From contig NZ_OU015319.1 of NCBI RefSeq assembly GCF_907163125.1, positions 1,550,001 to 1,614,000 of the forward strand: DNA of 64,000 bases, written 5' to 3'. The position numbers and the translations under genes were made by a program. This DNA is from Cloacibacterium caeni (GTDB lineage Bacteria > Bacteroidota > Bacteroidia > Flavobacteriales > Weeksellaceae). Shown here in pieces: positions 1 to 64,000 of the stretch; position 1 is the first letter of the stretch, and each line of letters starts with the position of its first letter. The notes beneath the pieces were generated by a model that had not been told where the DNA came from, made no database searches, and worked only from the letters and a program-made list of their open reading frames with translations.

Positions 1-656
1 ATACCTTTTTCTTTTAACAAGTTTTGGTAATGTTTCATTTGATATTGCCAACCTTGATCAGAATGTAGAATGATGTTTTGTGTAGATTTTACTTTTCTGA
101 ATGATTTCTTTAGCATTCTGATGATTTGGCTAAACACAGGTCTTTCAGATAAGTCAAAACTGACAATTTCACCATTAAATAAATCGATGATTGGAGATAG
201 ATAAAGTTTATTACCCGATACATTAAACTCTGTAACATCGGTTGCCCATTTCTGATTAGGAGTGTCCGATTTGAAATTCCTCTGTAGAACATTGGGCGCA
301 ATTTTCCCTTGCTCTCCCTTGTAAGATTTATATTTCTTCACTCGGATAATACTCTTTAAACCTAATATTTTCATAAGTCGTAAAACAGTTTTGTGATTAA
401 TCAAAATTCCTTTTTCTTTCAAAAGCAAAGTAATTCTTCTATAGCCCAACCTTCCTTTGTGACGATGATAAATCTGCTTAATCATTTCTTTTATTTCCGC
501 ATATTTATCTTTCATTTGAAAGCGTTTTTGATAGTAATAAAAACTGCTTCTTGCCATCGATGTACAATGCAGTAGTACTGCTAAATCAAAGTCCTGCCTT
601 AACTCTTCGATGGCTTTGGATTTTTCCTTTCCTGAATTAAGGCGTCTAACTTTTTT
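1..656 (-). CDS. IS3-family transposase orfB (DDE integrase core), truncated by window edge
   Basis: Read in the -1 frame relative to orfA. After the slippery site the frame continues as VRRLNSGKEKSKAIEELRQ and then a HTH_21 region (KGRLGYRRITLLLKEKGI) and the rve integrase core. Visible catalytic motifs are TDVTEF (first Asp) and HSDQGWQY (second Asp); the Glu lies outside the window. There is no convincing start codon of its own, as expected if it is made only as the OrfAB fusion by programmed frameshifting. The short minus-strand ORF at 110-301 is a shadow of this gene in another frame. Confidence 0.88.
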
Positions 657-1123
657 AAAATGGCGTTCTCGGCTTCTAAATAATAAATCCTCTCCAACAG
701 TTCTTCCTCCCTTGTTAAGGGTTTGCCTGTTTTCTTTTTTTTTCGCGTGTAATTACTCATGGTTTTAGGTCTTCCTCTGGGTATGTTTTCTAAACCTAAA
801 ATACCATTTTTTTTGTAATTACGCTGCCAACTAAGAATACTGGACTCCGCAGGAATATTAAACCTTCTCGACGCTTCTTTTAAACTTAAATTCTCTTTCT
901 CAATTACTGATAAAATCTTTAATTTAAAATCTTTTGTGTAATGCGTATTGGAAAGCCGAACAAGTCCTGAAACTCCATAAAGTTCATAAAATTTTATCCA
1001 TTTACGAACCAAGGAACCACAAACTCCAATGCGTTTTCCTAAATCGTCTGTTCCAATATCCCCTTTGTGATATCTCTTTATAGCTTTTAATTTAAAGTCT
1101 AATGAATATTTACTTTTCCCCAT
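599..1123 (-). CDS. IS3-family transposase orfA (helix-turn-helix DNA-binding part)
   Basis: OrfA of the IS supplies sequence-specific binding to the IS ends. It holds two helix-turn-helix repeats (around GKRIGVCGSLVRKWIKFY and EASRRFNIPAESSILSWQ) and a C-terminal leucine-zipper-like stretch (ELLERIYYLEAENAILKKL) as in IS150-type OrfA. The frame can be extended upstream to a TTG at 1168, but that would run through the terminal repeat; the ATG at 1123 (MGKSKYSLDF) is the natural start. Near its end the frame crosses A AAA AAG at 650-656, where a -1 shift makes the OrfAB fusion transposase. Frame and family are clear. Confidence 0.9.
   Translation of the reverse strand: MGKSKYSLDFKLKAIKRYHKGDIGTDDLGKRIGVCGSLVRKWIKFYELYGVSGLVRLSNTHYTKDFKLKILSVIEKENLSLKEASRRFNIPAESSILSWQRNYKKNGILGLENIPRGRPKTMSNYTRKKKKTGKPLTREEELLERIYYLEAENAILKKLDALIQERKNPKPSKS
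650..656 (-). promoter_or_regulatory. programmed -1 frameshift site of the IS3 element
   Basis: On the minus strand the zero frame of orfA reads TTA AAA AAG, giving the heptamer A AAA AAG, the classical bacterial -1 slippery sequence used by IS150 and relatives. The -1 frame is open from here into the integrase domain, while the zero frame stops about 50 nt later at 599. Confidence 0.8.
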
Positions 1124-1186
1124 AAAAAATGCCCCTAAAAAGTGTCTAACTTTTTGGGGGCAGTCCAATTTCGAGAGGTTTTTATT

Positions 1187-1687
1187 TTAAACAGTTGCGG
1201 CTGTGGTTGCTACGCTTCCATCATCTTGAGAACTAAAATAATTGACTACATGAATAATACTAAGCAAAGTAATAGCATCTAAATCTTGCTCTAAAGCAAT
1301 TTCATAGTGAAATTTAAAATCTTTCCATTTAAAATTTCTTTTCAGATGAAAGTACACTTTTTCGTTTTCGTCTTTCATGACCAAAATATTGCTGTACCAT
1401 TTTTCTCTTTTGATGATAAAATGCTTTTCGACATCTATTAAATTGGTTAAAATAATATTGCCTTTCCAATCCATTTTAAATTTCAGTAAAACCCTTTCAT
1501 ATTCTATAACTTCTACAGAAGTTGTCCAAAAACCTTTGGTATCAGTTTTAAAAATTTTTGAACCGATATGAATTTCTGCTTTGGTAGAATACCATTTTGG
1601 ATAGATTAATTCACCTAAAATTTCTTGATTTTCGTTTTCTAGAATAAAATTTCTAGAATTTTGTGATGTTGCGGTGTAGGTTTTCAT
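1187..1687 (-). CDS. hypothetical protein, 166 aa
   Basis: I do not recognise a named domain. The protein is soluble-looking, rich in aromatic and charged residues with alternating beta-strand-like segments (FILENENQEILGELIYPKWY, KAEIHIGSKIFKTDTKGFW), with no signal peptide and no membrane segment; the pattern vaguely recalls LURP/Tubby-like beta proteins but this is not a firm match. It starts one base after the stop of the upstream membrane-protein gene, so it is the third gene of a sigma factor - membrane protein - hypothetical operon. The IS3 element ends 20 bp downstream of its stop, so the gene appears intact. Confidence 0.6.
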   Translation of the reverse strand: MKTYTATSQNSRNFILENENQEILGELIYPKWYSTKAEIHIGSKIFKTDTKGFWTTSVEVIEYERVLLKFKMDWKGNIILTNLIDVEKHFIIKREKWYSNILVMKDENEKVYFHLKRNFKWKDFKFHYEIALEQDLDAITLLSIIHVVNYFSSQDDGSVATTAATV

Positions 1688-1688
1688 G

Positions 1689-2312
1689 TTATTCTTCGTC
1701 TAATTGGTTAAGAATATTTTTAATTTTTTTGTAATATTTCCCGTAATAATGATTGATAACAAATTCCATAAAAAGAACCACCAATCCAAGCAAGAAAGCT
1801 ACCATGAAGAATAAAACTCCGAATAATTTCAGAAAATCTGCATCTTTCAAATGGAAAATATCTTGACCAGTAGTGTTAAAATGCATCCCAAAATACAATC
1901 CTAAAGCCATACCCAGAAACATCATGATAAAAGTAAGTGCTCTGTAGAGTTCTATGAAAAGTCTTAATTCATAAGCAAACCACATCAGATTTTTTCTGCT
2001 GTCATAAGACAAATTGTAGCTTTGCTTGTAAAATCTGTAAAATTTCAAGGTGTAATAAAGCATGAAACCAACCATCAACACGTAAAACAACGCAAAAATA
2101 GAAATACTCTGAAAATCCCATTCGTTTCTTTTCGCATAAGGTACAAAACCAATTAATACCGTTAAAACCGCCTGAGAAATAAGGTCGAATTTCATATTTC
2201 TTCGCACTTTGTCAATAGGATTATGTGCTTCTTTTATTTTATCTAGATTTTGGGGTAACGAAACCTCGTTGTTTTCTTGGTTCCATTGTTCTTGTAATTT
2301 ATCAAAATTCAT
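1689..2312 (-). CDS. polytopic membrane protein, candidate anti-sigma/partner of the ECF factor
   Basis: A short cytosolic N-terminus (about 40 residues, starting MNFDKLQEQWNQ) is followed by about four hydrophobic segments: near residues 45-60, 70-90, 120-142 and 160-185. It has no cysteine/histidine zinc motif of a ZAS anti-sigma domain. Its start overlaps the end of the sigma-factor gene by 11 bp, implying translational coupling, and membrane proteins encoded directly after an ECF sigma gene commonly act as its regulator (family knowledge); the function here is inference. Confidence 0.65.
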   Translation of the reverse strand: MNFDKLQEQWNQENNEVSLPQNLDKIKEAHNPIDKVRRNMKFDLISQAVLTVLIGFVPYAKRNEWDFQSISIFALFYVLMVGFMLYYTLKFYRFYKQSYNLSYDSRKNLMWFAYELRLFIELYRALTFIMMFLGMALGLYFGMHFNTTGQDIFHLKDADFLKLFGVLFFMVAFLLGLVVLFMEFVINHYYGKYYKKIKNILNQLDEE

Positions 2313-2802
2313 AGCCGTAATTTTTAATAATTTGTTGTAATTTTTCTTTGGTTCGGTTGAGTTTTACACGTGCGTTAACTTCTGTAATCCCAAGATTGGT
2401 AGCGATTTCTTTATGACTTTGGCCTTCGAGAAATAAAAAAATCAGCGCTTTTTCTACAGGATTGAGTTCATGAACTGCTTTATAAAAAAATTCTAATTGT
2501 GTTTCTTTTTCGTCAGAATTTTCGTCTTGTACATCTATATTTTCGGTTAAAGAAGCATTATCGGTTTTCTTTTTTTCTTTGTTAAGAAAAGTAAGTGCTG
2601 TATTGATACTTACTCTGTATAACCAGGTAGAAAACTGACTTTTGCCTTCGAAATTTTGGTAAGATTTCCAGAGTTGATAGATGATTTCTTGAAACAAATC
2701 TTCTCTATCTTCCTTTCCTTCTACGTACATTTTAGAAATTTTGAAAATCATTCCTTTATGACTTTCTATTTTTTCTAAAAATTCTGATTCTAAAGTTTTC
2801 AT
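2302..2802 (-). CDS. ECF-type RNA polymerase sigma factor (sigma-70 family)
   Basis: A 166-residue extracytoplasmic-function sigma factor. Region 2 is visible around KEDREDLFQEIIYQLWKSYQ and SQFSTWLYRVSINTAL (core RNA polymerase and -10 recognition). Region 4 is the C-terminal helix-turn-helix GQSHKEIATNLGITEVNARV, which reads the -35 element. Length and architecture are standard for the family; there is no extra C-terminal domain. It heads an operon with the membrane protein and the hypothetical protein downstream. A symmetric-looking GTAACATTTTTACAAC stretch lies about 20-40 bp upstream of the start, a plausible autoregulatory promoter, but I cannot prove it. Confidence 0.92.
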   Translation of the reverse strand: MKTLESEFLEKIESHKGMIFKISKMYVEGKEDREDLFQEIIYQLWKSYQNFEGKSQFSTWLYRVSINTALTFLNKEKKKTDNASLTENIDVQDENSDEKETQLEFFYKAVHELNPVEKALIFLFLEGQSHKEIATNLGITEVNARVKLNRTKEKLQQIIKNYGYEF

Positions 2803-2881
2803 TAATTAGCGTTTCTATGGAGTTAGTAAAGAAGTTGTAAAAATGTTACAAAAAAATTTTCTACCATGTACTAAAATAAAA

Positions 2882-2903
2882 AAACGGGCAATATTGCCCG
2901 TTT
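2882..2903 (-). terminator. intrinsic terminator after katG
   Basis: Perfect hairpin AAACGGGCAA/TTGCCCGTTT followed on the minus strand by a run of T; it lies about 25 bp past the katG stop and before the divergent sigma-factor operon's leader. Confidence 0.85.
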
Positions 2904-2928
2904 AAATAGTAATAAAAAACAAAAAAAT

Positions 2929-5241
<2,313 letters not shown>

Positions 5242-5242
5242 T

Positions 5243-5250
5243 CAAAATTA
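5243..5250 (-). promoter_or_regulatory. -7 promoter element of katG
   Basis: TAATTTTG on the minus strand matches the Bacteroidota -7 consensus TAnnTTTG, 17 bp upstream of the katG start codon. No TTG at the usual -33 distance was found, so an activator could be required. Confidence 0.45.
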
Positions 5251-5349
5251 AAAGTTTAATGGTGTTGTGAAGTATAATTTCAATTCATTAAAAAAATTCG
5301 AGTTATAGATTTTGACAATCAAAAATAAAATTTCAATAAATTATAACTA

Positions 5350-5380
5350 TTGATATTCTTTTTAAAAAATCTTATTTTTG
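5350..5380 (+). promoter_or_regulatory. Bacteroidota-type promoter of the S41 peptidase gene
   Basis: TTG at 5350-5352 and TATTTTTG at 5373-5380 with a 20-bp gap fit the flavobacterial -33/-7 consensus (TTG, 17-23 bp, TAnnTTTG). The start codon follows 13 bp later. Confidence 0.6.
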
Positions 5381-5393
5381 AACAAATAAATTT

Positions 5394-6917
5394 ATGAAAA
5401 AAATTGCATTCCTCCTCTTAATTTTAACTCTAAATTCTTGTATTTCAGTAAAAAAGTACAATGAAAGACTTGAAAAGCCCATTTCCAGCGAAAAGCTAAA
5501 ACAAGATATAGATTACGCCTATCTAAAACTTCAAAAACTTCATCCTACTCTATATACTTATATTCCCAAAGAGAAATTAGATTATAAATTTGACAGTCTT
5601 AAAAACACGATTCGTGAACCATTAAAGCCTTTAGAATTTTATTTTAAACTCGCACCGGTTGTTGCTGAAGTGAGACAAGGTCATTTAAGATTGGTTCCGC
5701 CCGAGAAAAAACTTACCAAGAAGGAAATTAAAAAACTCAAAGAACAAAAAGGACTTCTAGGAAGGTTATCTTATTATGTAGAAAACGACAAACTCTATGT
5801 AAAAGACAACCCAGAAAAAGTTGCCAATATCAAAAACGGTTCAGACATCATTGCCATTAACAATTTAGAAACCAAAAAACTACTTAAAAAATACGAACCA
5901 CTTATCACCAGTGATGGCTACAACACCACCTATCAAAAATATTCGATGGCGAGAAGATTTCCTACTTTTTTCACGGTAGAATATGGAATAATGGACAGCG
6001 TGAAAATAGATTTAAAATCCGAAAATACCCTTGACCAAAAAATTGTTACCCGAGAAAAAAAATCAAAAGAAGATAAAAAGAAGGAAAAAACCGATAAAAA
6101 ACCTACTGAAGAAAAGAAAACCAAAGACTACAATCCAGTGACCAAAAGTTTCAATAGAAATTTGAAATTTTTAGAAAAAGACAGCAGTGTAGCGTACATC
6201 AAAATCAAAACATTTTCGGGGACTTATTCTCAAAAATTTTACAGAGAAACTTTTCGAGAAATCAAAAAGGCAAAATCCAAGTACCTCATCTTAGACATCA
6301 GAGATAATTTGGGTGGTTCTCTTGCTGAAATTACCAATTTGTACAGCTATTTAGCAAAAGATAAATTTAGATTCATTAATGACTTTGAGATTGCTAATAG
6401 AACTTCCATTACTCAAGCTGATTATTTTTCGCACTTTCCAAATTATCTGAAACCGATTGCTGCAATAGGATATTTACAATCTAAATTAACCAGTTTATTG
6501 ATGGTTCGTCATAAAAACGATAAATACTTTTTAAAATCTCAGAACATTTTCACCCCGAAAAAGCCTAAAAAAGATGCTTTCGAAGGGGAAATTTATGTAC
6601 TCATCAACGGAAGCAGTTTTTCTGCATCTTCTATAATTTCTGCAAAATTAAAAAACGACAAGCGCGCCATGATTATAGGAGAAGAAACGGGTGGCGCCAA
6701 TGACGGAACAGTTGCTGGAATCTACAGTACTGAAAAACTGCCAAATTCTAAACTAAAATTGCCGATTGGTTTGTTTTTAGTTCAGCCCAATATAGAATTC
6801 ACTCATACCATGAAAGGTGTAACTCCAGATGTAGAAATAAAACCTACTTTTCAACAAATTCTGGAACGAAAAGATGTAGAATTAGAATGGATTCTAAAAG
6901 AAATCAAAGGAAAATAA
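5394..6917 (+). CDS. S41-family peptidase, lipoprotein
   Basis: C-terminal-processing-type serine peptidase. The N-terminus MKKIAFLLLILTLNSC is a lipoprotein signal with the acceptor Cys at residue 16. A helical N-terminal part precedes a degenerate PDZ-like region (about residues 110-190). A very lysine-rich linker (about 215-245) is followed by the S41 catalytic domain, seen in YLILDIRDNLGG and in VLINGSSFSASSIISAKLK, which carries the nucleophile Ser, and then GEETGGANDGT. Residues 507 are usual for the family in this phylum. It is a single-gene unit with its own promoter. Substrate unknown; probably periplasmic face of the outer membrane. Confidence 0.88.
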   Translation: MKKIAFLLLILTLNSCISVKKYNERLEKPISSEKLKQDIDYAYLKLQKLHPTLYTYIPKEKLDYKFDSLKNTIREPLKPLEFYFKLAPVVAEVRQGHLRLVPPEKKLTKKEIKKLKEQKGLLGRLSYYVENDKLYVKDNPEKVANIKNGSDIIAINNLETKKLLKKYEPLITSDGYNTTYQKYSMARRFPTFFTVEYGIMDSVKIDLKSENTLDQKIVTREKKSKEDKKKEKTDKKPTEEKKTKDYNPVTKSFNRNLKFLEKDSSVAYIKIKTFSGTYSQKFYRETFREIKKAKSKYLILDIRDNLGGSLAEITNLYSYLAKDKFRFINDFEIANRTSITQADYFSHFPNYLKPIAAIGYLQSKLTSLLMVRHKNDKYFLKSQNIFTPKKPKKDAFEGEIYVLINGSSFSASSIISAKLKNDKRAMIIGEETGGANDGTVAGIYSTEKLPNSKLKLPIGLFLVQPNIEFTHTMKGVTPDVEIKPTFQQILERKDVELEWILKEIKGK

Positions 6918-6936
6918 ACCTTGAAGGTTTGAGTTT

Positions 6937-9324
6937 TTAGAATTCAAATATAAATCCGAAATAAGGAAGTGGCATATTTCTGTCAGATTCTCCTACATCT
7001 AACAAATAATACTGTTGATCTTGTGGAGCATTAGGATTGGCAATAATTCCGTTATCCGAAGCATCTCTTTGCAGATTTACCACTGGCAAATTGCTGGCGT
7101 TTTTAGAACCATATACATTCACTACATCCATATAAAATGTAAATTGCCATTTGCTGAAAATCCATTTTTTCTCTGCTCTAATGTCTAATTGATGCGCTAC
7201 ATTTCCTATCAAAGTATTTAATTGTGCAAAATTAGAAACTGGACCATTGGCAATGTTCCAAATATTAACCAAAGCACTTCTGTTTAAATCATAAGGCGTT
7301 TCTGGCAAACCAGATTGCAATCTAAATCTTGCACCTACATTCCAATTTCTATTAAAATATTTTCCTGTAGTTAAAGAAAGGATATGTTTAGAATCCCAAC
7401 TTGAAGGCAATAAATCTCCATTAGCATTAGAAAATTTAGAATTCCCAAAAGTATAGGCTACAATTCCGTAGAAATTGTTCAAAGTTCTTTTTTGAGCTAA
7501 AACTTCAAAACCATACGTTTCTCCGAAACCTCTAGAATCTACAGGTTCATTTCCTACCACTCCGAAACCTCCACCTAAATTCGCTAGAGAAATTTGGTTT
7601 CTGAGTGAGAAAGGATAGTTTTTATATTTTTTATAGTAACCTTCTACGGTAATTCTTAAATTGTCTTTTCCATTAAATTCTAAACCACCCACTAAATGTG
7701 CATTTCTGATGTATTTTAAAGTATTTTCATTCACCAAAGCATCATTCAGTTTTAGTCCTAAACTCGTGTAAGCTGGAAGTTGATAGAAAATCCCTGTATT
7801 AAAATTAAACGCCCAATTTTCTGCAAATTTATAATTCAATGAAAATCTTGGAGAAAATTGTTCTAAAGGATTATTGGTTAAATCAGAATAATTGCTTGCA
7901 TCTAATCTCGCACCTAGTGAAACTTGTACTTTATTTTCGAAAAATTTCTTCGCCGTTTGTAGATACAATCCATATTGAACAAGATTTAATTCAGAGTTTA
8001 TCACATCAAAATCTACCGAATTTTGATTGACTTGTTTCACGGTAGAATCATTGGTATACTTTGCGAAATTAATATTGGTTCCCGCGCTGAATTGATAATC
8101 ATTCCAACTGAAATTTCTGTCAATTCTCAATTTATTTTCGGCTTCTCTAGACTGATAATTGTACAATAAATTATCTGGAGTTTCTATATTTCTGTAATAT
8201 TTAATCACTTGATTATCGAGCATATTTCGGCTCAACGTAAATAACCAGTTTCCGTTTTCCACCAAATGTCTATAACCAGCTCCAAAAGTATAATTCCACT
8301 GTGGTGAATTAGGCAATCTGTCTATCAAAGTTAGATTATTAAGTGTTTTTTTAGCATCAAAATTATATTCAAATTGGTCTTTTGCTCCTAAACCTATGAA
8401 ATACAATTCGTCACCAGATTTATATTTTTTAGACACTTTGAATGTTGCATCATAATAACTTGGCAAAAAAGGCAAACCAATTCCTTTGAACAGCAACTGA
8501 AGATTAGATTTTCTCACAGAAAATAATCCGCTCCATGATTGGTCTTTGCTCAGCGGTCCATCCATCATCAATTGTAAATCATCAAGACCTACAATCGCTT
8601 TGTAACCTAGTTTATCTTTTCTAGCTTGTTTTAAATTAAATTCAAAAAGCGAAGACAAAACGCCATTTCTCTTTGCAGGAAAAGCACCGCTATAAAAATC
8701 TACATCTTTGATGAAATCTACGGTGATAATTCCTCTTGGTCCACCACTTGCTCCTTGCGTTTGGAAGTGATTAATTACAGGAACTTCAATTCCATCAATG
8801 TAAAATTTATTTTCTGCAGAACTTCCTCCACGGATAAAAAGGTCATTTCAGAAAGTTGCTGTACTTCCCACTCCTGGAAAACTTAAAATTGCTTTAGAAA
8901 CATCACGGTTAGAACCTGCATTTTTTTGCACTTCTTCGCTTGTAATATTTCTAAGGGAAATTGGGGATTCTGCTGTGGTTTTGTATAATTTTTTAGTTAA
9001 AGTAACTTCCTGAATTTGTTTTGCTGATTTATTTAATCCGATAGAAAACGTAAGATTTTGATTCGGAACTACGTTGATATCATTCAGAAAACCAACATCA
9101 TAACCTTCAGAAAAGATTTCGAAATTGTAATTTCCTGACATTAAATCTGTAATAGAAACACTTCCGTTTCCAGTAAAAGTTTGTTCAAAATTTTGAATTT
9201 TTACCGTTGCAGAAATCGGTTTTTTAGAAAATTCATCAAAAACCGAGATGGTAACACTTCCTACTTGTGCCAAAACTACTGTGGTCACTAATAAAAGTAA
9301 ACTGGTAATTAATTTTTTATACAT
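6937..9324 (-). pseudogene. TonB-dependent receptor interrupted by an in-frame TGA
   Basis: One reading frame of about 795 codons is broken by a single stop codon at 8848-8850. Before it: signal peptide MYKKLITSLLLLVTTVVLAQ (start ATG at 9324), a carboxypeptidase-like regulatory domain (about residues 22-115) and the first half of the plug (SKAILSFPGVGSTATF). After it, in the same frame: NDLFIRGGSSAENKFYIDG (rest of plug) and a full beta-barrel ending in the aromatic C-terminus FGFIFEF. Related receptors have a sense codon (usually Arg) at the TGA position. The barrel is intact, so the lesion is recent or a sequence error. The apparent start MFLRGN at 9423 would bury the signal peptide and is rejected. 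Confidence 0.85.
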
Positions 9325-9442
9325 CAAAATATATTTTTTAGTAAAAATAAAACATTTGTTTAGAAAATACGATAAGAAATAGAAATGACGCTTATTGAAA
9401 GCGTCATTTCCCCTTAAAAACAACCATTATAAAACTATGAAA

Positions 9443-9500
9443 TTATGGAAGAATGACCTTGTCAATCACATGAATAATTCCATTGAGCAAAAAACAACTT
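9443..9500 (-). pseudogene. 3' remnant of a fasciclin-domain protein gene
   Basis: On the minus strand, about 16 codons ending at the TAA at 9443-9445 read LLNGIIHVIDKVILP. This is the typical last strand of a fasciclin (FAS1) domain (consensus NGVIHVIDxVLLP). An in-frame TAG lies just upstream and no further FAS1 sequence is visible, so only the tail of the gene survives. The rest of the gap to 9706 is AT-rich with nothing recognisable. Confidence 0.6.
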
Positions 9501-9706
9501 AAGCACTAATGATGAAAAATAACTTTATTTAATCATTAATAGCATTAAAATTCTTTTTTCAAAATTAGTAAATTAATTATTTAATTAATTATTTTTAGTA
9601 TAGAATTTTACTATAATAGTTATTTATAAAAAACTCCCTTATTAAAAAGGAAGTTTAAAATATTGAAAATCTGAAATTTATCTTATAAAACAATTTCATT
9701 TTAAGT

Positions 9707-11692
9707 TTAAAATAAACTCTCATCCACAAAATTCGGCAACGTCACTTTCAAGTTCGGCTCTGCTTCCATTGCGCGTTTTATGGCAAAGATTGCACCTTCA
9801 TTTCTAGCCCAACTTCTTCTGGAAATTCCGTTGTTTACATCCCAAAAAAGCATTGATTTTAATCTTCGGTCGGCATCTTCAGAACCATCCAATAACATTC
9901 CGAAACCACCATTAATCACTTCTCCCCAACCAACTCCACCTCCATTGTGAATTGAAACCCAAGTTGCACCTCGGAAACTGTCGCCAATTACATTATGAAT
10001 CGCCATATCTGCTGTAAAACGGCTTCCGTCATAAATATTAGACGTTTCTCTGTAAGGTGAATCTGTTCCAGAAACATCGTGATGATCCCTTCCCAAAACA
10101 ACAGGGCCAATTTCTCCATTTTTAATGGCTTGATTAAATTTTTCGGCAATTTTCATTCTACCTTCTGCGTCGGCGTAGAGAATTCTCGCTTGTGAACCAA
10201 CAACCAAATTATTTTCTTGCGCTCCTTTAATCCAAGTAATGTTGTCTTGCATTTGTTGCTGAATCTCTTCTGGAGAATTTTTCATGATTTCTTCTAAAAC
10301 TTCGCAAGCGATTTCATCGGTTTTTTGTAAATCTTCAGGTTTTCCTGAAGCACAAACCCAACGAAACGGTCCAAATCCGTAATCAAAACACATCGGTCCC
10401 ATTATATCTTGAACATAACTTGGATATTTAAACTCTCTTCCCAAAGTTGGGTTTTCTGCCAAAACATCGGCTCCAGCTCTAGAACATTCAAGCAGAAAAG
10501 CGTTTCCATAATCAAAGAAATACGTTCCTTTTTCGGTGTGTTTATTAATTGTAGCAGCGTGTCTTCTTAAACTTTCCTGAACTTTTTCCTTGAATAATTC
10601 TGGATTTTCCGCCATCATCTTATTGGAATCTTCAAAAGAAATTCCGACAGGATAATAACCTCCAGCCCAAGGATTGTGTAGCGAAGTTTGGTCGCTTCCG
10701 ATATCAATTTTTAAATTTTCTTGTTCAAACTTTTCCCAAACTTCTACCACATTTCCGAGATAAGCCAAAGAAACAGTTTCTTCATTTTCTTGTGCTTTTC
10801 TTACTCTAGCAACTAATTCATCTAGATTTTCATGAATTTCATCAACCCATTTTTGTTCGTGACGAATTTTGGTAATTTTAGGATTCACTTCGGCACAAAC
10901 CGTGATACAACCTGCAATATTTCCTGCTTTTGGTTGAGCTCCAGACATTCCGCCTAAACCAGAAGTTACAAAAAGTCCTCCTTTTGGTGATTTTTTAATT
11001 TTTCTAAAAGCATTCAGAACCGTAATCGTAGTTCCGTGCACAATTCCTTGCGGACCAATGTACATATAACTTCCTGCGGTCATTTGTCCATATTGCGAAA
11101 CTCCCAAAGCGTTAAATTTCTCCCAATCATCTGGTTTAGAATAATTTGGAATCACCATTCCGTTCGTTACTACTACTCTTGGAGCATCTTTATGACTTGG
11201 AAATAAACCAAGAGGATGCCCAGAATACATCACCAAAGTTTGTTCGTCTGTCATTTCTGACAAATATTTCATAGTCAAAAGATATTGCGCCCAATTTTGG
11301 AAAACCGCCCCATTTCCACCGTAAGTTATCAATTCATGAGGATGTTGCGCCACTGCATAACTCAAATTATTTTGAATCATGAGCATAATAGATTTCGCCT
11401 GTAAAGAATTCCCTGGATATTCTGAAATTGGTCTTGCATACATTTCGTAATCTGGACGAAAACGATACATGTAAATTCTACCATATTTCTCTAACTCTTC
11501 ACGAAATTCTGGCAACAATTCTGCATGAAATTTCGGTTCAAAATAACGTAAAGCATTCTTTAGCGCTAACTTTTTCTCTTCTTCATTGAGAATTTCTTTA
11601 CGTTTCGGAGCATGATTAATTTGAGGTTCGTATGGTTTTGGTTGAGGAAGTTCGGTTGGAATTCCTTGTTGTATCTGTTGTTGGAAAGTCAT
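9707..11692 (-). CDS. hutU: urocanate hydratase
   Basis: Urocanase converts urocanate to imidazolonepropionate in histidine breakdown, using tightly bound NAD+. Family motifs are clear: GGMSGAQPKAGNIAG (NAD-binding region), GPMCFDYGFGPFRWVC, GRDHHDVSGTDSPYRET, and the C-terminal NGGGVGWGEVINGGFGM. At 661 residues it is the longer form found in Bacteroidota (the proteobacterial enzyme is about 555), with extra N-terminal sequence. Cytosolic. No other hut gene is adjacent in this window, so the pathway must be split across loci or incomplete. Confidence 0.96.
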   Translation of the reverse strand: MTFQQQIQQGIPTELPQPKPYEPQINHAPKRKEILNEEEKKLALKNALRYFEPKFHAELLPEFREELEKYGRIYMYRFRPDYEMYARPISEYPGNSLQAKSIMLMIQNNLSYAVAQHPHELITYGGNGAVFQNWAQYLLTMKYLSEMTDEQTLVMYSGHPLGLFPSHKDAPRVVVTNGMVIPNYSKPDDWEKFNALGVSQYGQMTAGSYMYIGPQGIVHGTTITVLNAFRKIKKSPKGGLFVTSGLGGMSGAQPKAGNIAGCITVCAEVNPKITKIRHEQKWVDEIHENLDELVARVRKAQENEETVSLAYLGNVVEVWEKFEQENLKIDIGSDQTSLHNPWAGGYYPVGISFEDSNKMMAENPELFKEKVQESLRRHAATINKHTEKGTYFFDYGNAFLLECSRAGADVLAENPTLGREFKYPSYVQDIMGPMCFDYGFGPFRWVCASGKPEDLQKTDEIACEVLEEIMKNSPEEIQQQMQDNITWIKGAQENNLVVGSQARILYADAEGRMKIAEKFNQAIKNGEIGPVVLGRDHHDVSGTDSPYRETSNIYDGSRFTADMAIHNVIGDSFRGATWVSIHNGGGVGWGEVINGGFGMLLDGSEDADRRLKSMLFWDVNNGISRRSWARNEGAIFAIKRAMEAEPNLKVTLPNFVDESLF

Positions 11693-11802
11693 TTTTAATT
11701 TAGATTTTTAATTATAAATTTTAGATGTAATTATTCTAAAAATATAAGTTCTTAAAGATATTAAAATTGAAAAATAAAAACCAAATTTCTATAAAAAAGA
11801 TA

Positions 11803-11868
11803 GCGTTCCTACGGAACGCCACTTAAAACAATATTATTTTCTACACAGATATTGTTCCTACGGAACAA
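11803..11868. repeat. two copies of a GTTCCtacGGAAC palindrome
   Basis: Two 17-nt palindromes, GCGTTCCTACGGAACGC at 11803-11819 and TTGTTCCTACGGAACAA at 11852-11868, share the core GTTCC-TAC-GGAAC but differ outside it in a compensated way. They lie between hutU and the nitroreductase gene and look like a repetitive extragenic palindromic (REP) type element. Confidence 0.6.
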
Positions 11869-11914
11869 AACTTTAAAAATATTCAACAATAAAATTTCAA
11901 TTTAAAATCAAAAT

Positions 11915-12643
11915 TTATAATCTTTTATAAACCTCTTCAAAATCCACTCTCATTCTATCGCCCCAAACTCCTTTTTCATCTCTTATTCCGCAAGAAACTA
12001 TCATATTAATTTCTGCACCAAAAGGTAAATTGAGAATCTTTTTCACTCTTCTGCTGTCAAAACCTTCCATCGGACAAGTATCATAACCTTCATTGCTCAT
12101 CGCCAACATGAAGGTTTGCGCCGCCAAAGCACACGTTTTATGTACTACTACTCTCGCATCATTTTCTGAAACTTGATAGGTAATTGGTCTGAAAACACCA
12201 ATCACATTGACTAAAATTTTTCTAAAAATTCCTAGAATTCCTAGAAATTTAGAATACAAAAACGGCATTACTTTTCCGTAATACATTTGCCAACGCTTGA
12301 TTCGTTTTTCTTGTTTTTCCGGAGGTGTATTTTTCAAGACGTTTTGCGTTTCTAGTTCTGCCATTTTTTTGGCTCTTTTTCTGTGCAAATCTTGTCGCGT
12401 CACGAAAACCACCATTTGTTTTGCAGTAGCTGCTGCTTCCTGACTCAAACAAGCAACCGCCAATTTTTTTAAAATTTCTGGCTCAGTAACGTGGTAAAAT
12501 TCCCACAGTTGCATATTAGAAGAATTGGGCGATAAAGTAGCCAATTCTATACAATGTTTCACCTTTTCTGAATCTATTTCTACATTTTGATAATGCCTTA
12601 CAGAACGGCGGTAATGAACGATATCTTCAAAAGTTTTCATCAT
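11915..12643 (-). CDS. nitroreductase-family flavoprotein
   Basis: FMN-dependent NAD(P)H oxidoreductase of the nitroreductase fold. The N-terminal motif YRRSVRHY (residues 12-19) contacts FMN phosphate; SPNSSNMQLWEF and the C-terminal EGFDSRRVKKILNLP match the family. A hydrophobic stretch near residues 128-155 (MPFLYSKFLGILGIFRKILV) is an insertion often seen in flavobacterial members and may dock on the membrane. Only 2 bp separate its start from the stop of pcm upstream, so the two are cotranscribed. Substrate not predictable. Confidence 0.88.
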   Translation of the reverse strand: MMKTFEDIVHYRRSVRHYQNVEIDSEKVKHCIELATLSPNSSNMQLWEFYHVTEPEILKKLAVACLSQEAAATAKQMVVFVTRQDLHRKRAKKMAELETQNVLKNTPPEKQEKRIKRWQMYYGKVMPFLYSKFLGILGIFRKILVNVIGVFRPITYQVSENDARVVVHKTCALAAQTFMLAMSNEGYDTCPMEGFDSRRVKKILNLPFGAEINMIVSCGIRDEKGVWGDRMRVDFEEVYKRL

Positions 12644-12645
12644 TT

Positions 12646-13296
12646 TTATTTATTTCTATCCTGCAACATCGGAACGAATTTATACGCTCCGAATTCTTCT
12701 TTTTCAAATTCTTTTTCAGAAATTTTGGTAAATCTATAGAGAATCTGTTCGTCTGTTTTTCCCATAGGAATGACCATTTTTCCTCCTATTTTGAGTTGTT
12801 TCAACAGTTCTACAGGAAGAATTTCTGCTCCACAAGTCACCAAAATTTTATCAAAAGGCGCAAAAGTAGGCAAACCTAAAAATCCATCGCCAAAACTTTG
12901 AAATTTCGGACGAAGATGCATTTCACGCAGTTTTTTTTGGGCAAAATCGTGTAAATCTTTTTGTCTTTCTACGGTGTAAACAAAAGCATTCATGGTGACC
13001 AAAACCGCAGTTTGATACCCACAACCTGTACCAATTTCCAGAATTTTTTCCTTTTCCTGAACTTCTAACAATTCGGTTTGTTCGGCAACAGTAGAAGGAT
13101 GCGAAATGGTTTGATTAGCCGCAATAGGAAATGCCCTGTCTTCATAAGCAAAATCCTCAAAAACACTTTCTAAAAAAAGATGACGCGGAACTTCATTCAT
13201 GGCTTTTAACACATTTTCATCTGAAATTCCAATTTTTTCGCGTAGATATTCTACTAAAATTTTACGTTTTCCTTTATGTACAAATGAGTCCTGCAT
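12646..13296 (-). CDS. pcm: protein-L-isoaspartate O-methyltransferase
   Basis: SAM-dependent methyltransferase that starts repair of isoaspartyl residues in damaged proteins. Hallmarks: MNEVPRHLFLE near residue 40, the substrate-loop HPSTVAEQTELLE, SAM-binding motif I KILEIGTGCGYQTAVL, and LLKQLKIGGKMVIPMG near the C-terminus. 216 residues is the normal length. It is the first gene of a two-gene unit with the nitroreductase. Start ATG at 13296 chosen because it directly precedes the conserved N-terminal helix. Confidence 0.94.
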   Translation of the reverse strand: MQDSFVHKGKRKILVEYLREKIGISDENVLKAMNEVPRHLFLESVFEDFAYEDRAFPIAANQTISHPSTVAEQTELLEVQEKEKILEIGTGCGYQTAVLVTMNAFVYTVERQKDLHDFAQKKLREMHLRPKFQSFGDGFLGLPTFAPFDKILVTCGAEILPVELLKQLKIGGKMVIPMGKTDEQILYRFTKISEKEFEKEEFGAYKFVPMLQDRNK

Positions 13297-13319
13297 TTCA
13301 CAAAAATACTTGAAAAGTT

Positions 13320-13545
13320 TTTAAACGCAAAGATTTATTTTTGATTTCGCTTAATTTTTAAGTCGCTTCGCTCAGCAATGTTCGCAAAGGTGAAAATCAA
13401 AGATTTTCTATACAAAATGAACGCTGAATTTATATAAATTTGTGTGCTTTGCAATTCATCTTTGATGAATCTTTGCATATCTTAAAAATATTTTAAAAGT
13501 ATTTAAAGAAATTCTTTGCGAACTTTGCGTTAATCAATTAAATTT
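13320..13545. repeat. hairpin-rich extragenic repeat segment
   Basis: The gap between pcm and the divergent oxidoreductase holds word repeats also seen in the 31-42 kb repeat regions (AACGCAAAGATTT, GCTTCGCT) and small palindromes such as GAAAATCAAAGATTTTC and TTCATCTTTGATGAA. No ORF or RNA gene was recognised. Confidence 0.5.
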
Positions 13546-13562
13546 GAAGAAACAAAATTTCT

Positions 13563-14525
13563 ATGTTAAAGGCAGGTTTAGTAGGTGCTGGTCACCTTGG
13601 AAAAATTCACTTAAGACTTCTTAATCAATCAGATAAATATGAACTCGTAGGTTTTCACGACAAAGATGTAGAAAACGGAAAAAAACTAGAAGCAGAGTTC
13701 GGATACAAATATTTTGAAAATTTCGATGATTTATTGGCGGAAATAGACATGTTAGACATCGTTACGCCTACTGTTTATCATTACGATTATGCCATGAAAG
13801 CCATAGAAAAAGGGCTTCATTTTTTTATAGAAAAACCAGTAACCCAAACACTGAAACAAGCGGAAGAAATTCTCTATAAATGCAGAGAAAACGGCATAAA
13901 AGCACAAGTAGGACACGTAGAAAGATATAATCCAGCGTTTATTGCGACCAAAGATTTCATCCAAAATCCTATGTTCATCGAAATTCACCGATTGGCAGAA
14001 TTTAATCCGAGAGGAACAGATGTTTCGGTGGTTCTGGATTTGATGATTCACGACTTGGACATTTTGCTTTCTATTGTAAAATCTAAGGTGAAAAACATTC
14101 ACGCAAGTGGAGTTTGCGTGGTTTCTAAAACACCGGATATTTGTAATGCGAGAATTGAGTTTGAAAACGGTTGCGTAGCGAATTTGACTACTTCTAGAAT
14201 TTCGATGAAAGCGATGAGAAAATCTCGTTTTTTCCAACAAGATGCTTATATTTCTGTAGATTTCTTGGAGAAAAAAGCGGAAGTCATCAGAATGAAAGAA
14301 GCTCCAGAACATCCTACCGATTTTGACATGATTATCGAAAATGCAGATGGTGAAAAATCTCAAATTTTATTTGAATATCCTAACATTCAACCGAATAATG
14401 CAATTTTAGACGAGTTGAATTCTTTTGCTGATGCGATTAATGAAAACCGTGAAGTAGAAGTTTCATTAGAAGACGGAACAGAAGCGCTGAAAGTAGCTTT
14501 GGAGATTATGAAGTTGATTTCGTAA
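13563..14525 (+). CDS. Gfo/Idh/MocA-family oxidoreductase
   Basis: NAD(P)-dependent dehydrogenase of sugar or sugar-nucleotide-like substrates. The Rossmann N-terminus has GLVGAGHLGKIHLRLL (residues 5-20), followed by the family signature EKPVTQTLKQAEEIL with the conserved Lys, and HVERYNPAF and DLMIHDLDILL in the C-terminal alpha/beta domain. 320 residues is normal. Cytosolic. Neighbours give no pathway clue (pcm divergent, beta-lactamase downstream). The substrate is not predictable. Confidence 0.9.
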   Translation: MLKAGLVGAGHLGKIHLRLLNQSDKYELVGFHDKDVENGKKLEAEFGYKYFENFDDLLAEIDMLDIVTPTVYHYDYAMKAIEKGLHFFIEKPVTQTLKQAEEILYKCRENGIKAQVGHVERYNPAFIATKDFIQNPMFIEIHRLAEFNPRGTDVSVVLDLMIHDLDILLSIVKSKVKNIHASGVCVVSKTPDICNARIEFENGCVANLTTSRISMKAMRKSRFFQQDAYISVDFLEKKAEVIRMKEAPEHPTDFDMIIENADGEKSQILFEYPNIQPNNAILDELNSFADAINENREVEVSLEDGTEALKVALEIMKLIS

Positions 14526-14571
14526 TTTGTCTGGATGATGGAAGCTGGAAGCTGAAAGTCTTAAAAATAGA

Positions 14572-14672
14572 ATAAACAAAGTTTGTCTTTCCGAAGGAAT
14601 CTATACAAAACAATTTTACCACGATATTTAGATTCCTCCGGAAATCGAAGATTCTACGGAGTCAATGACAAA
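14572..14672. repeat. REP-like inverted repeat
   Basis: Two outward-related halves, TTTGTCTTTCCGAAGGAATCT at the left and AGATTCTACGG...AATGACAAA at the right, with a second pair AATCTATAC/TTTAGATTCC inside, give a foldable element of about 100 bp. Similar words (CCTACGGAATGACAAACT) recur at 15639-15662, upstream of the dehydrogenase gene. Confidence 0.5.
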
Positions 14673-14693
14673 CTAATCGCATAAAATTTTAAA

Positions 14694-15602
14694 ATGAAAA
14701 AACTCACCATACTTTTTCTACTCATCTCCATTTTTAGTTGTGCACAAAAAGCCGAACTGAAAAAAGAAATTTCTAAAATTACCGAAGGAAAAAAAGCTAC
14801 AGTTGCGGTTTCTGTTTTGGGAATAGATTTTCCATTTCAATACAACAACAATAATGCAGAGAAAAAACTTCCGATGCAAAGTGTTTTTAAATTTCATATT
14901 GCTTTGGCGGTTTTGGACTTGGTAGATCAAGGTAAACTTTCGCTTGACCAAAAAGTTTTCATCAAAAAATCTGAATTGTTACCTCAAACTTGGAGTCCAA
15001 TTCGTGAGAAAAATCCCGAAGGAAATTTTGAAATAACTTTAGGTGAAGCTCTAAAATGGATGGTTTCAGAAAGTGATAATAATTGTACTGATATAATTTT
15101 AAGATTAATTGATGGAACAAAAACGGTTCAAAATTTTCTTGACGATAAAAAAATTAAAAACACACAAATAAAATTTAATGAAGAAGATTGCCATAAAATC
15201 CTTAATCTTCAATATCAGAATTATACCACTACAAAATCAGCAAACAATACTTTAAAAGTTTTTTTTGATAAAGAATTAATTTCAAAAAACTCTACCAATT
15301 TTCTTTATAAATTAATGGTAGAAACATCAACTGGTAAAAATCGTTTAGTTGCAGGAATTCCCAAAGGAACAGAAGTTGCACATAGAACGGGAACGTCTTT
15401 TACAGAAAATGGAATTACTCCTGCTATAAATAATATTGGAATTGTTACTTTACCAAATGGAAAAAAATACGCTATAAGTGTTTTTGTAAGCGACTCCAAA
15501 GAAAACTTTGGTGTAAATGAAAAAATAATTTCGGATATTTCTAAAGTGGTTTATGAAAGTTTGAATAAGCCGAAATCTGGGTTCTTTTTTAATTGGAAAT
15601 AA
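14694..15602 (+). CDS. class A beta-lactamase (PER/CIA-like, subclass A2)
   Basis: Serine beta-lactamase. A lipoprotein-like signal ends in FSC (Cys16). Catalytic motifs: S63-V-F-K66 (SxxK), S127-D128-N129 (SDN), Glu163 in NEEDCHK placed like E166, followed by LQYQNYTT, which matches the QYQNWTS omega-loop hallmark of PER-type enzymes. The KTG box reads R231-T-G (AHRTGTS), a Lys-to-Arg change at standard position 234. 302 residues is typical. It has no linked regulator and lies between housekeeping genes, so it looks chromosomal rather than freshly acquired. Spectrum cannot be told from sequence. Confidence 0.9.
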   Translation: MKKLTILFLLISIFSCAQKAELKKEISKITEGKKATVAVSVLGIDFPFQYNNNNAEKKLPMQSVFKFHIALAVLDLVDQGKLSLDQKVFIKKSELLPQTWSPIREKNPEGNFEITLGEALKWMVSESDNNCTDIILRLIDGTKTVQNFLDDKKIKNTQIKFNEEDCHKILNLQYQNYTTTKSANNTLKVFFDKELISKNSTNFLYKLMVETSTGKNRLVAGIPKGTEVAHRTGTSFTENGITPAINNIGIVTLPNGKKYAISVFVSDSKENFGVNEKIISDISKVVYESLNKPKSGFFFNWK

Positions 15603-15712
15603 ATAATTTAGATTAACTTCGTCGAACTACTTCATTAGGTTTCCTACGGAATGACAAACTAAACGCACAAATAAAATCTTGAATTTTGAATTTTAAATAT
15701 TGAATTAATTAT

Positions 15713-16606
15713 ATGAACAAAAACATCGTCGTAATAGGAGCTGGAACCATGGGAAACGGAATTGCCCATACTTTTGCTCAAACTGGTTTTAAAGTAAATT
15801 TGGTAGATGTAAAACAAGAGAATTTAGATAGAGCACTTTCTATTATTTCAAAAAATCTTGACAGAATTATTGCCAAAGGAAACCTTACCGAAGAACAAAA
15901 AGCCGAAACTCTGGGAAATATTTCAAAGTTTACCCAACTTTCAGATGCTTGTGGAAACGCAGATTTAATAGTAGAAGCTGCAACAGAAAACCAAGAATTA
16001 AAACTCAAAATCTTTCAACAAATGGATGAATTTGCGCCAGAAAATTGTATTCTCGCCACCAATACTTCATCTATTTCTATCACTAAAATTGCTTCGGCTA
16101 CAAAGCGTCCAGAAAAAGTAATCGGAATGCACTTTATGAATCCAGTTCCGATTATGAAATTGGTAGAAATCATCAAAGGTTATTCTACTTCTAAAGAAAC
16201 TTTTGATGCGATTTTTGAAATGTCTAAAACGCTAGGAAAAGTTCCTGTAGAAGTGAACGATTATCCTGGTTTTGTGGCCAACAGAATTCTAATGCCAATG
16301 ATTAACGAAGCGATTGAAACCCTTTACAACGGAGTTGCTGGTGTAGAAGAAATTGATACCGTAATGAAACTAGGAATGGCTCATCCAATGGGACCACTTC
16401 AGTTGGCAGATTTCATAGGATTAGACGTTTGTTTGGCAATTCTCAATGTTATGTATGACGGATTCAAAAATCCTAAATATGCTCCAAATCCACTCTTAGT
16501 GAATATGGTAACTGCAGGAAAATTAGGTGTAAAATCAGGCGAAGGTTTCTATGACTATTCAGAATCTAAAAAAGCAGAAAAAGTAGCAAAAATGTTTGTG
16601 AAATAA
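15713..16606 (+). CDS. 3-hydroxyacyl-CoA (3-hydroxybutyryl-CoA) dehydrogenase
   Basis: Oxidises 3-hydroxyacyl-CoA with NAD+. The Rossmann motif is GAGTMGNGIAHTFAQTG (residues 8-24), the signature HFMNPVPIMKLVEII carries the catalytic His, and EVNDYPGFVANRILMPMINE opens the C-terminal dimerisation domain; the catalytic Glu lies in the segment before HFMNP. 297 residues is the stand-alone form (Hbd/PaaH type) without a fused hydratase. Cytosolic. Role in butyrate-type or aromatic/fatty acid catabolism cannot be decided from the context. Confidence 0.94.
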   Translation: MNKNIVVIGAGTMGNGIAHTFAQTGFKVNLVDVKQENLDRALSIISKNLDRIIAKGNLTEEQKAETLGNISKFTQLSDACGNADLIVEAATENQELKLKIFQQMDEFAPENCILATNTSSISITKIASATKRPEKVIGMHFMNPVPIMKLVEIIKGYSTSKETFDAIFEMSKTLGKVPVEVNDYPGFVANRILMPMINEAIETLYNGVAGVEEIDTVMKLGMAHPMGPLQLADFIGLDVCLAILNVMYDGFKNPKYAPNPLLVNMVTAGKLGVKSGEGFYDYSESKKAEKVAKMFVK

Positions 16607-16648
16607 ACCTCAACTTAAACCTTTCTCCTAAAGGAGAAGGACTTTATT

Positions 16649-17971
16649 ATGCGAAACCGAACTCAAGAAAAATATTTAAAAATCTCAGTATTCGTCATTA
16701 CTTTGGTGATGATTATTTTGCGTTTTTTGCTCAACGAAAAAGGAAGAGTCACACCAGATTCTATCCGTTTTATGAGACAAGCTCACGTTTTTCCAGAAAT
16801 CGACAATACTACTGCTCCTCTACTTTATCCTTTATTCATAAAGGTTTTCACTGTGTTTACAGATGAATTTTGGTCAAGTAAAATTTTGGGAATATTGTGT
16901 TATCTTTTCATGGTGTTTTTCGGTTGGAAAAAGAAATTTTATTGGCGAGAAAGCCTTTTAGTTGGGGCGTTATTCTCTATGATTTCCTTGTTTGCAGCTA
17001 CACTTAGCGAAACATTATTCTTGCCCTTTTTATTCGTATTTTTCTATGTGGCAAGAAATGTTTTATTGGAGAAATATTCTAAAATTCTGAGCGTTTTGTT
17101 ATTGAGTCTATCCGTTATTTTGCTTTTTAACATTCGTTATAGCGGTTTGTTTTTCATGGGTGGATTATTCGCTTTTGGAGTGCTGAATTACAAGAAAAAT
17201 TTCGCAAAATTTTACATTATTTCGAGTATTATTGGACTTATTTATGTTGCAGGTTATAAACTCTTCTTCATTGATGTTTTTAACCAAAATTACGTCAATA
17301 AATTTCTAGAAATTGGCTTAAAACCAACTTCATTGCTCGTAAAAGAGTTCTTTTTAGCTATCGGAACTAGTTTCAATCCTTTCATACATATTCTCAATCC
17401 AAATGGTGGAATTCTGAATGTAGGAATTCTGGGTATTGGCTTTTTGAATATTGCATTTTTTACCTTTATTTTCATCAAAAATAAACTTTCGGCAACCGAA
17501 AAAATGATGGTTTTCTTATCGATATTCGGGATGATTTGTTCGTTTTTGATTCAGTATTTTTATCAAACAGATCCTTTAGATTATCGATTATTGGCGCCGT
17601 TTACTTTCGGAATTTGGCTGGTTTATTTCAAAAAACTTCATCAAATTTTTGGAAAATTGGTTTTTGCCATCGCTTTTTTAAGTTTAATGACAGGTTTTGT
17701 GTTCAGTTGGCTTTCCAGAGGTAATTATTTGGAAAACAGAAAACAAATGAAGGAATTTTTGGTTAAAGAAAAACTTATGGACAGTAAAATTTACTATTAC
17801 CGACCAATAAAAGACGAAAATTTCAGCAGTTCTAAAATTTCTGAAATCATCAGCACGATAAACCCAAGAGTTTACATCACCGAAAAACCTGAAGATTCTT
17901 TGAAAAAAGAAGTTTTAACAAAATTTAAGATAGAATCTAAAGTGAAAATGAACAAAAACAAATTTCAATAA
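16649..17971 (+). CDS. polytopic inner-membrane protein, 440 aa (possible GT-C type)
   Basis: About ten hydrophobic segments spread over residues 12-370 with short polar loops, then a soluble C-terminal tail of about 65 residues. A short periplasm-side loop after the first segment (GRVTPDSIRFMRQA) carries an acidic residue, reminiscent of GT-C mannosyl/glucosyltransferases acting on lipid-linked sugars, but no diagnostic motif is certain. It follows the dehydrogenase by 42 bp, in which TCTCCTAAAGGAGA can form a small hairpin. Function unassigned. Confidence 0.7.
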   Translation: MRNRTQEKYLKISVFVITLVMIILRFLLNEKGRVTPDSIRFMRQAHVFPEIDNTTAPLLYPLFIKVFTVFTDEFWSSKILGILCYLFMVFFGWKKKFYWRESLLVGALFSMISLFAATLSETLFLPFLFVFFYVARNVLLEKYSKILSVLLLSLSVILLFNIRYSGLFFMGGLFAFGVLNYKKNFAKFYIISSIIGLIYVAGYKLFFIDVFNQNYVNKFLEIGLKPTSLLVKEFFLAIGTSFNPFIHILNPNGGILNVGILGIGFLNIAFFTFIFIKNKLSATEKMMVFLSIFGMICSFLIQYFYQTDPLDYRLLAPFTFGIWLVYFKKLHQIFGKLVFAIAFLSLMTGFVFSWLSRGNYLENRKQMKEFLVKEKLMDSKIYYYRPIKDENFSSSKISEIISTINPRVYITEKPEDSLKKEVLTKFKIESKVKMNKNKFQ

Positions 17972-17982
17972 ATAAATTTCAT

Positions 17983-17990
17983 TAACTTTG
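17983..17990 (+). promoter_or_regulatory. -7 promoter element of the acidic protein gene
   Basis: TAACTTTG matches TAnnTTTG exactly; transcription would start within a few bases, leaving a leader of roughly 20 nt. No TTG at -33 distance. Confidence 0.5.
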
Positions 17991-18017
17991 TACTTAAGAA
18001 ATTAAAATTCTAAAAAT

Positions 18018-18260
18018 ATGAAACTCCCTAAATTTTTAATGGCAGATAATTCTGAATTTCCAGAAGATTTATTTGTAGTACACACAGAATACCCAAGATT
18101 CATCCTAAACGTAGAAGAAGAAGAGGTAGAATGGTTAGATGATCTAGAAGGTGACGACGAAGAAACCATCGCTAACGAAGCTACTCAAGTAGTAGAACAA
18201 GCATTCAAATGGTGCGATGAAGAGTTAGCTAAGTATGATGACGAAGAAGATGAAGACTAA
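18018..18260 (+). CDS. small acidic conserved protein, 80 aa
   Basis: Very acidic protein (EEEEVEWLDDLEGDDEE in the middle, DDEEDED at the end) with two Trp residues and no signal or membrane segment. A -7 motif TAACTTTG at 17983-17990 lies 28 bp before the start and a strong terminator follows 6 bp after the stop, so it is a well-defined single-gene unit. I have the impression that such acidic proteins are conserved in flavobacteria but know no function. Confidence 0.75.
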   Translation: MKLPKFLMADNSEFPEDLFVVHTEYPRFILNVEEEEVEWLDDLEGDDEETIANEATQVVEQAFKWCDEELAKYDDEEDED

Positions 18261-18266
18261 ATCATA

Positions 18267-18300
18267 AAAGAATCCTCGAAGTAATTTTCGAGGATTCTTT
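18267..18300. terminator. bidirectional intrinsic terminator
   Basis: AAAGAATCCTCGAA / TTCGAGGATTCTTT hairpin, T-run on the plus strand and A-run (T on the minus strand) on the other side. It serves both the acidic-protein gene and the converging META-domain gene. Confidence 0.85.
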
Positions 18301-18302
18301 TT

Positions 18303-18701
18303 TTATTGTTTCTTAAATTTCAATAGCAATAAATTATCTTTATAAAGTTCTAAATAACCTTCATTAACTACATATTTATTCACTTGTTCTAACACTGTGA
18401 AATAACTTTGCTCAGTCATCATATTATCACAAGCCATTTTAGTAGCTCCTACATTTCCTACATCAAAAGTCCCAGTTGAAGTGGTAATCACCACATCAGA
18501 AAAATAGTTATTGCAACCACCATTTCCTGTAATTCTCTTTCCTTCTATTACTAAAGTAGGTGCTTTCGCTCCTGAAAAATTATTATCTACCAAAGTCCAT
18601 TTTGTATTGGCTACAGATTCTTGTTTAGAACCAATTTTAGAAATTGTAGCACACGAAATCATAGTTGTAGAAATCACAAGTGCCCAAAATATTTTTTTCA
18701 T
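18303..18701 (-). CDS. META-domain lipoprotein (HslJ-like)
   Basis: The META domain is seen in NTKWTLVDNNFSG, PTLVIEGKRITGNGGCNNYF and KMACDNMMTEQSYFTVLEQV, the pattern of HslJ/META proteins linked to envelope stress in other bacteria. The ATG at 18701 gives a proper lipoprotein signal (MKKIFWALVISTTMISC); the upstream ATG at 18755 would add 18 residues in front of it and is rejected. 132 residues from the chosen start. Converges on the acidic-protein gene and shares its terminator. Confidence 0.85.
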   Translation of the reverse strand: MKKIFWALVISTTMISCATISKIGSKQESVANTKWTLVDNNFSGAKAPTLVIEGKRITGNGGCNNYFSDVVITTSTGTFDVGNVGATKMACDNMMTEQSYFTVLEQVNKYVVNEGYLELYKDNLLLLKFKKQ

Positions 18702-18777
18702 ATGAAGATATTTATTATTCAAATGTAAGAAAAAAGTCGAGATTTCTATTCTCATCTCGACTTAAATTTTTACTAAA

Positions 18778-21210
18778 TTATCTTAATTCTGCGCTGAATT
18801 CTTTTTGGAAATTCTTAATCAGCGAGTTCATTACTTCTGTAATTTCTTTGTCTTCTAAGGTTTTCTCCTCGTTCAACAACTCGAAACTCATCGCGTAAGA
18901 TTTCTTGCCTTCTGGTAAGTTTTTTCCTTCGTAAACGTCGAATAGATTGATATTTTTCAAGAATTTAGATTTATTTTTTCTTGCCGAAGCATATAAATCT
19001 GCATAAGAAACATTTTTATCTACCAATAGCGCTAAATCTCTTCTGATTTTATTGAATTTCGGAATATCTACGAATTTGAAATTATCTGTTTTTCTAAGCG
19101 CTTGACAAGTTTCTAACTCTATTTCTGCATAGAAGCAATCTTGGTCTATATCAAATTCTTTCAACAGTTTAGGAGATACTTTTCCTAATCTGACAATGGT
19201 TTTTCCGTTTGCTGTAATTTCTAAAGCATCACCGAATCTTTCATCTTCTAAAGATTTTTCTTCTGTTACAAGATTTAATCGATCAAGAAGCACTTTTACA
19301 TAACCTTTTAACATGTAAAAATCAGAGGCAGATTTTGGCATCAACCAGTTTTCTGCATACGTTCTACCCGTTGTAAGCAATGCTAATTGTTTTCTTTCCT
19401 CATACTTTTTTTTCCTTTGGTCAAGATACGCTTCGCTTGATTCGAACTTGTGATAAATTTTACCCAATTCGAAGAATTTGATGTCTGGATTTTTACGGTT
19501 AATATTGTATACTGCATTTCCTAAAAGCCCTTCTAATAAAGATTTTCTCATAAAAGCTAAATCTCCACTCAAAGGATTTAAGAGTTTTACAGCATTGGTT
19601 TCATCTTTAACAGAAGTAAGAGAATTGTTCATCACTTCATTGAAACCATTGCTTTGAAGCGTTCTTGCCCAAGAATTTTCTAGTTCGTCTTGGTCATTTA
19701 CACTTAGTTTTACTGGAGTAAATGCTATTTTTTGAGGTGCATCTACTTTATTATAACCGTAAATTCTAAGAATTTCTTCTATCACGTCTATTTCTCTGGT
19801 AACATCTGCTCTGTAAGCCGGAACCGATAATTCTAAACCATCTGGAATATCATTAAGAACAGAAATTTCTAGAGACTTTAAAATTTCTTTTACTTTTTCT
19901 CTGTGAATTTTAATTCCTAAAATTTTATCAAGTTGAGAATATCTAAAAATAACTTTAGTGTCTTCTATTTTTTTAGGATAAAATTCTAAAAGATTTCCTA
20001 CTTTTTTACCACCTGAGATTTCTTCAATCATTTTGATGGCATGAGTAATTGTAGTTCTGGTATTGTTAGGGTCTACTCCACGTTCGAAACGGAAAGAAGC
20101 ATCTGTATTTAAACCATGAGCTTTAGCCGCTTTTCTAATCGCTACTGGATTGAAATATGCGGATTCTAAGAAAATTGTAGTTGTAGATTCAGAAACGCCA
20201 CTGTCATTTCCTCCGAAAACCCCGCCAATACACATTGGCTTATTGTTTCCGTCTTTAATCATGATTTCTGAACCATTAAGCGTTCTTTCTACTCCATCAA
20301 GAGTTACAAACTTAGTTCCTGCATCATTTACGCCTACTTTTACTTTTTTACCAGCAATTTTATCTGCATCAAAAGCGTGAAGAGGTTGACCAAAACCATG
20401 TAAAATATAATTGGTAATGTCTACTACATTATTAATTGGCGAAAGACCGATGGCTTTTAATCTGTCTTTCAACCATTCTGGAGATTCTGAAATTTTTACA
20501 TTTTCGATTACAGCACCAATATATCTTGGGCATAATGCTTCATCTTCTACTTCCAGTTCAAAACCATGTTCTCCTTCTGTATTCACTAAAGCTGTAGAAA
20601 CTTTTTCGAATTCAGATTTTAAACCATTGGTTGAAAGAAAAGCATGTAAATCTCTTGCTACACCATAGTGAGACATTGCGTCTGTTCTGTTTGGTGTTAA
20701 GCCAATTTCGTAAACCTCATCATTGGTTAAATTAAAATATTTTGCAAAAGGTTCTCCTACTTGGTAGATTTCTTCGTCTAGAACCATAATTCCACCGTGA
20801 TCGTCTGAAAGTCCTAATTCATCTTCTGCACAAATCATTCCTTGAGATTTTTCTCCACGAATTTTTGCTTCTTTCATTTCGAAAGCAGTGCCGTCTTTAG
20901 CATAGATTTTAGTACCAATTACAGCAACAGGAACGGTTTGACCAGCAGCAACATTAGGAGCGCCACAAACAATTTCTAAAATTTGGCCACCACCAATATC
21001 TACAGTAGTTTTTTTGAGTTTATCTGCATTAGGATGTTGTTCGCAAGTCAAAACTTTACCTACTACGATTCCTTCTAAACTGCCTTTTACAGATTCAAAT
21101 TTTTCTATTCCTTCTACTTCAAGACCAATATCTGTAAGAAAAGCACCAATTTTATCTGTTGCTAAATCTGTTTTAATAAAGTCTTTTAACCAATTGTTTG
21201 AGATTTTCAT
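18778..21210 (-). CDS. pheT: phenylalanine--tRNA ligase beta subunit
   Basis: Beta chain of the heterotetrameric PheRS, which charges tRNA-Phe. Domains in order: N-terminal MKISNNWLKDFIKTDL; EMAP/tRNA-binding fold around residues 40-150 (VGKVLTCEQHPNADKL); B3/4 editing domain (about 210-380) with FLESAYFNPVAIRKAAKAHGLNTDASFRFERG; B5 domain (about 405-475); core beta domain; and the C-terminal anticodon-binding FDX-ACB domain (FVDIPKFNKIRRDLALLVD). 810 residues is full length. pheS is not adjacent. Confidence 0.97.
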   Translation of the reverse strand: MKISNNWLKDFIKTDLATDKIGAFLTDIGLEVEGIEKFESVKGSLEGIVVGKVLTCEQHPNADKLKKTTVDIGGGQILEIVCGAPNVAAGQTVPVAVIGTKIYAKDGTAFEMKEAKIRGEKSQGMICAEDELGLSDDHGGIMVLDEEIYQVGEPFAKYFNLTNDEVYEIGLTPNRTDAMSHYGVARDLHAFLSTNGLKSEFEKVSTALVNTEGEHGFELEVEDEALCPRYIGAVIENVKISESPEWLKDRLKAIGLSPINNVVDITNYILHGFGQPLHAFDADKIAGKKVKVGVNDAGTKFVTLDGVERTLNGSEIMIKDGNNKPMCIGGVFGGNDSGVSESTTTIFLESAYFNPVAIRKAAKAHGLNTDASFRFERGVDPNNTRTTITHAIKMIEEISGGKKVGNLLEFYPKKIEDTKVIFRYSQLDKILGIKIHREKVKEILKSLEISVLNDIPDGLELSVPAYRADVTREIDVIEEILRIYGYNKVDAPQKIAFTPVKLSVNDQDELENSWARTLQSNGFNEVMNNSLTSVKDETNAVKLLNPLSGDLAFMRKSLLEGLLGNAVYNINRKNPDIKFFELGKIYHKFESSEAYLDQRKKKYEERKQLALLTTGRTYAENWLMPKSASDFYMLKGYVKVLLDRLNLVTEEKSLEDERFGDALEITANGKTIVRLGKVSPKLLKEFDIDQDCFYAEIELETCQALRKTDNFKFVDIPKFNKIRRDLALLVDKNVSYADLYASARKNKSKFLKNINLFDVYEGKNLPEGKKSYAMSFELLNEEKTLEDKEITEVMNSLIKNFQKEFSAELR

Positions 21211-21222
21211 TTTTTAAAAAGG

Positions 21223-21252
21223 TTTGAGATTTGAGATTTGAGATTTGAGATA
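21223..21252. repeat. heptanucleotide tandem repeat (TTTGAGA)n
   Basis: About four perfect tandem copies of a 7-mer immediately upstream of the pheT start codon, inside its presumptive leader. Same repeat period as the arrays at 31-42 kb. Confidence 0.75.
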
Positions 21253-21367
21253 TCAAAAAACAAATAACTTTTATAAGTTTGCAAATATCGTGATTTTTTG
21301 AGAGATAAGGAAATTTTAGAATTGCAAATTAGGATTTGGATAAAGCCAAATTATAATTCAATAAAAA

Positions 21368-21392
21368 AGTCGTCTCGAAATTTCGGACGACT
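21368..21392 (-). terminator. intrinsic terminator of dnaN
   Basis: AGTCGTCTCGAAA/TTTCGGACGACT hairpin followed on the minus strand by six T; located 44 bp past the dnaN stop. Confidence 0.85.
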
Positions 21393-21435
21393 CTATTGAT
21401 ATTTTAATTTTTTACTTTTACCTTTTTACTTGGTA

Positions 21436-22566
21436 TTACATTCCAATTACTGGCATAGAAAGCATTAAGATGTGTTCGTTTTCATCTAAACCATCTACTG
21501 GTTCTACAATTCCTGGTCTGTTTGGCTGAGACATTTTCATCGTGATGTCTTCAGAACCTAAAACAGATAACATTTCTGTTAAAAATTTAGAACTGAAACC
21601 GATGTTGATATCTTCACCTTTATAATCACAAGGAATATTCATATCTGCTTTGTTTGCATATTCTGTATCTTCTGCATGAAGATGCAATACATTACCAGAA
21701 AGCTTAAATCTAACTTGGTTGGTAGATTTGTTTGATAAAATACTCGCTCTTCTGATAGAACTTAGCAATAAGTTTCTGTTCACCGTCAAAACATTCGGAT
21801 TTTCTTTAGGAATTACTGCAGAATAATTAGGATATTTCCCGTCAATTAGTCTACAAATCCAAATATTCTCTCCGAAAGTGAATTTCGCCATATTCTCATT
21901 AAACTCGATGGTTACTTCGTCATTAGAATTTGACAAAATATTTTTGAAAATAGACAAAGGTTTCTTCGGCATGATAAATTCTACCGCTTCTTTATTGGTA
22001 ACATCCGTTCTTTTATACACCACTAATCTGTGAGAATCCGTAGACACGAAATTGGTTTCTTTTTCTGTAAATTGGAAAAGAACTCCCGTCATCACAGGTC
22101 TTAGAGAATCGTTGCTTGTTGCAAACAAGGTATTGCTTAGCGCATCTGCAAGAACTCCAGAAGCTAGCGTAACTTTTTGTGACGCATCAAATTCTGGTAA
22201 TTCTGGATAATCTTCTGCATTATCTAGCGCTACTTCGTAATTGTCTTTCTCGTCTAAAATTTCTAAAAGACCACCTTCACCAGACTCAGAATCTTTTACT
22301 GAAAAAGTAAGCGGTTGGTCTCCAAAAGTTTTAATTAAATCTTGAAAAATTTTTGCAGGAACAGCAATTTTGCCTTGATCATCAGATTTTACAGCAAGAG
22401 AAGTAATAAGTGTGGTTTCGCCATCAGAAGCAGTTATTTTTAGAATTTCATTTTCTAATTCAAAAAGAAAATTTTCTAAAATGGGTCTTGACTGCGAACT
22501 AGAAATTACACCACTTACCACGTTAAGAGCTTTCTGTAATTCGCCACTTGCAACTATAAATTTCAT
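21436..22566 (-). CDS. dnaN: DNA polymerase III sliding clamp (beta subunit)
   Basis: Processivity clamp encircling DNA during replication. Three repeated clamp domains are visible; N-terminus MKFIVASGELQKALNVVSGVI, central FVSTDSHRLVVYKR with the conserved SHRL, and the C-terminal peptide-binding segment ending LMLSMPVIGM, the usual MPMRL-like tail. 376 residues is normal. Single-gene unit with its own promoter and terminator; not linked to dnaA, as is common in Bacteroidota. Confidence 0.97.
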   Translation of the reverse strand: MKFIVASGELQKALNVVSGVISSSQSRPILENFLFELENEILKITASDGETTLITSLAVKSDDQGKIAVPAKIFQDLIKTFGDQPLTFSVKDSESGEGGLLEILDEKDNYEVALDNAEDYPELPEFDASQKVTLASGVLADALSNTLFATSNDSLRPVMTGVLFQFTEKETNFVSTDSHRLVVYKRTDVTNKEAVEFIMPKKPLSIFKNILSNSNDEVTIEFNENMAKFTFGENIWICRLIDGKYPNYSAVIPKENPNVLTVNRNLLLSSIRRASILSNKSTNQVRFKLSGNVLHLHAEDTEYANKADMNIPCDYKGEDINIGFSSKFLTEMLSVLGSEDITMKMSQPNRPGIVEPVDGLDENEHILMLSMPVIGM

Positions 22567-22589
22567 AAATTAAAAAATTATTAAGTATA

Positions 22590-22619
22590 CAAAGATACAA
22601 TTTTGATAATAATAGACAA
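22590..22619 (-). promoter_or_regulatory. promoter of dnaN
   Basis: On the minus strand TTG (22617-22619) and TATCTTTG (22590-22597) are 19 bp apart, an exact fit to the flavobacterial consensus TTG-N17-23-TAnnTTTG, 23 bp upstream of the dnaN ATG. Confidence 0.7.
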
Positions 22620-22638
22620 AGTCGAAAATCATTAAATT

Positions 22639-23271
22639 TTATTCAGTTTTCAACATTGAGAGAATATTGACTTTTCTGTAGTCATTTATTTTATGGTCAA
22701 AGATATCAGCAGAGTAATAAGTGATATTTACTTTTTTACCTACTAAATCTTGATATTTCTTTTCGAGTTCTATATTAGAATCTACATTAGAAATCCAATA
22801 AAATCTGGTTAAAATACCATTATCACCTTTCAAATAAAAAATAACGAAGGCATCCTTTTCTATTTTGGTGATTTCACCATTCATGAATTCCGCTGAATTT
22901 TCTTCTGCAGTAGACTCTTGAGCATATTCATCAGTAAGACCAGACTGGTCTACAAAATTGATAAAAGTATCTGCACATTCTGAAACCATGAGTATTCCCA
23001 ATTTTTCGCCCAATTCTCCCATTTTTTCGTCATTGGTAATATCTTTGGACAAATCTATGCCGTATTCTTTTTTGATTTGTTCTTTGTAAGGTGTAGAAAC
23101 TTTTATGAAACATAAGCCTAATTGCATCTGCATCATTTCTTTAGATTTTTTCTCCAATTTTATTTCTCCAATACATTTACAAGCATCTTGCGCTATTTTT
23201 TTCTTAAAATCTTCTTGAGAATAAGAGAACAATGAAAAGATGGAAAAGAAAAGAATAATAAGTTTTTTCAT
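22639..23271 (-). CDS. secreted hypothetical protein, 210 aa
   Basis: A signal peptide MKKLIILFFSIFSLFSYSQ precedes a soluble domain. It contains DACKCIGEI and LGLCFIKVS and VSECADTFINF, four cysteines that may form disulfides, in a helical region of about 110 residues, followed by a beta-rich tail (residues 130-210). I have the impression similar proteins occur in many flavobacteria, but I know no function. It lies 72 bp upstream of dnaN, in the same direction, with the dnaN promoter overlapping the gap; transcription of the two may be partly separate. Confidence 0.7.
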   Translation of the reverse strand: MKKLIILFFSIFSLFSYSQEDFKKKIAQDACKCIGEIKLEKKSKEMMQMQLGLCFIKVSTPYKEQIKKEYGIDLSKDITNDEKMGELGEKLGILMVSECADTFINFVDQSGLTDEYAQESTAEENSAEFMNGEITKIEKDAFVIFYLKGDNGILTRFYWISNVDSNIELEKKYQDLVGKKVNITYYSADIFDHKINDYRKVNILSMLKTE

Positions 23272-23343
23272 GGTTTTTCAAATGATTAATCCTTTGGTAA
23301 AAGTAACGAAATTTTTCTTTTTTAATGGGCATTTTCTATAAAA

Positions 23344-23375
23344 AAATCCCGAGAAAATATTTTTTCTCGGGATTT
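23344..23375 (-). terminator. intrinsic terminator of the TonB-dependent receptor gene
   Basis: AAATCCCGAGAAAA/TTTTCTCGGGATTT hairpin with T-tail on the minus strand, 5 bp after the receptor stop codon. Confidence 0.88.
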
Positions 23376-23380
23376 AAAAA

Positions 23381-25174
23381 TTATAATTTAAATTGATAGG
23401 TAAAACCTAGATGAAACCACGTTCCGGGCATTTCTACCAGAGAAGTTTCGATGTATTTTACATTCGTAATGTTATTCACCAAAACGTAAAGGTTAAGTTG
23501 GTTTACAGTATAGTTTAATTTATTGTCTAATAGATTATAACTTCCAAGAGAAACTCTATCATTATGTCTGTAAATCAATTCATTCGAAAAATTCCCGAAT
23601 TTATTTCTCAACTTCGCTACAAACTGATGCTTTAAATTGTCTAAAGAATATCTAGAAACAATATTGCTGGCTAATCTTTGATTATCTATGTACGTATAAC
23701 CTACAGAAGTTCCAACCCATGAAGCGAACTGATAATCTGCTTCTAATTCTACACCTTTTGTTTCAATTTTCCCGATGTTTTGTGCAGTCCAAGGTGAAGT
23801 TGGCGTAGCTTTTTGCCAATCGATAGCGTTATCAGACTTTCTCCAAAACGCAGATGCTTTGAGCAAAGTTTTATTGGTTTTGAAAATATAACCGAACTCT
23901 CCTGTTAATGCTTCTTCGGCAACCAAATTTGCATTTCCTTGTTCAGAAGGACTCATGTAATACAAATCGGTGTAAGTAGGAATTCTATTCACTTTAGAAA
24001 AATTACCGAAAAATTTAGAATTTCCGTTGGTAAAACTTGCATCAATTCCTGGATAAAAATAGGTTTTATCATTACTGAAACTCGTGAAAGAAATTCCCGG
24101 AGTAATATTTAATTTTTCACCAAAAAACGACAGATGATGCTCTAGAAAAGCATTGGTAACGGTTCTTTCTCTGCTTCCTAATCGGTTACTTTCTAAAAAT
24201 TCTTTTCTAACATCTACTCCCAATCCTGTAATTCCGAGTTCTGATTTGTAATTTACATTCGCATCAATTCCTACATTATTTCCGATGTGCATATTTCTGT
24301 ATGCTGCAGGATTATTTCTGATGAATAAATACATATCTTGTGCTCTTCTCCAATACAAACGCGTTGCAAAACCTAGATTTTCGTTCACTTTTTTCTCTAG
24401 AGAAGCCGCCACTAAAGAAGTTTGCACTTCTTCATATTGATCTTTGAAAGCTGGTGAAGCATAAAAACCGTTGGCTCCGAACTTTTTTTCTTGAATTCCA
24501 GCTTGAAATTTCACATTCCCGTTTTCTATGTCAAATTGATTTTGATACCAGATATTTTTAATTTTATAATCGGTATTGTATCGATAACCATTTGATTCTG
24601 TATTATTAACCTGAATAAAATTTCTAAATTTTTCGCTGCCGAAATTTGCAGCAACACCGAAACCATGCGTAGAAAAATCCCCAACTTCACCATTAATCGT
24701 TAAATTGTTTTCTGCAGAAACTTTAGTTACAACATTTACCACACCTGCATAAGCTCCTTGTCCGTATCTTCTTGCAGCAGGACCTTTTAAGATTTCAATT
24801 TTTTCTACAGAAGCTAAATCAAACGGAAAATTCATGGTATTGTGACCAGTTTGCGCATCATTCATTCTCACGCCATTTATCAAAACCAAAACTTGTTCAA
24901 AAGAACTTCCTCTGAGAGAAATATCGGTCTGAACGCCATTTGCACCACGTTTTCTGATATCTGCACCTGTATAATAGGCAATTACTTCTTCAATGCTTTG
25001 AGCGGGACTATTCTGAATTTCAGATTTTGTAATAACTGTGATATTTACATTAGATTTTTTGAAAGGCATATTCACCAGTTTACCAGTTAATTCTACCTCA
25101 TCAATTGTTCTTTCTTGCGCATGAACACTTACGAAAAGTGCCAACAGAGCTGCGCTTAAAATTGTTTTTTTCAT
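23381..25174 (-). CDS. TonB-dependent outer-membrane receptor (BtuB/colicin-I-receptor-like)
   Basis: Outer-membrane active transporter powered by TonB/ExbBD. Signal peptide MKKTILSAALLALFVSVHAQ; immediately after it ERTIDEVELTG is a TonB-box-like segment. Plug domain residues about 45-155 (SIEEVIAYYTGADIRKRG, SFEQVLVLINGVRMND, IEILKGPAARRYGQGA); 22-strand barrel to the C-terminal FHLGFTYQFKL. 597 residues with no carboxypeptidase-like domain, so it is not a SusC type; small-ligand (vitamin B12, haem or siderophore) import is likely. No partner gene adjacent. A -7 motif lies at 25201-25208. Confidence 0.9.
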   Translation of the reverse strand: MKKTILSAALLALFVSVHAQERTIDEVELTGKLVNMPFKKSNVNITVITKSEIQNSPAQSIEEVIAYYTGADIRKRGANGVQTDISLRGSSFEQVLVLINGVRMNDAQTGHNTMNFPFDLASVEKIEILKGPAARRYGQGAYAGVVNVVTKVSAENNLTINGEVGDFSTHGFGVAANFGSEKFRNFIQVNNTESNGYRYNTDYKIKNIWYQNQFDIENGNVKFQAGIQEKKFGANGFYASPAFKDQYEEVQTSLVAASLEKKVNENLGFATRLYWRRAQDMYLFIRNNPAAYRNMHIGNNVGIDANVNYKSELGITGLGVDVRKEFLESNRLGSRERTVTNAFLEHHLSFFGEKLNITPGISFTSFSNDKTYFYPGIDASFTNGNSKFFGNFSKVNRIPTYTDLYYMSPSEQGNANLVAEEALTGEFGYIFKTNKTLLKASAFWRKSDNAIDWQKATPTSPWTAQNIGKIETKGVELEADYQFASWVGTSVGYTYIDNQRLASNIVSRYSLDNLKHQFVAKLRNKFGNFSNELIYRHNDRVSLGSYNLLDNKLNYTVNQLNLYVLVNNITNVKYIETSLVEMPGTWFHLGFTYQFKL

Positions 25175-25200
25175 ATTTTAATTTTTCATAAAAAATCGGC

Positions 25201-25208
25201 CAAATTTA
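25201..25208 (-). promoter_or_regulatory. -7 promoter element of the TonB-dependent receptor
   Basis: TAAATTTG on the minus strand, exact TAnnTTTG, 27 bp before the start codon and downstream of the terminator at 25263-25291, so the receptor has a promoter independent of the small upstream transcript. Confidence 0.5.
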
Positions 25209-25262
25209 TATGAAAAATTTAGAGTAAAAAAATTAAAATTCTTAAATTTTTTTACAAATAAA

Positions 25263-25291
25263 AAAGGACACAAAAAATATCTGTGTCCTTT
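25263..25291 (-). terminator. intrinsic terminator upstream of the TonB receptor
   Basis: Ten-bp stem AAAGGACACA/TGTGTCCTTT followed by T-run on the minus strand. No annotated gene ends here apart from the 16-codon ORF, so it should end a small transcript. Confidence 0.75.
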
Positions 25292-25315
25292 ATAGTTGCT
25301 AGATAAATACACTAG

Positions 25316-25366
25316 CTATCTCATTTTCATCAAATGTGTAATTAGGTGATTAATGAATTTTTTCAT
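25316..25366 (-). CDS. candidate small ORF, 16 aa
   Basis: On the minus strand ATG at 25366 opens MKKFINHLITHLMKMR, stop TAG at 25316-25318, followed 25 bp later by a strong intrinsic terminator. The peptide is amphipathic and basic with two His. No database-recognised family; it could be a leader peptide, a small membrane-active peptide, or chance within an sRNA. Confidence 0.3.
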   Translation of the reverse strand: MKKFINHLITHLMKMR

Positions 25367-25491
25367 AATTACTTTTTTTAATTACAATTTGAACTCTAAA
25401 AATTGCATTTTTTTGAATTTTCAAATTATTTCATGTTAAATTTTACAAGTTTTATCCATAATTCTCCTTTCAAAATTTGGTAATTTTTCCG

Positions 25492-25499
25492 TAATTTTG
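25492..25499 (+). promoter_or_regulatory. -7 promoter element of uvrA
   Basis: TAATTTTG, exact TAnnTTTG, 17 bp upstream of the uvrA ATG. No TTG at the -33 position, so only half the promoter is supported. Confidence 0.5.
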
Positions 25500-25516
25500 C
25501 TCTTCTTCAATTCATT

Positions 25517-28300
25517 ATGATTACAACTCAAGAAATCGATATCAAAAAACATCTTTTCGTAAAAAACGCACATCTTAATAATCTCAAAAACATAGATGTA
25601 CTGATTCCGAAAAACAAACTCATCGTAATTACTGGTGTTTCAGGAAGCGGAAAATCTTCGCTTGCTTTTGACACGATTTACGCAGAAGGACAGAGACGTT
25701 ATGTAGAATCTTTGAGTTCTTATGCTCGTCAGTTTCTTGGTAAATTAGAAAAACCAAAAATTGACGACATCAAAGGTTTAGCGCCTTCTATTGCCATTCA
25801 GCAGAAGGTAATTTCTAGCAATCCTCGTTCTACTGTAGGAACTTCTACCGAAATTTATGATTACCTGAAACTCCTTTTTGCTAGAGTTGGCAGAACCTAC
25901 TCTCCTATTTCTGGAGACGAAGTGAAAAAAGATTCGGTGACAGATGTGATAGATTATATCGAAAAAAATGAAGGAAAAACATTTCTTCTGAGAGCGCCGC
26001 TTCTTTTTGAAGTCAAAAAATTCAAAGAACAACTCAAAACATTAAAAGTTGCAGGTTTTACAAGATTAGAAATCAATGGAAACCTTGCCAATATTGAAGA
26101 TTTAGAAAGTTTTGGTTTCGTTCCAGAAGAAAACATGGAAATTCATCTCGTGATTGACCGATTTTCTTATGATAATGATGAACATTTTCTTCAAAGATTG
26201 GCAGATTCTGTTCAAATGGCGTTTTATGAAGGTCACGAAACTTGCTCTTTAAAAGAAATTGAAACCGAAAATGTAAAAGAATTTTCTAATAAATTTGAAT
26301 TAGACGGAATCACGTTCAACGAACCTAATGTTCATTTTTTCAGTTTTAATAATCCTTATGGCGCTTGTCCAGAATGTGAAGGTTATGGAAAAGTCATCGG
26401 AATAGATGAAGATTTGGTGATTCCGAATAAAAATTTGTCGGTTTTTGAAGATGCAGTTGCTTGTTGGAAAGGAGAATCTATGAGCGAATGGAAAAGAGAT
26501 TTCATCAAAAAAGCAAAAGATTTCCCTATTCATAAACCGTATCATCAACTCACAAAAGAACAGAAAAATTATCTTTGGAGAGGCGATAAAAACAAAAACT
26601 TCCCGAGTATTGATAATTTTTTCAAAATGCTGGAAGAAAATTTGTACAAAATTCAGTACAGAGTCATGCTTTCCAGATACCGTGGAAAAACTACTTGCCC
26701 AACTTGCGAAGGAAAACGCCTTCGTCCAGAAACAGAATATGTGAAAATTGATGGTCACGACATTCAATCTTTGGTAGAAATTCCTTTAGATGAATTGCTT
26801 CCGTTGATGAAAAATTTGAAACTCAACCAACACGATGCGGAAATCGCCAAAAGATTAACCTACGAAATCAACACTCGTTTAGAATTTTTGAATAAAGTTG
26901 GATTAGGTTATTTGACTTTAAACAGAACTTCTAACACGCTTTCTGGTGGAGAATCGCAGAGAATTAATCTCGCCACTTCGCTCGGTAGTTCTTTGGTGGG
27001 AAGTATTTATATTCTTGATGAACCAAGTATTGGTCTGCATTCACGAGATACCGAAAATTTAATTGAAGTTCTTAAAAATCTTCGTGATTTAGGAAATACA
27101 GTGATTGTGGTAGAACATGATGAAGATGTGATGAAAGCAGCGGATTATATTATAGACATTGGTCCTGAAGCTGGATTTTTGGGTGGTGAATTGGTTTTTG
27201 CAGGAAATTTCAAGGAATTGAAAGGTGCAGATACTTTGACCTCGAAATATTTAACGGGAAGATTAGAAATAGAAGTCCCAAAAACCAGAAGAAAACCGAA
27301 AGAATTCATCAAAATAAAAGGAGCAAGACAGAATAATCTTAAAAACATAGATGTAGATGTTCCTTTGGAAGTTCTTACCGTAATTTCGGGCGTTTCTGGA
27401 AGTGGAAAATCTACTTTAATGAAAGAAATCCTTACGAATGCCATTCAGATAGAATTAGGAATGGGCGGTAAAAAAGCAGATTACGATTCGGTGGAATTTC
27501 CTAAAAAAGTGATTCAAAATATTGAATTGATTGATCAAAACCCAATCGGAAAATCTTCTCGTTCTAATCCTGTCACTTATTTGAAGGCTTATGACGACAT
27601 CAGAGACCTTTTTGCGAAGCAGAAATCTGCAAAAGTTCAAGGGCTGAAACCAAAACATTTTTCTTTCAACGTAGATGGTGGAAGATGTGATGAATGCAAA
27701 GGAGAAGGTGTAATTACTGTTTCAATGCAGTTTATGGCTGATATAGAATTAGAATGCGAACATTGCCACGGAACACGTTTCAAAGATGAAATTCTGGAAG
27801 TAAAATATGATGAAAAAAATATTTCTGACATTTTACACATGACTGTAGATGAAGCACTTGAATTTTTCTCAGAAAACCACGAAGAAAAAATTGTAACCAA
27901 ACTAAAACCACTTCAAGACGTTGGCTTGGGGTATTTGCAATTAGGGCAAAGTTCTTCTACGCTTTCTGGTGGTGAAGCTCAAAGAGTAAAACTGGCGTCG
28001 TTTTTGGTAAAAGGTGCAACAACAGAAAAAACGCTTTTCGTTTTCGATGAACCGAGTACAGGATTGCATTTTCATGATATTAATAAACTTTTGAAATCGC
28101 TTCAGGCTTTAATTGGTTTAGGACATTCTGTGATTGTCATTGAACATCAGCCAGATATTATTAAGTCTGCAGATTACATCATTGACATCGGTCCAGATGC
28201 TGGAAAACACGGTGGAGAAGTAGTTTTTGCAGGAACTCCAGAAGATTTGGCACAAGATAAATTCTCTAGAACAGCGAAATTTGTTGCTGAAAAATTATAA
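25517..28300 (+). CDS. uvrA: excinuclease ABC subunit A
   Basis: Damage-recognition ATPase of nucleotide excision repair. Two ABC modules: Walker [16 protein letters not shown] (residues about 41-55) and [15 protein letters not shown] (about 630); ABC signatures [12 protein letters not shown] and [12 protein letters not shown]; Walker [12 protein letters not shown] and [11 protein letters not shown]. Two intact Cys4 zinc modules: CPECEGYG...CPTCEGKR and CDECKGEG...CEHCHGTR. 927 residues is close to the family norm. Cytosolic. The downstream hydrolase begins 4 bp after its stop, so the two are probably cotranscribed. Confidence 0.98.
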
Positions 28301-28304
28301 TTGA

Positions 28305-29265
28305 ATGCCTATTCTTCCTTCCGAATATCAACCTAAAAAAAATCTTCAGAAATGGAGATTTTTCTACGATTTACAGTGCTTTATTTAGAAAAGTTACTGG
28401 TATAACTCAACAAAGAGAAAGACTAGAACTTTCTGATGGCGATTTTCTGGATTTAGATTGGAGTTTTGCCAAAGAAAAAACTGACCGTTGTGTTATCTTA
28501 TTTCATGGTTTAGAAGGCAGCGCACAGAGACATTATATGTTGGGAGCAGCAAAAATCTTCAATGAAAACGGCTTTGATTGTTGTGCTGTAAATCACAGAG
28601 ATTGTTCCGGAGAAAGCAATAGAGTACATTATTCTTATCATTCTGGAAGAACCGATGATGTGCAAGAAGTGATAGAAAAGGTGCTTTCTAAAAACTATGA
28701 AAAAATCATTCTAAAAGGGTTTAGTCTTGGTGGAAATTTGTGTTTGAAATACGCTGGTGAAAGCAGAGACATTTCTGATAAAATAAAAGCAGTTATTGCC
28801 ATTTCTACACCAATAGATTTAAAAGGTTCTATGCACAAATTAACCTCTAAAAGAAATCGTTTGTATGCCGACAATTTCCTGAAAACCTTAAAAAAGAAAA
28901 CGCTACTCAAGTGCAAAAGATTTCCAGAATTTTTATCTGAATCAGAAATCAAAAACATCAAAGATTTAAAGGAATTTGATGATGTTTATACTTCAAAAGT
29001 TAACGGATTCACAGACGCTTTTGATTATTATGAAAAATGCAGTTCTAAACAGTTTTTAAAGAATATTAAAATTCCGACACTTCTTATCAATGCTAAAAAC
29101 GACAGTTTTCTTTCTGAAAGTTGCTTTCCTAAAGAAGAAGCATTAGCCAATTCTTTTTTGCATTTAGAGATTCCTGACTTTGGTGGACATGTAGGATTTA
29201 TAGGAGAAAAGAATGCTTTTTACACTGAAAAAAGAGCATTAGAATTTGCACAGCAATATTTATAA
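28305..29265 (+). pseudogene. alpha/beta hydrolase (YheT-like) with a frameshift in an A8 run
   Basis: From ATG 28305 the frame reads MPILPSEYQP and then hits eight A (28335-28342). With seven A it would continue KKIFRNGDFSTIYSALFRKV into the frame that is open to 29265. As written, that frame is closed after 25 codons and the next in-frame ATG is at 28537, leaving 242 residues and cutting off the first strand and LFHGLEGS. The main part shows KGFSLGGNLCLKY (nucleophile Ser), NAKNDSFLSE (Asp) and FGGHVGF (His), the AB-hydrolase 4 (YheT) pattern. One-base insertion or sequence error; slippage could also restore the product. Confidence 0.85.
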
Positions 29266-29418
29266 ACAAAAAAATTGTGCAGAACATGTGAATATTAACA
29301 TTCCGTTAATATACTGATTTATAATAATTTGTAATTTTAATTCAGGAAAATAAAAGTTATGCATTTTTCTGTATCCAATTCACTAGAAATCATCATTAAA
29401 TTTGAGATAAAAATTTAA

Positions 29419-29444
29419 GGGAAGCATCGTCGGCTTCCCTTTTC
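29419..29444 (+). terminator. intrinsic terminator
   Basis: GGGAAGC/GCTTCCC stem with TTTTCTTTT tail. It lies about 150 bp after the hydrolase gene and might also end a short transcript from the gap; a 19-codon ORF from ATG 29360 immediately precedes it but is not supported otherwise. Confidence 0.7.
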
Positions 29445-29485
29445 TTTTGGCTTTTAACTAAAAAAATGAGATGTCTTTATCTACT

Positions 29486-29510
29486 GAACCTGCTTCTAAA
29501 GAGTGGGTTC
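29486..29510 (+). terminator. second terminator-like hairpin
   Basis: GAACCTGCT/AGTGGGTTC stem (two G-U pairs) followed by TTTTATTTTT, 42 bp after the previous terminator. Confidence 0.5.
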
Positions 29511-29534
29511 TTTTATTTTTGTCTTCTTTAAATT

Positions 29535-29600
29535 TCGGCTAAAGCCCTATAAATTTATAATTAAAAAAAGCGAACTAAAGTCCGCTCCTATTGATAAAAA
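29535..29600. repeat. REP-like element (GGCTAAAGCC / ACTAAAGTCCGCTCC)
   Basis: Contains GGCTAAAGCC and GAACTAAAGTCCGCTCCTAT, words I recognise as common extragenic repeats of flavobacteria, with a small hairpin AAAAATCAATGTTTTT region beside them. Confidence 0.45.
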
Positions 29601-29649
29601 TCAATGTTTTTATTGAATATATTTTCTTACTTTTAAATTCATAAATTTT

Positions 29650-29721
29650 GGCCTCATAGTTCAATGGATAGAATAGAAGTTTCCTAAACTTTAGATACAG
29701 GTTCGATTCCTGTTGAGGCTA
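29650..29721 (+). tRNA. tRNA-Arg (anticodon CCU)
   Basis: Cloverleaf folds by eye: acceptor GGCCTCA with TGAGGCT, anticodon stem GAAGT/ACTTT with loop TTCCTAA (anticodon CCT), T-arm CAGGTTCGATTCCTG. No CCA encoded. It reads AGG codons. Confidence 0.9.
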
Positions 29722-29726
29722 CTTTT

Positions 29727-29765
29727 TGAATGGGAGAATGGGAGAATGGGAGAATGGTAGAATTG
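29727..29765. repeat. octanucleotide tandem repeat (GGGAGAAT)n
   Basis: Three to four copies of an 8-mer directly after tRNA-Arg, followed by a CTACAATTCTAT direct repeat up to the stop of the M28 peptidase. Confidence 0.7.
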
Positions 29766-29836
29766 GGGAATTATAGAAAATAAAAATTTTTAAAAAAAAA
29801 TTAGCTCTACAATTCTATCGCTCTACAATTCTATAA

Positions 29837-30850
29837 CTACTTTTTATCTACCACAATTCTCTCCTTGCGATTGGCTAATTCCCAAGCGGTTGCAAAAACG
29901 AGTTGTGCTCTTTTTTGAAGTAATGGATAATCTATTTTCTCCGGATCATCTGTTGGTTGATGATAATCTTCGTGAATTCCGTCAAAGAAAAACGCTACAG
30001 GAATGCCGTGTTTTGCAAAATTATAATGGTCACTTCTGTAGTATAATCTCATTGGGTCATTAGGATCATCATATTTATAGTTGAATTCTAGATTTTGAGT
30101 CGCTTTATTGGCTGCTACATTTATTTTTTTTAATTCAGTAGAAAGCATATCAGAACCGATAACGTAGACATAATTCTTGCCTTCGTTTTCTTTATCACTT
30201 CTACCAATCATGTCGATATTTAGGTTTGCCACAGTGTTCTTTAAATCAAATACTGGATTCTCGGAATAATATTTAGAACCTAATAAGCCGTGTTCTTCCC
30301 CAGTTACATGTAAGAAAAGAATGGAACGTTTCGGACCTTTTCCTGCTTTCTTTGCTTGTTGGAAAGCTTCTGCAATTTCCATTACCGCAACTGTTCCACT
30401 TCCGTCGTCATCTGCTCCATTGTACACTACTCCATTATTGGTTCCAACGTGGTCATAATGTGCAGAAATCACGATGATTTCTTCTGGTTTTTCTGTTCCT
30501 TCTATAAATGCCAGTATATTTTCTGAGTCAGGAAGCTCTCCTCTTCTGCTTTTCAAAGCTTCTTTTGGGACTTTTTGATAATAACTTCCCAATGCTTTTG
30601 GATAAGAAACGCCTAAGTTTTTATAGTAATCTATCATGTAAACGCCTGCTTTTTTTTGACCTTCAGAGCCGGTTTGTCTGCCTTCCATCTCGTCTGAAGC
30701 AATGACCATTAGGTTTTTCTTCAGTTCTTCTGCATTGATGGATTCATAGGCGGTTTTAAAAGCTTTTCCTTCGTAGGATAAGTTATTAGAAGCACAACTA
30801 TATAATAACACTGATGCTACTATTGGAACAAAAATTCTTGTCAATTTCAT
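29837..30850 (-). CDS. M28-family zinc aminopeptidase, lipoprotein
   Basis: Exported metallopeptidase with two zinc ions. ATG at 30850 gives a lipoprotein signal MKLTRIFVPIVASVLLYSC; the longer ORF from 31018 adds 56 unlikely residues and is rejected. Zinc and catalytic residues: SAHYDHVG (His, Asp), GADDDGSG (bridging Asp), TGEEHGLLGS (Glu pair), and DMIGR; a later SDHYNF supplies the last His. Sequence ASDEMEGRQTGSEGQKKA is the typical N-terminal family motif. 337 residues. Probably on the cell envelope, removing N-terminal residues from peptides. Confidence 0.9.
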   Translation of the reverse strand: MKLTRIFVPIVASVLLYSCASNNLSYEGKAFKTAYESINAEELKKNLMVIASDEMEGRQTGSEGQKKAGVYMIDYYKNLGVSYPKALGSYYQKVPKEALKSRRGELPDSENILAFIEGTEKPEEIIVISAHYDHVGTNNGVVYNGADDDGSGTVAVMEIAEAFQQAKKAGKGPKRSILFLHVTGEEHGLLGSKYYSENPVFDLKNTVANLNIDMIGRSDKENEGKNYVYVIGSDMLSTELKKINVAANKATQNLEFNYKYDDPNDPMRLYYRSDHYNFAKHGIPVAFFFDGIHEDYHQPTDDPEKIDYPLLQKRAQLVFATAWELANRKERIVVDKK

Positions 30851-31018
30851 TTTTTTATCATTTTTAATGAAGTAAAAATAGTTTTTTTTAGGAAATAAAT
30901 GCCTAAAACCCTTACAAAAGCAAAGTTTAATCTTTGTTTTTCTGTATTTCTTAGTGATTTGATAACAGAGTCTTCCCTTCTTTTGAGATGAAGAAGATAT
31001 AAGATTTACATTCTTCAT

Positions 31019-32304
31019 CAGTACTTTTACTATACTTTAACTATACTACAACTATGCTATAACATAGCAGTTATGTTGGGATTCTTTGGTTAAGTGTAGG
31101 AGGATGCGTGATTTTTTATTGTATGTTCTTTTGACTTCGTCGAACCACTCCGTTAGGTTTGGCTTGAACCAAAAGAACCAAAAGTTCAAGTCTGGAAATC
31201 CTCAGCTAAAAATGTTTAGCCTTTTCTAAAAACTCAGAAACTCACTCGGCAGAATGCCGAGCTTAAACAGCAGACTTTTTTAACGAAAAAGCTAAACATT
31301 TTTTTAACGCTTGCGGTTTCCTAGGACATCAATCGCAAGTCAATTTCTAATGAACTGAAGAATTTCTGCCCTTTCAATCTCTTTAATATTTAATGAGTTG
31401 TGAAGTCGTGAGTTGTGAAGTCGTGAGTTATGAATTATGAATTATGAATTAGAAGGTGATGAAGGTCACGGATTAAAAACAGCTCTATTAGATTAATCGC
31501 TGTCTCCATATCAAATTGGGTTTCTTTATGTATGAAATTACTTTCTTCAATAAAAACACCCCGTCATTCCGATGCTCGGAATGCCACCCCTCTGTAAGAG
31601 GGGAACTGACTCTATGTATTTTGGCTTCGTGAACTTCGTTCGCAGACTTTTGGTCTTTGATTAGTCAACGGGATTCGTGAGGTTGTGAAGTTGTGAAATC
31701 GTAAAGTTGATGATTTGTAAAGTTGTTAAGTCGTAAAGTTGTTAAGTCGTAAAGTTGAAATATTTTGCTTTATGAAGAGATTCTTCACTGCGCTGTGCTT
31801 CGTTCAGAATGACAGGGTTCTGTTTTTTGCTCACGATTAGGAATCTAATTATTGGGGGGATTTTTTTTGAAACGCAAAGATTTTTATTATTGAATTACTT
31901 TTTAAGTGAGCTAAGTTGGCGAAATTCATTCGCTATGAAGCGATGTGGTGAAGGATGAAGGATGAGGGATGCGGGGTAAAGTCGATGAGTCGTGAAGGCG
32001 TAAGTTGTGAGTTATTAGTTATGAATTATGAGTTATGAGTTATGAGTGCGGGGTAAAGTTGTGAAGTTGAAATATTTTGCTTTATGAAGAGATTCTTCAC
32101 TATGCTACGCTTCGTTCAGAATGACAGGGTTCTGTTTTTTACTCACCATTAGGAATCTAATTAATGGGGGGATTTTTTTGAAACGCAAAGATTTTTTTTT
32201 CTTGAATTGCTTTTTTTTAAGTAAGCAAAGTGGGAATTCTCTAGTGAATTGTTGAAACTTAAGTTTTAAATAATTTTTATTTATTTGGATTTTGTGATAG
32301 AGTG
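31019..32304. repeat. 1.3-kb gene-free region of dispersed repeats
   Basis: No ORF of substance. Contents: 31163-31339, a structured element of nested inverted repeats; 31390-31450 and 32010-32045, GAgTTAT/GAaTTAT heptamer runs; 31441-31830, a long direct repeat shared with 35893-36272; and two copies (31780-31920, 32070-32210) of the TTCACT...CGTTCAGAATGACAGGGTT element that also forms the 36-38 kb array. AACGCAAAGATTTTT follows each copy. Nothing suggests a protein or known RNA. Confidence 0.75.
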
Positions 32305-33515
32305 TTACATGGGTTTTACCTTCTTTTTCCTACCCCACCAAACTAAAAATCCTGTGATGGGTAAACTTGCACAAATCAAACTGGATATAAATGCCAAGAT
32401 TTTTCCAAAAGTTCCCAAAATTGCCCCTACGTGAATGTCATAATTGGCCGCCACATATTTTTCTCCAAAATTTCTTTTTTCATAAGGACGGTTCATAAGA
32501 AGTTTCCCAGAATTTTCATCAAAAATCATTTCGCTGTAAATGTAGTATTTATCTTCTAAACCTCTTACATAAACGGTAAAATTTTCATGTTCATGATCGT
32601 CTAAATGCGGATGCCCTAAATCTATTGTATATGCTGAATAATTGGGATAATGCTGTTCTACCTGCAGTGCAATTTTATCTAAAGTCTGTGTACTTTTCAT
32701 TTCGATTGGGTCTTTCGTTTTTATATGTGAGAAATCAGGATATACCGTATTACCTCCAGAAAAAATAAAATAAAAAAATGCTTGTATAAAAAAGAACGAA
32801 TAAAAAGGCCTGTCATTGCCACAATAAGAGCAATAAAAGATGCATAAAAGCCTAAAATACTGTGCAAATCGTAATTCTTTCGTTTCCAATTTTTAATATT
32901 TTTCCACTGAAACCAAAAGCGTTGTTTTCTGGCGGCTTTATTTCTTGGCCACCACAAAATAATGCCCGAAATTAGCATAAAAACAAAAATAAGAACCGGA
33001 ATCCCAACCACATATTTCCCCCAATCTGATTTGAGTAAAAAACTCCAGTGAATGAATTTAACGATATTAAAAAATCCGTTTTTCTCGTCTTGAACGGAAA
33101 GAATCTTCCCTGTAAATGGATTAATATAAACAGTCTTATAAATTTGATATTCATCAAAATAATTCCAAGCATCAGGATTTCTTTCGTAATAGTAAAACTT
33201 GTAAGATTTGCTTTTATCAATGGGAATTTCTACCCAATGCAAGGGATATTTTTCAGGATTTTGTTCGTTTATTTTTTGTTCTAAAACCCGTAAAGGCAAA
33301 GTTGATTTTCCAGCAATATTTTGTTCTGAATGGTAGATAAAATCTTTTCTTAGAGCATATTGTATATCTTCTTTAAAAACATACAAAGCGCCAGTTATGC
33401 TTACGATAAATACAATAAGACCTGTGGAAAGTCCTAGCCATAGATGGAATTTACCCATCCATTTTTTGAAAAGAGATTTTTTATTTTTTAGGCGATGTTC
33501 GTGTCTATTATTCAT
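32305..33515 (-). pseudogene. PepSY-associated membrane protein, frameshifted
   Basis: Iron-uptake-associated PepSY_TM protein (possible siderophore/ferric reductase). The 5' part (33515 down to about 32807) gives the first membrane helix WLGLSTGLIVFIVSITGALYVF, HWSFLLKSDWGKYVVG, FMLISGIILWWP and DLHSILGFYASFIALIVAMTG. The frame is lost at a five-A run (32802-32806; five T on the coding strand); one more T restores GLFYSFFFIQAFFYF and the rest, to PITGFLVWWGRKKKVKPM. Both halves are otherwise intact, about 403 codons together. It follows the TonB siderophore receptor by 78 bp in the same direction, an operon. Lesion or sequencing error. Confidence 0.85.
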
Positions 33516-33593
33516 TGCTTTTTATTAAAATCAAAAGTTAGCAGAAGAAATCTGCCAACTTTTGTGACCATTAAAACGTGATTTGAAAAAAAC

Positions 33594-35729
33594 TTAAAAA
33601 TTAAATCCTAAAGCTAAAGAAAGCGTTCTTAACCTTTGTGGGGTAACTGTACTCCAACCCGAATAATATTTAGTATTTCCAATATTATCGAGCTTTAAGG
33701 AAACACTATATTTTTCTGGATGATAGCCAATCATGGCATTGGCAATCGTATAACTAGGCAACTCGAAAGTTCCGATTCCTGTTCTGTTAAGTGTTTTATG
33801 TTCTGAAGCGTGATTAAAACCGAACCCTGCAACAAAGTTTCTAAAATTACCCTGTTGAATTTTATAGTTTGCCCAAAAATTAATTAAAGTTTCTGGTCCA
33901 GCTTCTTCGGGACGTAAACCGTTGTAAGTGGAATCTCCGCTTACCTGTTCACTCCTATTTTTACTGAATCCTGCAATGATATTAAGCCCTTTTATTGGAT
34001 TCCCGACAGCACTTAATTCAAATCCTTTACTGAACACTTCACCCCCTTGTATGGAATTGTTCATATTATTAGGGTCTGCCATTATTTTGTTCGCTACTTT
34101 AATATCATAATAGCTTGCAGTTACAGAAAGTTTATTGTCAATAAGATTGGCTTTTGCCCCCACTTCCCATTGATTAGCTCTTTCAGGATCAAATATTTTT
34201 ATAGTAGGGTTATTTCCGTTAGCATCGGTTACTTTTTGTGGCGTTAAATACTGGAATCCATTCATATAATTTGCAAAAAGAGATAGTTTGTTGAGAATCG
34301 GTTGATATACCAAACCAAATTTTGGAGAAAAGGTGGTTTGGCCATTCACTTCTTCAGTGGACCATTGTGTAGGTTTGCCGCTGAAATTATCCACCCGTAG
34401 ACTTAACATTGCAGATAATTCTGGTAAGATATTTAATACATTTGAGAAATAGGCACTCTTAATATTCATTTCTGCAGTTGCAGGAACAACCTTTGCGTCT
34501 AAGAGTGCAGCATCTGCCCCTTGCGAAGTCAGCGTGGAAGAATCAGTTTGATTTTTTAAGGAAACCGTTCCAAATGCTCTCCATTCAGAATCATTGTTTA
34601 CCACCTTCGTGTTGAGATAATCCAAACCTACTACCAGACGATTTCTCATATTTCCAACATTGAAATCGCCAATAAAATTCTGTTGAATTCCGGTTGCCAA
34701 TGTTTCACTATTGGATTTGGAAATAAATCTTGTAAATTCATCTCCATTCGCACTATCCCACAAATATTGGTAATACCCCATAGCTTTGCTTGAACTGCTC
34801 GAAAATTGAGTCTGAGACGTCCATTTATTTGATAATTTGTATATCATTTGGGATTGCAAATTGAATGTTGGATTTTTGGTTGTAAGATTATTACTGGTGT
34901 AAGATTTTTTATAATTAGCTTCAAAAATATCTATGGAATTAAACGATAAAGGAGCATATCTGCTCAAAAAAATCATTGGTGCATTGGCTGTCTCATTGCT
35001 TTTAAATTCGGTATTCACCAAAAACGTCAATTTATCATTTGCTACATATTTTAAAGAGGGAGCTATAAAGAAAGATTTATAAAATCCAGTATCTTGAAAA
35101 GAATTTTCAGTATGATAGGCAGAATTTAAGCGAAGAAAAAGCCCATTTTTGACAGGAGTATTTACATCAATAGTTACTCTATTCAGGGCGTTAGTCCCTG
35201 TAACATAATTTATTTCGCCTCCCAATTTATCATAAGGTTTTTTGGTCTGTAAATTGACCAAACCACCATAGGAAACTAAATTTCCTCCGTACAAAGTACC
35301 CGAAGGACCTTTGATAACATCAATATTTTCGATATTAGCAGGGTCGAGACCACCATTGTTGAAGCTCGCCATACCATTTACCAATCTGGATTGAGTAGAA
35401 AAACCACGCATTGTGTAATATTCTGCGCCGTCTCCACCTCTGGAAGTACTTTCCCAAAGTCTTGTAATCCCTGTAGCATTGGTTAATACATTCTTAAAAT
35501 TGGTGGAAACTTGGTCTTTCAGTATTGCCTTTGGAATACTATTATAGACTTGAGGATTTTCAATATCCTTTAAATTGAGTTTAGAAACTGAAAAAGCATT
35601 TTCATTTTTATATTTCTTCGTGTGATTGATGATTACTTCAGTAATATTTTCCACTTTGGTAGTATCTACTTGTGCGTAGAACTGAGAAAATGAACTGAAG
35701 AGGACAATAGGTAAAGCGATTTTTCTCAT
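33594..35729 (-). CDS. TonB-dependent siderophore receptor (FhuA/FpvA-like)
   Basis: Outer-membrane ferric-siderophore transporter of 711 residues. Signal peptide MRKIALPIVLFSSFSQFYAQ; plug domain about residues 65-185 with VLTNATGITRLWESTSRGG, EYYTMRGFSTQSRLVNG and IDVIKGPSGTLYGG; barrel to the C-terminal TLSLALGFNF. The line NPTIKIFDPERANQWEVGAK and ANAMIGYHPEKYSVSLKLDNIGNTKYY are typical of the siderophore clade. Two Fur-like palindromes flank its -7 element, and a PepSY protein follows, so iron-regulated siderophore uptake is the likely job. Substrate unknown. Confidence 0.93.
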   Translation of the reverse strand: MRKIALPIVLFSSFSQFYAQVDTTKVENITEVIINHTKKYKNENAFSVSKLNLKDIENPQVYNSIPKAILKDQVSTNFKNVLTNATGITRLWESTSRGGDGAEYYTMRGFSTQSRLVNGMASFNNGGLDPANIENIDVIKGPSGTLYGGNLVSYGGLVNLQTKKPYDKLGGEINYVTGTNALNRVTIDVNTPVKNGLFLRLNSAYHTENSFQDTGFYKSFFIAPSLKYVANDKLTFLVNTEFKSNETANAPMIFLSRYAPLSFNSIDIFEANYKKSYTSNNLTTKNPTFNLQSQMIYKLSNKWTSQTQFSSSSSKAMGYYQYLWDSANGDEFTRFISKSNSETLATGIQQNFIGDFNVGNMRNRLVVGLDYLNTKVVNNDSEWRAFGTVSLKNQTDSSTLTSQGADAALLDAKVVPATAEMNIKSAYFSNVLNILPELSAMLSLRVDNFSGKPTQWSTEEVNGQTTFSPKFGLVYQPILNKLSLFANYMNGFQYLTPQKVTDANGNNPTIKIFDPERANQWEVGAKANLIDNKLSVTASYYDIKVANKIMADPNNMNNSIQGGEVFSKGFELSAVGNPIKGLNIIAGFSKNRSEQVSGDSTYNGLRPEEAGPETLINFWANYKIQQGNFRNFVAGFGFNHASEHKTLNRTGIGTFELPSYTIANAMIGYHPEKYSVSLKLDNIGNTKYYSGWSTVTPQRLRTLSLALGFNF

Positions 35730-35731
35730 AT

Positions 35732-35754
35732 TTATTTAGAACGATTTTAAATAA
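35732..35754. promoter_or_regulatory. Fur-like box 1 (proximal)
   Basis: 23-bp imperfect palindrome with arms TTATTTAGAAC and TTTTAAATAA around a central base, within the untranslated leader just upstream of the receptor start codon. It resembles the ATTTAGAAT-N-ATTCTAAAT type of iron box known for Bacteroidota Fur. Confidence 0.5.
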
Positions 35755-35759
35755 CAATG

Positions 35760-35767
35760 CAAATTTA
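35760..35767 (-). promoter_or_regulatory. -7 promoter element of the siderophore receptor
   Basis: TAAATTTG on the minus strand, exact TAnnTTTG, lying between the two Fur-like boxes, so repressor binding at either would block transcription. Confidence 0.6.
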
Positions 35768-35771
35768 TATA

Positions 35772-35794
35772 TTATTTATAATTATTCTAAATAA
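35772..35794. promoter_or_regulatory. Fur-like box 2 (distal)
   Basis: 23-bp near-perfect palindrome: arms TTATTTATAAT and ATTCTAAATAA differ from perfect symmetry at one position. Located over the -33 region of the receptor promoter. Confidence 0.6.
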
Positions 35795-35834
35795 ATATAA
35801 TGACATATATCATGAATTTTAAAATGATGAGGAT

Positions 35835-35900
35835 GTGAAGTCGTGAATTATGAGTTATGAGTTATGAATTATGAGGTATGAGGTATGAGGTATGAGTTAT
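35835..35900. repeat. heptanucleotide array (GARKTAT)n
   Basis: Successive heptamers GAATTAT, GAGTTAT, GAATTAT, GAGGTAT (x3), GAGTTAT (x2). Variation is confined to two positions of the 7-mer, so the array is old or homogenised in blocks. Confidence 0.8.
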
Positions 35901-36272
35901 GAGTTAGAAGGTGATAAAGGTTACGGATTAAAAAAAAGCTCTATTAGATTAATCTCTGTCTCCATATCAAATTGGGGTTCTTTATATTGAAATTACTTTC
36001 TTCAATAAAAACACCCCGTCATTCCGATGCTCTGAATGCCACCCCTCTGTAAGAGGGGAACTGACTCTATGTATTTTGGATTCGTGAACTTCGTTCGCAG
36101 ACTTTTGGTCTTTGATTAGTCAACGGGATTCGTGAGGTTGTGAAGTTGTGAAATCGTAAAGTTGATGATTTGTAAAGTTGTTAAGTCGTAAAGTTGTTAA
36201 GTTGTGAAGTTGAAATATTTTGCTTTATGAAGAGATTCTTCACTATGCTACGCTTCGTTCAGAATGACAGGG
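35893..36272. repeat. long dispersed direct repeat (second copy of 31441-31830)
   Basis: Nearly base-for-base the same as 31441-31830 at an offset of about 4,455 bp, with only scattered differences (for example TTGGATTCG here, TTGGCTTCG there). It includes CGTCATTCCGATGCT, a CCCCTCTGTAAGAGGGG hairpin and the GTTGTGAAGTTGTGAAATCG words. The two copies bracket the receptor/PepSY locus. Confidence 0.85.
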
Positions 36273-38110
36273 TTATATATTTTAATCATGATTAGGAATC
36301 GAAATTATTTTTGAAACGCAAAGATTTTTTTTCTTGAATTGCTTTTTTAAGTGAGCTAAGTTGGCGAAATTCATTCGCTTTGAAGCGATGTGGTGAAGGA
36401 TGAAGGATGAAGGATGAAGGATGAGGGATGCGGGGTGAGGAGTGCGGGGTGCAAGTATTCTATCACAAAGTTCTCGGAGATGTGGTGAAATGATAGCGTT
36501 TTTGAGGGCTCTGAGGAACATCGGAGATGTTCTGGGAAGGTCACGGATATTCGGTTGGCAGGTGTAGAAAAACTTTTTCCTTGATGAAAAGATTCTTCAC
36601 TATGCTACGCTTCGTTCAGAATGACACGTTATGTTTTTTACTCACGATTAGGAATCTAATTATTGGGGGATTTTTTTTGAAACGCAAAGATTTTTTTTCT
36701 TGAATTGCTTTTTTAAGTAAGCTAAGTTGGCGAAATTCATTCGCTTTGAAGCGATGTGGTGAAGGATGAAGGATGCGAGGTGCGAGTATTTCAATCACGA
36801 AGTTCACGGAGATGTGGTGAAATGATTGCGTTTTTGAGAGCTCTGAGGAACATCGGAAATGTTCTGGGAAGGTCACGGATATTCGGTTGGCAGGTGTAGA
36901 AAAACTTTTTCCTTGATGAAAAGATTCTTCACTATGCTACGCTTCGTTCAGAATGACAGGGTTATATATTTTAATCATGATTAGGAATCGAAATTATTTT
37001 TGAAACGCAAAGATTTTTTTTCTTGAATTGCTTTTTTAAGTGAGCTAAGTTGGCGAAATTCATTCGCTTTGAAGCGATGTGGTGAAGGATGAAGGATGAA
37101 GGATGAAGGATGAGGGATGCGGGGTGAGGAGTGCGGGGTGCAAGTATTCTATCACAAAGTTCTCGGAGATGTGGTGAAATGATAGCGTTTTTGAGGGCTC
37201 TGAGGAACATCGGAGATGTTCTGGGAAGGTCACGGATATTCGGTTGGCAGGTGTAGAAAAACTTTTTCCTTGATGAAAAGATTCTTCACTATGCTACGCT
37301 TCGTTCAGAATGACACGTTATGTTTTTTACTCACGATTAGGAATCTAATTATTGGGGGATTTTTTTTGAAACGCAAAGATTTTTTTTCTTGAATTGCTTT
37401 TTTAAGTAAGCTAAGTTGGCGAAATTCATTCGCTTTGAAGCGATGTGGTGAAGGATGAAGGATGCGAGGTGCGAGTATTTCAATCACGAAGTTCACGGAG
37501 ATGTGGTGAAATGATTGCGTTTTTGAGAGCTCTGAGGAACATCGGAAATGTTCTGGGAAGGTCACGGATATTCGGTTGGCAGGTGTAGAAAAACTTTTTC
37601 CTTGATGAAAAGATTCTTCACTATGCTACGCTTCGTTCAGAATGACACGTTATGTTTTTTACTCACGATTAGGAATCTAATTATTGGGGGATTTTTTTTG
37701 AAACGCAAAGATTTTTTTTCTTGAATTGCTTTTTTAAGTAAGCTAAGTTGGCGAAATTCATTCGCTTTGAAGCGATGTGGTGAAGGATGAAGGATGCGAG
37801 GTGCGAGTATTTCAATCACGAAGTTCACGGAGATGTGGTGAAATGATTGCGTTTTTGAGAGCTCTGAGGAACATCGGAAATGTTCTGGGAAGGTCACGGA
37901 TATTCGGTTGGCAGGTGTAGAAAAACTTTTTCCTTGATGAAAAGATTCTTCACTACGCTGTGCTTAGTTCAGAATGACAGGGTTCTGTTTTTTGCTCACG
38001 ATTAGGAATCTATATTATTGGGGGGATTTTTTTGAATCGCAAAGATTTTTTTTCTTGAATTGCTTTTTTAAGTGAGCTAAGTGAGAATTCGCTAGCGAAT
38101 TGAGAAAGCT
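36241..38110. repeat. tandem array of 332/357-bp units (A-B-A-B-B plus a partial)
   Basis: The anchor CACTATGCTACGCTTCGTTC recurs at 36241, 36598, 36930, 37287 and 37619, with a diverged copy at 37951. Spacings are 357, 332, 357, 332, 332. A units carry extra GATGAAG heptamers and GGGTTATATATTTT; B units carry CACGTTATGTTTTTTAC. A1B1 and A2B2 look identical over 689 bp, so the last duplication is recent. Each unit holds the hairpin TTCGCTTTGAAGCGA and the imperfect palindrome GAACATCGGAGATGTTC. The 79- and 86-codon minus-strand ORFs inside are by-products of the repeat. Confidence 0.88.
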
Positions 38111-38618
38111 ATGTTTTAAATATTTTATTATATTTAAGTAATAACAAAGTAATAGTCACGGATTACAAATCCGCGACATCGGTGCTAAGTTGGCGAAATT
38201 CATTCGCTATGAAACTTTATGGAAATTGTTATTTAAACAGTTTTTTTATCAAAAAGTTCACGGAGATGTGTTGAAAGGATGGTGTTTTTTTGGCTCTGAG
38301 GAACATTGGAGCTCAAAGTCTGGAGAGTTTGCGCAGCAATGTTTGTTTTTTAGTCAAGATTTAAAATGCTAAAATTGAGAGTGCTTACAATGATACCCTT
38401 CATTTTGTGCACTATTGTAATTTTAACAAAATTATTAAATATCAACCAAAAATCATACTCCTTTTTAAGAGATAATTATGGGAATAGGACTATCATTTAT
38501 CAATCCCAAATAGTATGAAAATTAGAATTTTCATATTGCCATAAATATTTTCAAAAATCTTATGATGGTAAAGTAAAAGATAAACATCTGTTGAATCATT
38601 TATGAATCATTTATAAAG
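38111..38618. other. gene-free gap with isolated palindromes
   Basis: Next to the array end is AATTCGCTAGCGAATT (38086-38101). Then CGGATTACAAATCCG at about 38158-38172, a word I know as a common Bacteroidota extragenic repeat. At 38514-38535 is a perfect palindrome with 10-bp arms (TATGAAAATT/AATTTTCATA) around AG. No gene recognised; the 60-codon ORF at 38190 reads through repeat sequence and is not credible. Confidence 0.6.
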
Positions 38619-38640
38619 AAAGAGACTGATCAGTCTCTTT
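38619..38640 (-). terminator. intrinsic terminator of the DJ-1/PfpI gene
   Basis: Perfect 22-nt palindrome with AAAGAGACTGA arms and T-rich flanks, 11 bp past the stop codon. Confidence 0.8.
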
Positions 38641-38651
38641 TCTATTATCAA

Positions 38652-39446
38652 TTATTGAAGTTTTTTAAGTTCTTCTAAAACAGCTTCGCCAACTGCATGA
38701 GCAGATTGAGGATTTTGACCTGTTACTACTCTTTCGTCTACTGCAACGTGTGTTTGCCATAAACCTGATTTTTCGAACTTGGCTCCACGTTCTATTAATT
38801 TAGATTCTAATCTAAATGGAACCACATCATCTAATTTCACAGCAGCTTCTTCTTCGTTGGTGAAAGCATTGATTTTTTTGCCATCTACCAAATATTTTCC
38901 ATTGCTGAGTTTAATGTTCACCAATCCAGCAGGACCGTGACAAACCGCACTTACTACTCCATTTTTTTCGTAGATTTTTTGAGCGATTAGTGCCAGTTCT
39001 TCATTATCTGCAAAATCCCACATCGTACCGTGACCTCCTGCATAAAGAATCGCCACATATTCATCTGGATTTACTTCTGAAGGTTTCATGGTGTTCTGAA
39101 TTTTATTTTGGTAATATTCATCTGCCAAAAATCTTTCATTAACCTTATCATCTGGAGTATTTCCATAATACGGCGGATTTCCTCCTTTTGGACTCACGAA
39201 ATCTATTTCGTAACCAGCATCTGCCAATACAGCCCAAGGATGCGTAACTTCACCTAAATAATAACCGGTAGCTTCACCAGTGTTTCCTAATTCGCCGTGG
39301 CTCGTTACCACGAATAATACTTTTTTGCTCATTTTGTTAGATTTAATTGTTTGTGCATTTACCATGTTCATTCCTAAAAAAAGAATACAACTCGTTAAGA
39401 AAATTATCTTTGATATAAACTTGTTCTGACTATATTTCCTATTCAT
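38652..39446 (-). CDS. DJ-1/PfpI (ThiJ) family protein, Hsp31-like, with signal peptide
   Basis: Class I amidotransferase-like fold. The nucleophile elbow VSAVCHGPAGLV carries the conserved Cys; Glu of the active site lies in TSHGELGNTGEATGYYLGE and YVAILYAGGHGTMWDF is the oxyanion region; the arrangement fits the Hsp31-like/glyoxalase III branch. Residues 1-32 form a signal peptide (FISKIIFLTSCILFLGMNMVNAQ), unusual for this mostly cytosolic group. An internal start at MSKKVLFVVT (Met 39) would make a cytosolic 226-residue form. A Crp-family regulator gene lies just upstream on the same strand. Confidence 0.85.
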   Translation of the reverse strand: MNRKYSQNKFISKIIFLTSCILFLGMNMVNAQTIKSNKMSKKVLFVVTSHGELGNTGEATGYYLGEVTHPWAVLADAGYEIDFVSPKGGNPPYYGNTPDDKVNERFLADEYYQNKIQNTMKPSEVNPDEYVAILYAGGHGTMWDFADNEELALIAQKIYEKNGVVSAVCHGPAGLVNIKLSNGKYLVDGKKINAFTNEEEAAVKLDDVVPFRLESKLIERGAKFEKSGLWQTHVAVDERVVTGQNPQSAHAVGEAVLEELKKLQ

Positions 39447-39535
39447 TTTTTTAATGATTTAACACTGCAAAGGTAAATCCAACTTCCCACAAACAACAGG
39501 ACGTACATCACAACTTTTTTGTGACCTACATCACA

Positions 39536-40099
39536 TTACACCGAAAGCCGACTCAAGGTTTCTCTGGAAACTCCTAAATACGAAGCGATTAACGTTTTGG
39601 GCAATCGTTGCAAAAGTGTAGGATATTGAGAAATAAATTGTTCATAGCGTTCTTTGGCATTGCTATTCAGCAAAGACAAAATTCTTCGTTGGAGCGCTAC
39701 ATAACCATTATTCGACTTTTTTCTGAAAAAATGCTCCATTTTATGCATGTCTGCACAGAGTTTCTCTCGATTATAAAGAGACAACGTAAGCACTTCTGTA
39801 GGTTCTAAAGCATCAATGGTAAAAGTCGCTTCCGTTTGATTAAAATAGGCTTGATAATCGGTAATCCACCAATCTTCCATTGCAAATTGCATAATATGTT
39901 CTTTGCCTTCTTGATTCAGGTAAGAAGCTTTTAACAAACCATTCATCACAAAATAATCATTTTGTACCGCATCTCCATCTTGAATTAAAATCTGATGCTT
40001 TTTTAATTTTTTCAAGGTAAAATGAGACAGAATATACTCGAACTCTTGGTCTGTTAATGGTGTAATATTCTCAATTTGACGTCTTAAAATCTCACTCAT
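39536..40099 (-). CDS. Crp/Fnr-family transcriptional regulator
   Basis: A cyclic-nucleotide-binding-like jelly roll spans residues about 15-125 (HQILIQDGDAVQNDYFVMNGLLKASYLNQEGKEH is its core) and a shortened C-terminal winged helix ends with TLIASYLGVSRETLSRL, the recognition helix. The residues that bind cAMP in CRP are not preserved, so the ligand is unknown. 187 residues is usual for flavobacterial members. Located 89 bp upstream of the DJ-1 gene on the same strand, so it may control it. Confidence 0.9.
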   Translation of the reverse strand: MSEILRRQIENITPLTDQEFEYILSHFTLKKLKKHQILIQDGDAVQNDYFVMNGLLKASYLNQEGKEHIMQFAMEDWWITDYQAYFNQTEATFTIDALEPTEVLTLSLYNREKLCADMHKMEHFFRKKSNNGYVALQRRILSLLNSNAKERYEQFISQYPTLLQRLPKTLIASYLGVSRETLSRLSV

Positions 40100-40165
40100 A
40101 TTTTTATCATTCTAAATTGCAAACAAAAGAATTGTTCTCTCCAAATGTAGAATATTGAAAGCAAA

Positions 40166-40190
40166 AAATCCATCAAAAGCGATGGATTTT
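40166..40190 (-). terminator. intrinsic terminator of the SDR gene
   Basis: AAAATCCATC/GATGGATTTT hairpin, T-run on both strands, 23 bp past the SDR stop. Confidence 0.8.
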
Positions 40191-40212
40191 TTAAATATTG
40201 TAGATGCAATTC

Positions 40213-40926
40213 TTATGGATTGGTAGAGAAAATAGAAGCATTAGCAATCATGGCTCTTCTGTTCATTTTCAAAATATCTCTCACCCATTCTGCGAAATCT
40301 TCTGGTTGAAGCACTTTTTCTGGGTTACCATCAGTAAGTTTACCTTCTATACTCATATCAGTAGCAATGGTACTTGGTGTTAAGGTTATTACACGAATAT
40401 TGAATTTTCTAAGTTCTGCCATCAATGATTGAGAAAGTGAAATTACCGCAGCTTTAGAAGCACAGTATGCTGACATATTCGGACCGCCTTTTAATCCCGC
40501 AGTTGACGCTACATTTACGATGTCTCCTTCTTTATTTTGTTTGATATAAGGCAAAGTTGCTTTTGCTACGTAATAGACACCAAAAAGATTCACCTTCATT
40601 ACTTTTTCCCAAGTTTCTACCGGCATATCTTCGAAGCTGCCAAAATCACCTACTCCAGCGTTATTGATTAAAATGTCTATTCCGCCCAATTGAGAAGCGA
40701 TAGAAGCTACGCCTTGCTCCACTTGAGCCATCTCATCTACATTAAAAACAGAATAGACTGCTTTTACTCCTAATTTTTCCAATTCTGCAACGGTAGACTT
40801 TAGATGTTCTTCATTTCTACCCGTAATTCCTACATTTACGCCTTCATTTGCCAAAGCTACAGCTACCGCTTTCCCAAGACCTCTTCCACCACCTGTAATC
40901 AGTGCATTTTTACCTTTTAAATTCAT
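40213..40926 (-). CDS. short-chain dehydrogenase/reductase (3-oxoacyl-ACP reductase-like)
   Basis: Classical SDR of 237 residues: cofactor motif TGGGRGLGKAVAVALA (TGxxxGxG, residues 10-25), NNAGVGDFGS, catalytic Ser in VNVASTAGLKG, and Y-x3-K in YCASKAAVISLSQSL. The Arg in TGRNEEH after beta 2 suggests NADPH. Annotated FabG-like by resemblance; it lies alone, not in a fatty-acid cluster, so the true substrate may differ. Confidence 0.9.
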   Translation of the reverse strand: MNLKGKNALITGGGRGLGKAVAVALANEGVNVGITGRNEEHLKSTVAELEKLGVKAVYSVFNVDEMAQVEQGVASIASQLGGIDILINNAGVGDFGSFEDMPVETWEKVMKVNLFGVYYVAKATLPYIKQNKEGDIVNVASTAGLKGGPNMSAYCASKAAVISLSQSLMAELRKFNIRVITLTPSTIATDMSIEGKLTDGNPEKVLQPEDFAEWVRDILKMNRRAMIANASIFSTNP

Positions 40927-41019
40927 AACTTTTTTTATTTATACTGTTTGCAAAATTAAGAAAATAAAACCGCCTAAATGATTTCTGATGATGAATAAAA
41001 TCTAAAGAAAAAGGTGAAT

Positions 41020-41802
41020 AAATCTATGGCAGAAAAGAATTATTGAGTTGATAGGTCATGGATTATAGATTAGTGCAATCTGACTTATTTTTATATCACA
41101 AAGTTCACGGAGATGTATTGAAAAAATGGCGTTTTTGAGGGCTCTGAGGAACATTGGAAATTGTGAAAGTGTAAAGTTGTAAAGTTGTGAGTTATGAGGT
41201 ATGAATTATGAGTTATGAGTTATGAGTGCGGGGTAAAGTTGTGAAGTTGATGATTTGTAAAGTTGTGAAGTTGTTAAGTGGTAAAGTTGAAATATTTTGC
41301 TTTATGAAGAGATTCTTCACTATGCTACGCTTCGTTCAGAATGACAGGGTTTTGTTATTTACTCACGATTAGAAATCTGCTCTATTGCGTTAAAATCCGC
41401 CCGTAGGAGGTATGAGGTTTGAAGAAGTATGAAGTATGAAGTATGAAGTATGAAGTATGAGGTATGAGGTATGAGGTATGAGGTATGAATTATGAGTTAT
41501 GAGTTATGAGTTATGAGTGCGGGGTAAAGTTGTGAAGTTGATGATTTGTAAAGTTGTGAAGTTGTTAAGTCGTAAAGTTGAAATATTTTGCTTTATGAAG
41601 AGATTCTTCACTATGCTACGCTTCGTTCAGAATGACAGGGTTCTGTTTTTTGCTCACGATTAGAAATCTGCTCTATTGCGTTAAAATCCGCCCGTAGGAG
41701 GTATGAGGTTTGAAGAAGTATGAAGTATGAAGTATGAGGTATGAGGTATGAATTAGGAGTTAGAAGATGATGAAGGTTACGGACTAAAAAAGCTCTATTA
41801 GA
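41020..41802. repeat. heptamer arrays and two 291-bp tandem units
   Basis: The segment starting GCGGGGTAAAGTTGTGAAG at about 41228 recurs 291 bp later at 41519, with only scattered differences through GAGGTTTGAAGAAG. Between and around are heptamer runs: GAAGTAT (x4-5), GAGGTAT (x4-5), GAATTAT and GAGTTAT (x3). A further fragment at 41100-41165 (GTTCACGGAGATGTATTGAAA, GCTCTGAGGAACATTGG) matches parts of the 36-38 kb units. No gene. Confidence 0.85.
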
Positions 41803-41941
41803 TGTAATAGCTACGACTTAATCTGAAACAAGGCTGTTTTTATTTAAGATTGTGATGGGTTTTGTGAGACATAAATTTGAGTTGTCCTAAAAAAGGTTGA
41901 CTCGTTAATAATTCAAATATAGTTAAATCGTAGCTATTACA
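41803..41941. mobile_element. 139-bp MITE-like element
   Basis: Terminal inverted repeats of 19 bp with one mismatch: TGTAATAGCTACGACTTAA at 41803-41821 and TTAAATCGTAGCTATTACA at 41923-41941. The inside (AAGGTTGACTCGTTAATAATTC) is non-coding. No target duplication was seen at the borders. Confidence 0.55.
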
Positions 41942-41954
41942 GTTTAAAAAATTA

Positions 41955-43319
41955 GGTAGTATTTCATTAACTGTGTAAGTTGAAAAGTTATTCTGAAAAA
42001 TTTTGAGCAATAAAAGCTCAAAAAATTTTTCGGAAATAACTTTTTACTATTTTATATATTTACATAGTTATGATTGACAAAGAAGACTTATTAAACAACA
42101 AGGATTTCTACAAATCCTTTAAGAATGGAGAAGATTTAACCTCATTCTTTAAACAAATGCACAAACGAGCTGTAGAACACATGCTCGAAGCCGAACTTGA
42201 TGCTCATCTCGACAACGAGAAACACGAAAAAACCACCACTGGAAACTATCGTAACGGACACGGAACCAAAAAGATAAAATCCTCATTTGGTGAATCTGAA
42301 ATAAAAATTCCCAGAGATAGAGAAAGTAGTTTTGAACCAGCTCTAGTTCCTAAAAGACACAATATTATAGAAGGTTTAGAAAATATCATTATCTCCTTTT
42401 ATGCTAAAGGAATGAGCGTGAGCGATATTGAGGAGCAAATTCGTGAGATGTACGATTTTGAAGTCTCTACTTCTACCATTTCTAGGATTACTGATGCAGT
42501 TGCAAGCGAAGTAGTGAGTTGGCAGAATAGACCATTAGAAGACCTTTATCTCATTGTTTGGATGGATGGAATTGTCTTTAAAGTTCGTGAAAACTCAAAA
42601 GTCATCAATAAAACCATCTATTTAGCGGTAGGTTTAAACCGTGATGGCAAGAAAGAAGTTCTCGGAATGTGGCTCGGAAAAAACGAAAGTTCTAGTTTTT
42701 GGATGACTGTTTTAACCGATTTAAAAGCTCGTGGTGTAGAAGATATTTTAATTACAGCTACCGATAATTTGAATGGATTTACCCAGACTATTCGCTCAAT
42801 TTTTCCTGAATCTCAAACCCAAATCTGTGTAGTTCATCAAATTAGAAACGCCTGTAAATACGTGGTTTGGAAAGACAGAAAAGACTTTACTGCCGATATG
42901 AAGCACATCTATAATGCTCCAAATAAACAAGCGGCAGAAGCCGCTCTGAATGATTTTGCAGAAAAATGGGAATCCAAATATGCTTATGCGATAAAATCGT
43001 GGAGAGATAATTGGGACGAACTGACTGTATTTTTTGACTTTCCTTTGGAAATCCGTAAAATTATTTACACTACTAATTTAATTGAAAATCTCAATGGAAA
43101 AATCAGAAAATATACCAAAAACAAAATGTCTTTCCCTACGGATGATGCAGTCTTGAAGTCGGTTTTTCTTGCTTTAAAGGAAGCTACCAAAAAATGGTCA
43201 ATGCCAATCCAAAATTGGGGTATTGTTTTAAACCAATTTATGCTTATTTTTGACAAAAGGCTCAGATTATAAAATCCAAGCCTTAACTTTTTAACTTACA
43301 CACTTTTTGGGATAGTGTC
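41955..43319 (+). mobile_element. IS256-family insertion sequence with 8-bp target duplication
   Basis: 1365-bp element. The right end reads outward GACACTATCCCAAAAAG then TGTGTAAGTTAAAAAGTTA; the left end GGTAGTATTTCATTAAC then TGTGTAAGTTGAAAAGTTA: an imperfect inverted repeat of about 36 bp whose inner 19 bp match at 18 positions. Flanks AAAAATTA at 41947-41954 and 43320-43327 are identical, the 8-bp duplication expected for IS256. Intact and probably active. Confidence 0.88.
42070..43272 (+). CDS. IS256-family (mutator-type) transposase
   Basis: DDE transposase of 400 residues. N-terminal DNA-binding part includes [29 protein letters not shown] and [12 protein letters not shown]; the RNase-H-like core shows [10 protein letters not shown] (first Asp), TDNLNGF (second Asp) after the [14 protein letters not shown] block, the family's C/H motif CVVHQIRNA, and [16 protein letters not shown] (Glu). 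All landmark residues are present. A hairpin TTTTTGAGC/GCTCAAAAA at about 42000-42026 between the IS end and the gene may dampen read-in transcription. Confidence 0.96.
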
Positions 43320-43335
43320 AAAAATTATTTTACCA

Positions 43336-43362
43336 AAAGCCAACCTTAAAAAAGTTGGCTTT
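43336..43362. terminator. terminator-like hairpin next to the IS256 element
   Basis: AAAGCCAAC/GTTGGCTTT stem with 9-nt loop just outside the right target duplication. The following CTACGAAGT/ACTTCGTAG hairpin (43378-43401) looks REP-like. Confidence 0.5.
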
Positions 43363-43431
43363 CACATTATTTATCTACTACGAAGTAGGGAGACTTCGTA
43401 GAGCGGGAGTCACAGACTTTGCGCAGCTGGG

Positions 43432-43722
43432 GCCATCGCATTTTCTTCATTAATTGTAGGAAATGTATTTCTCATTCTCACTTCATTGTCTGACACCCGA
43501 AATTTTGTTTCTGTGATTTTAGAGAATAATAAAGCTTTGGTCATCATTTCTACCATTGCTTTTACTTTACTTTTTTTAACGATTGGAAACCCTGTATTAC
43601 AAAAGATTTTCAGTTTCGAATATTCCGGTCATCAACATTTTTTTACGTCTATTATAGGAGTGGTAAGTGTTTTGTTTATCCTTGAAATCATCAAATTATT
43701 AAGATTAAAACACCCATTGTAA
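43432..43722 (+). pseudogene. 3' remnant of a cation-transporting P-type ATPase gene
   Basis: The frame reads AIAFSSLIVGNVFLILTSLSDTR and continues through VIISTIAFTLLFLTIGNP and HFFTSIIGVVSVLFILEIIKLL to a stop at 43722. This is the last three membrane helices (M8-M10 region) of a P2-type ATPase, where RTMAFxxLVxGN is a common motif. The upstream 50 bp are unrelated hairpin sequence, so the catalytic part (DKTGT) is gone. About 96 residues survive. Confidence 0.75.
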
Positions 43723-44313
43723 ACGCAGAAAAACTTAGCGCCATAAACCCTGCTCTAGCTTCCCGAGATAAAAACTATTGCACGATTGATTGCGTGCAGT
43801 ATTGCTCATAAAAATATAGAAATGGGCAGGATGTTCTACCGTCCAATCTGGCAAAGGAACTGTAACTTGTGTACTAGTTCTATGGGCGATATTTTCTAAA
43901 AAATCTACCTGCTCTAGGTTTTCACTCACTAAGAGGAGATGCACCTCATCATTGGGCTGTGCAAATCCTTGTGAACTATTGTCTTGCCAAGTAAGATGCA
44001 GCGCATCATCTTGTAGCGCAACGTCTAAGTGATGAAAACCGCTTAAATCTCCACTAGAAACTAAAAACTTGTTCCAAAGCAGCGTAAACTCATCATCTTG
44101 CACCTGAATCACATTTTGCAGCGTATAAGAAATCAAAAGATTCCTTCTCTCCCCCGAAAAAGCACTTTGGTTAAAGAATTGTTGGGTAATTTGTAGAAAA
44201 GGTTTGGTAAACTCTATCGCTAGAGAAAACTTCAGTCTCTGCAAGCGTTGTTTTTCTGTGGGTGGTTTTTGAGAAGCTTTGGGAGCAGCTCGCATAATAG
44301 GAACCCCATTTAA

Positions 44314-45711
44314 CCCAAATCACGCAGTTGAAATTTTTTGAGATAAGTCTATGGGGTAATCCCAAATTCCGACGAACCATTTTCTGCGTTTTTTGGTGAG
44401 TGCAATCTTCAGTTTGAGTGTGTCACCTACTTTTTCAAAATAAGCTCCAATAGCAAAGGTTCTATATCGTAGTGTAGATAATGTTTTCTGCGTTTTTTCC
44501 TGAAGAACAAACAGTCTGAAAATTGACATCAGATTATAAGCAATCATCGAAAATATAAGTGCAGCTTCTGTAGGGAAAAAGCCTTTAAGGTTAAAACTTT
44601 CGGCTCCAAAATCTGCCTTTAATTCCTTGATTCGATTCTCTGCATCGCCTCTGTTTCGGTACGTTCTCCAAACATCTGTTGCCGATTGTTCTTGGTTGGT
44701 AATATAGGCTGAATAGCGATAATTTCTATGGATTTCATCTTCCGGAAACAGGCTTAATATTCGGCCTGCCGCATTCGGCCGTTGTGCTATTTTTTGCCTT
44801 ACAATGACTATCCTTCTTGGCTTTTCCCAGTTTTTTGCTTGATAATATTTGTCGCAAATTTCGATGCCCTCATCAACTTTTATCCAAAAATCTTGCTGGT
44901 CTATCAAGTGTTGAATGGGGTGAGTAAATTTTGCAGCGATGATGTATTGGAGTGTTTTTAATTCAAGATAATCCATAATGTCTTTCTGGAAAAAACCACT
45001 ATCCAAACGAACTAATCCTACTTTCTTATCCCCAAAATTTAAGAGTGTTTCTTCTAAAAATCCTACAAAATTATTTGCCGAAGAAGTATTGCCGCTCCTG
45101 AGCCAAAAATTAGCGACCATCTTTACATCGTTCACAAATGCAATGATAGGATGATGGCTGTTTCTTCCTTTTTTCTTAGGATTGTAGCCTTTTTTTGCTC
45201 CCTCTTGCTCTCCGTATCGAGTAATTACAGATGAATCAATGTCTAACGTAAAATAATTGAGGTTCAAATTCTGAAAAAACCAACTGAAAAAATAATGCCC
45301 AACTTGCTGGTTGATGTGTTGTGTAAACTTGCCAAAATAGCGTTTATATGCGTCCTGAGCAGGGGTCTTTCGCCAGTCAAATATTTCCCCAAGAGCCTTA
45401 TCTGCACGGGTAATTTCTGTGTGCAAAAAACGATTGGCACCACACCAAATACTCGTAATAAAAGATTCAAGCAAAACTTCTTTTTTATAAGAATTATTGG
45501 AAAGTGACACAGGTAAAGATTCGCATTTTTCAATTTGCTCTCTAAAGCCGATTTTGTCCAACATTTGCTTTAAAAACACCATGCCTCCCCAAGGCGTAAT
45601 CTCTTTATTGGTAAAGGATAGCTCGAATTTCATCGCTTATTTTTTTCTACTGCTACGCAGTTGGATATTAGAATACTAAAATACTCTTTTTTTTCTATTG
45701 CGGAATTTGGG
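44314..45711 (-). mobile_element. IS1380-family insertion sequence, copy 1
   Basis: 1398 bp, ends CCCAAATCACGC and (inverted) CCCAAATTCCGC. Five-bp direct repeats TTTAA at 44309-44313 and 45712-45716 flank it. Carries one full-length transposase gene. Same length and apparently same sequence as copy 2 at 48599-49996. Confidence 0.93.
44320..45633 (-). CDS. IS1380-family transposase, copy 1
   Basis: DDE (RNase-H-like) transposase of 437 residues. Core motifs: TLDIDSSVITRYG (first Asp), LRSGNTSSANNF, GLVRLDSGFF (second Asp) and TYRNRGDAENRIKELKADFG (Glu), the order found in IS1380. The protein is identical to that of copy 2 over all 437 residues. Stop codon lies within 10 bp of the IS end, as usual for compact IS. 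Opposite in direction to the IS256 transposase. Confidence 0.95.
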   Translation of the reverse strand: MKFELSFTNKEITPWGGMVFLKQMLDKIGFREQIEKCESLPVSLSNNSYKKEVLLESFITSIWCGANRFLHTEITRADKALGEIFDWRKTPAQDAYKRYFGKFTQHINQQVGHYFFSWFFQNLNLNYFTLDIDSSVITRYGEQEGAKKGYNPKKKGRNSHHPIIAFVNDVKMVANFWLRSGNTSSANNFVGFLEETLLNFGDKKVGLVRLDSGFFQKDIMDYLELKTLQYIIAAKFTHPIQHLIDQQDFWIKVDEGIEICDKYYQAKNWEKPRRIVIVRQKIAQRPNAAGRILSLFPEDEIHRNYRYSAYITNQEQSATDVWRTYRNRGDAENRIKELKADFGAESFNLKGFFPTEAALIFSMIAYNLMSIFRLFVLQEKTQKTLSTLRYRTFAIGAYFEKVGDTLKLKIALTKKRRKWFVGIWDYPIDLSQKISTA

Positions 45712-45819
45712 TTTAAGGTAAGTCCTACAATATTGCCTACTTTCCCAGAAAAGCTTCCTAGAATTCCGTCTTTTGCAATGGCCATGGTTGGTTAGTTTTT
45801 TATTGGTTAAATATTGTCT

Positions 45820-46335
45820 TTAATAACCTATTAAAACAATTCCTTTCAAGGGAAGTTGTAATCTTCCACTTATATATAAAGTTTCAAGAAATTGAAAAAT
45901 AGATTTAAAATCATCACTATTATGATAATGATTTCGTACCGCTATTACTAAAAATTCAACATTTGGCATCATACATGCCTGAAAGATATCTTTTAAAAAT
46001 TGGTTATTCCTATAACCTCTACCAGCTTCTACTTCAATTACTATTTTTCCATCTGCACTAACTGCATCTGCATCAAAAAACTTATCTATTCGATTATTGA
46101 TTCCAAATAAAACTGGCACTTTTATCTTATCGTTAGTCAGTTTACTTTTCTCTACTCTAAAATTCAGTGCTTCTAAATCTTTTGAAATAACTTTTAAAAC
46201 TCCGTCACTACTAAGGTTATTATCAGGAGATTTTATACTTTCGTAATTCTTCTCAAAACACTCTATAACTGACTTAATTTCATTATTTATTCCAAACGAA
46301 CGAGGAAATAGTTGATAAACTAGATGATATTCCAT
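45820..46335 (-). CDS. PD-(D/E)xK-like nuclease-domain protein, 171 aa
   Basis: I recognise no named family, but residues 85-105 carry the core of a restriction-endonuclease-like fold: FFDADAVSADGKIVIEVEAG gives Asp88/Asp90, a hairpin, then E101-x-E103 on the next strand, with helix NQFLKDIFQACMM following, and strand VEFLVIAVRNHY after it. The Lys of the classical motif is replaced (ExE), as in some BamHI/BglII-type enzymes. No signal or membrane segment. It follows the HNH gene by 57 bp on the same strand, so the two form an operon. Its own stop is 35 bp before the DUF6266 start. Confidence 0.55.
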   Translation of the reverse strand: MEYHLVYQLFPRSFGINNEIKSVIECFEKNYESIKSPDNNLSSDGVLKVISKDLEALNFRVEKSKLTNDKIKVPVLFGINNRIDKFFDADAVSADGKIVIEVEAGRGYRNNQFLKDIFQACMMPNVEFLVIAVRNHYHNSDDFKSIFQFLETLYISGRLQLPLKGIVLIGY

Positions 46336-46392
46336 ATTTAATTGACAAATAATTTATAATTGGATTTATTCTTAAATTTAGATTTTAAATAC

Positions 46393-47166
46393 TTAAATTT
46401 TCTGAAATATAACATCTAAATGATACTGTATAAATTCTTTTTTAGGTAAATATTTTTGTGGTAAAGTCAAAGTTTGATTTTCTAAAGGGGCAAAATATTT
46501 ATCATAATAAATCGCTTCTTTATTCTTCTTAATATTTTTAGAAAGTAATATTTTATATTGCTCATCAATACCTATTAATCCTTTATCAAAAGCCTTATCA
46601 TATAAAGCAGAAAAACAAATTCCGTTTTCAGGGTTTAATCTTTCTTCTTCATTTATTGACCAAGGAACGATGTGGCTAGCTACAAGTAACTCGGGAATAT
46701 CAATTCCTGAAATAGCACATTTACCTGTATAATTAGAAATTACCATCTGCCTAAATACATTTTGATTTACTCTTGTTTTAATTTCTCTTAATTTCACTTC
46801 ACCTTTAAGTTCTTTGATATCAAAAAATAGTTCTTCAAATTTTTGTTCAACAGTATAATTTTCTTTTTCTGCTAAAATTTTTTCACTTAGAAAAATAAGT
46901 TCTTCTTGATTGTTAAAAAACTCATCCCAAATTGGCTGAACAATTTTTTTTCCTCCATCCATTCCTTTAATTCCTCTTGCTTTAAGAACAGGATCTACAC
47001 TTGCGAAATTTACTAAACGTAAAGCTACAGAATTTGGAGTTCTACCAATTAAATGAGCTAAATAAATCACATCTTTATTTGTACTGTGCATTTTTCCAAA
47101 AGGAGTTTTTAAGTACAAATTAAATGCAAGTATCAACTCTTCTTTTGACCAAAGTTTTCGTTTCAT
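46393..47166 (-). CDS. HNH endonuclease (restriction-type, HNH_2-like)
   Basis: 257 residues. N-terminal part (1-75) is the WSKEELILAFNLYLKTPFG...LIGRTPNSVALRLVNFASVDP module that I know from stand-alone bacterial HNH restriction-type proteins. Middle helical linker 85-125. C-terminal ßßα-metal nuclease: CAISGIDIPELLVASHIVPW (His165), NPENGICFSALYDKAFDKG (Asn181, Asp190/Asp194). All catalytic positions look intact. No methyltransferase is adjacent, so either modification-dependent cleavage or regulated toxicity is likely. First gene of a two-gene unit with the PD-(D/E)xK-like protein; a 15-bp palindrome sits just before its start. Confidence 0.82.
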   Translation of the reverse strand: MKRKLWSKEELILAFNLYLKTPFGKMHSTNKDVIYLAHLIGRTPNSVALRLVNFASVDPVLKARGIKGMDGGKKIVQPIWDEFFNNQEELIFLSEKILAEKENYTVEQKFEELFFDIKELKGEVKLREIKTRVNQNVFRQMVISNYTGKCAISGIDIPELLVASHIVPWSINEEERLNPENGICFSALYDKAFDKGLIGIDEQYKILLSKNIKKNKEAIYYDKYFAPLENQTLTLPQKYLPKKEFIQYHLDVIFQKI

Positions 47167-47180
47167 TAGTTTTTAATTAA

Positions 47181-47195
47181 TGTAAATTATTTACA
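47181..47195. promoter_or_regulatory. operator-like palindrome in front of the HNH gene
   Basis: TGTAAATTATTTACA: perfect 7-bp arms around one central base, ending 15 bp upstream of the HNH start codon and adjacent to TAGATTTT (47197-47204, minus strand), a near match to the -7 consensus. A repressor here would cover the transcription start. Confidence 0.5.
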
Positions 47196-47363
47196 TAAAA
47201 TCTACTTTCTTAAAGATATAAAATTTTATCAATATAAAAGCCTAAAACAAATATATCAAATCCTTTTCAAACATCATTACGGAAAAACGTATTGCAATAA
47301 AAATCATAAAACCCCATCATTTTTGTCCCAATCAAGTTAGGGTCAAGTTCTACTCAAGTTTTA

Positions 47364-47445
47364 GGTTTGTTCGTGGTTTGTTCGTAATTTATGGTACTTT
47401 TCCGAGGCTGATTCGAAGGAAACACGAACAAACCACGAACAAACC
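47364..47445. repeat. 22-bp perfect inverted repeat made of doubled 11-mers
   Basis: Left arm 47364-47385 is two tandem copies of GGTTTGTTCGT; right arm 47424-47445 is its exact reverse complement (ACGAACAAACC twice), with a 38-bp spacer. It lies between the nuclease operon and the 3' end of the WYL regulator gene. As DNA it offers four binding sites for one protein; as RNA it would form a long hairpin. Confidence 0.85.
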
Positions 47446-47505
47446 CCACAGAAAACCCGAATTTCACCCAACTTTGACTCGAAGATATGGAGTTAACAAT
47501 AGTGC

Positions 47506-48426
47506 TTACACAGAAAAATTTTTCAGCATAATTTCTACCTCTGCTTTCAGTTCTTGGATAAAACTTTCGGGCGCTAAAACTTGCACGCGTTTTCCGTAGG
47601 ATAAAATCTCTCTTTGGAAATCATAAGTAGGCACCAAACTCACCCTAAAAATGGTTTCCGTTTCGTTCTCCGCGATTATGGTTTGGGAATGATGCAGTGG
47701 CAAAGCTTTGATATAATTGGCTTGTTCACGGTCAAATTTCAACAGAATTTCCTGTGTTTCTTTGCCCAAAGTACTGATGATGCCAAAAGAATTTTTATAC
47801 GCCTTTTCTATATCAATATTCTCTCTTTTGAAAGAAGTATTGCTGATATTGAGGTCAGAAATGCGGTCTAATCCGTAAGTTTTCAGTAAAAAAGAGGGGT
47901 TTTTGGACTGATAATCGGCGGCTAAAAGGTACCAACGGTTTTTAAATTCCCTCAACGCATAAGGCATAACGACTTTGCTGGATTTTTCGTTTTCCCAAAA
48001 TTTCTGATAGGTAAAAGAAAGCACTTTCTTTTGGGTAATGGCATGAATCAAACCATTAAGGTGTTCTAAACCTCTGGCTCTTCTCGGCTCGAAAAACATC
48101 ACATCTGCTTTTCCTTTGGTTTCGCGGTAGGCTTCCACCAATAGCAATTGGTCAAAAACGCTTTCCTGGGAAAGTTCCAGTTCTTCTTCCTCTATGAAGT
48201 GGGCATTTTTCTTTCGGGAATAAGAAATCTGAATCCCAAATACATCTGCAATCGCCAGTTTATCTCGCTGAAAAGTGCGTTCGGTAAATTTGAGTTCCAG
48301 TCCTTTTTCTGCAAACTGCGATTCTAGATAATCTGCAATTTCTGGATAAGTGGCGCCTCGGTCTTTTCTTCTGCGTAAAAACTCTTCTATAAAGAGCAGT
48401 CTGAGCATTTGTTCGTTTTTTGCCAT
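47506..48426 (-). CDS. WYL-domain transcriptional regulator (YafY-like)
   Basis: 306 residues. N-terminal winged helix-turn-helix about residues 5-75 (GATYPEIADYLESQF, FTERTFQRDKLAIADVFG); WYL ligand-sensing domain about 120-225 with NRWYLLAADYQ (W165-Y166-L167); C-terminal WCX domain about 230-306. WYL proteins (BrxR, CapW, PafBC) often repress defence operons until they sense nucleic acid or a nucleotide (family knowledge). Here it lies upstream of, and on the same strand as, the two nuclease genes, separated by 339 bp that contain two inverted-repeat sites. Confidence 0.92.
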   Translation of the reverse strand: MAKNEQMLRLLFIEEFLRRRKDRGATYPEIADYLESQFAEKGLELKFTERTFQRDKLAIADVFGIQISYSRKKNAHFIEEEELELSQESVFDQLLLVEAYRETKGKADVMFFEPRRARGLEHLNGLIHAITQKKVLSFTYQKFWENEKSSKVVMPYALREFKNRWYLLAADYQSKNPSFLLKTYGLDRISDLNISNTSFKRENIDIEKAYKNSFGIISTLGKETQEILLKFDREQANYIKALPLHHSQTIIAENETETIFRVSLVPTYDFQREILSYGKRVQVLAPESFIQELKAEVEIMLKNFSV

Positions 48427-48598
48427 GGAAAATAGATTAAGGTTAAGGTTGAGGCAAAGGTAAGGAAGTAAAACGTCAAAAGGTGACGTTTTTAGAACTT
48501 TTCAAATCTTTTGATGCTAAATTCTGTTCTTTTACCATCACCGTAATACGTAAATCTATTGGGAATTTTCCGTCTGAATTCGACTTAGCTCTTTTTAT

Positions 48599-49996
48599 CC
48601 CAAATCACGCAGTTGAAATTTTTTGAGATAAGTCTATGGGGTAATCCCAAATTCCGACGAACCATTTTCTGCGTTTTTTGGTGAGTGCAATCTTCAGTTT
48701 GAGTGTGTCACCTACTTTTTCAAAATAAGCTCCAATAGCAAAGGTTCTATATCGTAGTGTAGATAATGTTTTCTGCGTTTTTTCCTGAAGAACAAACAGT
48801 CTGAAAATTGACATCAGATTATAAGCAATCATCGAAAATATAAGTGCAGCTTCTGTAGGGAAAAAGCCTTTAAGGTTAAAACTTTCGGCTCCAAAATCTG
48901 CCTTTAATTCCTTGATTCGATTCTCTGCATCGCCTCTGTTTCGGTACGTTCTCCAAACATCTGTTGCCGATTGTTCTTGGTTGGTAATATAGGCTGAATA
49001 GCGATAATTTCTATGGATTTCATCTTCCGGAAACAGGCTTAATATTCGGCCTGCCGCATTCGGCCGTTGTGCTATTTTTTGCCTTACAATGACTATCCTT
49101 CTTGGCTTTTCCCAGTTTTTTGCTTGATAATATTTGTCGCAAATTTCGATGCCCTCATCAACTTTTATCCAAAAATCTTGCTGGTCTATCAAGTGTTGAA
49201 TGGGGTGAGTAAATTTTGCAGCGATGATGTATTGGAGTGTTTTTAATTCAAGATAATCCATAATGTCTTTCTGGAAAAAACCACTATCCAAACGAACTAA
49301 TCCTACTTTCTTATCCCCAAAATTTAAGAGTGTTTCTTCTAAAAATCCTACAAAATTATTTGCCGAAGAAGTATTGCCGCTCCTGAGCCAAAAATTAGCG
49401 ACCATCTTTACATCGTTCACAAATGCAATGATAGGATGATGGCTGTTTCTTCCTTTTTTCTTAGGATTGTAGCCTTTTTTTGCTCCCTCTTGCTCTCCGT
49501 ATCGAGTAATTACAGATGAATCAATGTCTAACGTAAAATAATTGAGGTTCAAATTCTGAAAAAACCAACTGAAAAAATAATGCCCAACTTGCTGGTTGAT
49601 GTGTTGTGTAAACTTGCCAAAATAGCGTTTATATGCGTCCTGAGCAGGGGTCTTTCGCCAGTCAAATATTTCCCCAAGAGCCTTATCTGCACGGGTAATT
49701 TCTGTGTGCAAAAAACGATTGGCACCACACCAAATACTCGTAATAAAAGATTCAAGCAAAACTTCTTTTTTATAAGAATTATTGGAAAGTGACACAGGTA
49801 AAGATTCGCATTTTTCAATTTGCTCTCTAAAGCCGATTTTGTCCAACATTTGCTTTAAAAACACCATGCCTCCCCAAGGCGTAATCTCTTTATTGGTAAA
49901 GGATAGCTCGAATTTCATCGCTTATTTTTTTCTACTGCTACGCAGTTGGATATTAGAATACTAAAATACTCTTTTTTTTCTATTGCGGAATTTGGG
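48599..49996 (-). mobile_element. IS1380-family insertion sequence, copy 2
   Basis: 1398 bp with the same ends as copy 1. Its own 5-bp target duplication is TTTAT (48594-48598 and 49997-50001), different from the TTTAA of copy 1. Same orientation as copy 1. The flanks are non-coding, so no interrupted gene was recognised. Confidence 0.93.
48605..49918 (-). CDS. IS1380-family transposase, copy 2
   Basis: Identical in all 437 residues to the transposase at 44320-45633, with the same Asp-Asp-Glu motifs (LDIDSSV, RLDSGFF, GDAENRIKE). The identity of both copies argues for very recent movement. Confidence 0.95.
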   Translation of the reverse strand: MKFELSFTNKEITPWGGMVFLKQMLDKIGFREQIEKCESLPVSLSNNSYKKEVLLESFITSIWCGANRFLHTEITRADKALGEIFDWRKTPAQDAYKRYFGKFTQHINQQVGHYFFSWFFQNLNLNYFTLDIDSSVITRYGEQEGAKKGYNPKKKGRNSHHPIIAFVNDVKMVANFWLRSGNTSSANNFVGFLEETLLNFGDKKVGLVRLDSGFFQKDIMDYLELKTLQYIIAAKFTHPIQHLIDQQDFWIKVDEGIEICDKYYQAKNWEKPRRIVIVRQKIAQRPNAAGRILSLFPEDEIHRNYRYSAYITNQEQSATDVWRTYRNRGDAENRIKELKADFGAESFNLKGFFPTEAALIFSMIAYNLMSIFRLFVLQEKTQKTLSTLRYRTFAIGAYFEKVGDTLKLKIALTKKRRKWFVGIWDYPIDLSQKISTA

Positions 49997-50343
49997 TTTA
50001 TATAAAAGAGAATAGATCACTTAGTGTTTCCTAGTGGTGACTTATAGGTTAAAATTAAACCAGCTCTATGGTACCTACAAGATGTTCAAAATATGTACTT
50101 CTATCAATACTGGGATAAAACAAGATTAGGAGTCTGTAATTTTGATAAATTAGGGGTCTCTATATTAGAAAGACACCTATATTTTGCCACAGAAAACCTC
50201 TTTCTTTTAAAGTGAAATTCTGAGGAAATTTTTCACTAGAAAAAATAGAAATCGGGGTCTTATGAAAAGGTTCTTAAAAATAGGTGACTCCGAAAAAGAC
50301 ACCCACATATTGAGAATTATTCATAAACTTTGAAAGTCCAGCT
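49997..50343. other. gap without a recognisable gene
   Basis: A plus-strand frame without a good start reads about 54 codons (WYLQDVQNMYFYQYWDK onward) to a stop near 50215, and a 23-codon ORF follows from ATG 50263. Neither resembles a known family. Two related words (TTAGGAGTCT, TTAGGGGTCTC) repeat. Probably degenerate sequence at the border of the island. Confidence 0.4.
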
Positions 50344-50349
50344 CAACAA

Positions 50350-50383
50350 AAAACCCTTTATATCTAAAGATTTAAAGGGTTTT
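50350..50383 (-). terminator. intrinsic terminator of the tRNA-Asp unit
   Basis: AAAACCCTTTA/TAAAGGGTTTT hairpin with T-run on the minus strand, 24 bp after the second tRNA-Asp. Confidence 0.75.
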
Positions 50384-50406
50384 GTTGCAAATTGCATTTT
50401 TAAATG

Positions 50407-50480
50407 CGATCCGGACGGGACTCGAACCCGCGACCTCCGCCGTGACAGGGCGGCATTCTAACCAACTGAACTACCGGATC
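50407..50480 (-). tRNA. tRNA-Asp (anticodon GUC), copy 2
   Basis: Minus strand: acceptor GATCCGG/CCGGATC, anticodon stem GCCGC/GCGGC with loop CTGTCAC (anticodon GTC), T-arm GCGGGTTCGAGTCCCGT, discriminator G. 74 nt, no CCA encoded. Reads GAY codons. Confidence 0.95.
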
Positions 50481-50512
50481 AATTTTTTGAAAAGTAATTG
50501 ATAAACTTTTTG

Positions 50513-50586
50513 CGATCCGGACGGGACTCGAACCCGCGACCTCCGCCGTGACAGGGCGGCATTCTAACCAACTGAACTACCGGATC
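50513..50586 (-). tRNA. tRNA-Asp (anticodon GUC), copy 1
   Basis: Same sequence as the copy 32 bp downstream, by eye over all 74 nt; the two are cotranscribed on the minus strand and end at the terminator at 50350-50383. Confidence 0.95.
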
Positions 50587-50668
50587 TTTTAATTAAAGAA
50601 CATTGCTCTTTTTTCGTGATGGCAAAATTACAACTTTTCTTGAATACTGCAAATATTTTTATAAAAAA

Positions 50669-50693
50669 AATGCTCTCCAAAACGGAAAGCATT
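50669..50693 (-). terminator. intrinsic terminator of trxA
   Basis: AATGCTCTCC/GGAAAGCATT hairpin with a T8 run on the minus strand, 20 bp past the trxA stop. Confidence 0.8.
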
Positions 50694-50713
50694 CATTTTC
50701 AATTATATTATTT

Positions 50714-51031
50714 TTACAAGTATGCATTTAATTTCTCTGCAATAGCCGCTTTAGGAGCTACTCCTACGAATTTATCTACTACTTCTCCGTTCTTAAAAAT
50801 CAAAACAGTAGGAATATTTCTGATTCCGTAATCCATAGATATTTGTTGATTATTATCTACATCTACTTTTCCTACGATTGCTTTTCCTTGGAAATCATCA
50901 TGAAGTTCTTCAATGATTGGTCCAAGCATTCTACATGGTCCACACCAAGCAGCCCAAAAATCTACTAATACTGGTTTATCTGAATTTAATACCAATTCTT
51001 GAAAGTTGCTGTCTGTTAATTCTACTGCCAT
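50714..51031 (-). CDS. trxA: thioredoxin
   Basis: Small cytosolic dithiol reductase, 105 residues. Active site WAAWCGPCRM with Cys30 and Cys33; buried Asp24 (VDFW) and the cis-Pro loop NIPTVLIFKNG are present. No signal peptide. Single gene with its own terminator, 107 bp downstream of the cysteine desulfurase gene on the same strand. Confidence 0.97.
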   Translation of the reverse strand: MAVELTDSNFQELVLNSDKPVLVDFWAAWCGPCRMLGPIIEELHDDFQGKAIVGKVDVDNNQQISMDYGIRNIPTVLIFKNGEVVDKFVGVAPKAAIAEKLNAYL

Positions 51032-51137
51032 AATTCTTTAATATTTGTTTCTAATTATTTATTGATTTCAAGTTACAAATTTACAATATTCTTGCCAAAT
51101 TTTTAAAAGTATTGTCTATGCGAACCATTATCTTTTT

Positions 51138-52280
51138 CTATAATCGCAAGATTTCTACCAATGCATTAACTAAAGCATCTATTTCTTCTTTTGTGGTTTT
51201 ATGAGAAAAAGATATTCTAAGCGGAGTGGTGTTTTGCTGGGTTTCTTCGCTTAAAATTTTAGAAAGTACCGATGATGGTTTTGCTGCTCCAGAACTACAT
51301 GCACTTCCTTGTGAAACTGCAATTCCTTTCATATCTAGCTGTAAACCAATCAAAGGATTTTGTGAAGGCAAAGACACACTTAATACCGTATAAAGACTCT
51401 TATTACTTTCTGCACTTCTTCCATTAAAAAGAATTCCCGGAATTTTTTCTGAAAGTCTTTGGATGGTGTAATCCTTGATTTCTTGAATGTGAGAAGAGAA
51501 TTTCTCTAAATTCTCAGTCGCAATTTCAAATGCTTTTCCTAATCCTGCAATCCCTACCACGTTTTCTGTTCCAGCTCTTAAATTTCGCTCTTGAGTTCCA
51601 CCATGAATTTGAGCTTTTAAGTGCGTAGATTTTCTGATGAAAGCAAAACCTGCACCTTTTGGCCCGTGAAATTTGTGAGCACTACAACTGGCAAAATCAA
51701 CCAAAGTTTTAGAAAAATCCAAAGGCAAATGTGCCATCGTTTGCACCGTATCTGAATGTAAATACGCTCCGTTCTCTTTGCAAATATTTGCAACTTTGTC
51801 AAGGTCTAAAAGATTGCCAATTTCATTATTGGCGTGCATTAAACTTACCAAAGTCTTTTTATCTGAAGACTTCAAAAGCTGCTGCAATTGGTCTATATCT
51901 ACATCTCCTTTTTCATTGACATTAAGGTAAATCACTTCTACATTTTTGGAATTTTTGAGATTTTCCACCGATTCTGCTACACATTTATGCTCTAATTCTG
52001 TGGTAATGATTCTTTCGATTTTTAAATCTTCAACCGCAGATTTCAGAATTAAATTATTAGCTTCCGTTCCGCAAGAAGTGTAGATAATTTCTGCGGGGGA
52101 AACATGGAGTTCATGGGCAATTTTTCTACGGGTTTCTTCTAGAATGGTTTTGGCCTCTTGACCAAGCGTATGTGTAGAAGAAGGATTTCCGAAATTGTTT
52201 TTCATAACCACCACCATCGCATCTATCACTTCGTCTAAAAGCGGTGTAGTAGCAGCATTATCTAAATATATCTGTGTCAT
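51138..52280 (-). CDS. cysteine desulfurase (NifS/IscS family)
   Basis: PLP enzyme taking sulfur from cysteine for Fe-S clusters and thio-modifications. Start MTQIYLDNAATTPL; GTEANNLIL; PLP Lys203 in CSAHKFHGPKGAG; mobile-loop catalytic Cys328 in SQGSACSSGA. Class I (IscS/NifS) by the loop. 380 residues is normal. No iscU or sufE homologue is adjacent, so the sulfur acceptor is unknown. Confidence 0.94.
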   Translation of the reverse strand: MTQIYLDNAATTPLLDEVIDAMVVVMKNNFGNPSSTHTLGQEAKTILEETRRKIAHELHVSPAEIIYTSCGTEANNLILKSAVEDLKIERIITTELEHKCVAESVENLKNSKNVEVIYLNVNEKGDVDIDQLQQLLKSSDKKTLVSLMHANNEIGNLLDLDKVANICKENGAYLHSDTVQTMAHLPLDFSKTLVDFASCSAHKFHGPKGAGFAFIRKSTHLKAQIHGGTQERNLRAGTENVVGIAGLGKAFEIATENLEKFSSHIQEIKDYTIQRLSEKIPGILFNGRSAESNKSLYTVLSVSLPSQNPLIGLQLDMKGIAVSQGSACSSGAAKPSSVLSKILSEETQQNTTPLRISFSHKTTKEEIDALVNALVEILRL

Positions 52281-52352
52281 TTTTAGGAAATATTTGTGAG
52301 CATTAAGATAGAAAATCTTAATTTCTCCATTTTAGAATTTAACGCGACGAAA

Positions 52353-52940
52353 TTAATGAAAAAATCTGTAATGAGATTCGTGTGCGAGAGAAAGCATAGG
52401 TAAATCTCCAGAAGTATCGCCAAAAGCGATGATTTTATCGTACTTTTTGCCTTCTATTTCTTTTTGGATTCGGTTTACTTTTTCTTTGCCGTTGTTATTT
52501 CTAGTTTTGAAATGTCCTGTGAAAATTCCGTTTTCGAAACGGGCTTCTGTAGCCAAAAATTTCATTCCCATTTTTTCGGCAAAAGGTTTTACCCAAATAT
52601 CAAGAGAAGCGGTTATTAAGTAACTTTCTGTGTTTTCTTTGTCAATGTTTTCTATAAATTCCAAAGCGTTTTCTCTGATGATTTTCGGATAAAATTTATC
52701 GAGAAACTCTTGAGAAACTCTATTGATTTTTTCTTCTCTTTCCCCTTTTAGAATAGAACTGATGAAACTTTTCTTCACTTTTTCTGCATTCGCCAAATGC
52801 AATTTTACCAAAATAAATAGCGGAATATGTTTCAGAAAATTCCAGAAATATTTTTTTTCATTATAAAAATGCAAGTACAAAAACATGGTATCTTTGTAGG
52901 TAAGTGTTCCATCAAAATCAAATAGATATAGTTTTTTCAT
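52353..52940 (-). CDS. HAD-superfamily subfamily IB phosphatase
   Basis: 195 residues. Motif I DFDGTLTYKD (Asp8, Asp10), motif II ITASLD (Ser/Thr), motif III Lys near NGKEKVN, motif IV FGDTSGDLPML. Cap region about 20-95 has a hydrophobic stretch (WNFLKHIPLFILVKLHLA), typical of IB members acting on lipid-linked or phosphoserine-like substrates. Last gene of the run UbiA - DprE1-like - DprE2-like - hypothetical - HAD; its start overlaps the preceding stop (ATGA). It may remove the 5-phosphate from decaprenyl-phosphoribosyl-5-phosphate, by analogy only. Confidence 0.88.
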   Translation of the reverse strand: MKKLYLFDFDGTLTYKDTMFLYLHFYNEKKYFWNFLKHIPLFILVKLHLANAEKVKKSFISSILKGEREEKINRVSQEFLDKFYPKIIRENALEFIENIDKENTESYLITASLDIWVKPFAEKMGMKFLATEARFENGIFTGHFKTRNNNGKEKVNRIQKEIEGKKYDKIIAFGDTSGDLPMLSLAHESHYRFFH

Positions 52941-53602
52941 TTTGAAAGAGATTTATTTAAACTCGAATTTGAATAACACCATAATACAATGTCAATATAA
53001 CTACAATAGCTTACAACTTCTTGTTTTTCCCAAATTGGATAATACATTGGTTTATTCAAAAACTGCCTTTTGAAATCATCTATTTCTAATCGCAATTTTG
53101 ATATCTCAACACTATAATTTTTAGATAAATTAAATAACTTATCCATTTTTTTTTCAAAATCTTTATCGTTAAATCTTACTAATACATCACTATAAAGTAT
53201 AGAATAACTATCTGGATAATTTTTTAATTCATCAATTAACAGTAAACTATTAATTCTAGATTTTGGTGTTAACTGTTTGTATGTAAATTTCTGATTGTAA
53301 TTAAATTCCTTTTCCATTTTAGAAACCTTTTCATAATACAAATCATGAATTTGTTTTATAATTTCTAAATTTTCTTTTGTTTGTTTTTTAATAAATTCTT
53401 CAGGAAGATTTTGATAATTAATCAAAATATTTTTATCAAAATCATTAATATACTTTATTCTTATATCAATATCATTTTGATAAACATCATCTCTAGAAAT
53501 TACATCTTTAAGATACATATCCATATCTTTATTTTCTTCAATAACTTGACAAAAAATTAAATTTGAAAAAAATATTAAAAATATTAAAGGAACATTTTTC
53601 AT
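52937..53602 (-). CDS. secreted hypothetical protein, 221 aa
   Basis: Signal peptide MKNVPLIFLIFFSNLIFC, where Cys18 could be a lipoprotein acceptor, then a charged, mostly helical protein with many Lys, Asn and Asp and a hydrophilic C-terminus. Lower GC than its neighbours (long AT-rich codon runs), hinting at later insertion into the operon. Starts immediately after the stop of the SDR gene and overlaps the HAD gene by 4 bp, so it is cotranscribed. No family recognised. Confidence 0.65.
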   Translation of the reverse strand: MKNVPLIFLIFFSNLIFCQVIEENKDMDMYLKDVISRDDVYQNDIDIRIKYINDFDKNILINYQNLPEEFIKKQTKENLEIIKQIHDLYYEKVSKMEKEFNYNQKFTYKQLTPKSRINSLLLIDELKNYPDSYSILYSDVLVRFNDKDFEKKMDKLFNLSKNYSVEISKLRLEIDDFKRQFLNKPMYYPIWEKQEVVSYCSYIDIVLWCYSNSSLNKSLSK

Positions 53603-54328
53603 TTACAGTTTCAATTTCTTAAAAATAAACTCAGGAATATGAATGATGATGAGCATGATTAGTCTCCAAATTGGCAAAACATAAACGATATTTTTTTGCT
53701 TTTTATAGGCTTTATAAATGCATTCTGCCGCTTGTTTTGGTGTTGCAGTAAGTTTTGGATTGAGTGGTAAACCTTCGGTCATTTTGGTCTCCATAAAACC
53801 TGGTTTTACCGTCATCACATGAACTTTTTGAGGAAAAAGATAATTTCTCAATCCACTTAAATAAGCGGTAAAAGCTGCTTTTGCGCTTCCGTAGATGAAA
53901 TTACTCTGTCTTCCTCTATCTCCTGCTACAGAGGAAAGCGCGATGATGTTTCCGCTTCTTTTGCTTTCCATTTTTTTAGCAAAATAATTGATTACAGGAA
54001 CCAATTTTGCGTAATTAATGTCGATGATTTTCTCTGTGTTTTTATCATCATATAAACCATCTTCGGTTCCCAAACCTAAATAACCAGTAGCACAGAAAAG
54101 CAAATCTGAGTCTATATTTTCAAAAACAGAATAATTGATTTCTTGAGTCAAATCCAATTCTATGATTTCTGATGGCTGTAGAAATTTCACATCGATATGT
54201 TGCGCAAAACGTTCTGTGGTTTCTCGGCTAGAAGTAACCAGATAAATTTTAGGAAATTTTTCACCAGCAGTTAATGCTTTTTCTACAAATGCTTGTGCAA
54301 CTTCTGACGTGGAACCAAGAATAATCAT
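53603..54328 (-). CDS. SDR reductase, DprE2-like
   Basis: Short-chain dehydrogenase of 241 residues resembling the NADH reductase that finishes decaprenylphosphoryl-ribose to arabinose epimerisation. Cofactor motif LGSTSEVAQAFVEKAL (GSTSxIA type, as in DprE2), FCATGYLGLG, catalytic Ser in IALSSVAGDRG and Y-x3-K in YGSAKAAFTAYLSGL; KPGFMETKMTEG near the C-terminus; a hydrophobic C-terminal helix (IWRLIMLIIIHIPEFI) may anchor it to the membrane. The DprE1-like gene lies directly upstream, which supports the assignment. Confidence 0.82.
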   Translation of the reverse strand: MIILGSTSEVAQAFVEKALTAGEKFPKIYLVTSSRETTERFAQHIDVKFLQPSEIIELDLTQEINYSVFENIDSDLLFCATGYLGLGTEDGLYDDKNTEKIIDINYAKLVPVINYFAKKMESKRSGNIIALSSVAGDRGRQSNFIYGSAKAAFTAYLSGLRNYLFPQKVHVMTVKPGFMETKMTEGLPLNPKLTATPKQAAECIYKAYKKQKNIVYVLPIWRLIMLIIIHIPEFIFKKLKL

Positions 54329-54367
54329 ATGTAATGAATTAGTTATGAATGATTTAGTTTTTTTTTA

Positions 54368-55684
54368 TTAAGAACCTCTTTTTATTCTTTTGCTTTGCAG
54401 CGAAACAAATTTAGAACTGTCTACATTTTTCAGATAATTGGTGAGTGAAGGTTTACTCATGCTGTCTTTGGTCAAATAAATTCTACCGCCAAATTCTTCT
54501 ACAATTTTATCTAAATTATCTACCAATTGTCTTAATTCTCTATTGATTTTAAAGTCTAAAGCCAATGTATAACCCTCAAAAGGGAAAGAATTATACGCTT
54601 CTGGATTTCCTTTGCCAAAAAGTTTAAGAACTGCTAAAAACGAACCTTGTCCACTTCTACCAATGGTTTCAAGAATTTTTTTCATGCCTTCTTTTCCTTT
54701 TTCTTTTGGTATTACCATTTGATATTGAATAAAACCACCTTTTCCATAGATTTTATTCCAGTCGTTAATCGCATCAAGAGGATAGAAAAAAGTTTCATAG
54801 TCTATGAAATTTTTAACTACTTTTTGTCTTTGTTTATTGAAGTACAAGAAGTTAAAAGCTCTTACAGAAAAACTATTCAACACAAAACTTGGAAAATAAA
54901 ACGGAATGGTAGGACTTAATTTTTTCTTTAATCTCAATGGATTTTCTTGCCATTTTTGTGGTAATTCTGCTCTAAGTGCAAACTCCCCTCTCATTAGAAT
55001 ACTTCTGCCGATGTTTTTACCTTTTTGCAAGCAATCTATCCAAGCTACGGTATAAGTCCAGTCTTCTGATTCTTCGAAAAGTTGAAAAATTTCGTCTAAA
55101 TTTTCAGCTTTTATTGACTCTTGACGAATGTATGCCGATTCTATATTTTTGAGTTTAATTTTTGCAGAAAGAATAATTCCTGTAAGTCCCATTGCTCCGA
55201 AAGTAGCCCAAAATTTCTCTGCATTTTCTTCTCTAGAACAGGTAATGATTTTTCCATCTTCTACCATCATTTTAAATTCAATCACGCATTCCGAAAACGC
55301 TCCTTCTGCATGGTGATTTTTCCCATGAATGTTCGATGCAATCGCTCCACCCAATGTAATAAACTTAGTTCCCGGCGTGATGGCTAAAAAGTAACCTTGA
55401 GGAACCGTAATTTCTAAAATTTCAGAAAGCAAAACTCCAGACTCACATTCCAAAATGCCATTTAAACGGTCAAAACTGATGAATTTATTTAATTTCTTTG
55501 TAGAAAACATAGCTTCAGCCAAGGCTGCATCGCCATAGCATCTACCATTTCCATACGCAATAACTTCGTTATTTTGTCTTACAAATTCTCTGATTTTACT
55601 GTAGTCTTCTTCGGCTTTGAACAGTTTGTTTACTATGGGATGATTGCCCCAAGTAGAAACATTTTTTACGAAATCTGGTTTCAT
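54368..55684 (-). CDS. FAD-dependent oxidoreductase, DprE1-like
   Basis: VAO-type FAD enzyme resembling decaprenylphosphoryl-ribose 2-oxidase. The FAD domain shows VIAYGNGRCYGDAAL and TPGTKFITLGGAIASNIHGKNHH (GGAIASNIHGKNHH is the DprE1 signature, H near the flavin), then the substrate domain ending in GGRIYLTKDS. The ATG at 55684 overlaps the UbiA stop as ATGA; the longer ORF from 55723 reads through UbiA's end and is rejected. 438 residues. Works with the SDR next door. Confidence 0.85.
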   Translation of the reverse strand: MKPDFVKNVSTWGNHPIVNKLFKAEEDYSKIREFVRQNNEVIAYGNGRCYGDAALAEAMFSTKKLNKFISFDRLNGILECESGVLLSEILEITVPQGYFLAITPGTKFITLGGAIASNIHGKNHHAEGAFSECVIEFKMMVEDGKIITCSREENAEKFWATFGAMGLTGIILSAKIKLKNIESAYIRQESIKAENLDEIFQLFEESEDWTYTVAWIDCLQKGKNIGRSILMRGEFALRAELPQKWQENPLRLKKKLSPTIPFYFPSFVLNSFSVRAFNFLYFNKQRQKVVKNFIDYETFFYPLDAINDWNKIYGKGGFIQYQMVIPKEKGKEGMKKILETIGRSGQGSFLAVLKLFGKGNPEAYNSFPFEGYTLALDFKINRELRQLVDNLDKIVEEFGGRIYLTKDSMSKPSLTNYLKNVDSSKFVSLQSKRIKRGS

Positions 55685-56568
55685 TTTTTTAAATATATTA
55701 ATAACAAAAATGCTATTAACCAAATGAGAATGGTTATTTGTATATATCTGTCTTTGTAGACAATTTTAGTAGGAGATTCGGTTTTATTATACACCAAAGT
55801 TTGCTGTAAATACCTTAAAAAAGCAAAAACTACAAACAAAACGGTATAAAAAACCCTTACCCCGAATTTTTCTTGAACTTCAGGAGTTAAGGTAAACATA
55901 AGATAACAAACAATTGCCAATGTTACCGAAATAGAAAGGGCAATATCTGCAAATTGTACGTTATAGCCATCAAGTGCTTTTCTGGTTTTCCCAGAAATTT
56001 CGGCGTTTATTAACTCTCCTCTTCTTTTACCAATCGCTAAAACCAATGCCAAAACAAAGGTTAATAAAATAGCCCATTGTGAAACGACAATTCCTGTAGC
56101 ATAACCTCCCGCTAAAACTCTGAGCACAAATCCTAACGCAATAATGCAAACATCTATAATGGCGACATGTTTTAGCTTAAAAGTATAAGCAATATTCATG
56201 AAGAAATAAGAGGCAATGATGATGGAAAATTTGGTGAAATTTTTATGAAAATAGTCTGCACCAAAGAAAACCAATAAAACAACAGATAAAATAAGAAGTA
56301 CAAAAATAATTTTAGCTGCGGTTTTAGAAATGGCGCCACTTGCTAATGGTCTTTTGCATTTTTCTGGATGTTTTTTGTCTGATTCTATGTCTGTATAATC
56401 ATTCAATATATAAATGGAGCTAGCTGTAAAAGAAAAAACTAGAAAAGCAAATAAACTTTTCAAAGTTAAGTCTACATGCATCACATTCCCTGAAAAAAAA
56501 ATCGGAGTAAAGACAAAAAGATTTTTTACCCATTGCTCTATCCTTAAAAGCTTAAGAAATTTACTCAT
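55681..56568 (-). CDS. UbiA-family prenyltransferase (decaprenyl-phosphate phosphoribosyltransferase-like)
   Basis: Membrane enzyme of about nine helices, 295 residues. Motif NDYTDIESDKKHPEKCKRPL carries the first Asp-rich prenyl-diphosphate/Mg site and the HPxKxxRP signature; a second Asp site is seen after DGYNVQFAD. The PEKCKRPLASG form is that of decaprenyl-phosphate phosphoribosyltransferases. First gene of the translationally coupled DprE1/DprE2 cluster, which supports a role in polyprenyl-phosphate-pentose synthesis. Confidence 0.88.
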   Translation of the reverse strand: MSKFLKLLRIEQWVKNLFVFTPIFFSGNVMHVDLTLKSLFAFLVFSFTASSIYILNDYTDIESDKKHPEKCKRPLASGAISKTAAKIIFVLLILSVVLLVFFGADYFHKNFTKFSIIIASYFFMNIAYTFKLKHVAIIDVCIIALGFVLRVLAGGYATGIVVSQWAILLTFVLALVLAIGKRRGELINAEISGKTRKALDGYNVQFADIALSISVTLAIVCYLMFTLTPEVQEKFGVRVFYTVLFVVFAFLRYLQQTLVYNKTESPTKIVYKDRYIQITILIWLIAFLLLIYLKK

Positions 56569-56608
56569 TAAAAATATTATCTAGACAAATTTAAGAATAA
56601 AAAAATAA

Positions 56609-56636
56609 AAAATCGCCTTGTAAAAAAGGCGATTTT
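56609..56636 (-). terminator. intrinsic terminator of the lipocalin/OmpA unit
   Basis: AAAATCGCCTT/AAGGCGATTTT hairpin with T-run, 20 bp past the OmpA-family stop, and before the UbiA cluster start. Confidence 0.85.
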
Positions 56637-56655
56637 AGAGTATAAATAAATCTAG

Positions 56656-57351
56656 TTATTTCGTTTCTGATTGAGCATCTTTAATCATTTCTTCATTTGC
56701 GGTAATGGCAAATTCTACTCTACGGTTTTTAGCTCTACCCGCTTCCGTATTATTGTCTGCAACTGGCTCTCTTTCGCCAACTCCCATTGCATATAATCTA
56801 GATTTTGCCAACCCCAGAGAAACTAAGTAACTCACTACAGAATTTGCTCTTCTTTCAGACAAACTTTGGTTATATGAGTCAGTTCCTCTAGAATCCGTGT
56901 GTCCATAAATATTGATATTGGTATCAGGATTATTTTTAAGGACTTCTGCTAATTTATTAAGGTTGGTCTTAGCAACTGAAGTAAGATTAGATGAGTCAAA
57001 ATCAAAGTTTACGGTATTTTCTGATAATGTTACTTTAATTCCTTCATTTACTCTCACCACTTCTGCTCCTGGTAAAGCTTCTTTTATTTCTTTGGCTTGT
57101 TTATCCATTTTATTACCGATCACTCCACCAACTACTCCACCAACTACACCGCCTAAAACGGCACCTTGAGGAGCGTTACCACCTTTTCCTACATTATTCC
57201 CGATTACAGCGCCTAAAACAGCACCTGCAGCAGTACCAATTACGGCACCTTTTTGAGTATTATTAGCATTCTGAATTGCTTCGCAACTGGTTAAAACCAT
57301 TGCTGATGATAAAAATAATGCTGCTACGCTTGATTTATTGATAAGTTTCAT
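56656..57351 (-). CDS. OmpA-family lipoprotein with glycine zipper
   Basis: 231 residues. Lipoprotein signal MKLINKSSVAALFLSSAMVLTSC; then a glycine-zipper region (about 33-85: GAVIGTAAGAVLGAVIGNNVGKGG, GGVVGGVVGGVIGNKMDK) which can insert into membranes; OmpA_C domain about 110-220 with IYGHTDSRGTDSYNQSLSERR (peptidoglycan-binding Asp and Arg) and GVGEREPVADNNTEAGRAKNRRVEF. YiaD-like. Anchors outer membrane to cell wall. Follows the lipocalin gene by 22 bp; one operon. Confidence 0.93.
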   Translation of the reverse strand: MKLINKSSVAALFLSSAMVLTSCEAIQNANNTQKGAVIGTAAGAVLGAVIGNNVGKGGNAPQGAVLGGVVGGVVGGVIGNKMDKQAKEIKEALPGAEVVRVNEGIKVTLSENTVNFDFDSSNLTSVAKTNLNKLAEVLKNNPDTNINIYGHTDSRGTDSYNQSLSERRANSVVSYLVSLGLAKSRLYAMGVGEREPVADNNTEAGRAKNRRVEFAITANEEMIKDAQSETK

Positions 57352-57373
57352 AATTTTTTTAAATTTTAAAAAG

Positions 57374-57868
57374 TTATTTTTGTTCCATTCCTGTTCTTAC
57401 AAAATTGTAATATACTTTAATTACATTTCCTTCAAAAGGAACGCTTTGAACTAAGGTAAAGTTGTCTGTGTCTTGTTTTTCGATTTGTAAAATATAACCA
57501 GCAGTTACATTTTTAGCTTTATTATCTGCTACTAATTTCTTGAATTTAAATTCATTATCTCTGGTTACTTCAAATTTAATAGGTTGAGTTACCGTAGGAC
57601 AATTCCCACCACCTTTTATGGTATACGCTCCAGAATAATTATTCGGGATAAGTCTCCAATGACTTCCTACGAAACACTGAGCATCTGCTCCTTCATCAAA
57701 TGGCTTTATTTGAAATCCTTTATCATAATTTACACTGGTAATTTCCCAATCACCTTTCATTTTTAAAAATTCTGCTCTAGAAGTTTGAGCACTTTCTGCT
57801 TTTTTCACAGAAGAGCAAGAAACGGCAAATAATGAGCCGAAAGCTAGAGTCAATAGTACTTTTTTCAT
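57374..57868 (-). CDS. lipocalin-family lipoprotein
   Basis: 164 residues. Lipoprotein signal MKKVLLTLAFGSLFAVSC; a single beta-barrel-like domain starts with LKMKGDWEITSVNYDKGFQI (the G-x-W lipocalin motif) and ends YYNFVRTG. Two further Cys (AQCFVGSHW, GGNCPTVT) may form a disulfide. Upstream gene of the OmpA-family lipoprotein; the pair is common in flavobacteria. Ligand unknown. Confidence 0.82.
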   Translation of the reverse strand: MKKVLLTLAFGSLFAVSCSSVKKAESAQTSRAEFLKMKGDWEITSVNYDKGFQIKPFDEGADAQCFVGSHWRLIPNNYSGAYTIKGGGNCPTVTQPIKFEVTRDNEFKFKKLVADNKAKNVTAGYILQIEKQDTDNFTLVQSVPFEGNVIKVYYNFVRTGMEQK

Positions 57869-57978
57869 CTTTTACTTAAATTTGGTTGTTATTTATGAAT
57901 GTAAAGTTATGAAGATAATTGTAAAAACTGTGCCAATATGATAATCATGTAAACTTTTCTTAGAATTCGACAAATAAA

Positions 57979-58001
57979 AAAGGCTGTAAAAAACAGCCTT
58001 T
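57979..58001 (-). terminator. intrinsic terminator of the subtilase gene
   Basis: AAAGGCTG/CAGCCTTT hairpin with T-run on the minus strand, 20 bp past the stop. Confidence 0.85.
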
Positions 58002-58021
58002 CAATTCATTAGTATGATCAA

Positions 58022-59716
58022 TTATTTTTTTCTAACTACTTTTTTCTTTTTAAGCACCGCCTTTTTCACTGGTTTTGCAGGAGCCGCATTGTAGAAATGT
58101 GTATAAGCGTATTGTGCCGCTTTGTATAAGTCTATCACACCACCAGATTCTGAAATCAAATCAAATCTATTGTTGGTATTGGTTGGCAACATTGCATTTA
58201 CCTCAGACTTATTCACCGATTTTACTAGAGATTCTATTACTTGCTCTGGTTTTAAATTAGGCATATAAGCCAATAAAACTGCAGAAGCTCCCGCTACAAC
58301 AGGCGAAGCCATAGAAGTTCCTTGTAAATATTCATATTTACCATCTGGAACGGTAGAATAAATTTTATCACCAGGCGCAAAAACATTCACCATTTTTTGA
58401 TTAAAATTAGAAAATCCTGCTCTTAAAAATTCATTATTATTGGTACTTGCACCTACTACAATCATGTTGTTGATGAAAGGTTTTTCGTCTTTAGTAGATT
58501 TAAAATTAGTAGGAAAATAAGGATTTTCTTGAATATCTTCGTTTTCATTTCCGGCAGCTTTTACCAATAGAACGCCTTTGTCTTTAGCATATTGAAACGC
58601 TTCCCAAACCAATTCTTTTTCAGGAGAAACTGCTTTCCCGAAGCTCATATTAATGACTTTAGCGCCATTATCTACCGCATAACGAATAGAGTTTGCTACG
58701 TCTTTATCACGCTCATCACCGTTTGGAACCGCTCTTACCGTCATAATTTTTGCCACTTTATAGGCAACTCCGTATTGCACTTCATTTCCTTGAGGATAAC
58801 CTGCGATAATTCCCGCAACGTGAGTTCCGTGTTGTGCATCTGGACCTTCGTAATGGTTATTTCCGTAGAATTTCTCTTTTTTGTCTTGATAATTATCTCC
58901 TACAATTGCTCTAGGATCAAAATCTAAGTTATATTGTTTTGTAGCTTGAGGTTCGAAATATTCTAAAGCTCCTTTGATTTCTTTATTTAAAAATTCTTCT
59001 ACTTCTGCTTGAGATTTCCCAACCATAGCAGGATCATTTACTACTTGACTTAAAATCGAAAGATTTCTCGCTTCTTCTTGTGTAGTTGGTTTGATAGCAT
59101 CTAAATTTTCTTTAGTCAGGGTTTTCCCTTTTAAAGTAGCTGCTACACTAGGAATCACTTTTGCAAATTCTGAATAAAACTGAAACTGCTGTTTAGCTTC
59201 TACACTTTTTTTATTGTACATATCCTTTGCACGAAGATACATCTCAAATTCTGTAGGCATTTTTGCTTGATTGGCTTTATTCACTTCTGAACTCGCCCCT
59301 TCAAAAACAGGTTTGTATTGTTTTACAACTCTCGTTATTTCTAAATTGTCAACATCTACATCTCCATTTTTACCTCCAATAAAATTCCAGCCGTAAACAT
59401 CATCTACATAACCGTTCCCATCATCATCTTTACCATTATTAGGAACTTCGTTTACGTTTTTCCACATATTTTTTATTAAACCAGGGTGGTCTACTTCTAT
59501 CCCACTGTCTATTACCCCTACCACTACCGTTTTAGGCTTTAGACCTTTTGATTCAAAAAATTTATATGCGTTTTTTGTATTGACTCCGTAAACATTTGTT
59601 GTAGAAAAATCTTTGTGATACCAAGTCATCAAATCTTTATCATCAGTTTTGGCTTCTTGCGAAAAACCAAAATGGAATCCTGCTAAAAATGCAGCTGCAA
59701 TGATTATTCTTTTCAT
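58022..59716 (-). CDS. S8 (subtilisin-like) serine peptidase
   Basis: Secreted protease, 564 residues. Signal peptide MKRIIIAAAFLAGFHFGFSQ. Catalytic triad: Asp70 (VGVIDSGIEVDHPG), His in QHGTHVAGIIAG (near residue 300) and Ser in GTSMASPVVAGA (near 490). A large insertion of about 150 residues between the Asp and His motifs (helical, KMPTEFEMYLRAKDMYNKKS) is usual for the flavobacterial form. It ends in a lysine-rich tail (KKAVLKKKKVVRKK) with no T9SS sorting domain. Its start overlaps the WbqC stop by one base. Confidence 0.93.
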   Translation of the reverse strand: MKRIIIAAAFLAGFHFGFSQEAKTDDKDLMTWYHKDFSTTNVYGVNTKNAYKFFESKGLKPKTVVVGVIDSGIEVDHPGLIKNMWKNVNEVPNNGKDDDGNGYVDDVYGWNFIGGKNGDVDVDNLEITRVVKQYKPVFEGASSEVNKANQAKMPTEFEMYLRAKDMYNKKSVEAKQQFQFYSEFAKVIPSVAATLKGKTLTKENLDAIKPTTQEEARNLSILSQVVNDPAMVGKSQAEVEEFLNKEIKGALEYFEPQATKQYNLDFDPRAIVGDNYQDKKEKFYGNNHYEGPDAQHGTHVAGIIAGYPQGNEVQYGVAYKVAKIMTVRAVPNGDERDKDVANSIRYAVDNGAKVINMSFGKAVSPEKELVWEAFQYAKDKGVLLVKAAGNENEDIQENPYFPTNFKSTKDEKPFINNMIVVGASTNNNEFLRAGFSNFNQKMVNVFAPGDKIYSTVPDGKYEYLQGTSMASPVVAGASAVLLAYMPNLKPEQVIESLVKSVNKSEVNAMLPTNTNNRFDLISESGGVIDLYKAAQYAYTHFYNAAPAKPVKKAVLKKKKVVRKK

Positions 59717-60348
59717 TATGATATATTTTGTATGGATTGAGTTACTTTTTTAATATACGTAGCAGATTCTGGGCCAATGTTACAAACCACATCTAGTATT
59801 GATAAATCTTTAATAAATCCTAATTTATCACTAAATGTTTGGTAATATTCTAGCAAATAATATTCTGAATCTTTTTTGGCTGAAAAACACTCTCTTAAAT
59901 CTACTGCATTTGGTGTTTTCTCGAATTCCGTGGTGAGAGAATAGTCTTTTTCAACTTTTAAAATTTGAAGAATGATTTTCAAAGCATTGAGATTAAATTC
60001 AATAAGAGATGTTGGCTGTACCGAGAAAATCTGCTTCAACTTATCTTCATAATACTCGAAATATGGCGAACTTTGGTAAGCGATTTTAATAGATTTCCAG
60101 TGGAGTTTTTGCCAATCTTCAGCATAAGAAAGCTCTAAATCTTTCATCACACGTTTTCCGTTATGATGAATTGGCAAAATGAGCGCCAATTTACCATTTG
60201 CACCGTAAATATTGCATCTGCTTCTGTAGGTTTGTTTCGGGAAATTCTCATGCTGCTCCAGAAGAATTTCGTTTTCTTCTTTTAAAAATTCTGCAAACCA
60301 AGAAACTGGTGGCAAATAAAATATAGGTAATACCGTTTTCATTTTCAT
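59716..60348 (-). CDS. WbqC-family protein
   Basis: 210 residues. The WbqC N-terminus PIFYLPPVSWFAEFLKEENEILLEQHENFPKQTYRSRCNIY is characteristic, with LPIHHNGKRVMKDLELSY and WQKLHWKSIKIAYQSSPYFEYY next. Cytosolic. Members are found in O-antigen clusters and also, as here, next to lepB in Bacteroidota; biochemical role uncertain. ATG 60348 and the Met two codons later are equally possible starts. Confidence 0.9.
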   Translation of the reverse strand: MKMKTVLPIFYLPPVSWFAEFLKEENEILLEQHENFPKQTYRSRCNIYGANGKLALILPIHHNGKRVMKDLELSYAEDWQKLHWKSIKIAYQSSPYFEYYEDKLKQIFSVQPTSLIEFNLNALKIILQILKVEKDYSLTTEFEKTPNAVDLRECFSAKKDSEYYLLEYYQTFSDKLGFIKDLSILDVVCNIGPESATYIKKVTQSIQNIS

Positions 60349-60399
60349 TCTAAAATTGAGTGTCCAAAGTTAAAAAAATAAATGTGATTATATCAAAAA

Positions 60400-60430
60400 A
60401 CCCTTTCTGCGTTTTGAACGCAAAAAGGGT
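60400..60430 (-). terminator. intrinsic terminator of the parB-lepB unit
   Basis: ACCCTTT...GCG/CGC...AAAGGGT hairpin with A/T runs on both sides, 30 bp past the lepB stop and before WbqC. Confidence 0.8.
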
Positions 60431-60459
60431 ATGTCAATTTTTCAAATTTATCTAAAATT

Positions 60460-62115
60460 CTACTCTTCTTCTTTATTTTTCCCTTTGAAAAGTTTTACAA
60501 AAAATTCCCAACCGAAGAATAAGATTAAAATTGCAGCTGCAACCCACCAATAAGACGTTTTTTCTTTTTCGCCAGTGTTTGTTGCTTTAAACATTCTTTC
60601 CCATCTAACTTTTTTAGGACCTTCGTCAAAAGTTCCTTGTAAACTAAGCCAAGTAAACATTGGGCTTCCTACAATATGCGTCTCTGGAACAAAACCGAAA
60701 AAACGAGCATCTAGAGAAGCATCTCTGTTATCTCCCATCATAAAATAGTAGTCTTGTTTTACGGTATATTTATCGGTTTGAGCACCATTGATATAGAATT
60801 TACCCCCTTTGAATTCTAAAATATTTCCTTCAAATTCTGTAATCAGTTTTTTATATTCTGGTAAATTTTCTTGAGTAATGGTAATCACATCTCCTTTTTT
60901 AGGAATAGTGAGAGGTCCGTACCAATCTTGGTTCCAAGGTTTATTAATTGGAAAAATCGATTGAGAAATGTCTACTTTTTTAGACATCAAAGCGTGACCC
61001 GTTCCATCATTTACGTATTGACCGTTTTCGTCTAAAACTGGATAGTAAGAAATTGCTCCTTTTCCTTTTTCGCCTAAAACTTCTTCAACCTTTACAAATT
61101 CAGGAATAGCTTTAATCTGAGCCAAAAGATCTTTAGTCAACCCTTGAAATTGATAATAATGCAATCCGTCTTTGGTTTCACCTTCATCAGTAATCGGTAA
61201 ATAGGCAAGATTTTTCCATAAATAATCGATGTCTATTTCTGAACGTGTATAAATGGTATATGAACGCTGAACTTCGGCATCTGCCATTTGAACTTCTGGT
61301 TTGCCATTGATGTATAAATTCCCGGCTCTCATTTCAACCACATCACCACCTACCGCTACACAACGTTTTACGTATGGATCTTTTCTATCTATCGCAGTAT
61401 GCACGGAATCTCCCGGATAATTGAAAACTACAATATCATTTTTCTTTGGCTTTTTAAATTCACCAATTCTAAAATAAGGCAATTTAACAGCATCTACATA
61501 AGATTTCGGGTCGTTTTTAGGATTTCCATCTTTCTGGGTGTCCATAATTGTTCCTTGTAAAAATGGCAAAGCAACTGGTCTCATTGGCATTCTGTAACCA
61601 TAGCTCCATTTATTTACGAATAAGAAATCTCCTACCAATAAAGTTCTTTCCATAGAACCTGTAGGAATAGCAAATGGTTGGGTAACAAAAGCGTGAATAA
61701 TCGTAGCAAAAACTACCGCAAAAGTAATAGAACCTATGAAAGATTCTTTTTTAGCTTTCGGATCATCCACTGCAAATCTGTCTACTTTATTCAACTGAAA
61801 ATAAGACGAATACGCCAAATAACCAAAAGGAAGCAACGCTGTAAGAATTTGTTCTAACGCTGAAGTCCTTCCAAATTTTTTCATCAAAAACAAATGGAAA
61901 ACAGTCATCATAATAGGCCCAATAATTGGCAAATAAGCCAAGATAACCCACCATTTTGGTTCTCCTACTTCTTTCTGAATGATGTAGTAATTATAAAAAG
62001 GAACAAAAGCTTCCCAGCCTTTGTAACCCATTTTTTGATATAATTTAAAAGACGAAAGTCCCAATAAAACTGATAAAATCAGTATAAAAATAGAATATTG
62101 TAAGATGTAATCCAT
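60460..62115 (-). CDS. lepB: signal peptidase I
   Basis: Removes signal peptides from exported proteins. 551 residues, the long Bacteroidota form. Two or three N-terminal helices (residues 5-110), then the S26 domain: Ser154 in PTGSMERTLLVGDF and Lys250 in DPYVKRCVAVGGD form the catalytic dyad; a long insertion (about 265-440) separates box D from the C-terminal box E (MGDNRDASLDARFFGFVP). A C-terminal helix (WWVAAAILILFFGWEFFVKLF) gives an extra anchor. Downstream of dapB by 101 bp. Confidence 0.96.
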   Translation of the reverse strand: MDYILQYSIFILILSVLLGLSSFKLYQKMGYKGWEAFVPFYNYYIIQKEVGEPKWWVILAYLPIIGPIMMTVFHLFLMKKFGRTSALEQILTALLPFGYLAYSSYFQLNKVDRFAVDDPKAKKESFIGSITFAVVFATIIHAFVTQPFAIPTGSMERTLLVGDFLFVNKWSYGYRMPMRPVALPFLQGTIMDTQKDGNPKNDPKSYVDAVKLPYFRIGEFKKPKKNDIVVFNYPGDSVHTAIDRKDPYVKRCVAVGGDVVEMRAGNLYINGKPEVQMADAEVQRSYTIYTRSEIDIDYLWKNLAYLPITDEGETKDGLHYYQFQGLTKDLLAQIKAIPEFVKVEEVLGEKGKGAISYYPVLDENGQYVNDGTGHALMSKKVDISQSIFPINKPWNQDWYGPLTIPKKGDVITITQENLPEYKKLITEFEGNILEFKGGKFYINGAQTDKYTVKQDYYFMMGDNRDASLDARFFGFVPETHIVGSPMFTWLSLQGTFDEGPKKVRWERMFKATNTGEKEKTSYWWVAAAILILFFGWEFFVKLFKGKNKEEE

Positions 62116-62216
62116 TTTCTATGATTAATATGTGATGTGTAATTAGTAATGTAATTCGTGATTTGTTACATTAAGGTTCTGAGTTCAAGGTTTTAACTCT
62201 GAAAATTAAACTTAGA

Positions 62217-62918
62217 TTAAAGTCCTAAAACTTCTTTCATTCCAAAATTCCCTACTTTTCCTGGCAACCATTCTGCAGCAATTACTGCACCTAATGCAAA
62301 TCCGTTTCTATTGAAAGCAGTATGTTTTATTTCGATTTCGTCAACTTCCGAACGATAGTAAACACTATGTGTTCCTGGAACTTCTCCTTCTCTAATTGCC
62401 TCAATTCCTAGAGATTTCCCTTCAGTTTCATCTAATTTCCAAGAATTATAGTCTGAATGTTTGAAGATTCCTTCTGCAATAGAAATTGCAGTTCCGCTTG
62501 GAGCATCTTTTTTATGAACGTGGTGAATTTCTTCGAGCTGACAAGTATAATCATCACTGAATTTCTGCATCAGTTTCGCTAAATTTTCATTTAAAGCAAA
62601 GAAAAGATTCACGCCTAAACTAAAATTAGAACCATATAAGAATCCTGTTCCATTTTCTAAAGCTATTTTTTCGATGGCAGGTTTTTGTTCTAGCCAACCT
62701 GTAGTTCCACAAACTACTGGAATTTTATTTTCTAAACAGGTCTTTATATTGCTAAAAGCTACTTCTGGCTGAGAAAATTCTATGACTACATCTGGATTGT
62801 TCAGATTTTCTTTGGTAGGCGTTTCGTTTAATCTTGCTACAACGTCATGTCCTCTTTTTGTGGCAATTTCATCAATGATTTTGCCCATTTTTCCGTAACC
62901 TACTAATGCTATTTTCAT
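62217..62918 (-). CDS. dapB: 4-hydroxy-tetrahydrodipicolinate reductase
   Basis: Lysine/diaminopimelate pathway enzyme, NAD(P)H-dependent. N-terminus MKIALVGYGKMGKIIDEIA (GxGxMG), catalytic motif EIHHVHKKDAPSGTA (His and Lys), and the C-terminal HTAFNRNGFALGAVIAA. 233 residues is the short Bacteroidota form (E. coli 273). Second in the row parB - DUF5683 - dapB - lepB, 11 bp after the DUF5683 stop. Confidence 0.96.
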   Translation of the reverse strand: MKIALVGYGKMGKIIDEIATKRGHDVVARLNETPTKENLNNPDVVIEFSQPEVAFSNIKTCLENKIPVVCGTTGWLEQKPAIEKIALENGTGFLYGSNFSLGVNLFFALNENLAKLMQKFSDDYTCQLEEIHHVHKKDAPSGTAISIAEGIFKHSDYNSWKLDETEGKSLGIEAIREGEVPGTHSVYYRSEVDEIEIKHTAFNRNGFALGAVIAAEWLPGKVGNFGMKEVLGL

Positions 62919-62929
62919 TTTTTTAATTT

Positions 62930-63514
62930 TTAAAATCTAAAACTCAAAGACAATCCAGCTTTACCATTTGCTACCCCTAAATCATCGTAAATAATGGTAG
63001 GTTTAATCGCTAAATCTGGGTCTTTCTTTTGGTCGTATAAGTGTGCATCTACTACCGCATCTACAATATTTAAAATATATAAAACTCCGGTAATGGCGAT
63101 GGCGTAATCTCTTTGTCTTTTGGCTCTGTCTTGCGTATTTCCTAGAACCGTAGCGTCTACATAAGGTAAATCATCAAACTCGTGAGGCTGACCATTTAAC
63201 TCTGCTAAAAACGCAGTTCTATAACGGCGATATTGCTTATCATTATACACAATAATCCCTACTCCAGTTCCTACAGCTCCCCAAACAATTGGGATTTTCC
63301 AATATTTCTTGTTGTAATATTGACCAAGGCCCGGAAAAACAGCAGAATACAACCCTGCTTTTGTAGGATTGTATTTTTGAATGGTGCTCACGTTGGCTTT
63401 TTCTATTTCCTCAACCACTTGTTTTTCGGTTTTGATGGTGTCGAAAGGTTTAATTTCTTGAGAAAAAAACAACCCAAAGAACAACAATAATATGATGGAG
63501 TAAACTGCTCTCAT
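62930..63514 (-). CDS. DUF5683 domain-containing protein
   Basis: 194 residues. Signal peptide MRAVYSIILLLFFGLFFSQ, then the DUF5683 core KYNPTKAGLYSAVFPGLGQYYNKKYWKIPIVWGAVGTG with the FPGLGQxYN motif and two membrane-like segments, YRTAFLAELNG and DYAIAITGVLYILNIVDAVVDAHL. The start overlaps the parB stop by one base. Function unknown; position between parB and dapB is conserved in flavobacteria. Confidence 0.9.
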   Translation of the reverse strand: MRAVYSIILLLFFGLFFSQEIKPFDTIKTEKQVVEEIEKANVSTIQKYNPTKAGLYSAVFPGLGQYYNKKYWKIPIVWGAVGTGVGIIVYNDKQYRRYRTAFLAELNGQPHEFDDLPYVDATVLGNTQDRAKRQRDYAIAITGVLYILNIVDAVVDAHLYDQKKDPDLAIKPTIIYDDLGVANGKAGLSLSFRF

Positions 63515-64000
63515 TAATTAAAATGTGAAAGGATTTTGTTCAGTTCATCTTCGTTATTGAAATCAAGGATGATTTTCCCTTTTTTTCCTTTGCCTGAAGA
63601 TTTTATTTCTACCCCAACTTCTAAAACATCCGCCAACGATTTTTCTACTTTTCTTAAATGATTCGGAAGTTCTTTTTCAGTTTTTTGGATAGATTTTTTA
63701 GGATTTTTAAGTTCAGAAGCTGCTTTTTCAGCTTGTCTTACGTTTAATCCTTCTTTAATGATTCTTTTGAAAAGTTCTTGTTGAAGTTCAGCATCTTCTA
63801 CACTGATGATTGCTCTACCATGACCTGCAGAAATCTCGCCGCTTCTAATCGCATTTTGAATTTCTGGACTTAACCTCAACAAACGAATAGAATTGGTAAT
63901 CGTACTTCTTTCTTTCCCTACTCTAGAACTTAAATTTTCTTGAGTAAGACCTATTTCTTCTAATAATCTTTGGTAAGTAAGTGCAACTTCTATGGCATCT
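63514..64000 (-). CDS. parB: chromosome-partitioning protein ParB, 3' part
   Basis: The frame is open to the window edge. The visible part contains the ParB helix-turn-helix (LTQENLSSRVGKERSTITNSIRLLRL), then LSPEIQNAIRSGEISAGHGRAII, a charged linker and the C-terminal dimerisation segment GKKGKIILDFNNEDELNKIL. The N-terminal ParB/Srx CTPase domain and soj/parA lie outside. ParB spreads on parS DNA to guide chromosome segregation; no parS site was recognised in the window. Confidence 0.94.
   Translation of the reverse strand, partial: DAIEVALTYQRLLEEIGLTQENLSSRVGKERSTITNSIRLLRLSPEIQNAIRSGEISAGHGRAIISVEDAELQQELFKRIIKEGLNVRQAEKAASELKNPKKSIQKTEKELPNHLRKVEKSLADVLEVGVEIKSSGKGKKGKIILDFNNEDELNKILSHFN

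Follow-up and report, generated by a model that had tools for sequence, protein, structure and literature searches.

Repeats in the spaces between prokaryotic genes take several described forms that bear on the array analyzed here. The NIME arrays of Neisseria mix several short repeat families in intergenic arrays of 200-2700 bp (PMC3898611) and have been tied to rearrangement as well as to strains differing by whole genes (PMC9778887). REP elements carry GTAG or CGTC tags on their palindromes (PMC3733652). Non-coding satellites with long units, dispersed over several places in a genome, are reported to be rare in prokaryotes, the survey in question finding them, among its species, only in Leptospira interrogans and Methanocella conradii (PMC6749651). 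A literature search that covered few subscription journals gave no account, in the portions of text it returned, of Cloacibacterium tandem repeats or of the repeats described below; as far as titles and the beginnings of abstracts tell, publications on genome rearrangement in Cloacibacterium do not deal with them either.

We examined an array in a 64,000-nucleotide stretch of the Cloacibacterium caeni chromosome (the window; positions 1550001-1614000, forward strand, of genome G000, a single contig of 2.98 Mb). The array is real and its family interesting, while the general mechanism that we propose is ordinary and a causal role of the array in rearrangement is putative.

Anatomy of the array

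The array is non-coding and intergenic, spans 36227-38082 of the window and has the order A(356)-B(332)-A(357)-B(332)-B(332), followed by a 147-bp partial unit. Related sequences border it on both sides and recur in two further arrays nearby:

31393-32286, plus strand: related array without a full A/B unit, on the far side of TonB/PepSY genes
35844-36212, plus strand: left edge, with TGAGTTA heptamers (35844-35906), UP module (35906-36131) and octamer tract (36132-36212)
36227-36582, plus strand: unit A1, 356 bp
36583-36914, plus strand: unit B1, 332 bp
36915-37271, plus strand: unit A2, 357 bp
37272-37603, plus strand: unit B2, 332 bp, same as B1
37604-37935, plus strand: unit B3, 332 bp, same as B1
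37936-38082, plus strand: partial sixth unit (R44, T and part of CGC), 134 matches in 149 columns when aligned with B
38084-38310, plus strand: right edge, with palindrome, REP hairpin and CGC/CAC remnant (38184-38310)
41084-41812, plus strand: related array without a full A/B unit, 291-bp period, 1.9 copies (TRF, 41188-41751)

A unit consists of R44 (43 bp), T (41 bp), CGC (85 bp), a heptamer tract and CAC (130 bp), in that order; the module names R44, T, CGC, CAC, UP and ECO were coined in the present analysis. In B3 the modules lie at 37607-37649 (R44), 37650-37690 (T) and 37691-37775 (CGC), with the heptamer tract next and CAC at 37806-37935. The three B units are identical over their 332 bp, and all that separates A1 from A2 is a single substitution plus one base at the 5' edge. 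The pair A1-B1 is repeated as A2-B2, giving a perfect match of 726 bp at a shift of 689 (starting at 36233), and a shift of 332 gives a perfect match of 408 bp (starting at 37216). TRF reports a period of 332 and 4.9 copies with a score of 1897. A preliminary description of this DNA, made from its letters, had recognized the five units with a partial one as well as an apparently perfect 689-bp duplication, and both are borne out here, with ends that differ from ours by at most 14 bp on the left and 28 bp on the right. Its statement that A and B differ mostly by loss or gain of heptamers is accurate for the gaps in B, where 35 of 36 positions are one heptamer tract, but the alignment (305 matches) also contains 16 substitutions and 11 gap positions in A, 10 of which form one block.

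Palindromes mark both edges. On the left, a CGTC-tagged palindrome lies within the UP module at 36017-36038; on the right are the AATTCGCT/AGCGAATT palindrome at 38086-38101 and a REP hairpin (38155-38177) that is identical to the REP adjoining a RAYT gene at 1351 kb.

Distribution along the chromosome

The preliminary description had proposed looking for the unit elsewhere in the genome. At least 56 matches to B3 are found there at E<=0.001 (blastn-type search; 40 of 103 candidates scored), and the modules recur in five clusters, at 443-456, 775-781, 1129, 1351-1363 and 1581-1592 kb; inside any one cluster they keep a common order and orientation. Relatives of the unit that had been passed over earlier also lie within the window itself, at 31.4-32.3 kb and 41.1-41.8 kb. 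With up to 3 mismatches allowed, the R44 pattern is found 37 times, 24 times within the five clusters and 13 times outside, and its reversed control not at all; the CGC core has 17 matches, every one in four of the five clusters. Over the 845 kb surveyed for this purpose (28% of the genome), repeat cover per stretch peaks in the cluster stretches. R44, T, CAC and UP all point the same way within a cluster. A single weak CGC match (68%), at 767313, departs from uniform orientation, as do the palindromic modules ECO and REP.

Clusters lie on the minus strand at 0.44-1.13 Mb and on the plus strand at 1.35-1.59 Mb. GC skew, sampled in 40 stretches and the window, changes sign at 1.06-1.12 Mb and near 2.3 Mb, so that the switch in cluster strand, seen in few independent clusters, falls close to the first of these changes. 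The sole dnaA-family match (1293402-1293887, minus strand) lies near the skew-inferred terminus side, away from the skew-inferred origin at about 2.3 Mb, a position with which the rRNA genes at 1.99 Mb (minus) and 2.73 Mb (plus) are consistent. We make no claim about replication polarity, because there are few clusters, these are orthologous across species, and dispersed R44 copies depart from the rule. Nor do the data support the earlier suggestion of a nucleoid or replication-related element: orientation is uniform within clusters, but independent clusters are few and R44 copies elsewhere follow no single rule.

Distribution across species

A B-unit match at E<=0.001 is present in 24 of 99 genomes, G000 included (as a rule, 7 candidates scored per genome). 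Among the matches scored, long ones occur only in Cloacibacterium G000, G002, G003, G005 (C. normanense) and G006, and those outside the genus fall in the R44 or CGC region; among the candidates scored, Cloacibacterium G001 has two short matches and G004 has none. In the clusters of the four related genomes, too, modules share order and orientation within a cluster. The B unit has no match among 72,556 plasmids and 50,697 phages, and we dropped an origin from either on that account.

The best cross-species match of a CAC module is at the orthologous locus for 36 of 37 modules, and mean identity is 0.895 between copies at the same locus in other species versus 0.787 between copies at other loci of the same species. 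CAC thus groups by locus across species, so that growth of the units is local and they pass down together with their locus. This pattern indicates that the clusters predate these species and that each is homogenized locally. The CAC core is near-invariant, without internal gaps over 89 columns in 37 modules from five genomes, and contains a dyad (GAACATC..GATGTTC) whose six predicted pairs are kept in 36-37 of the 37, one pair being kept in 36 and broken in 1. Compensatory change was found in none of the six pairs across these modules.

In C. normanense the orthologous locus lies beside the same TonB gene, whose protein is 100% identical in C. normanense IMET F, and its flanks are 96-97% identical to those of C. 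caeni. The mosaic between them is a different one, with R44, T, CGC, UP and REP; CAC is missing, and C. normanense therefore has no A/B units at this locus. The different mosaic implies that copy number is labile. At 3-4% divergence, copies as old as the species split would show about 22-29 differences per 726 bp, and we observe none, so the 726-bp duplication is either recent or homogenized. The preliminary proposal of a site of copy-number change agrees with both observations, the changed mosaic in C. normanense and a duplication that is perfect despite the divergence of the flanks.

Coding potential, RNA and folding

Codon-phase conservation is absent in the 37 CAC modules (phase permutation p 0.24) and no frame is open in all of them; the three B units contain an antisense 86-aa ORF with a single Pfam hit, below cut-off (E 0.12). 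On these grounds a protein-coding repeat was rejected. The units had been called structured, and short inverted repeats do exist in them, but the predicted folding of one unit is no more stable than that of dinucleotide shuffles (z -0.45 for RNA of the plus strand, -1.20 for RNA of the minus strand and -0.15 for DNA of the plus strand). Rfam gave no match at E<=1 across 35730-38651, and of the 10 matches to a Bacteroidetes-type promoter in the window none is inside the array. Promoter-like matches of the sigma-70 type are at chance level (13, against 9.0 in shuffles, sd 3.4), and two of them recur in the A units, at 36264 and 36953.

REP, RAYT and other Y1 transposases

The RAYT gene at the 1351-kb cluster scores 100.2 bits against model NF047646 (cut-off 80) and is bracketed by inverted REP copies at 1350907 and 1351687, the same REP as at the array edge (38155-38177). 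The genome has four other Y1_Tnp hits. R44 lies on both sides of none of the five Y1 genes within 1.5 kb each side; it lies on one side only at 372 kb and 1352 kb and is absent at the other three. In a REPtron test, which looks for a transposase gene flanked by the palindrome, REP 38155-38177 alone gave that arrangement. The array contains REP-type palindromes, one of them with a proper RAYT partner, yet the unit is not a REP.

Neighboring genes and gene order

The genes around the array are as follows:

32305-32889 and 32721-33515, minus strand: PepSY-like ORFs (named by eye)
33594-35729, minus strand: TonB receptor
38615-41019, minus strand: block of DJ-1/PfpI, Crp-like (by eye) and short-chain dehydrogenase genes

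The TonB/PepSY genes (32305-35729) sit between direct repeats, 31393-31971 and 35850-36416, that are 90.7% identical over 581 columns. These genes are missing next to the peptidase in the stretches of G003 and G006, where an aminotransferase gene follows the M28 peptidase; G000 and G005 do not have that gene at E<=1e-50. The DJ-1/Crp/SDR block lies on opposite sides of tRNA-peptidase in G000 versus C. normanense, at 96.3% identity, and in C. normanense has no module at either edge. In G000 and G006 an efflux operon is close to nos; in G003 the distance between them is about 550 kb, and the operon sits inside an array and adjoins a 214-aa gene. That array is 96% identical on one side to the efflux-side repeat of G006 and 95.5% on the other to the repeat beside the 214-aa gene; end to end, this hybrid stretch also matches single-locus arrays, at about 84-85%.

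We compared neighbor pairs across G002, G003, G005 and G006, dropping insertion-sequence genes and two doubtful ORFs and setting aside 8 cells at stretch edges. Where an array separates the two genes, 7 of 8 pairs are broken in one or more relatives and 1 is kept in all, against 10 broken and 28 kept among 38 pairs without an array (Fisher p 0.0023, a value that rests on non-independent pairs and on relatives' stretches chosen for holding repeats). Array-free pairs with spacers of at least 300 bp are broken in 4 of 5 cases, so the array's own effect on gene order is not isolated, and gene-order change may follow long spacers rather than arrays as such. Gene order is retained in at least two relatives at two array positions, one between 443.7 and a ligA-like gene and the other between that gene and 446.9. 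A stronger count (9/10 versus 9/39) was set aside because its breaks included insertion-sequence genes and a divergent orthologue, and a cruder first one (6/23 versus 51/80 adjacent) was superseded by the count of 8 versus 38 pairs.

Other genes and repeats at the clusters

A family of 214-249-aa proteins has four genes in G000, three of them in repeat clusters (L063:16858-17607, L064:15238-15882 and L065:11431-12180, at 452.9, 781.2 and 1131.4 kb); across G000, G002, G003, G005 and G006, 10 of 15 genes are in cluster stretches, and among the other five the one examined, at 272 kb, has no cluster around it. The family is present in 74 of 148 family genomes, has no Pfam, NCBIfam or clear PHROG match and no relative among viral contigs, and its predicted structure is a poor model (mean pLDDT 52.5). 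By eye, the orthologous array of C. normanense carries the first 15 codons of this family followed by a stop (L052 reverse complement, about 13396-13445). Beside two repeat clusters stand copies of a 400-aa transposase that looks IS256-like by eye (42070-43272 of the window and L064:12979-14181); where aligned, the two proteins are 100% identical. A 15-bp repeat coding NFGKE/NFSKE is expanded in frame in a Type ISP restriction-methylase-like ORF (PF18135, PF02384; L063:10924-16213, 446.9-452.2 kb of G000), and in the same interval it recurs as non-coding sequence on both sides of a Y1_Tnp gene.

Discussion

We consider it probable, with moderate confidence, that the array is a recombination substrate like the mosaic elements of Neisseria and grows by unequal exchange; recombination here is suggested by comparing sequences. 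Block number and neighboring genes differ between species, and the blocks thus probably act as places of recombination. Its history would be one of recent, local amplification in tandem, starting from a mosaic repeat that is intergenic and non-coding and is made of R44, T, CGC, the heptamer tract, CAC and other modules. Between such co-oriented direct repeats, homologous recombination, unequal crossing-over or replication slippage could both duplicate and delete units. Heptamer and octamer tracts would be natural slippage points. Blocks of genes that two arrays enclose, TonB/PepSY for example, may be lost, gained or moved via the direct repeats, and a REP-associated tyrosine transposase is the probable origin of some palindromic modules (REP). 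Counting against this explanation, the near-invariance of the CAC core between loci exceeds what a pure recombination substrate would need. The breakage of long array-free spacers, the module-free edges of the DJ-1 block in C. normanense, the end-to-end matches of the G003 hybrid stretch to single-locus arrays and the two array positions with retained gene order count against it as well.

Alternatively, the array may be a neutral or selfish repeat, in which REP-type elements spread by RAYT or another Y1 transposase were amplified in place and the gene moves just happen to fall in long spacers. The RAYT gene with its inverted REPs beside the 1351-kb cluster, the four further Y1_Tnp hits, the breakage of long array-free spacers and the 13 dispersed copies of R44 would all fit; the failure of R44 to flank any Y1 gene on both sides does not, and a CAC module that is locus-specific across species speaks against ongoing transposition of whole units, which leaves this account unlikely, though worth taking seriously. 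The conservation of CAC, gap-free in all 37 modules and with its predicted pairs kept almost throughout, could instead reflect a putative site bound by a protein of the chromosome or by a recombinase, the tandem copies raising its dosage. We give this a slim chance, as none of the six pairs has a compensatory change and C. normanense does without CAC at the window locus; we know of no protein partner for the dyad.

The preliminary description had also raised the possibility of a repeated small-RNA source, with which we group regulatory RNA. Intergenic, repeated units and the two sigma-70-like matches recurring in A would suit such a source, but with no Rfam match, no Bacteroidetes-type promoter in the array, promoter-like matches at chance, no excess folding and no covariation in the CAC dyad, we find it scarcely credible. 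An assembly artefact that inflates copy number is nearly as hard to believe: the perfection of the 726-bp duplication speaks for it, but the genome is one contig and several assemblies carry multi-unit arrays of the family. A more elaborate version of exchange between arrays is a network of a few chromosomal stations, each with a co-oriented mosaic array of its own. Homologous recombination would cut out blocks bracketed by direct-repeat arrays (the efflux operon, TonB/PepSY, DJ-1/Crp/SDR) and insert them again at another station, perhaps with aid from the 214-249-aa family, whose genes are often neighbors of the arrays. We regard this as rather doubtful; if true, it would give an integron-like outcome without a dedicated site-specific recombinase.

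The Cloacibacterium array shares features with each of the known systems. As in REP/RAYT systems, the genome has a RAYT gene with inverted REPs on both sides and the same REP at the array edge, as well as a palindrome in the UP module that is CGTC-tagged by the definition in PMC3733652; the array differs in that the 332/357-bp unit is a composite whose commonest module, R44, is never two-sided at a Y1 gene. Like NIME arrays, the Cloacibacterium arrays are intergenic mosaics of several repeat families with lengths in the range of about 200-2700 bp. Unlike them, their modules are unrelated in sequence as far as compared, and they keep one orientation per cluster in few clusters, versus hundreds of copies in Neisseria. 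Because dRS3 (ATTCCC N8 GGGAAT), the 20-bp inverted repeat that flanks RS units, serves a phage integrase and defines NIME, has no occurrence in the window with up to one mismatch, we do not file the array as NIME, though it would work most like one. If the recombination-substrate explanation is right, Bacteroidota have, in a non-pathogenic genus of wastewater, a counterpart to the intergenic mosaic arrays of Neisseria, in the form of inherited, locus-specific stations associated with differences in gene content; the array would then also bear on the origin and persistence of non-coding satellites in compact genomes. Finally, the array resembles the satellites of L. interrogans and M. conradii in being long-unit, non-coding and present at several places in one genome; what sets it apart from those satellites is that several species retain its units at orthologous loci and that a unit combines modules of different kinds.
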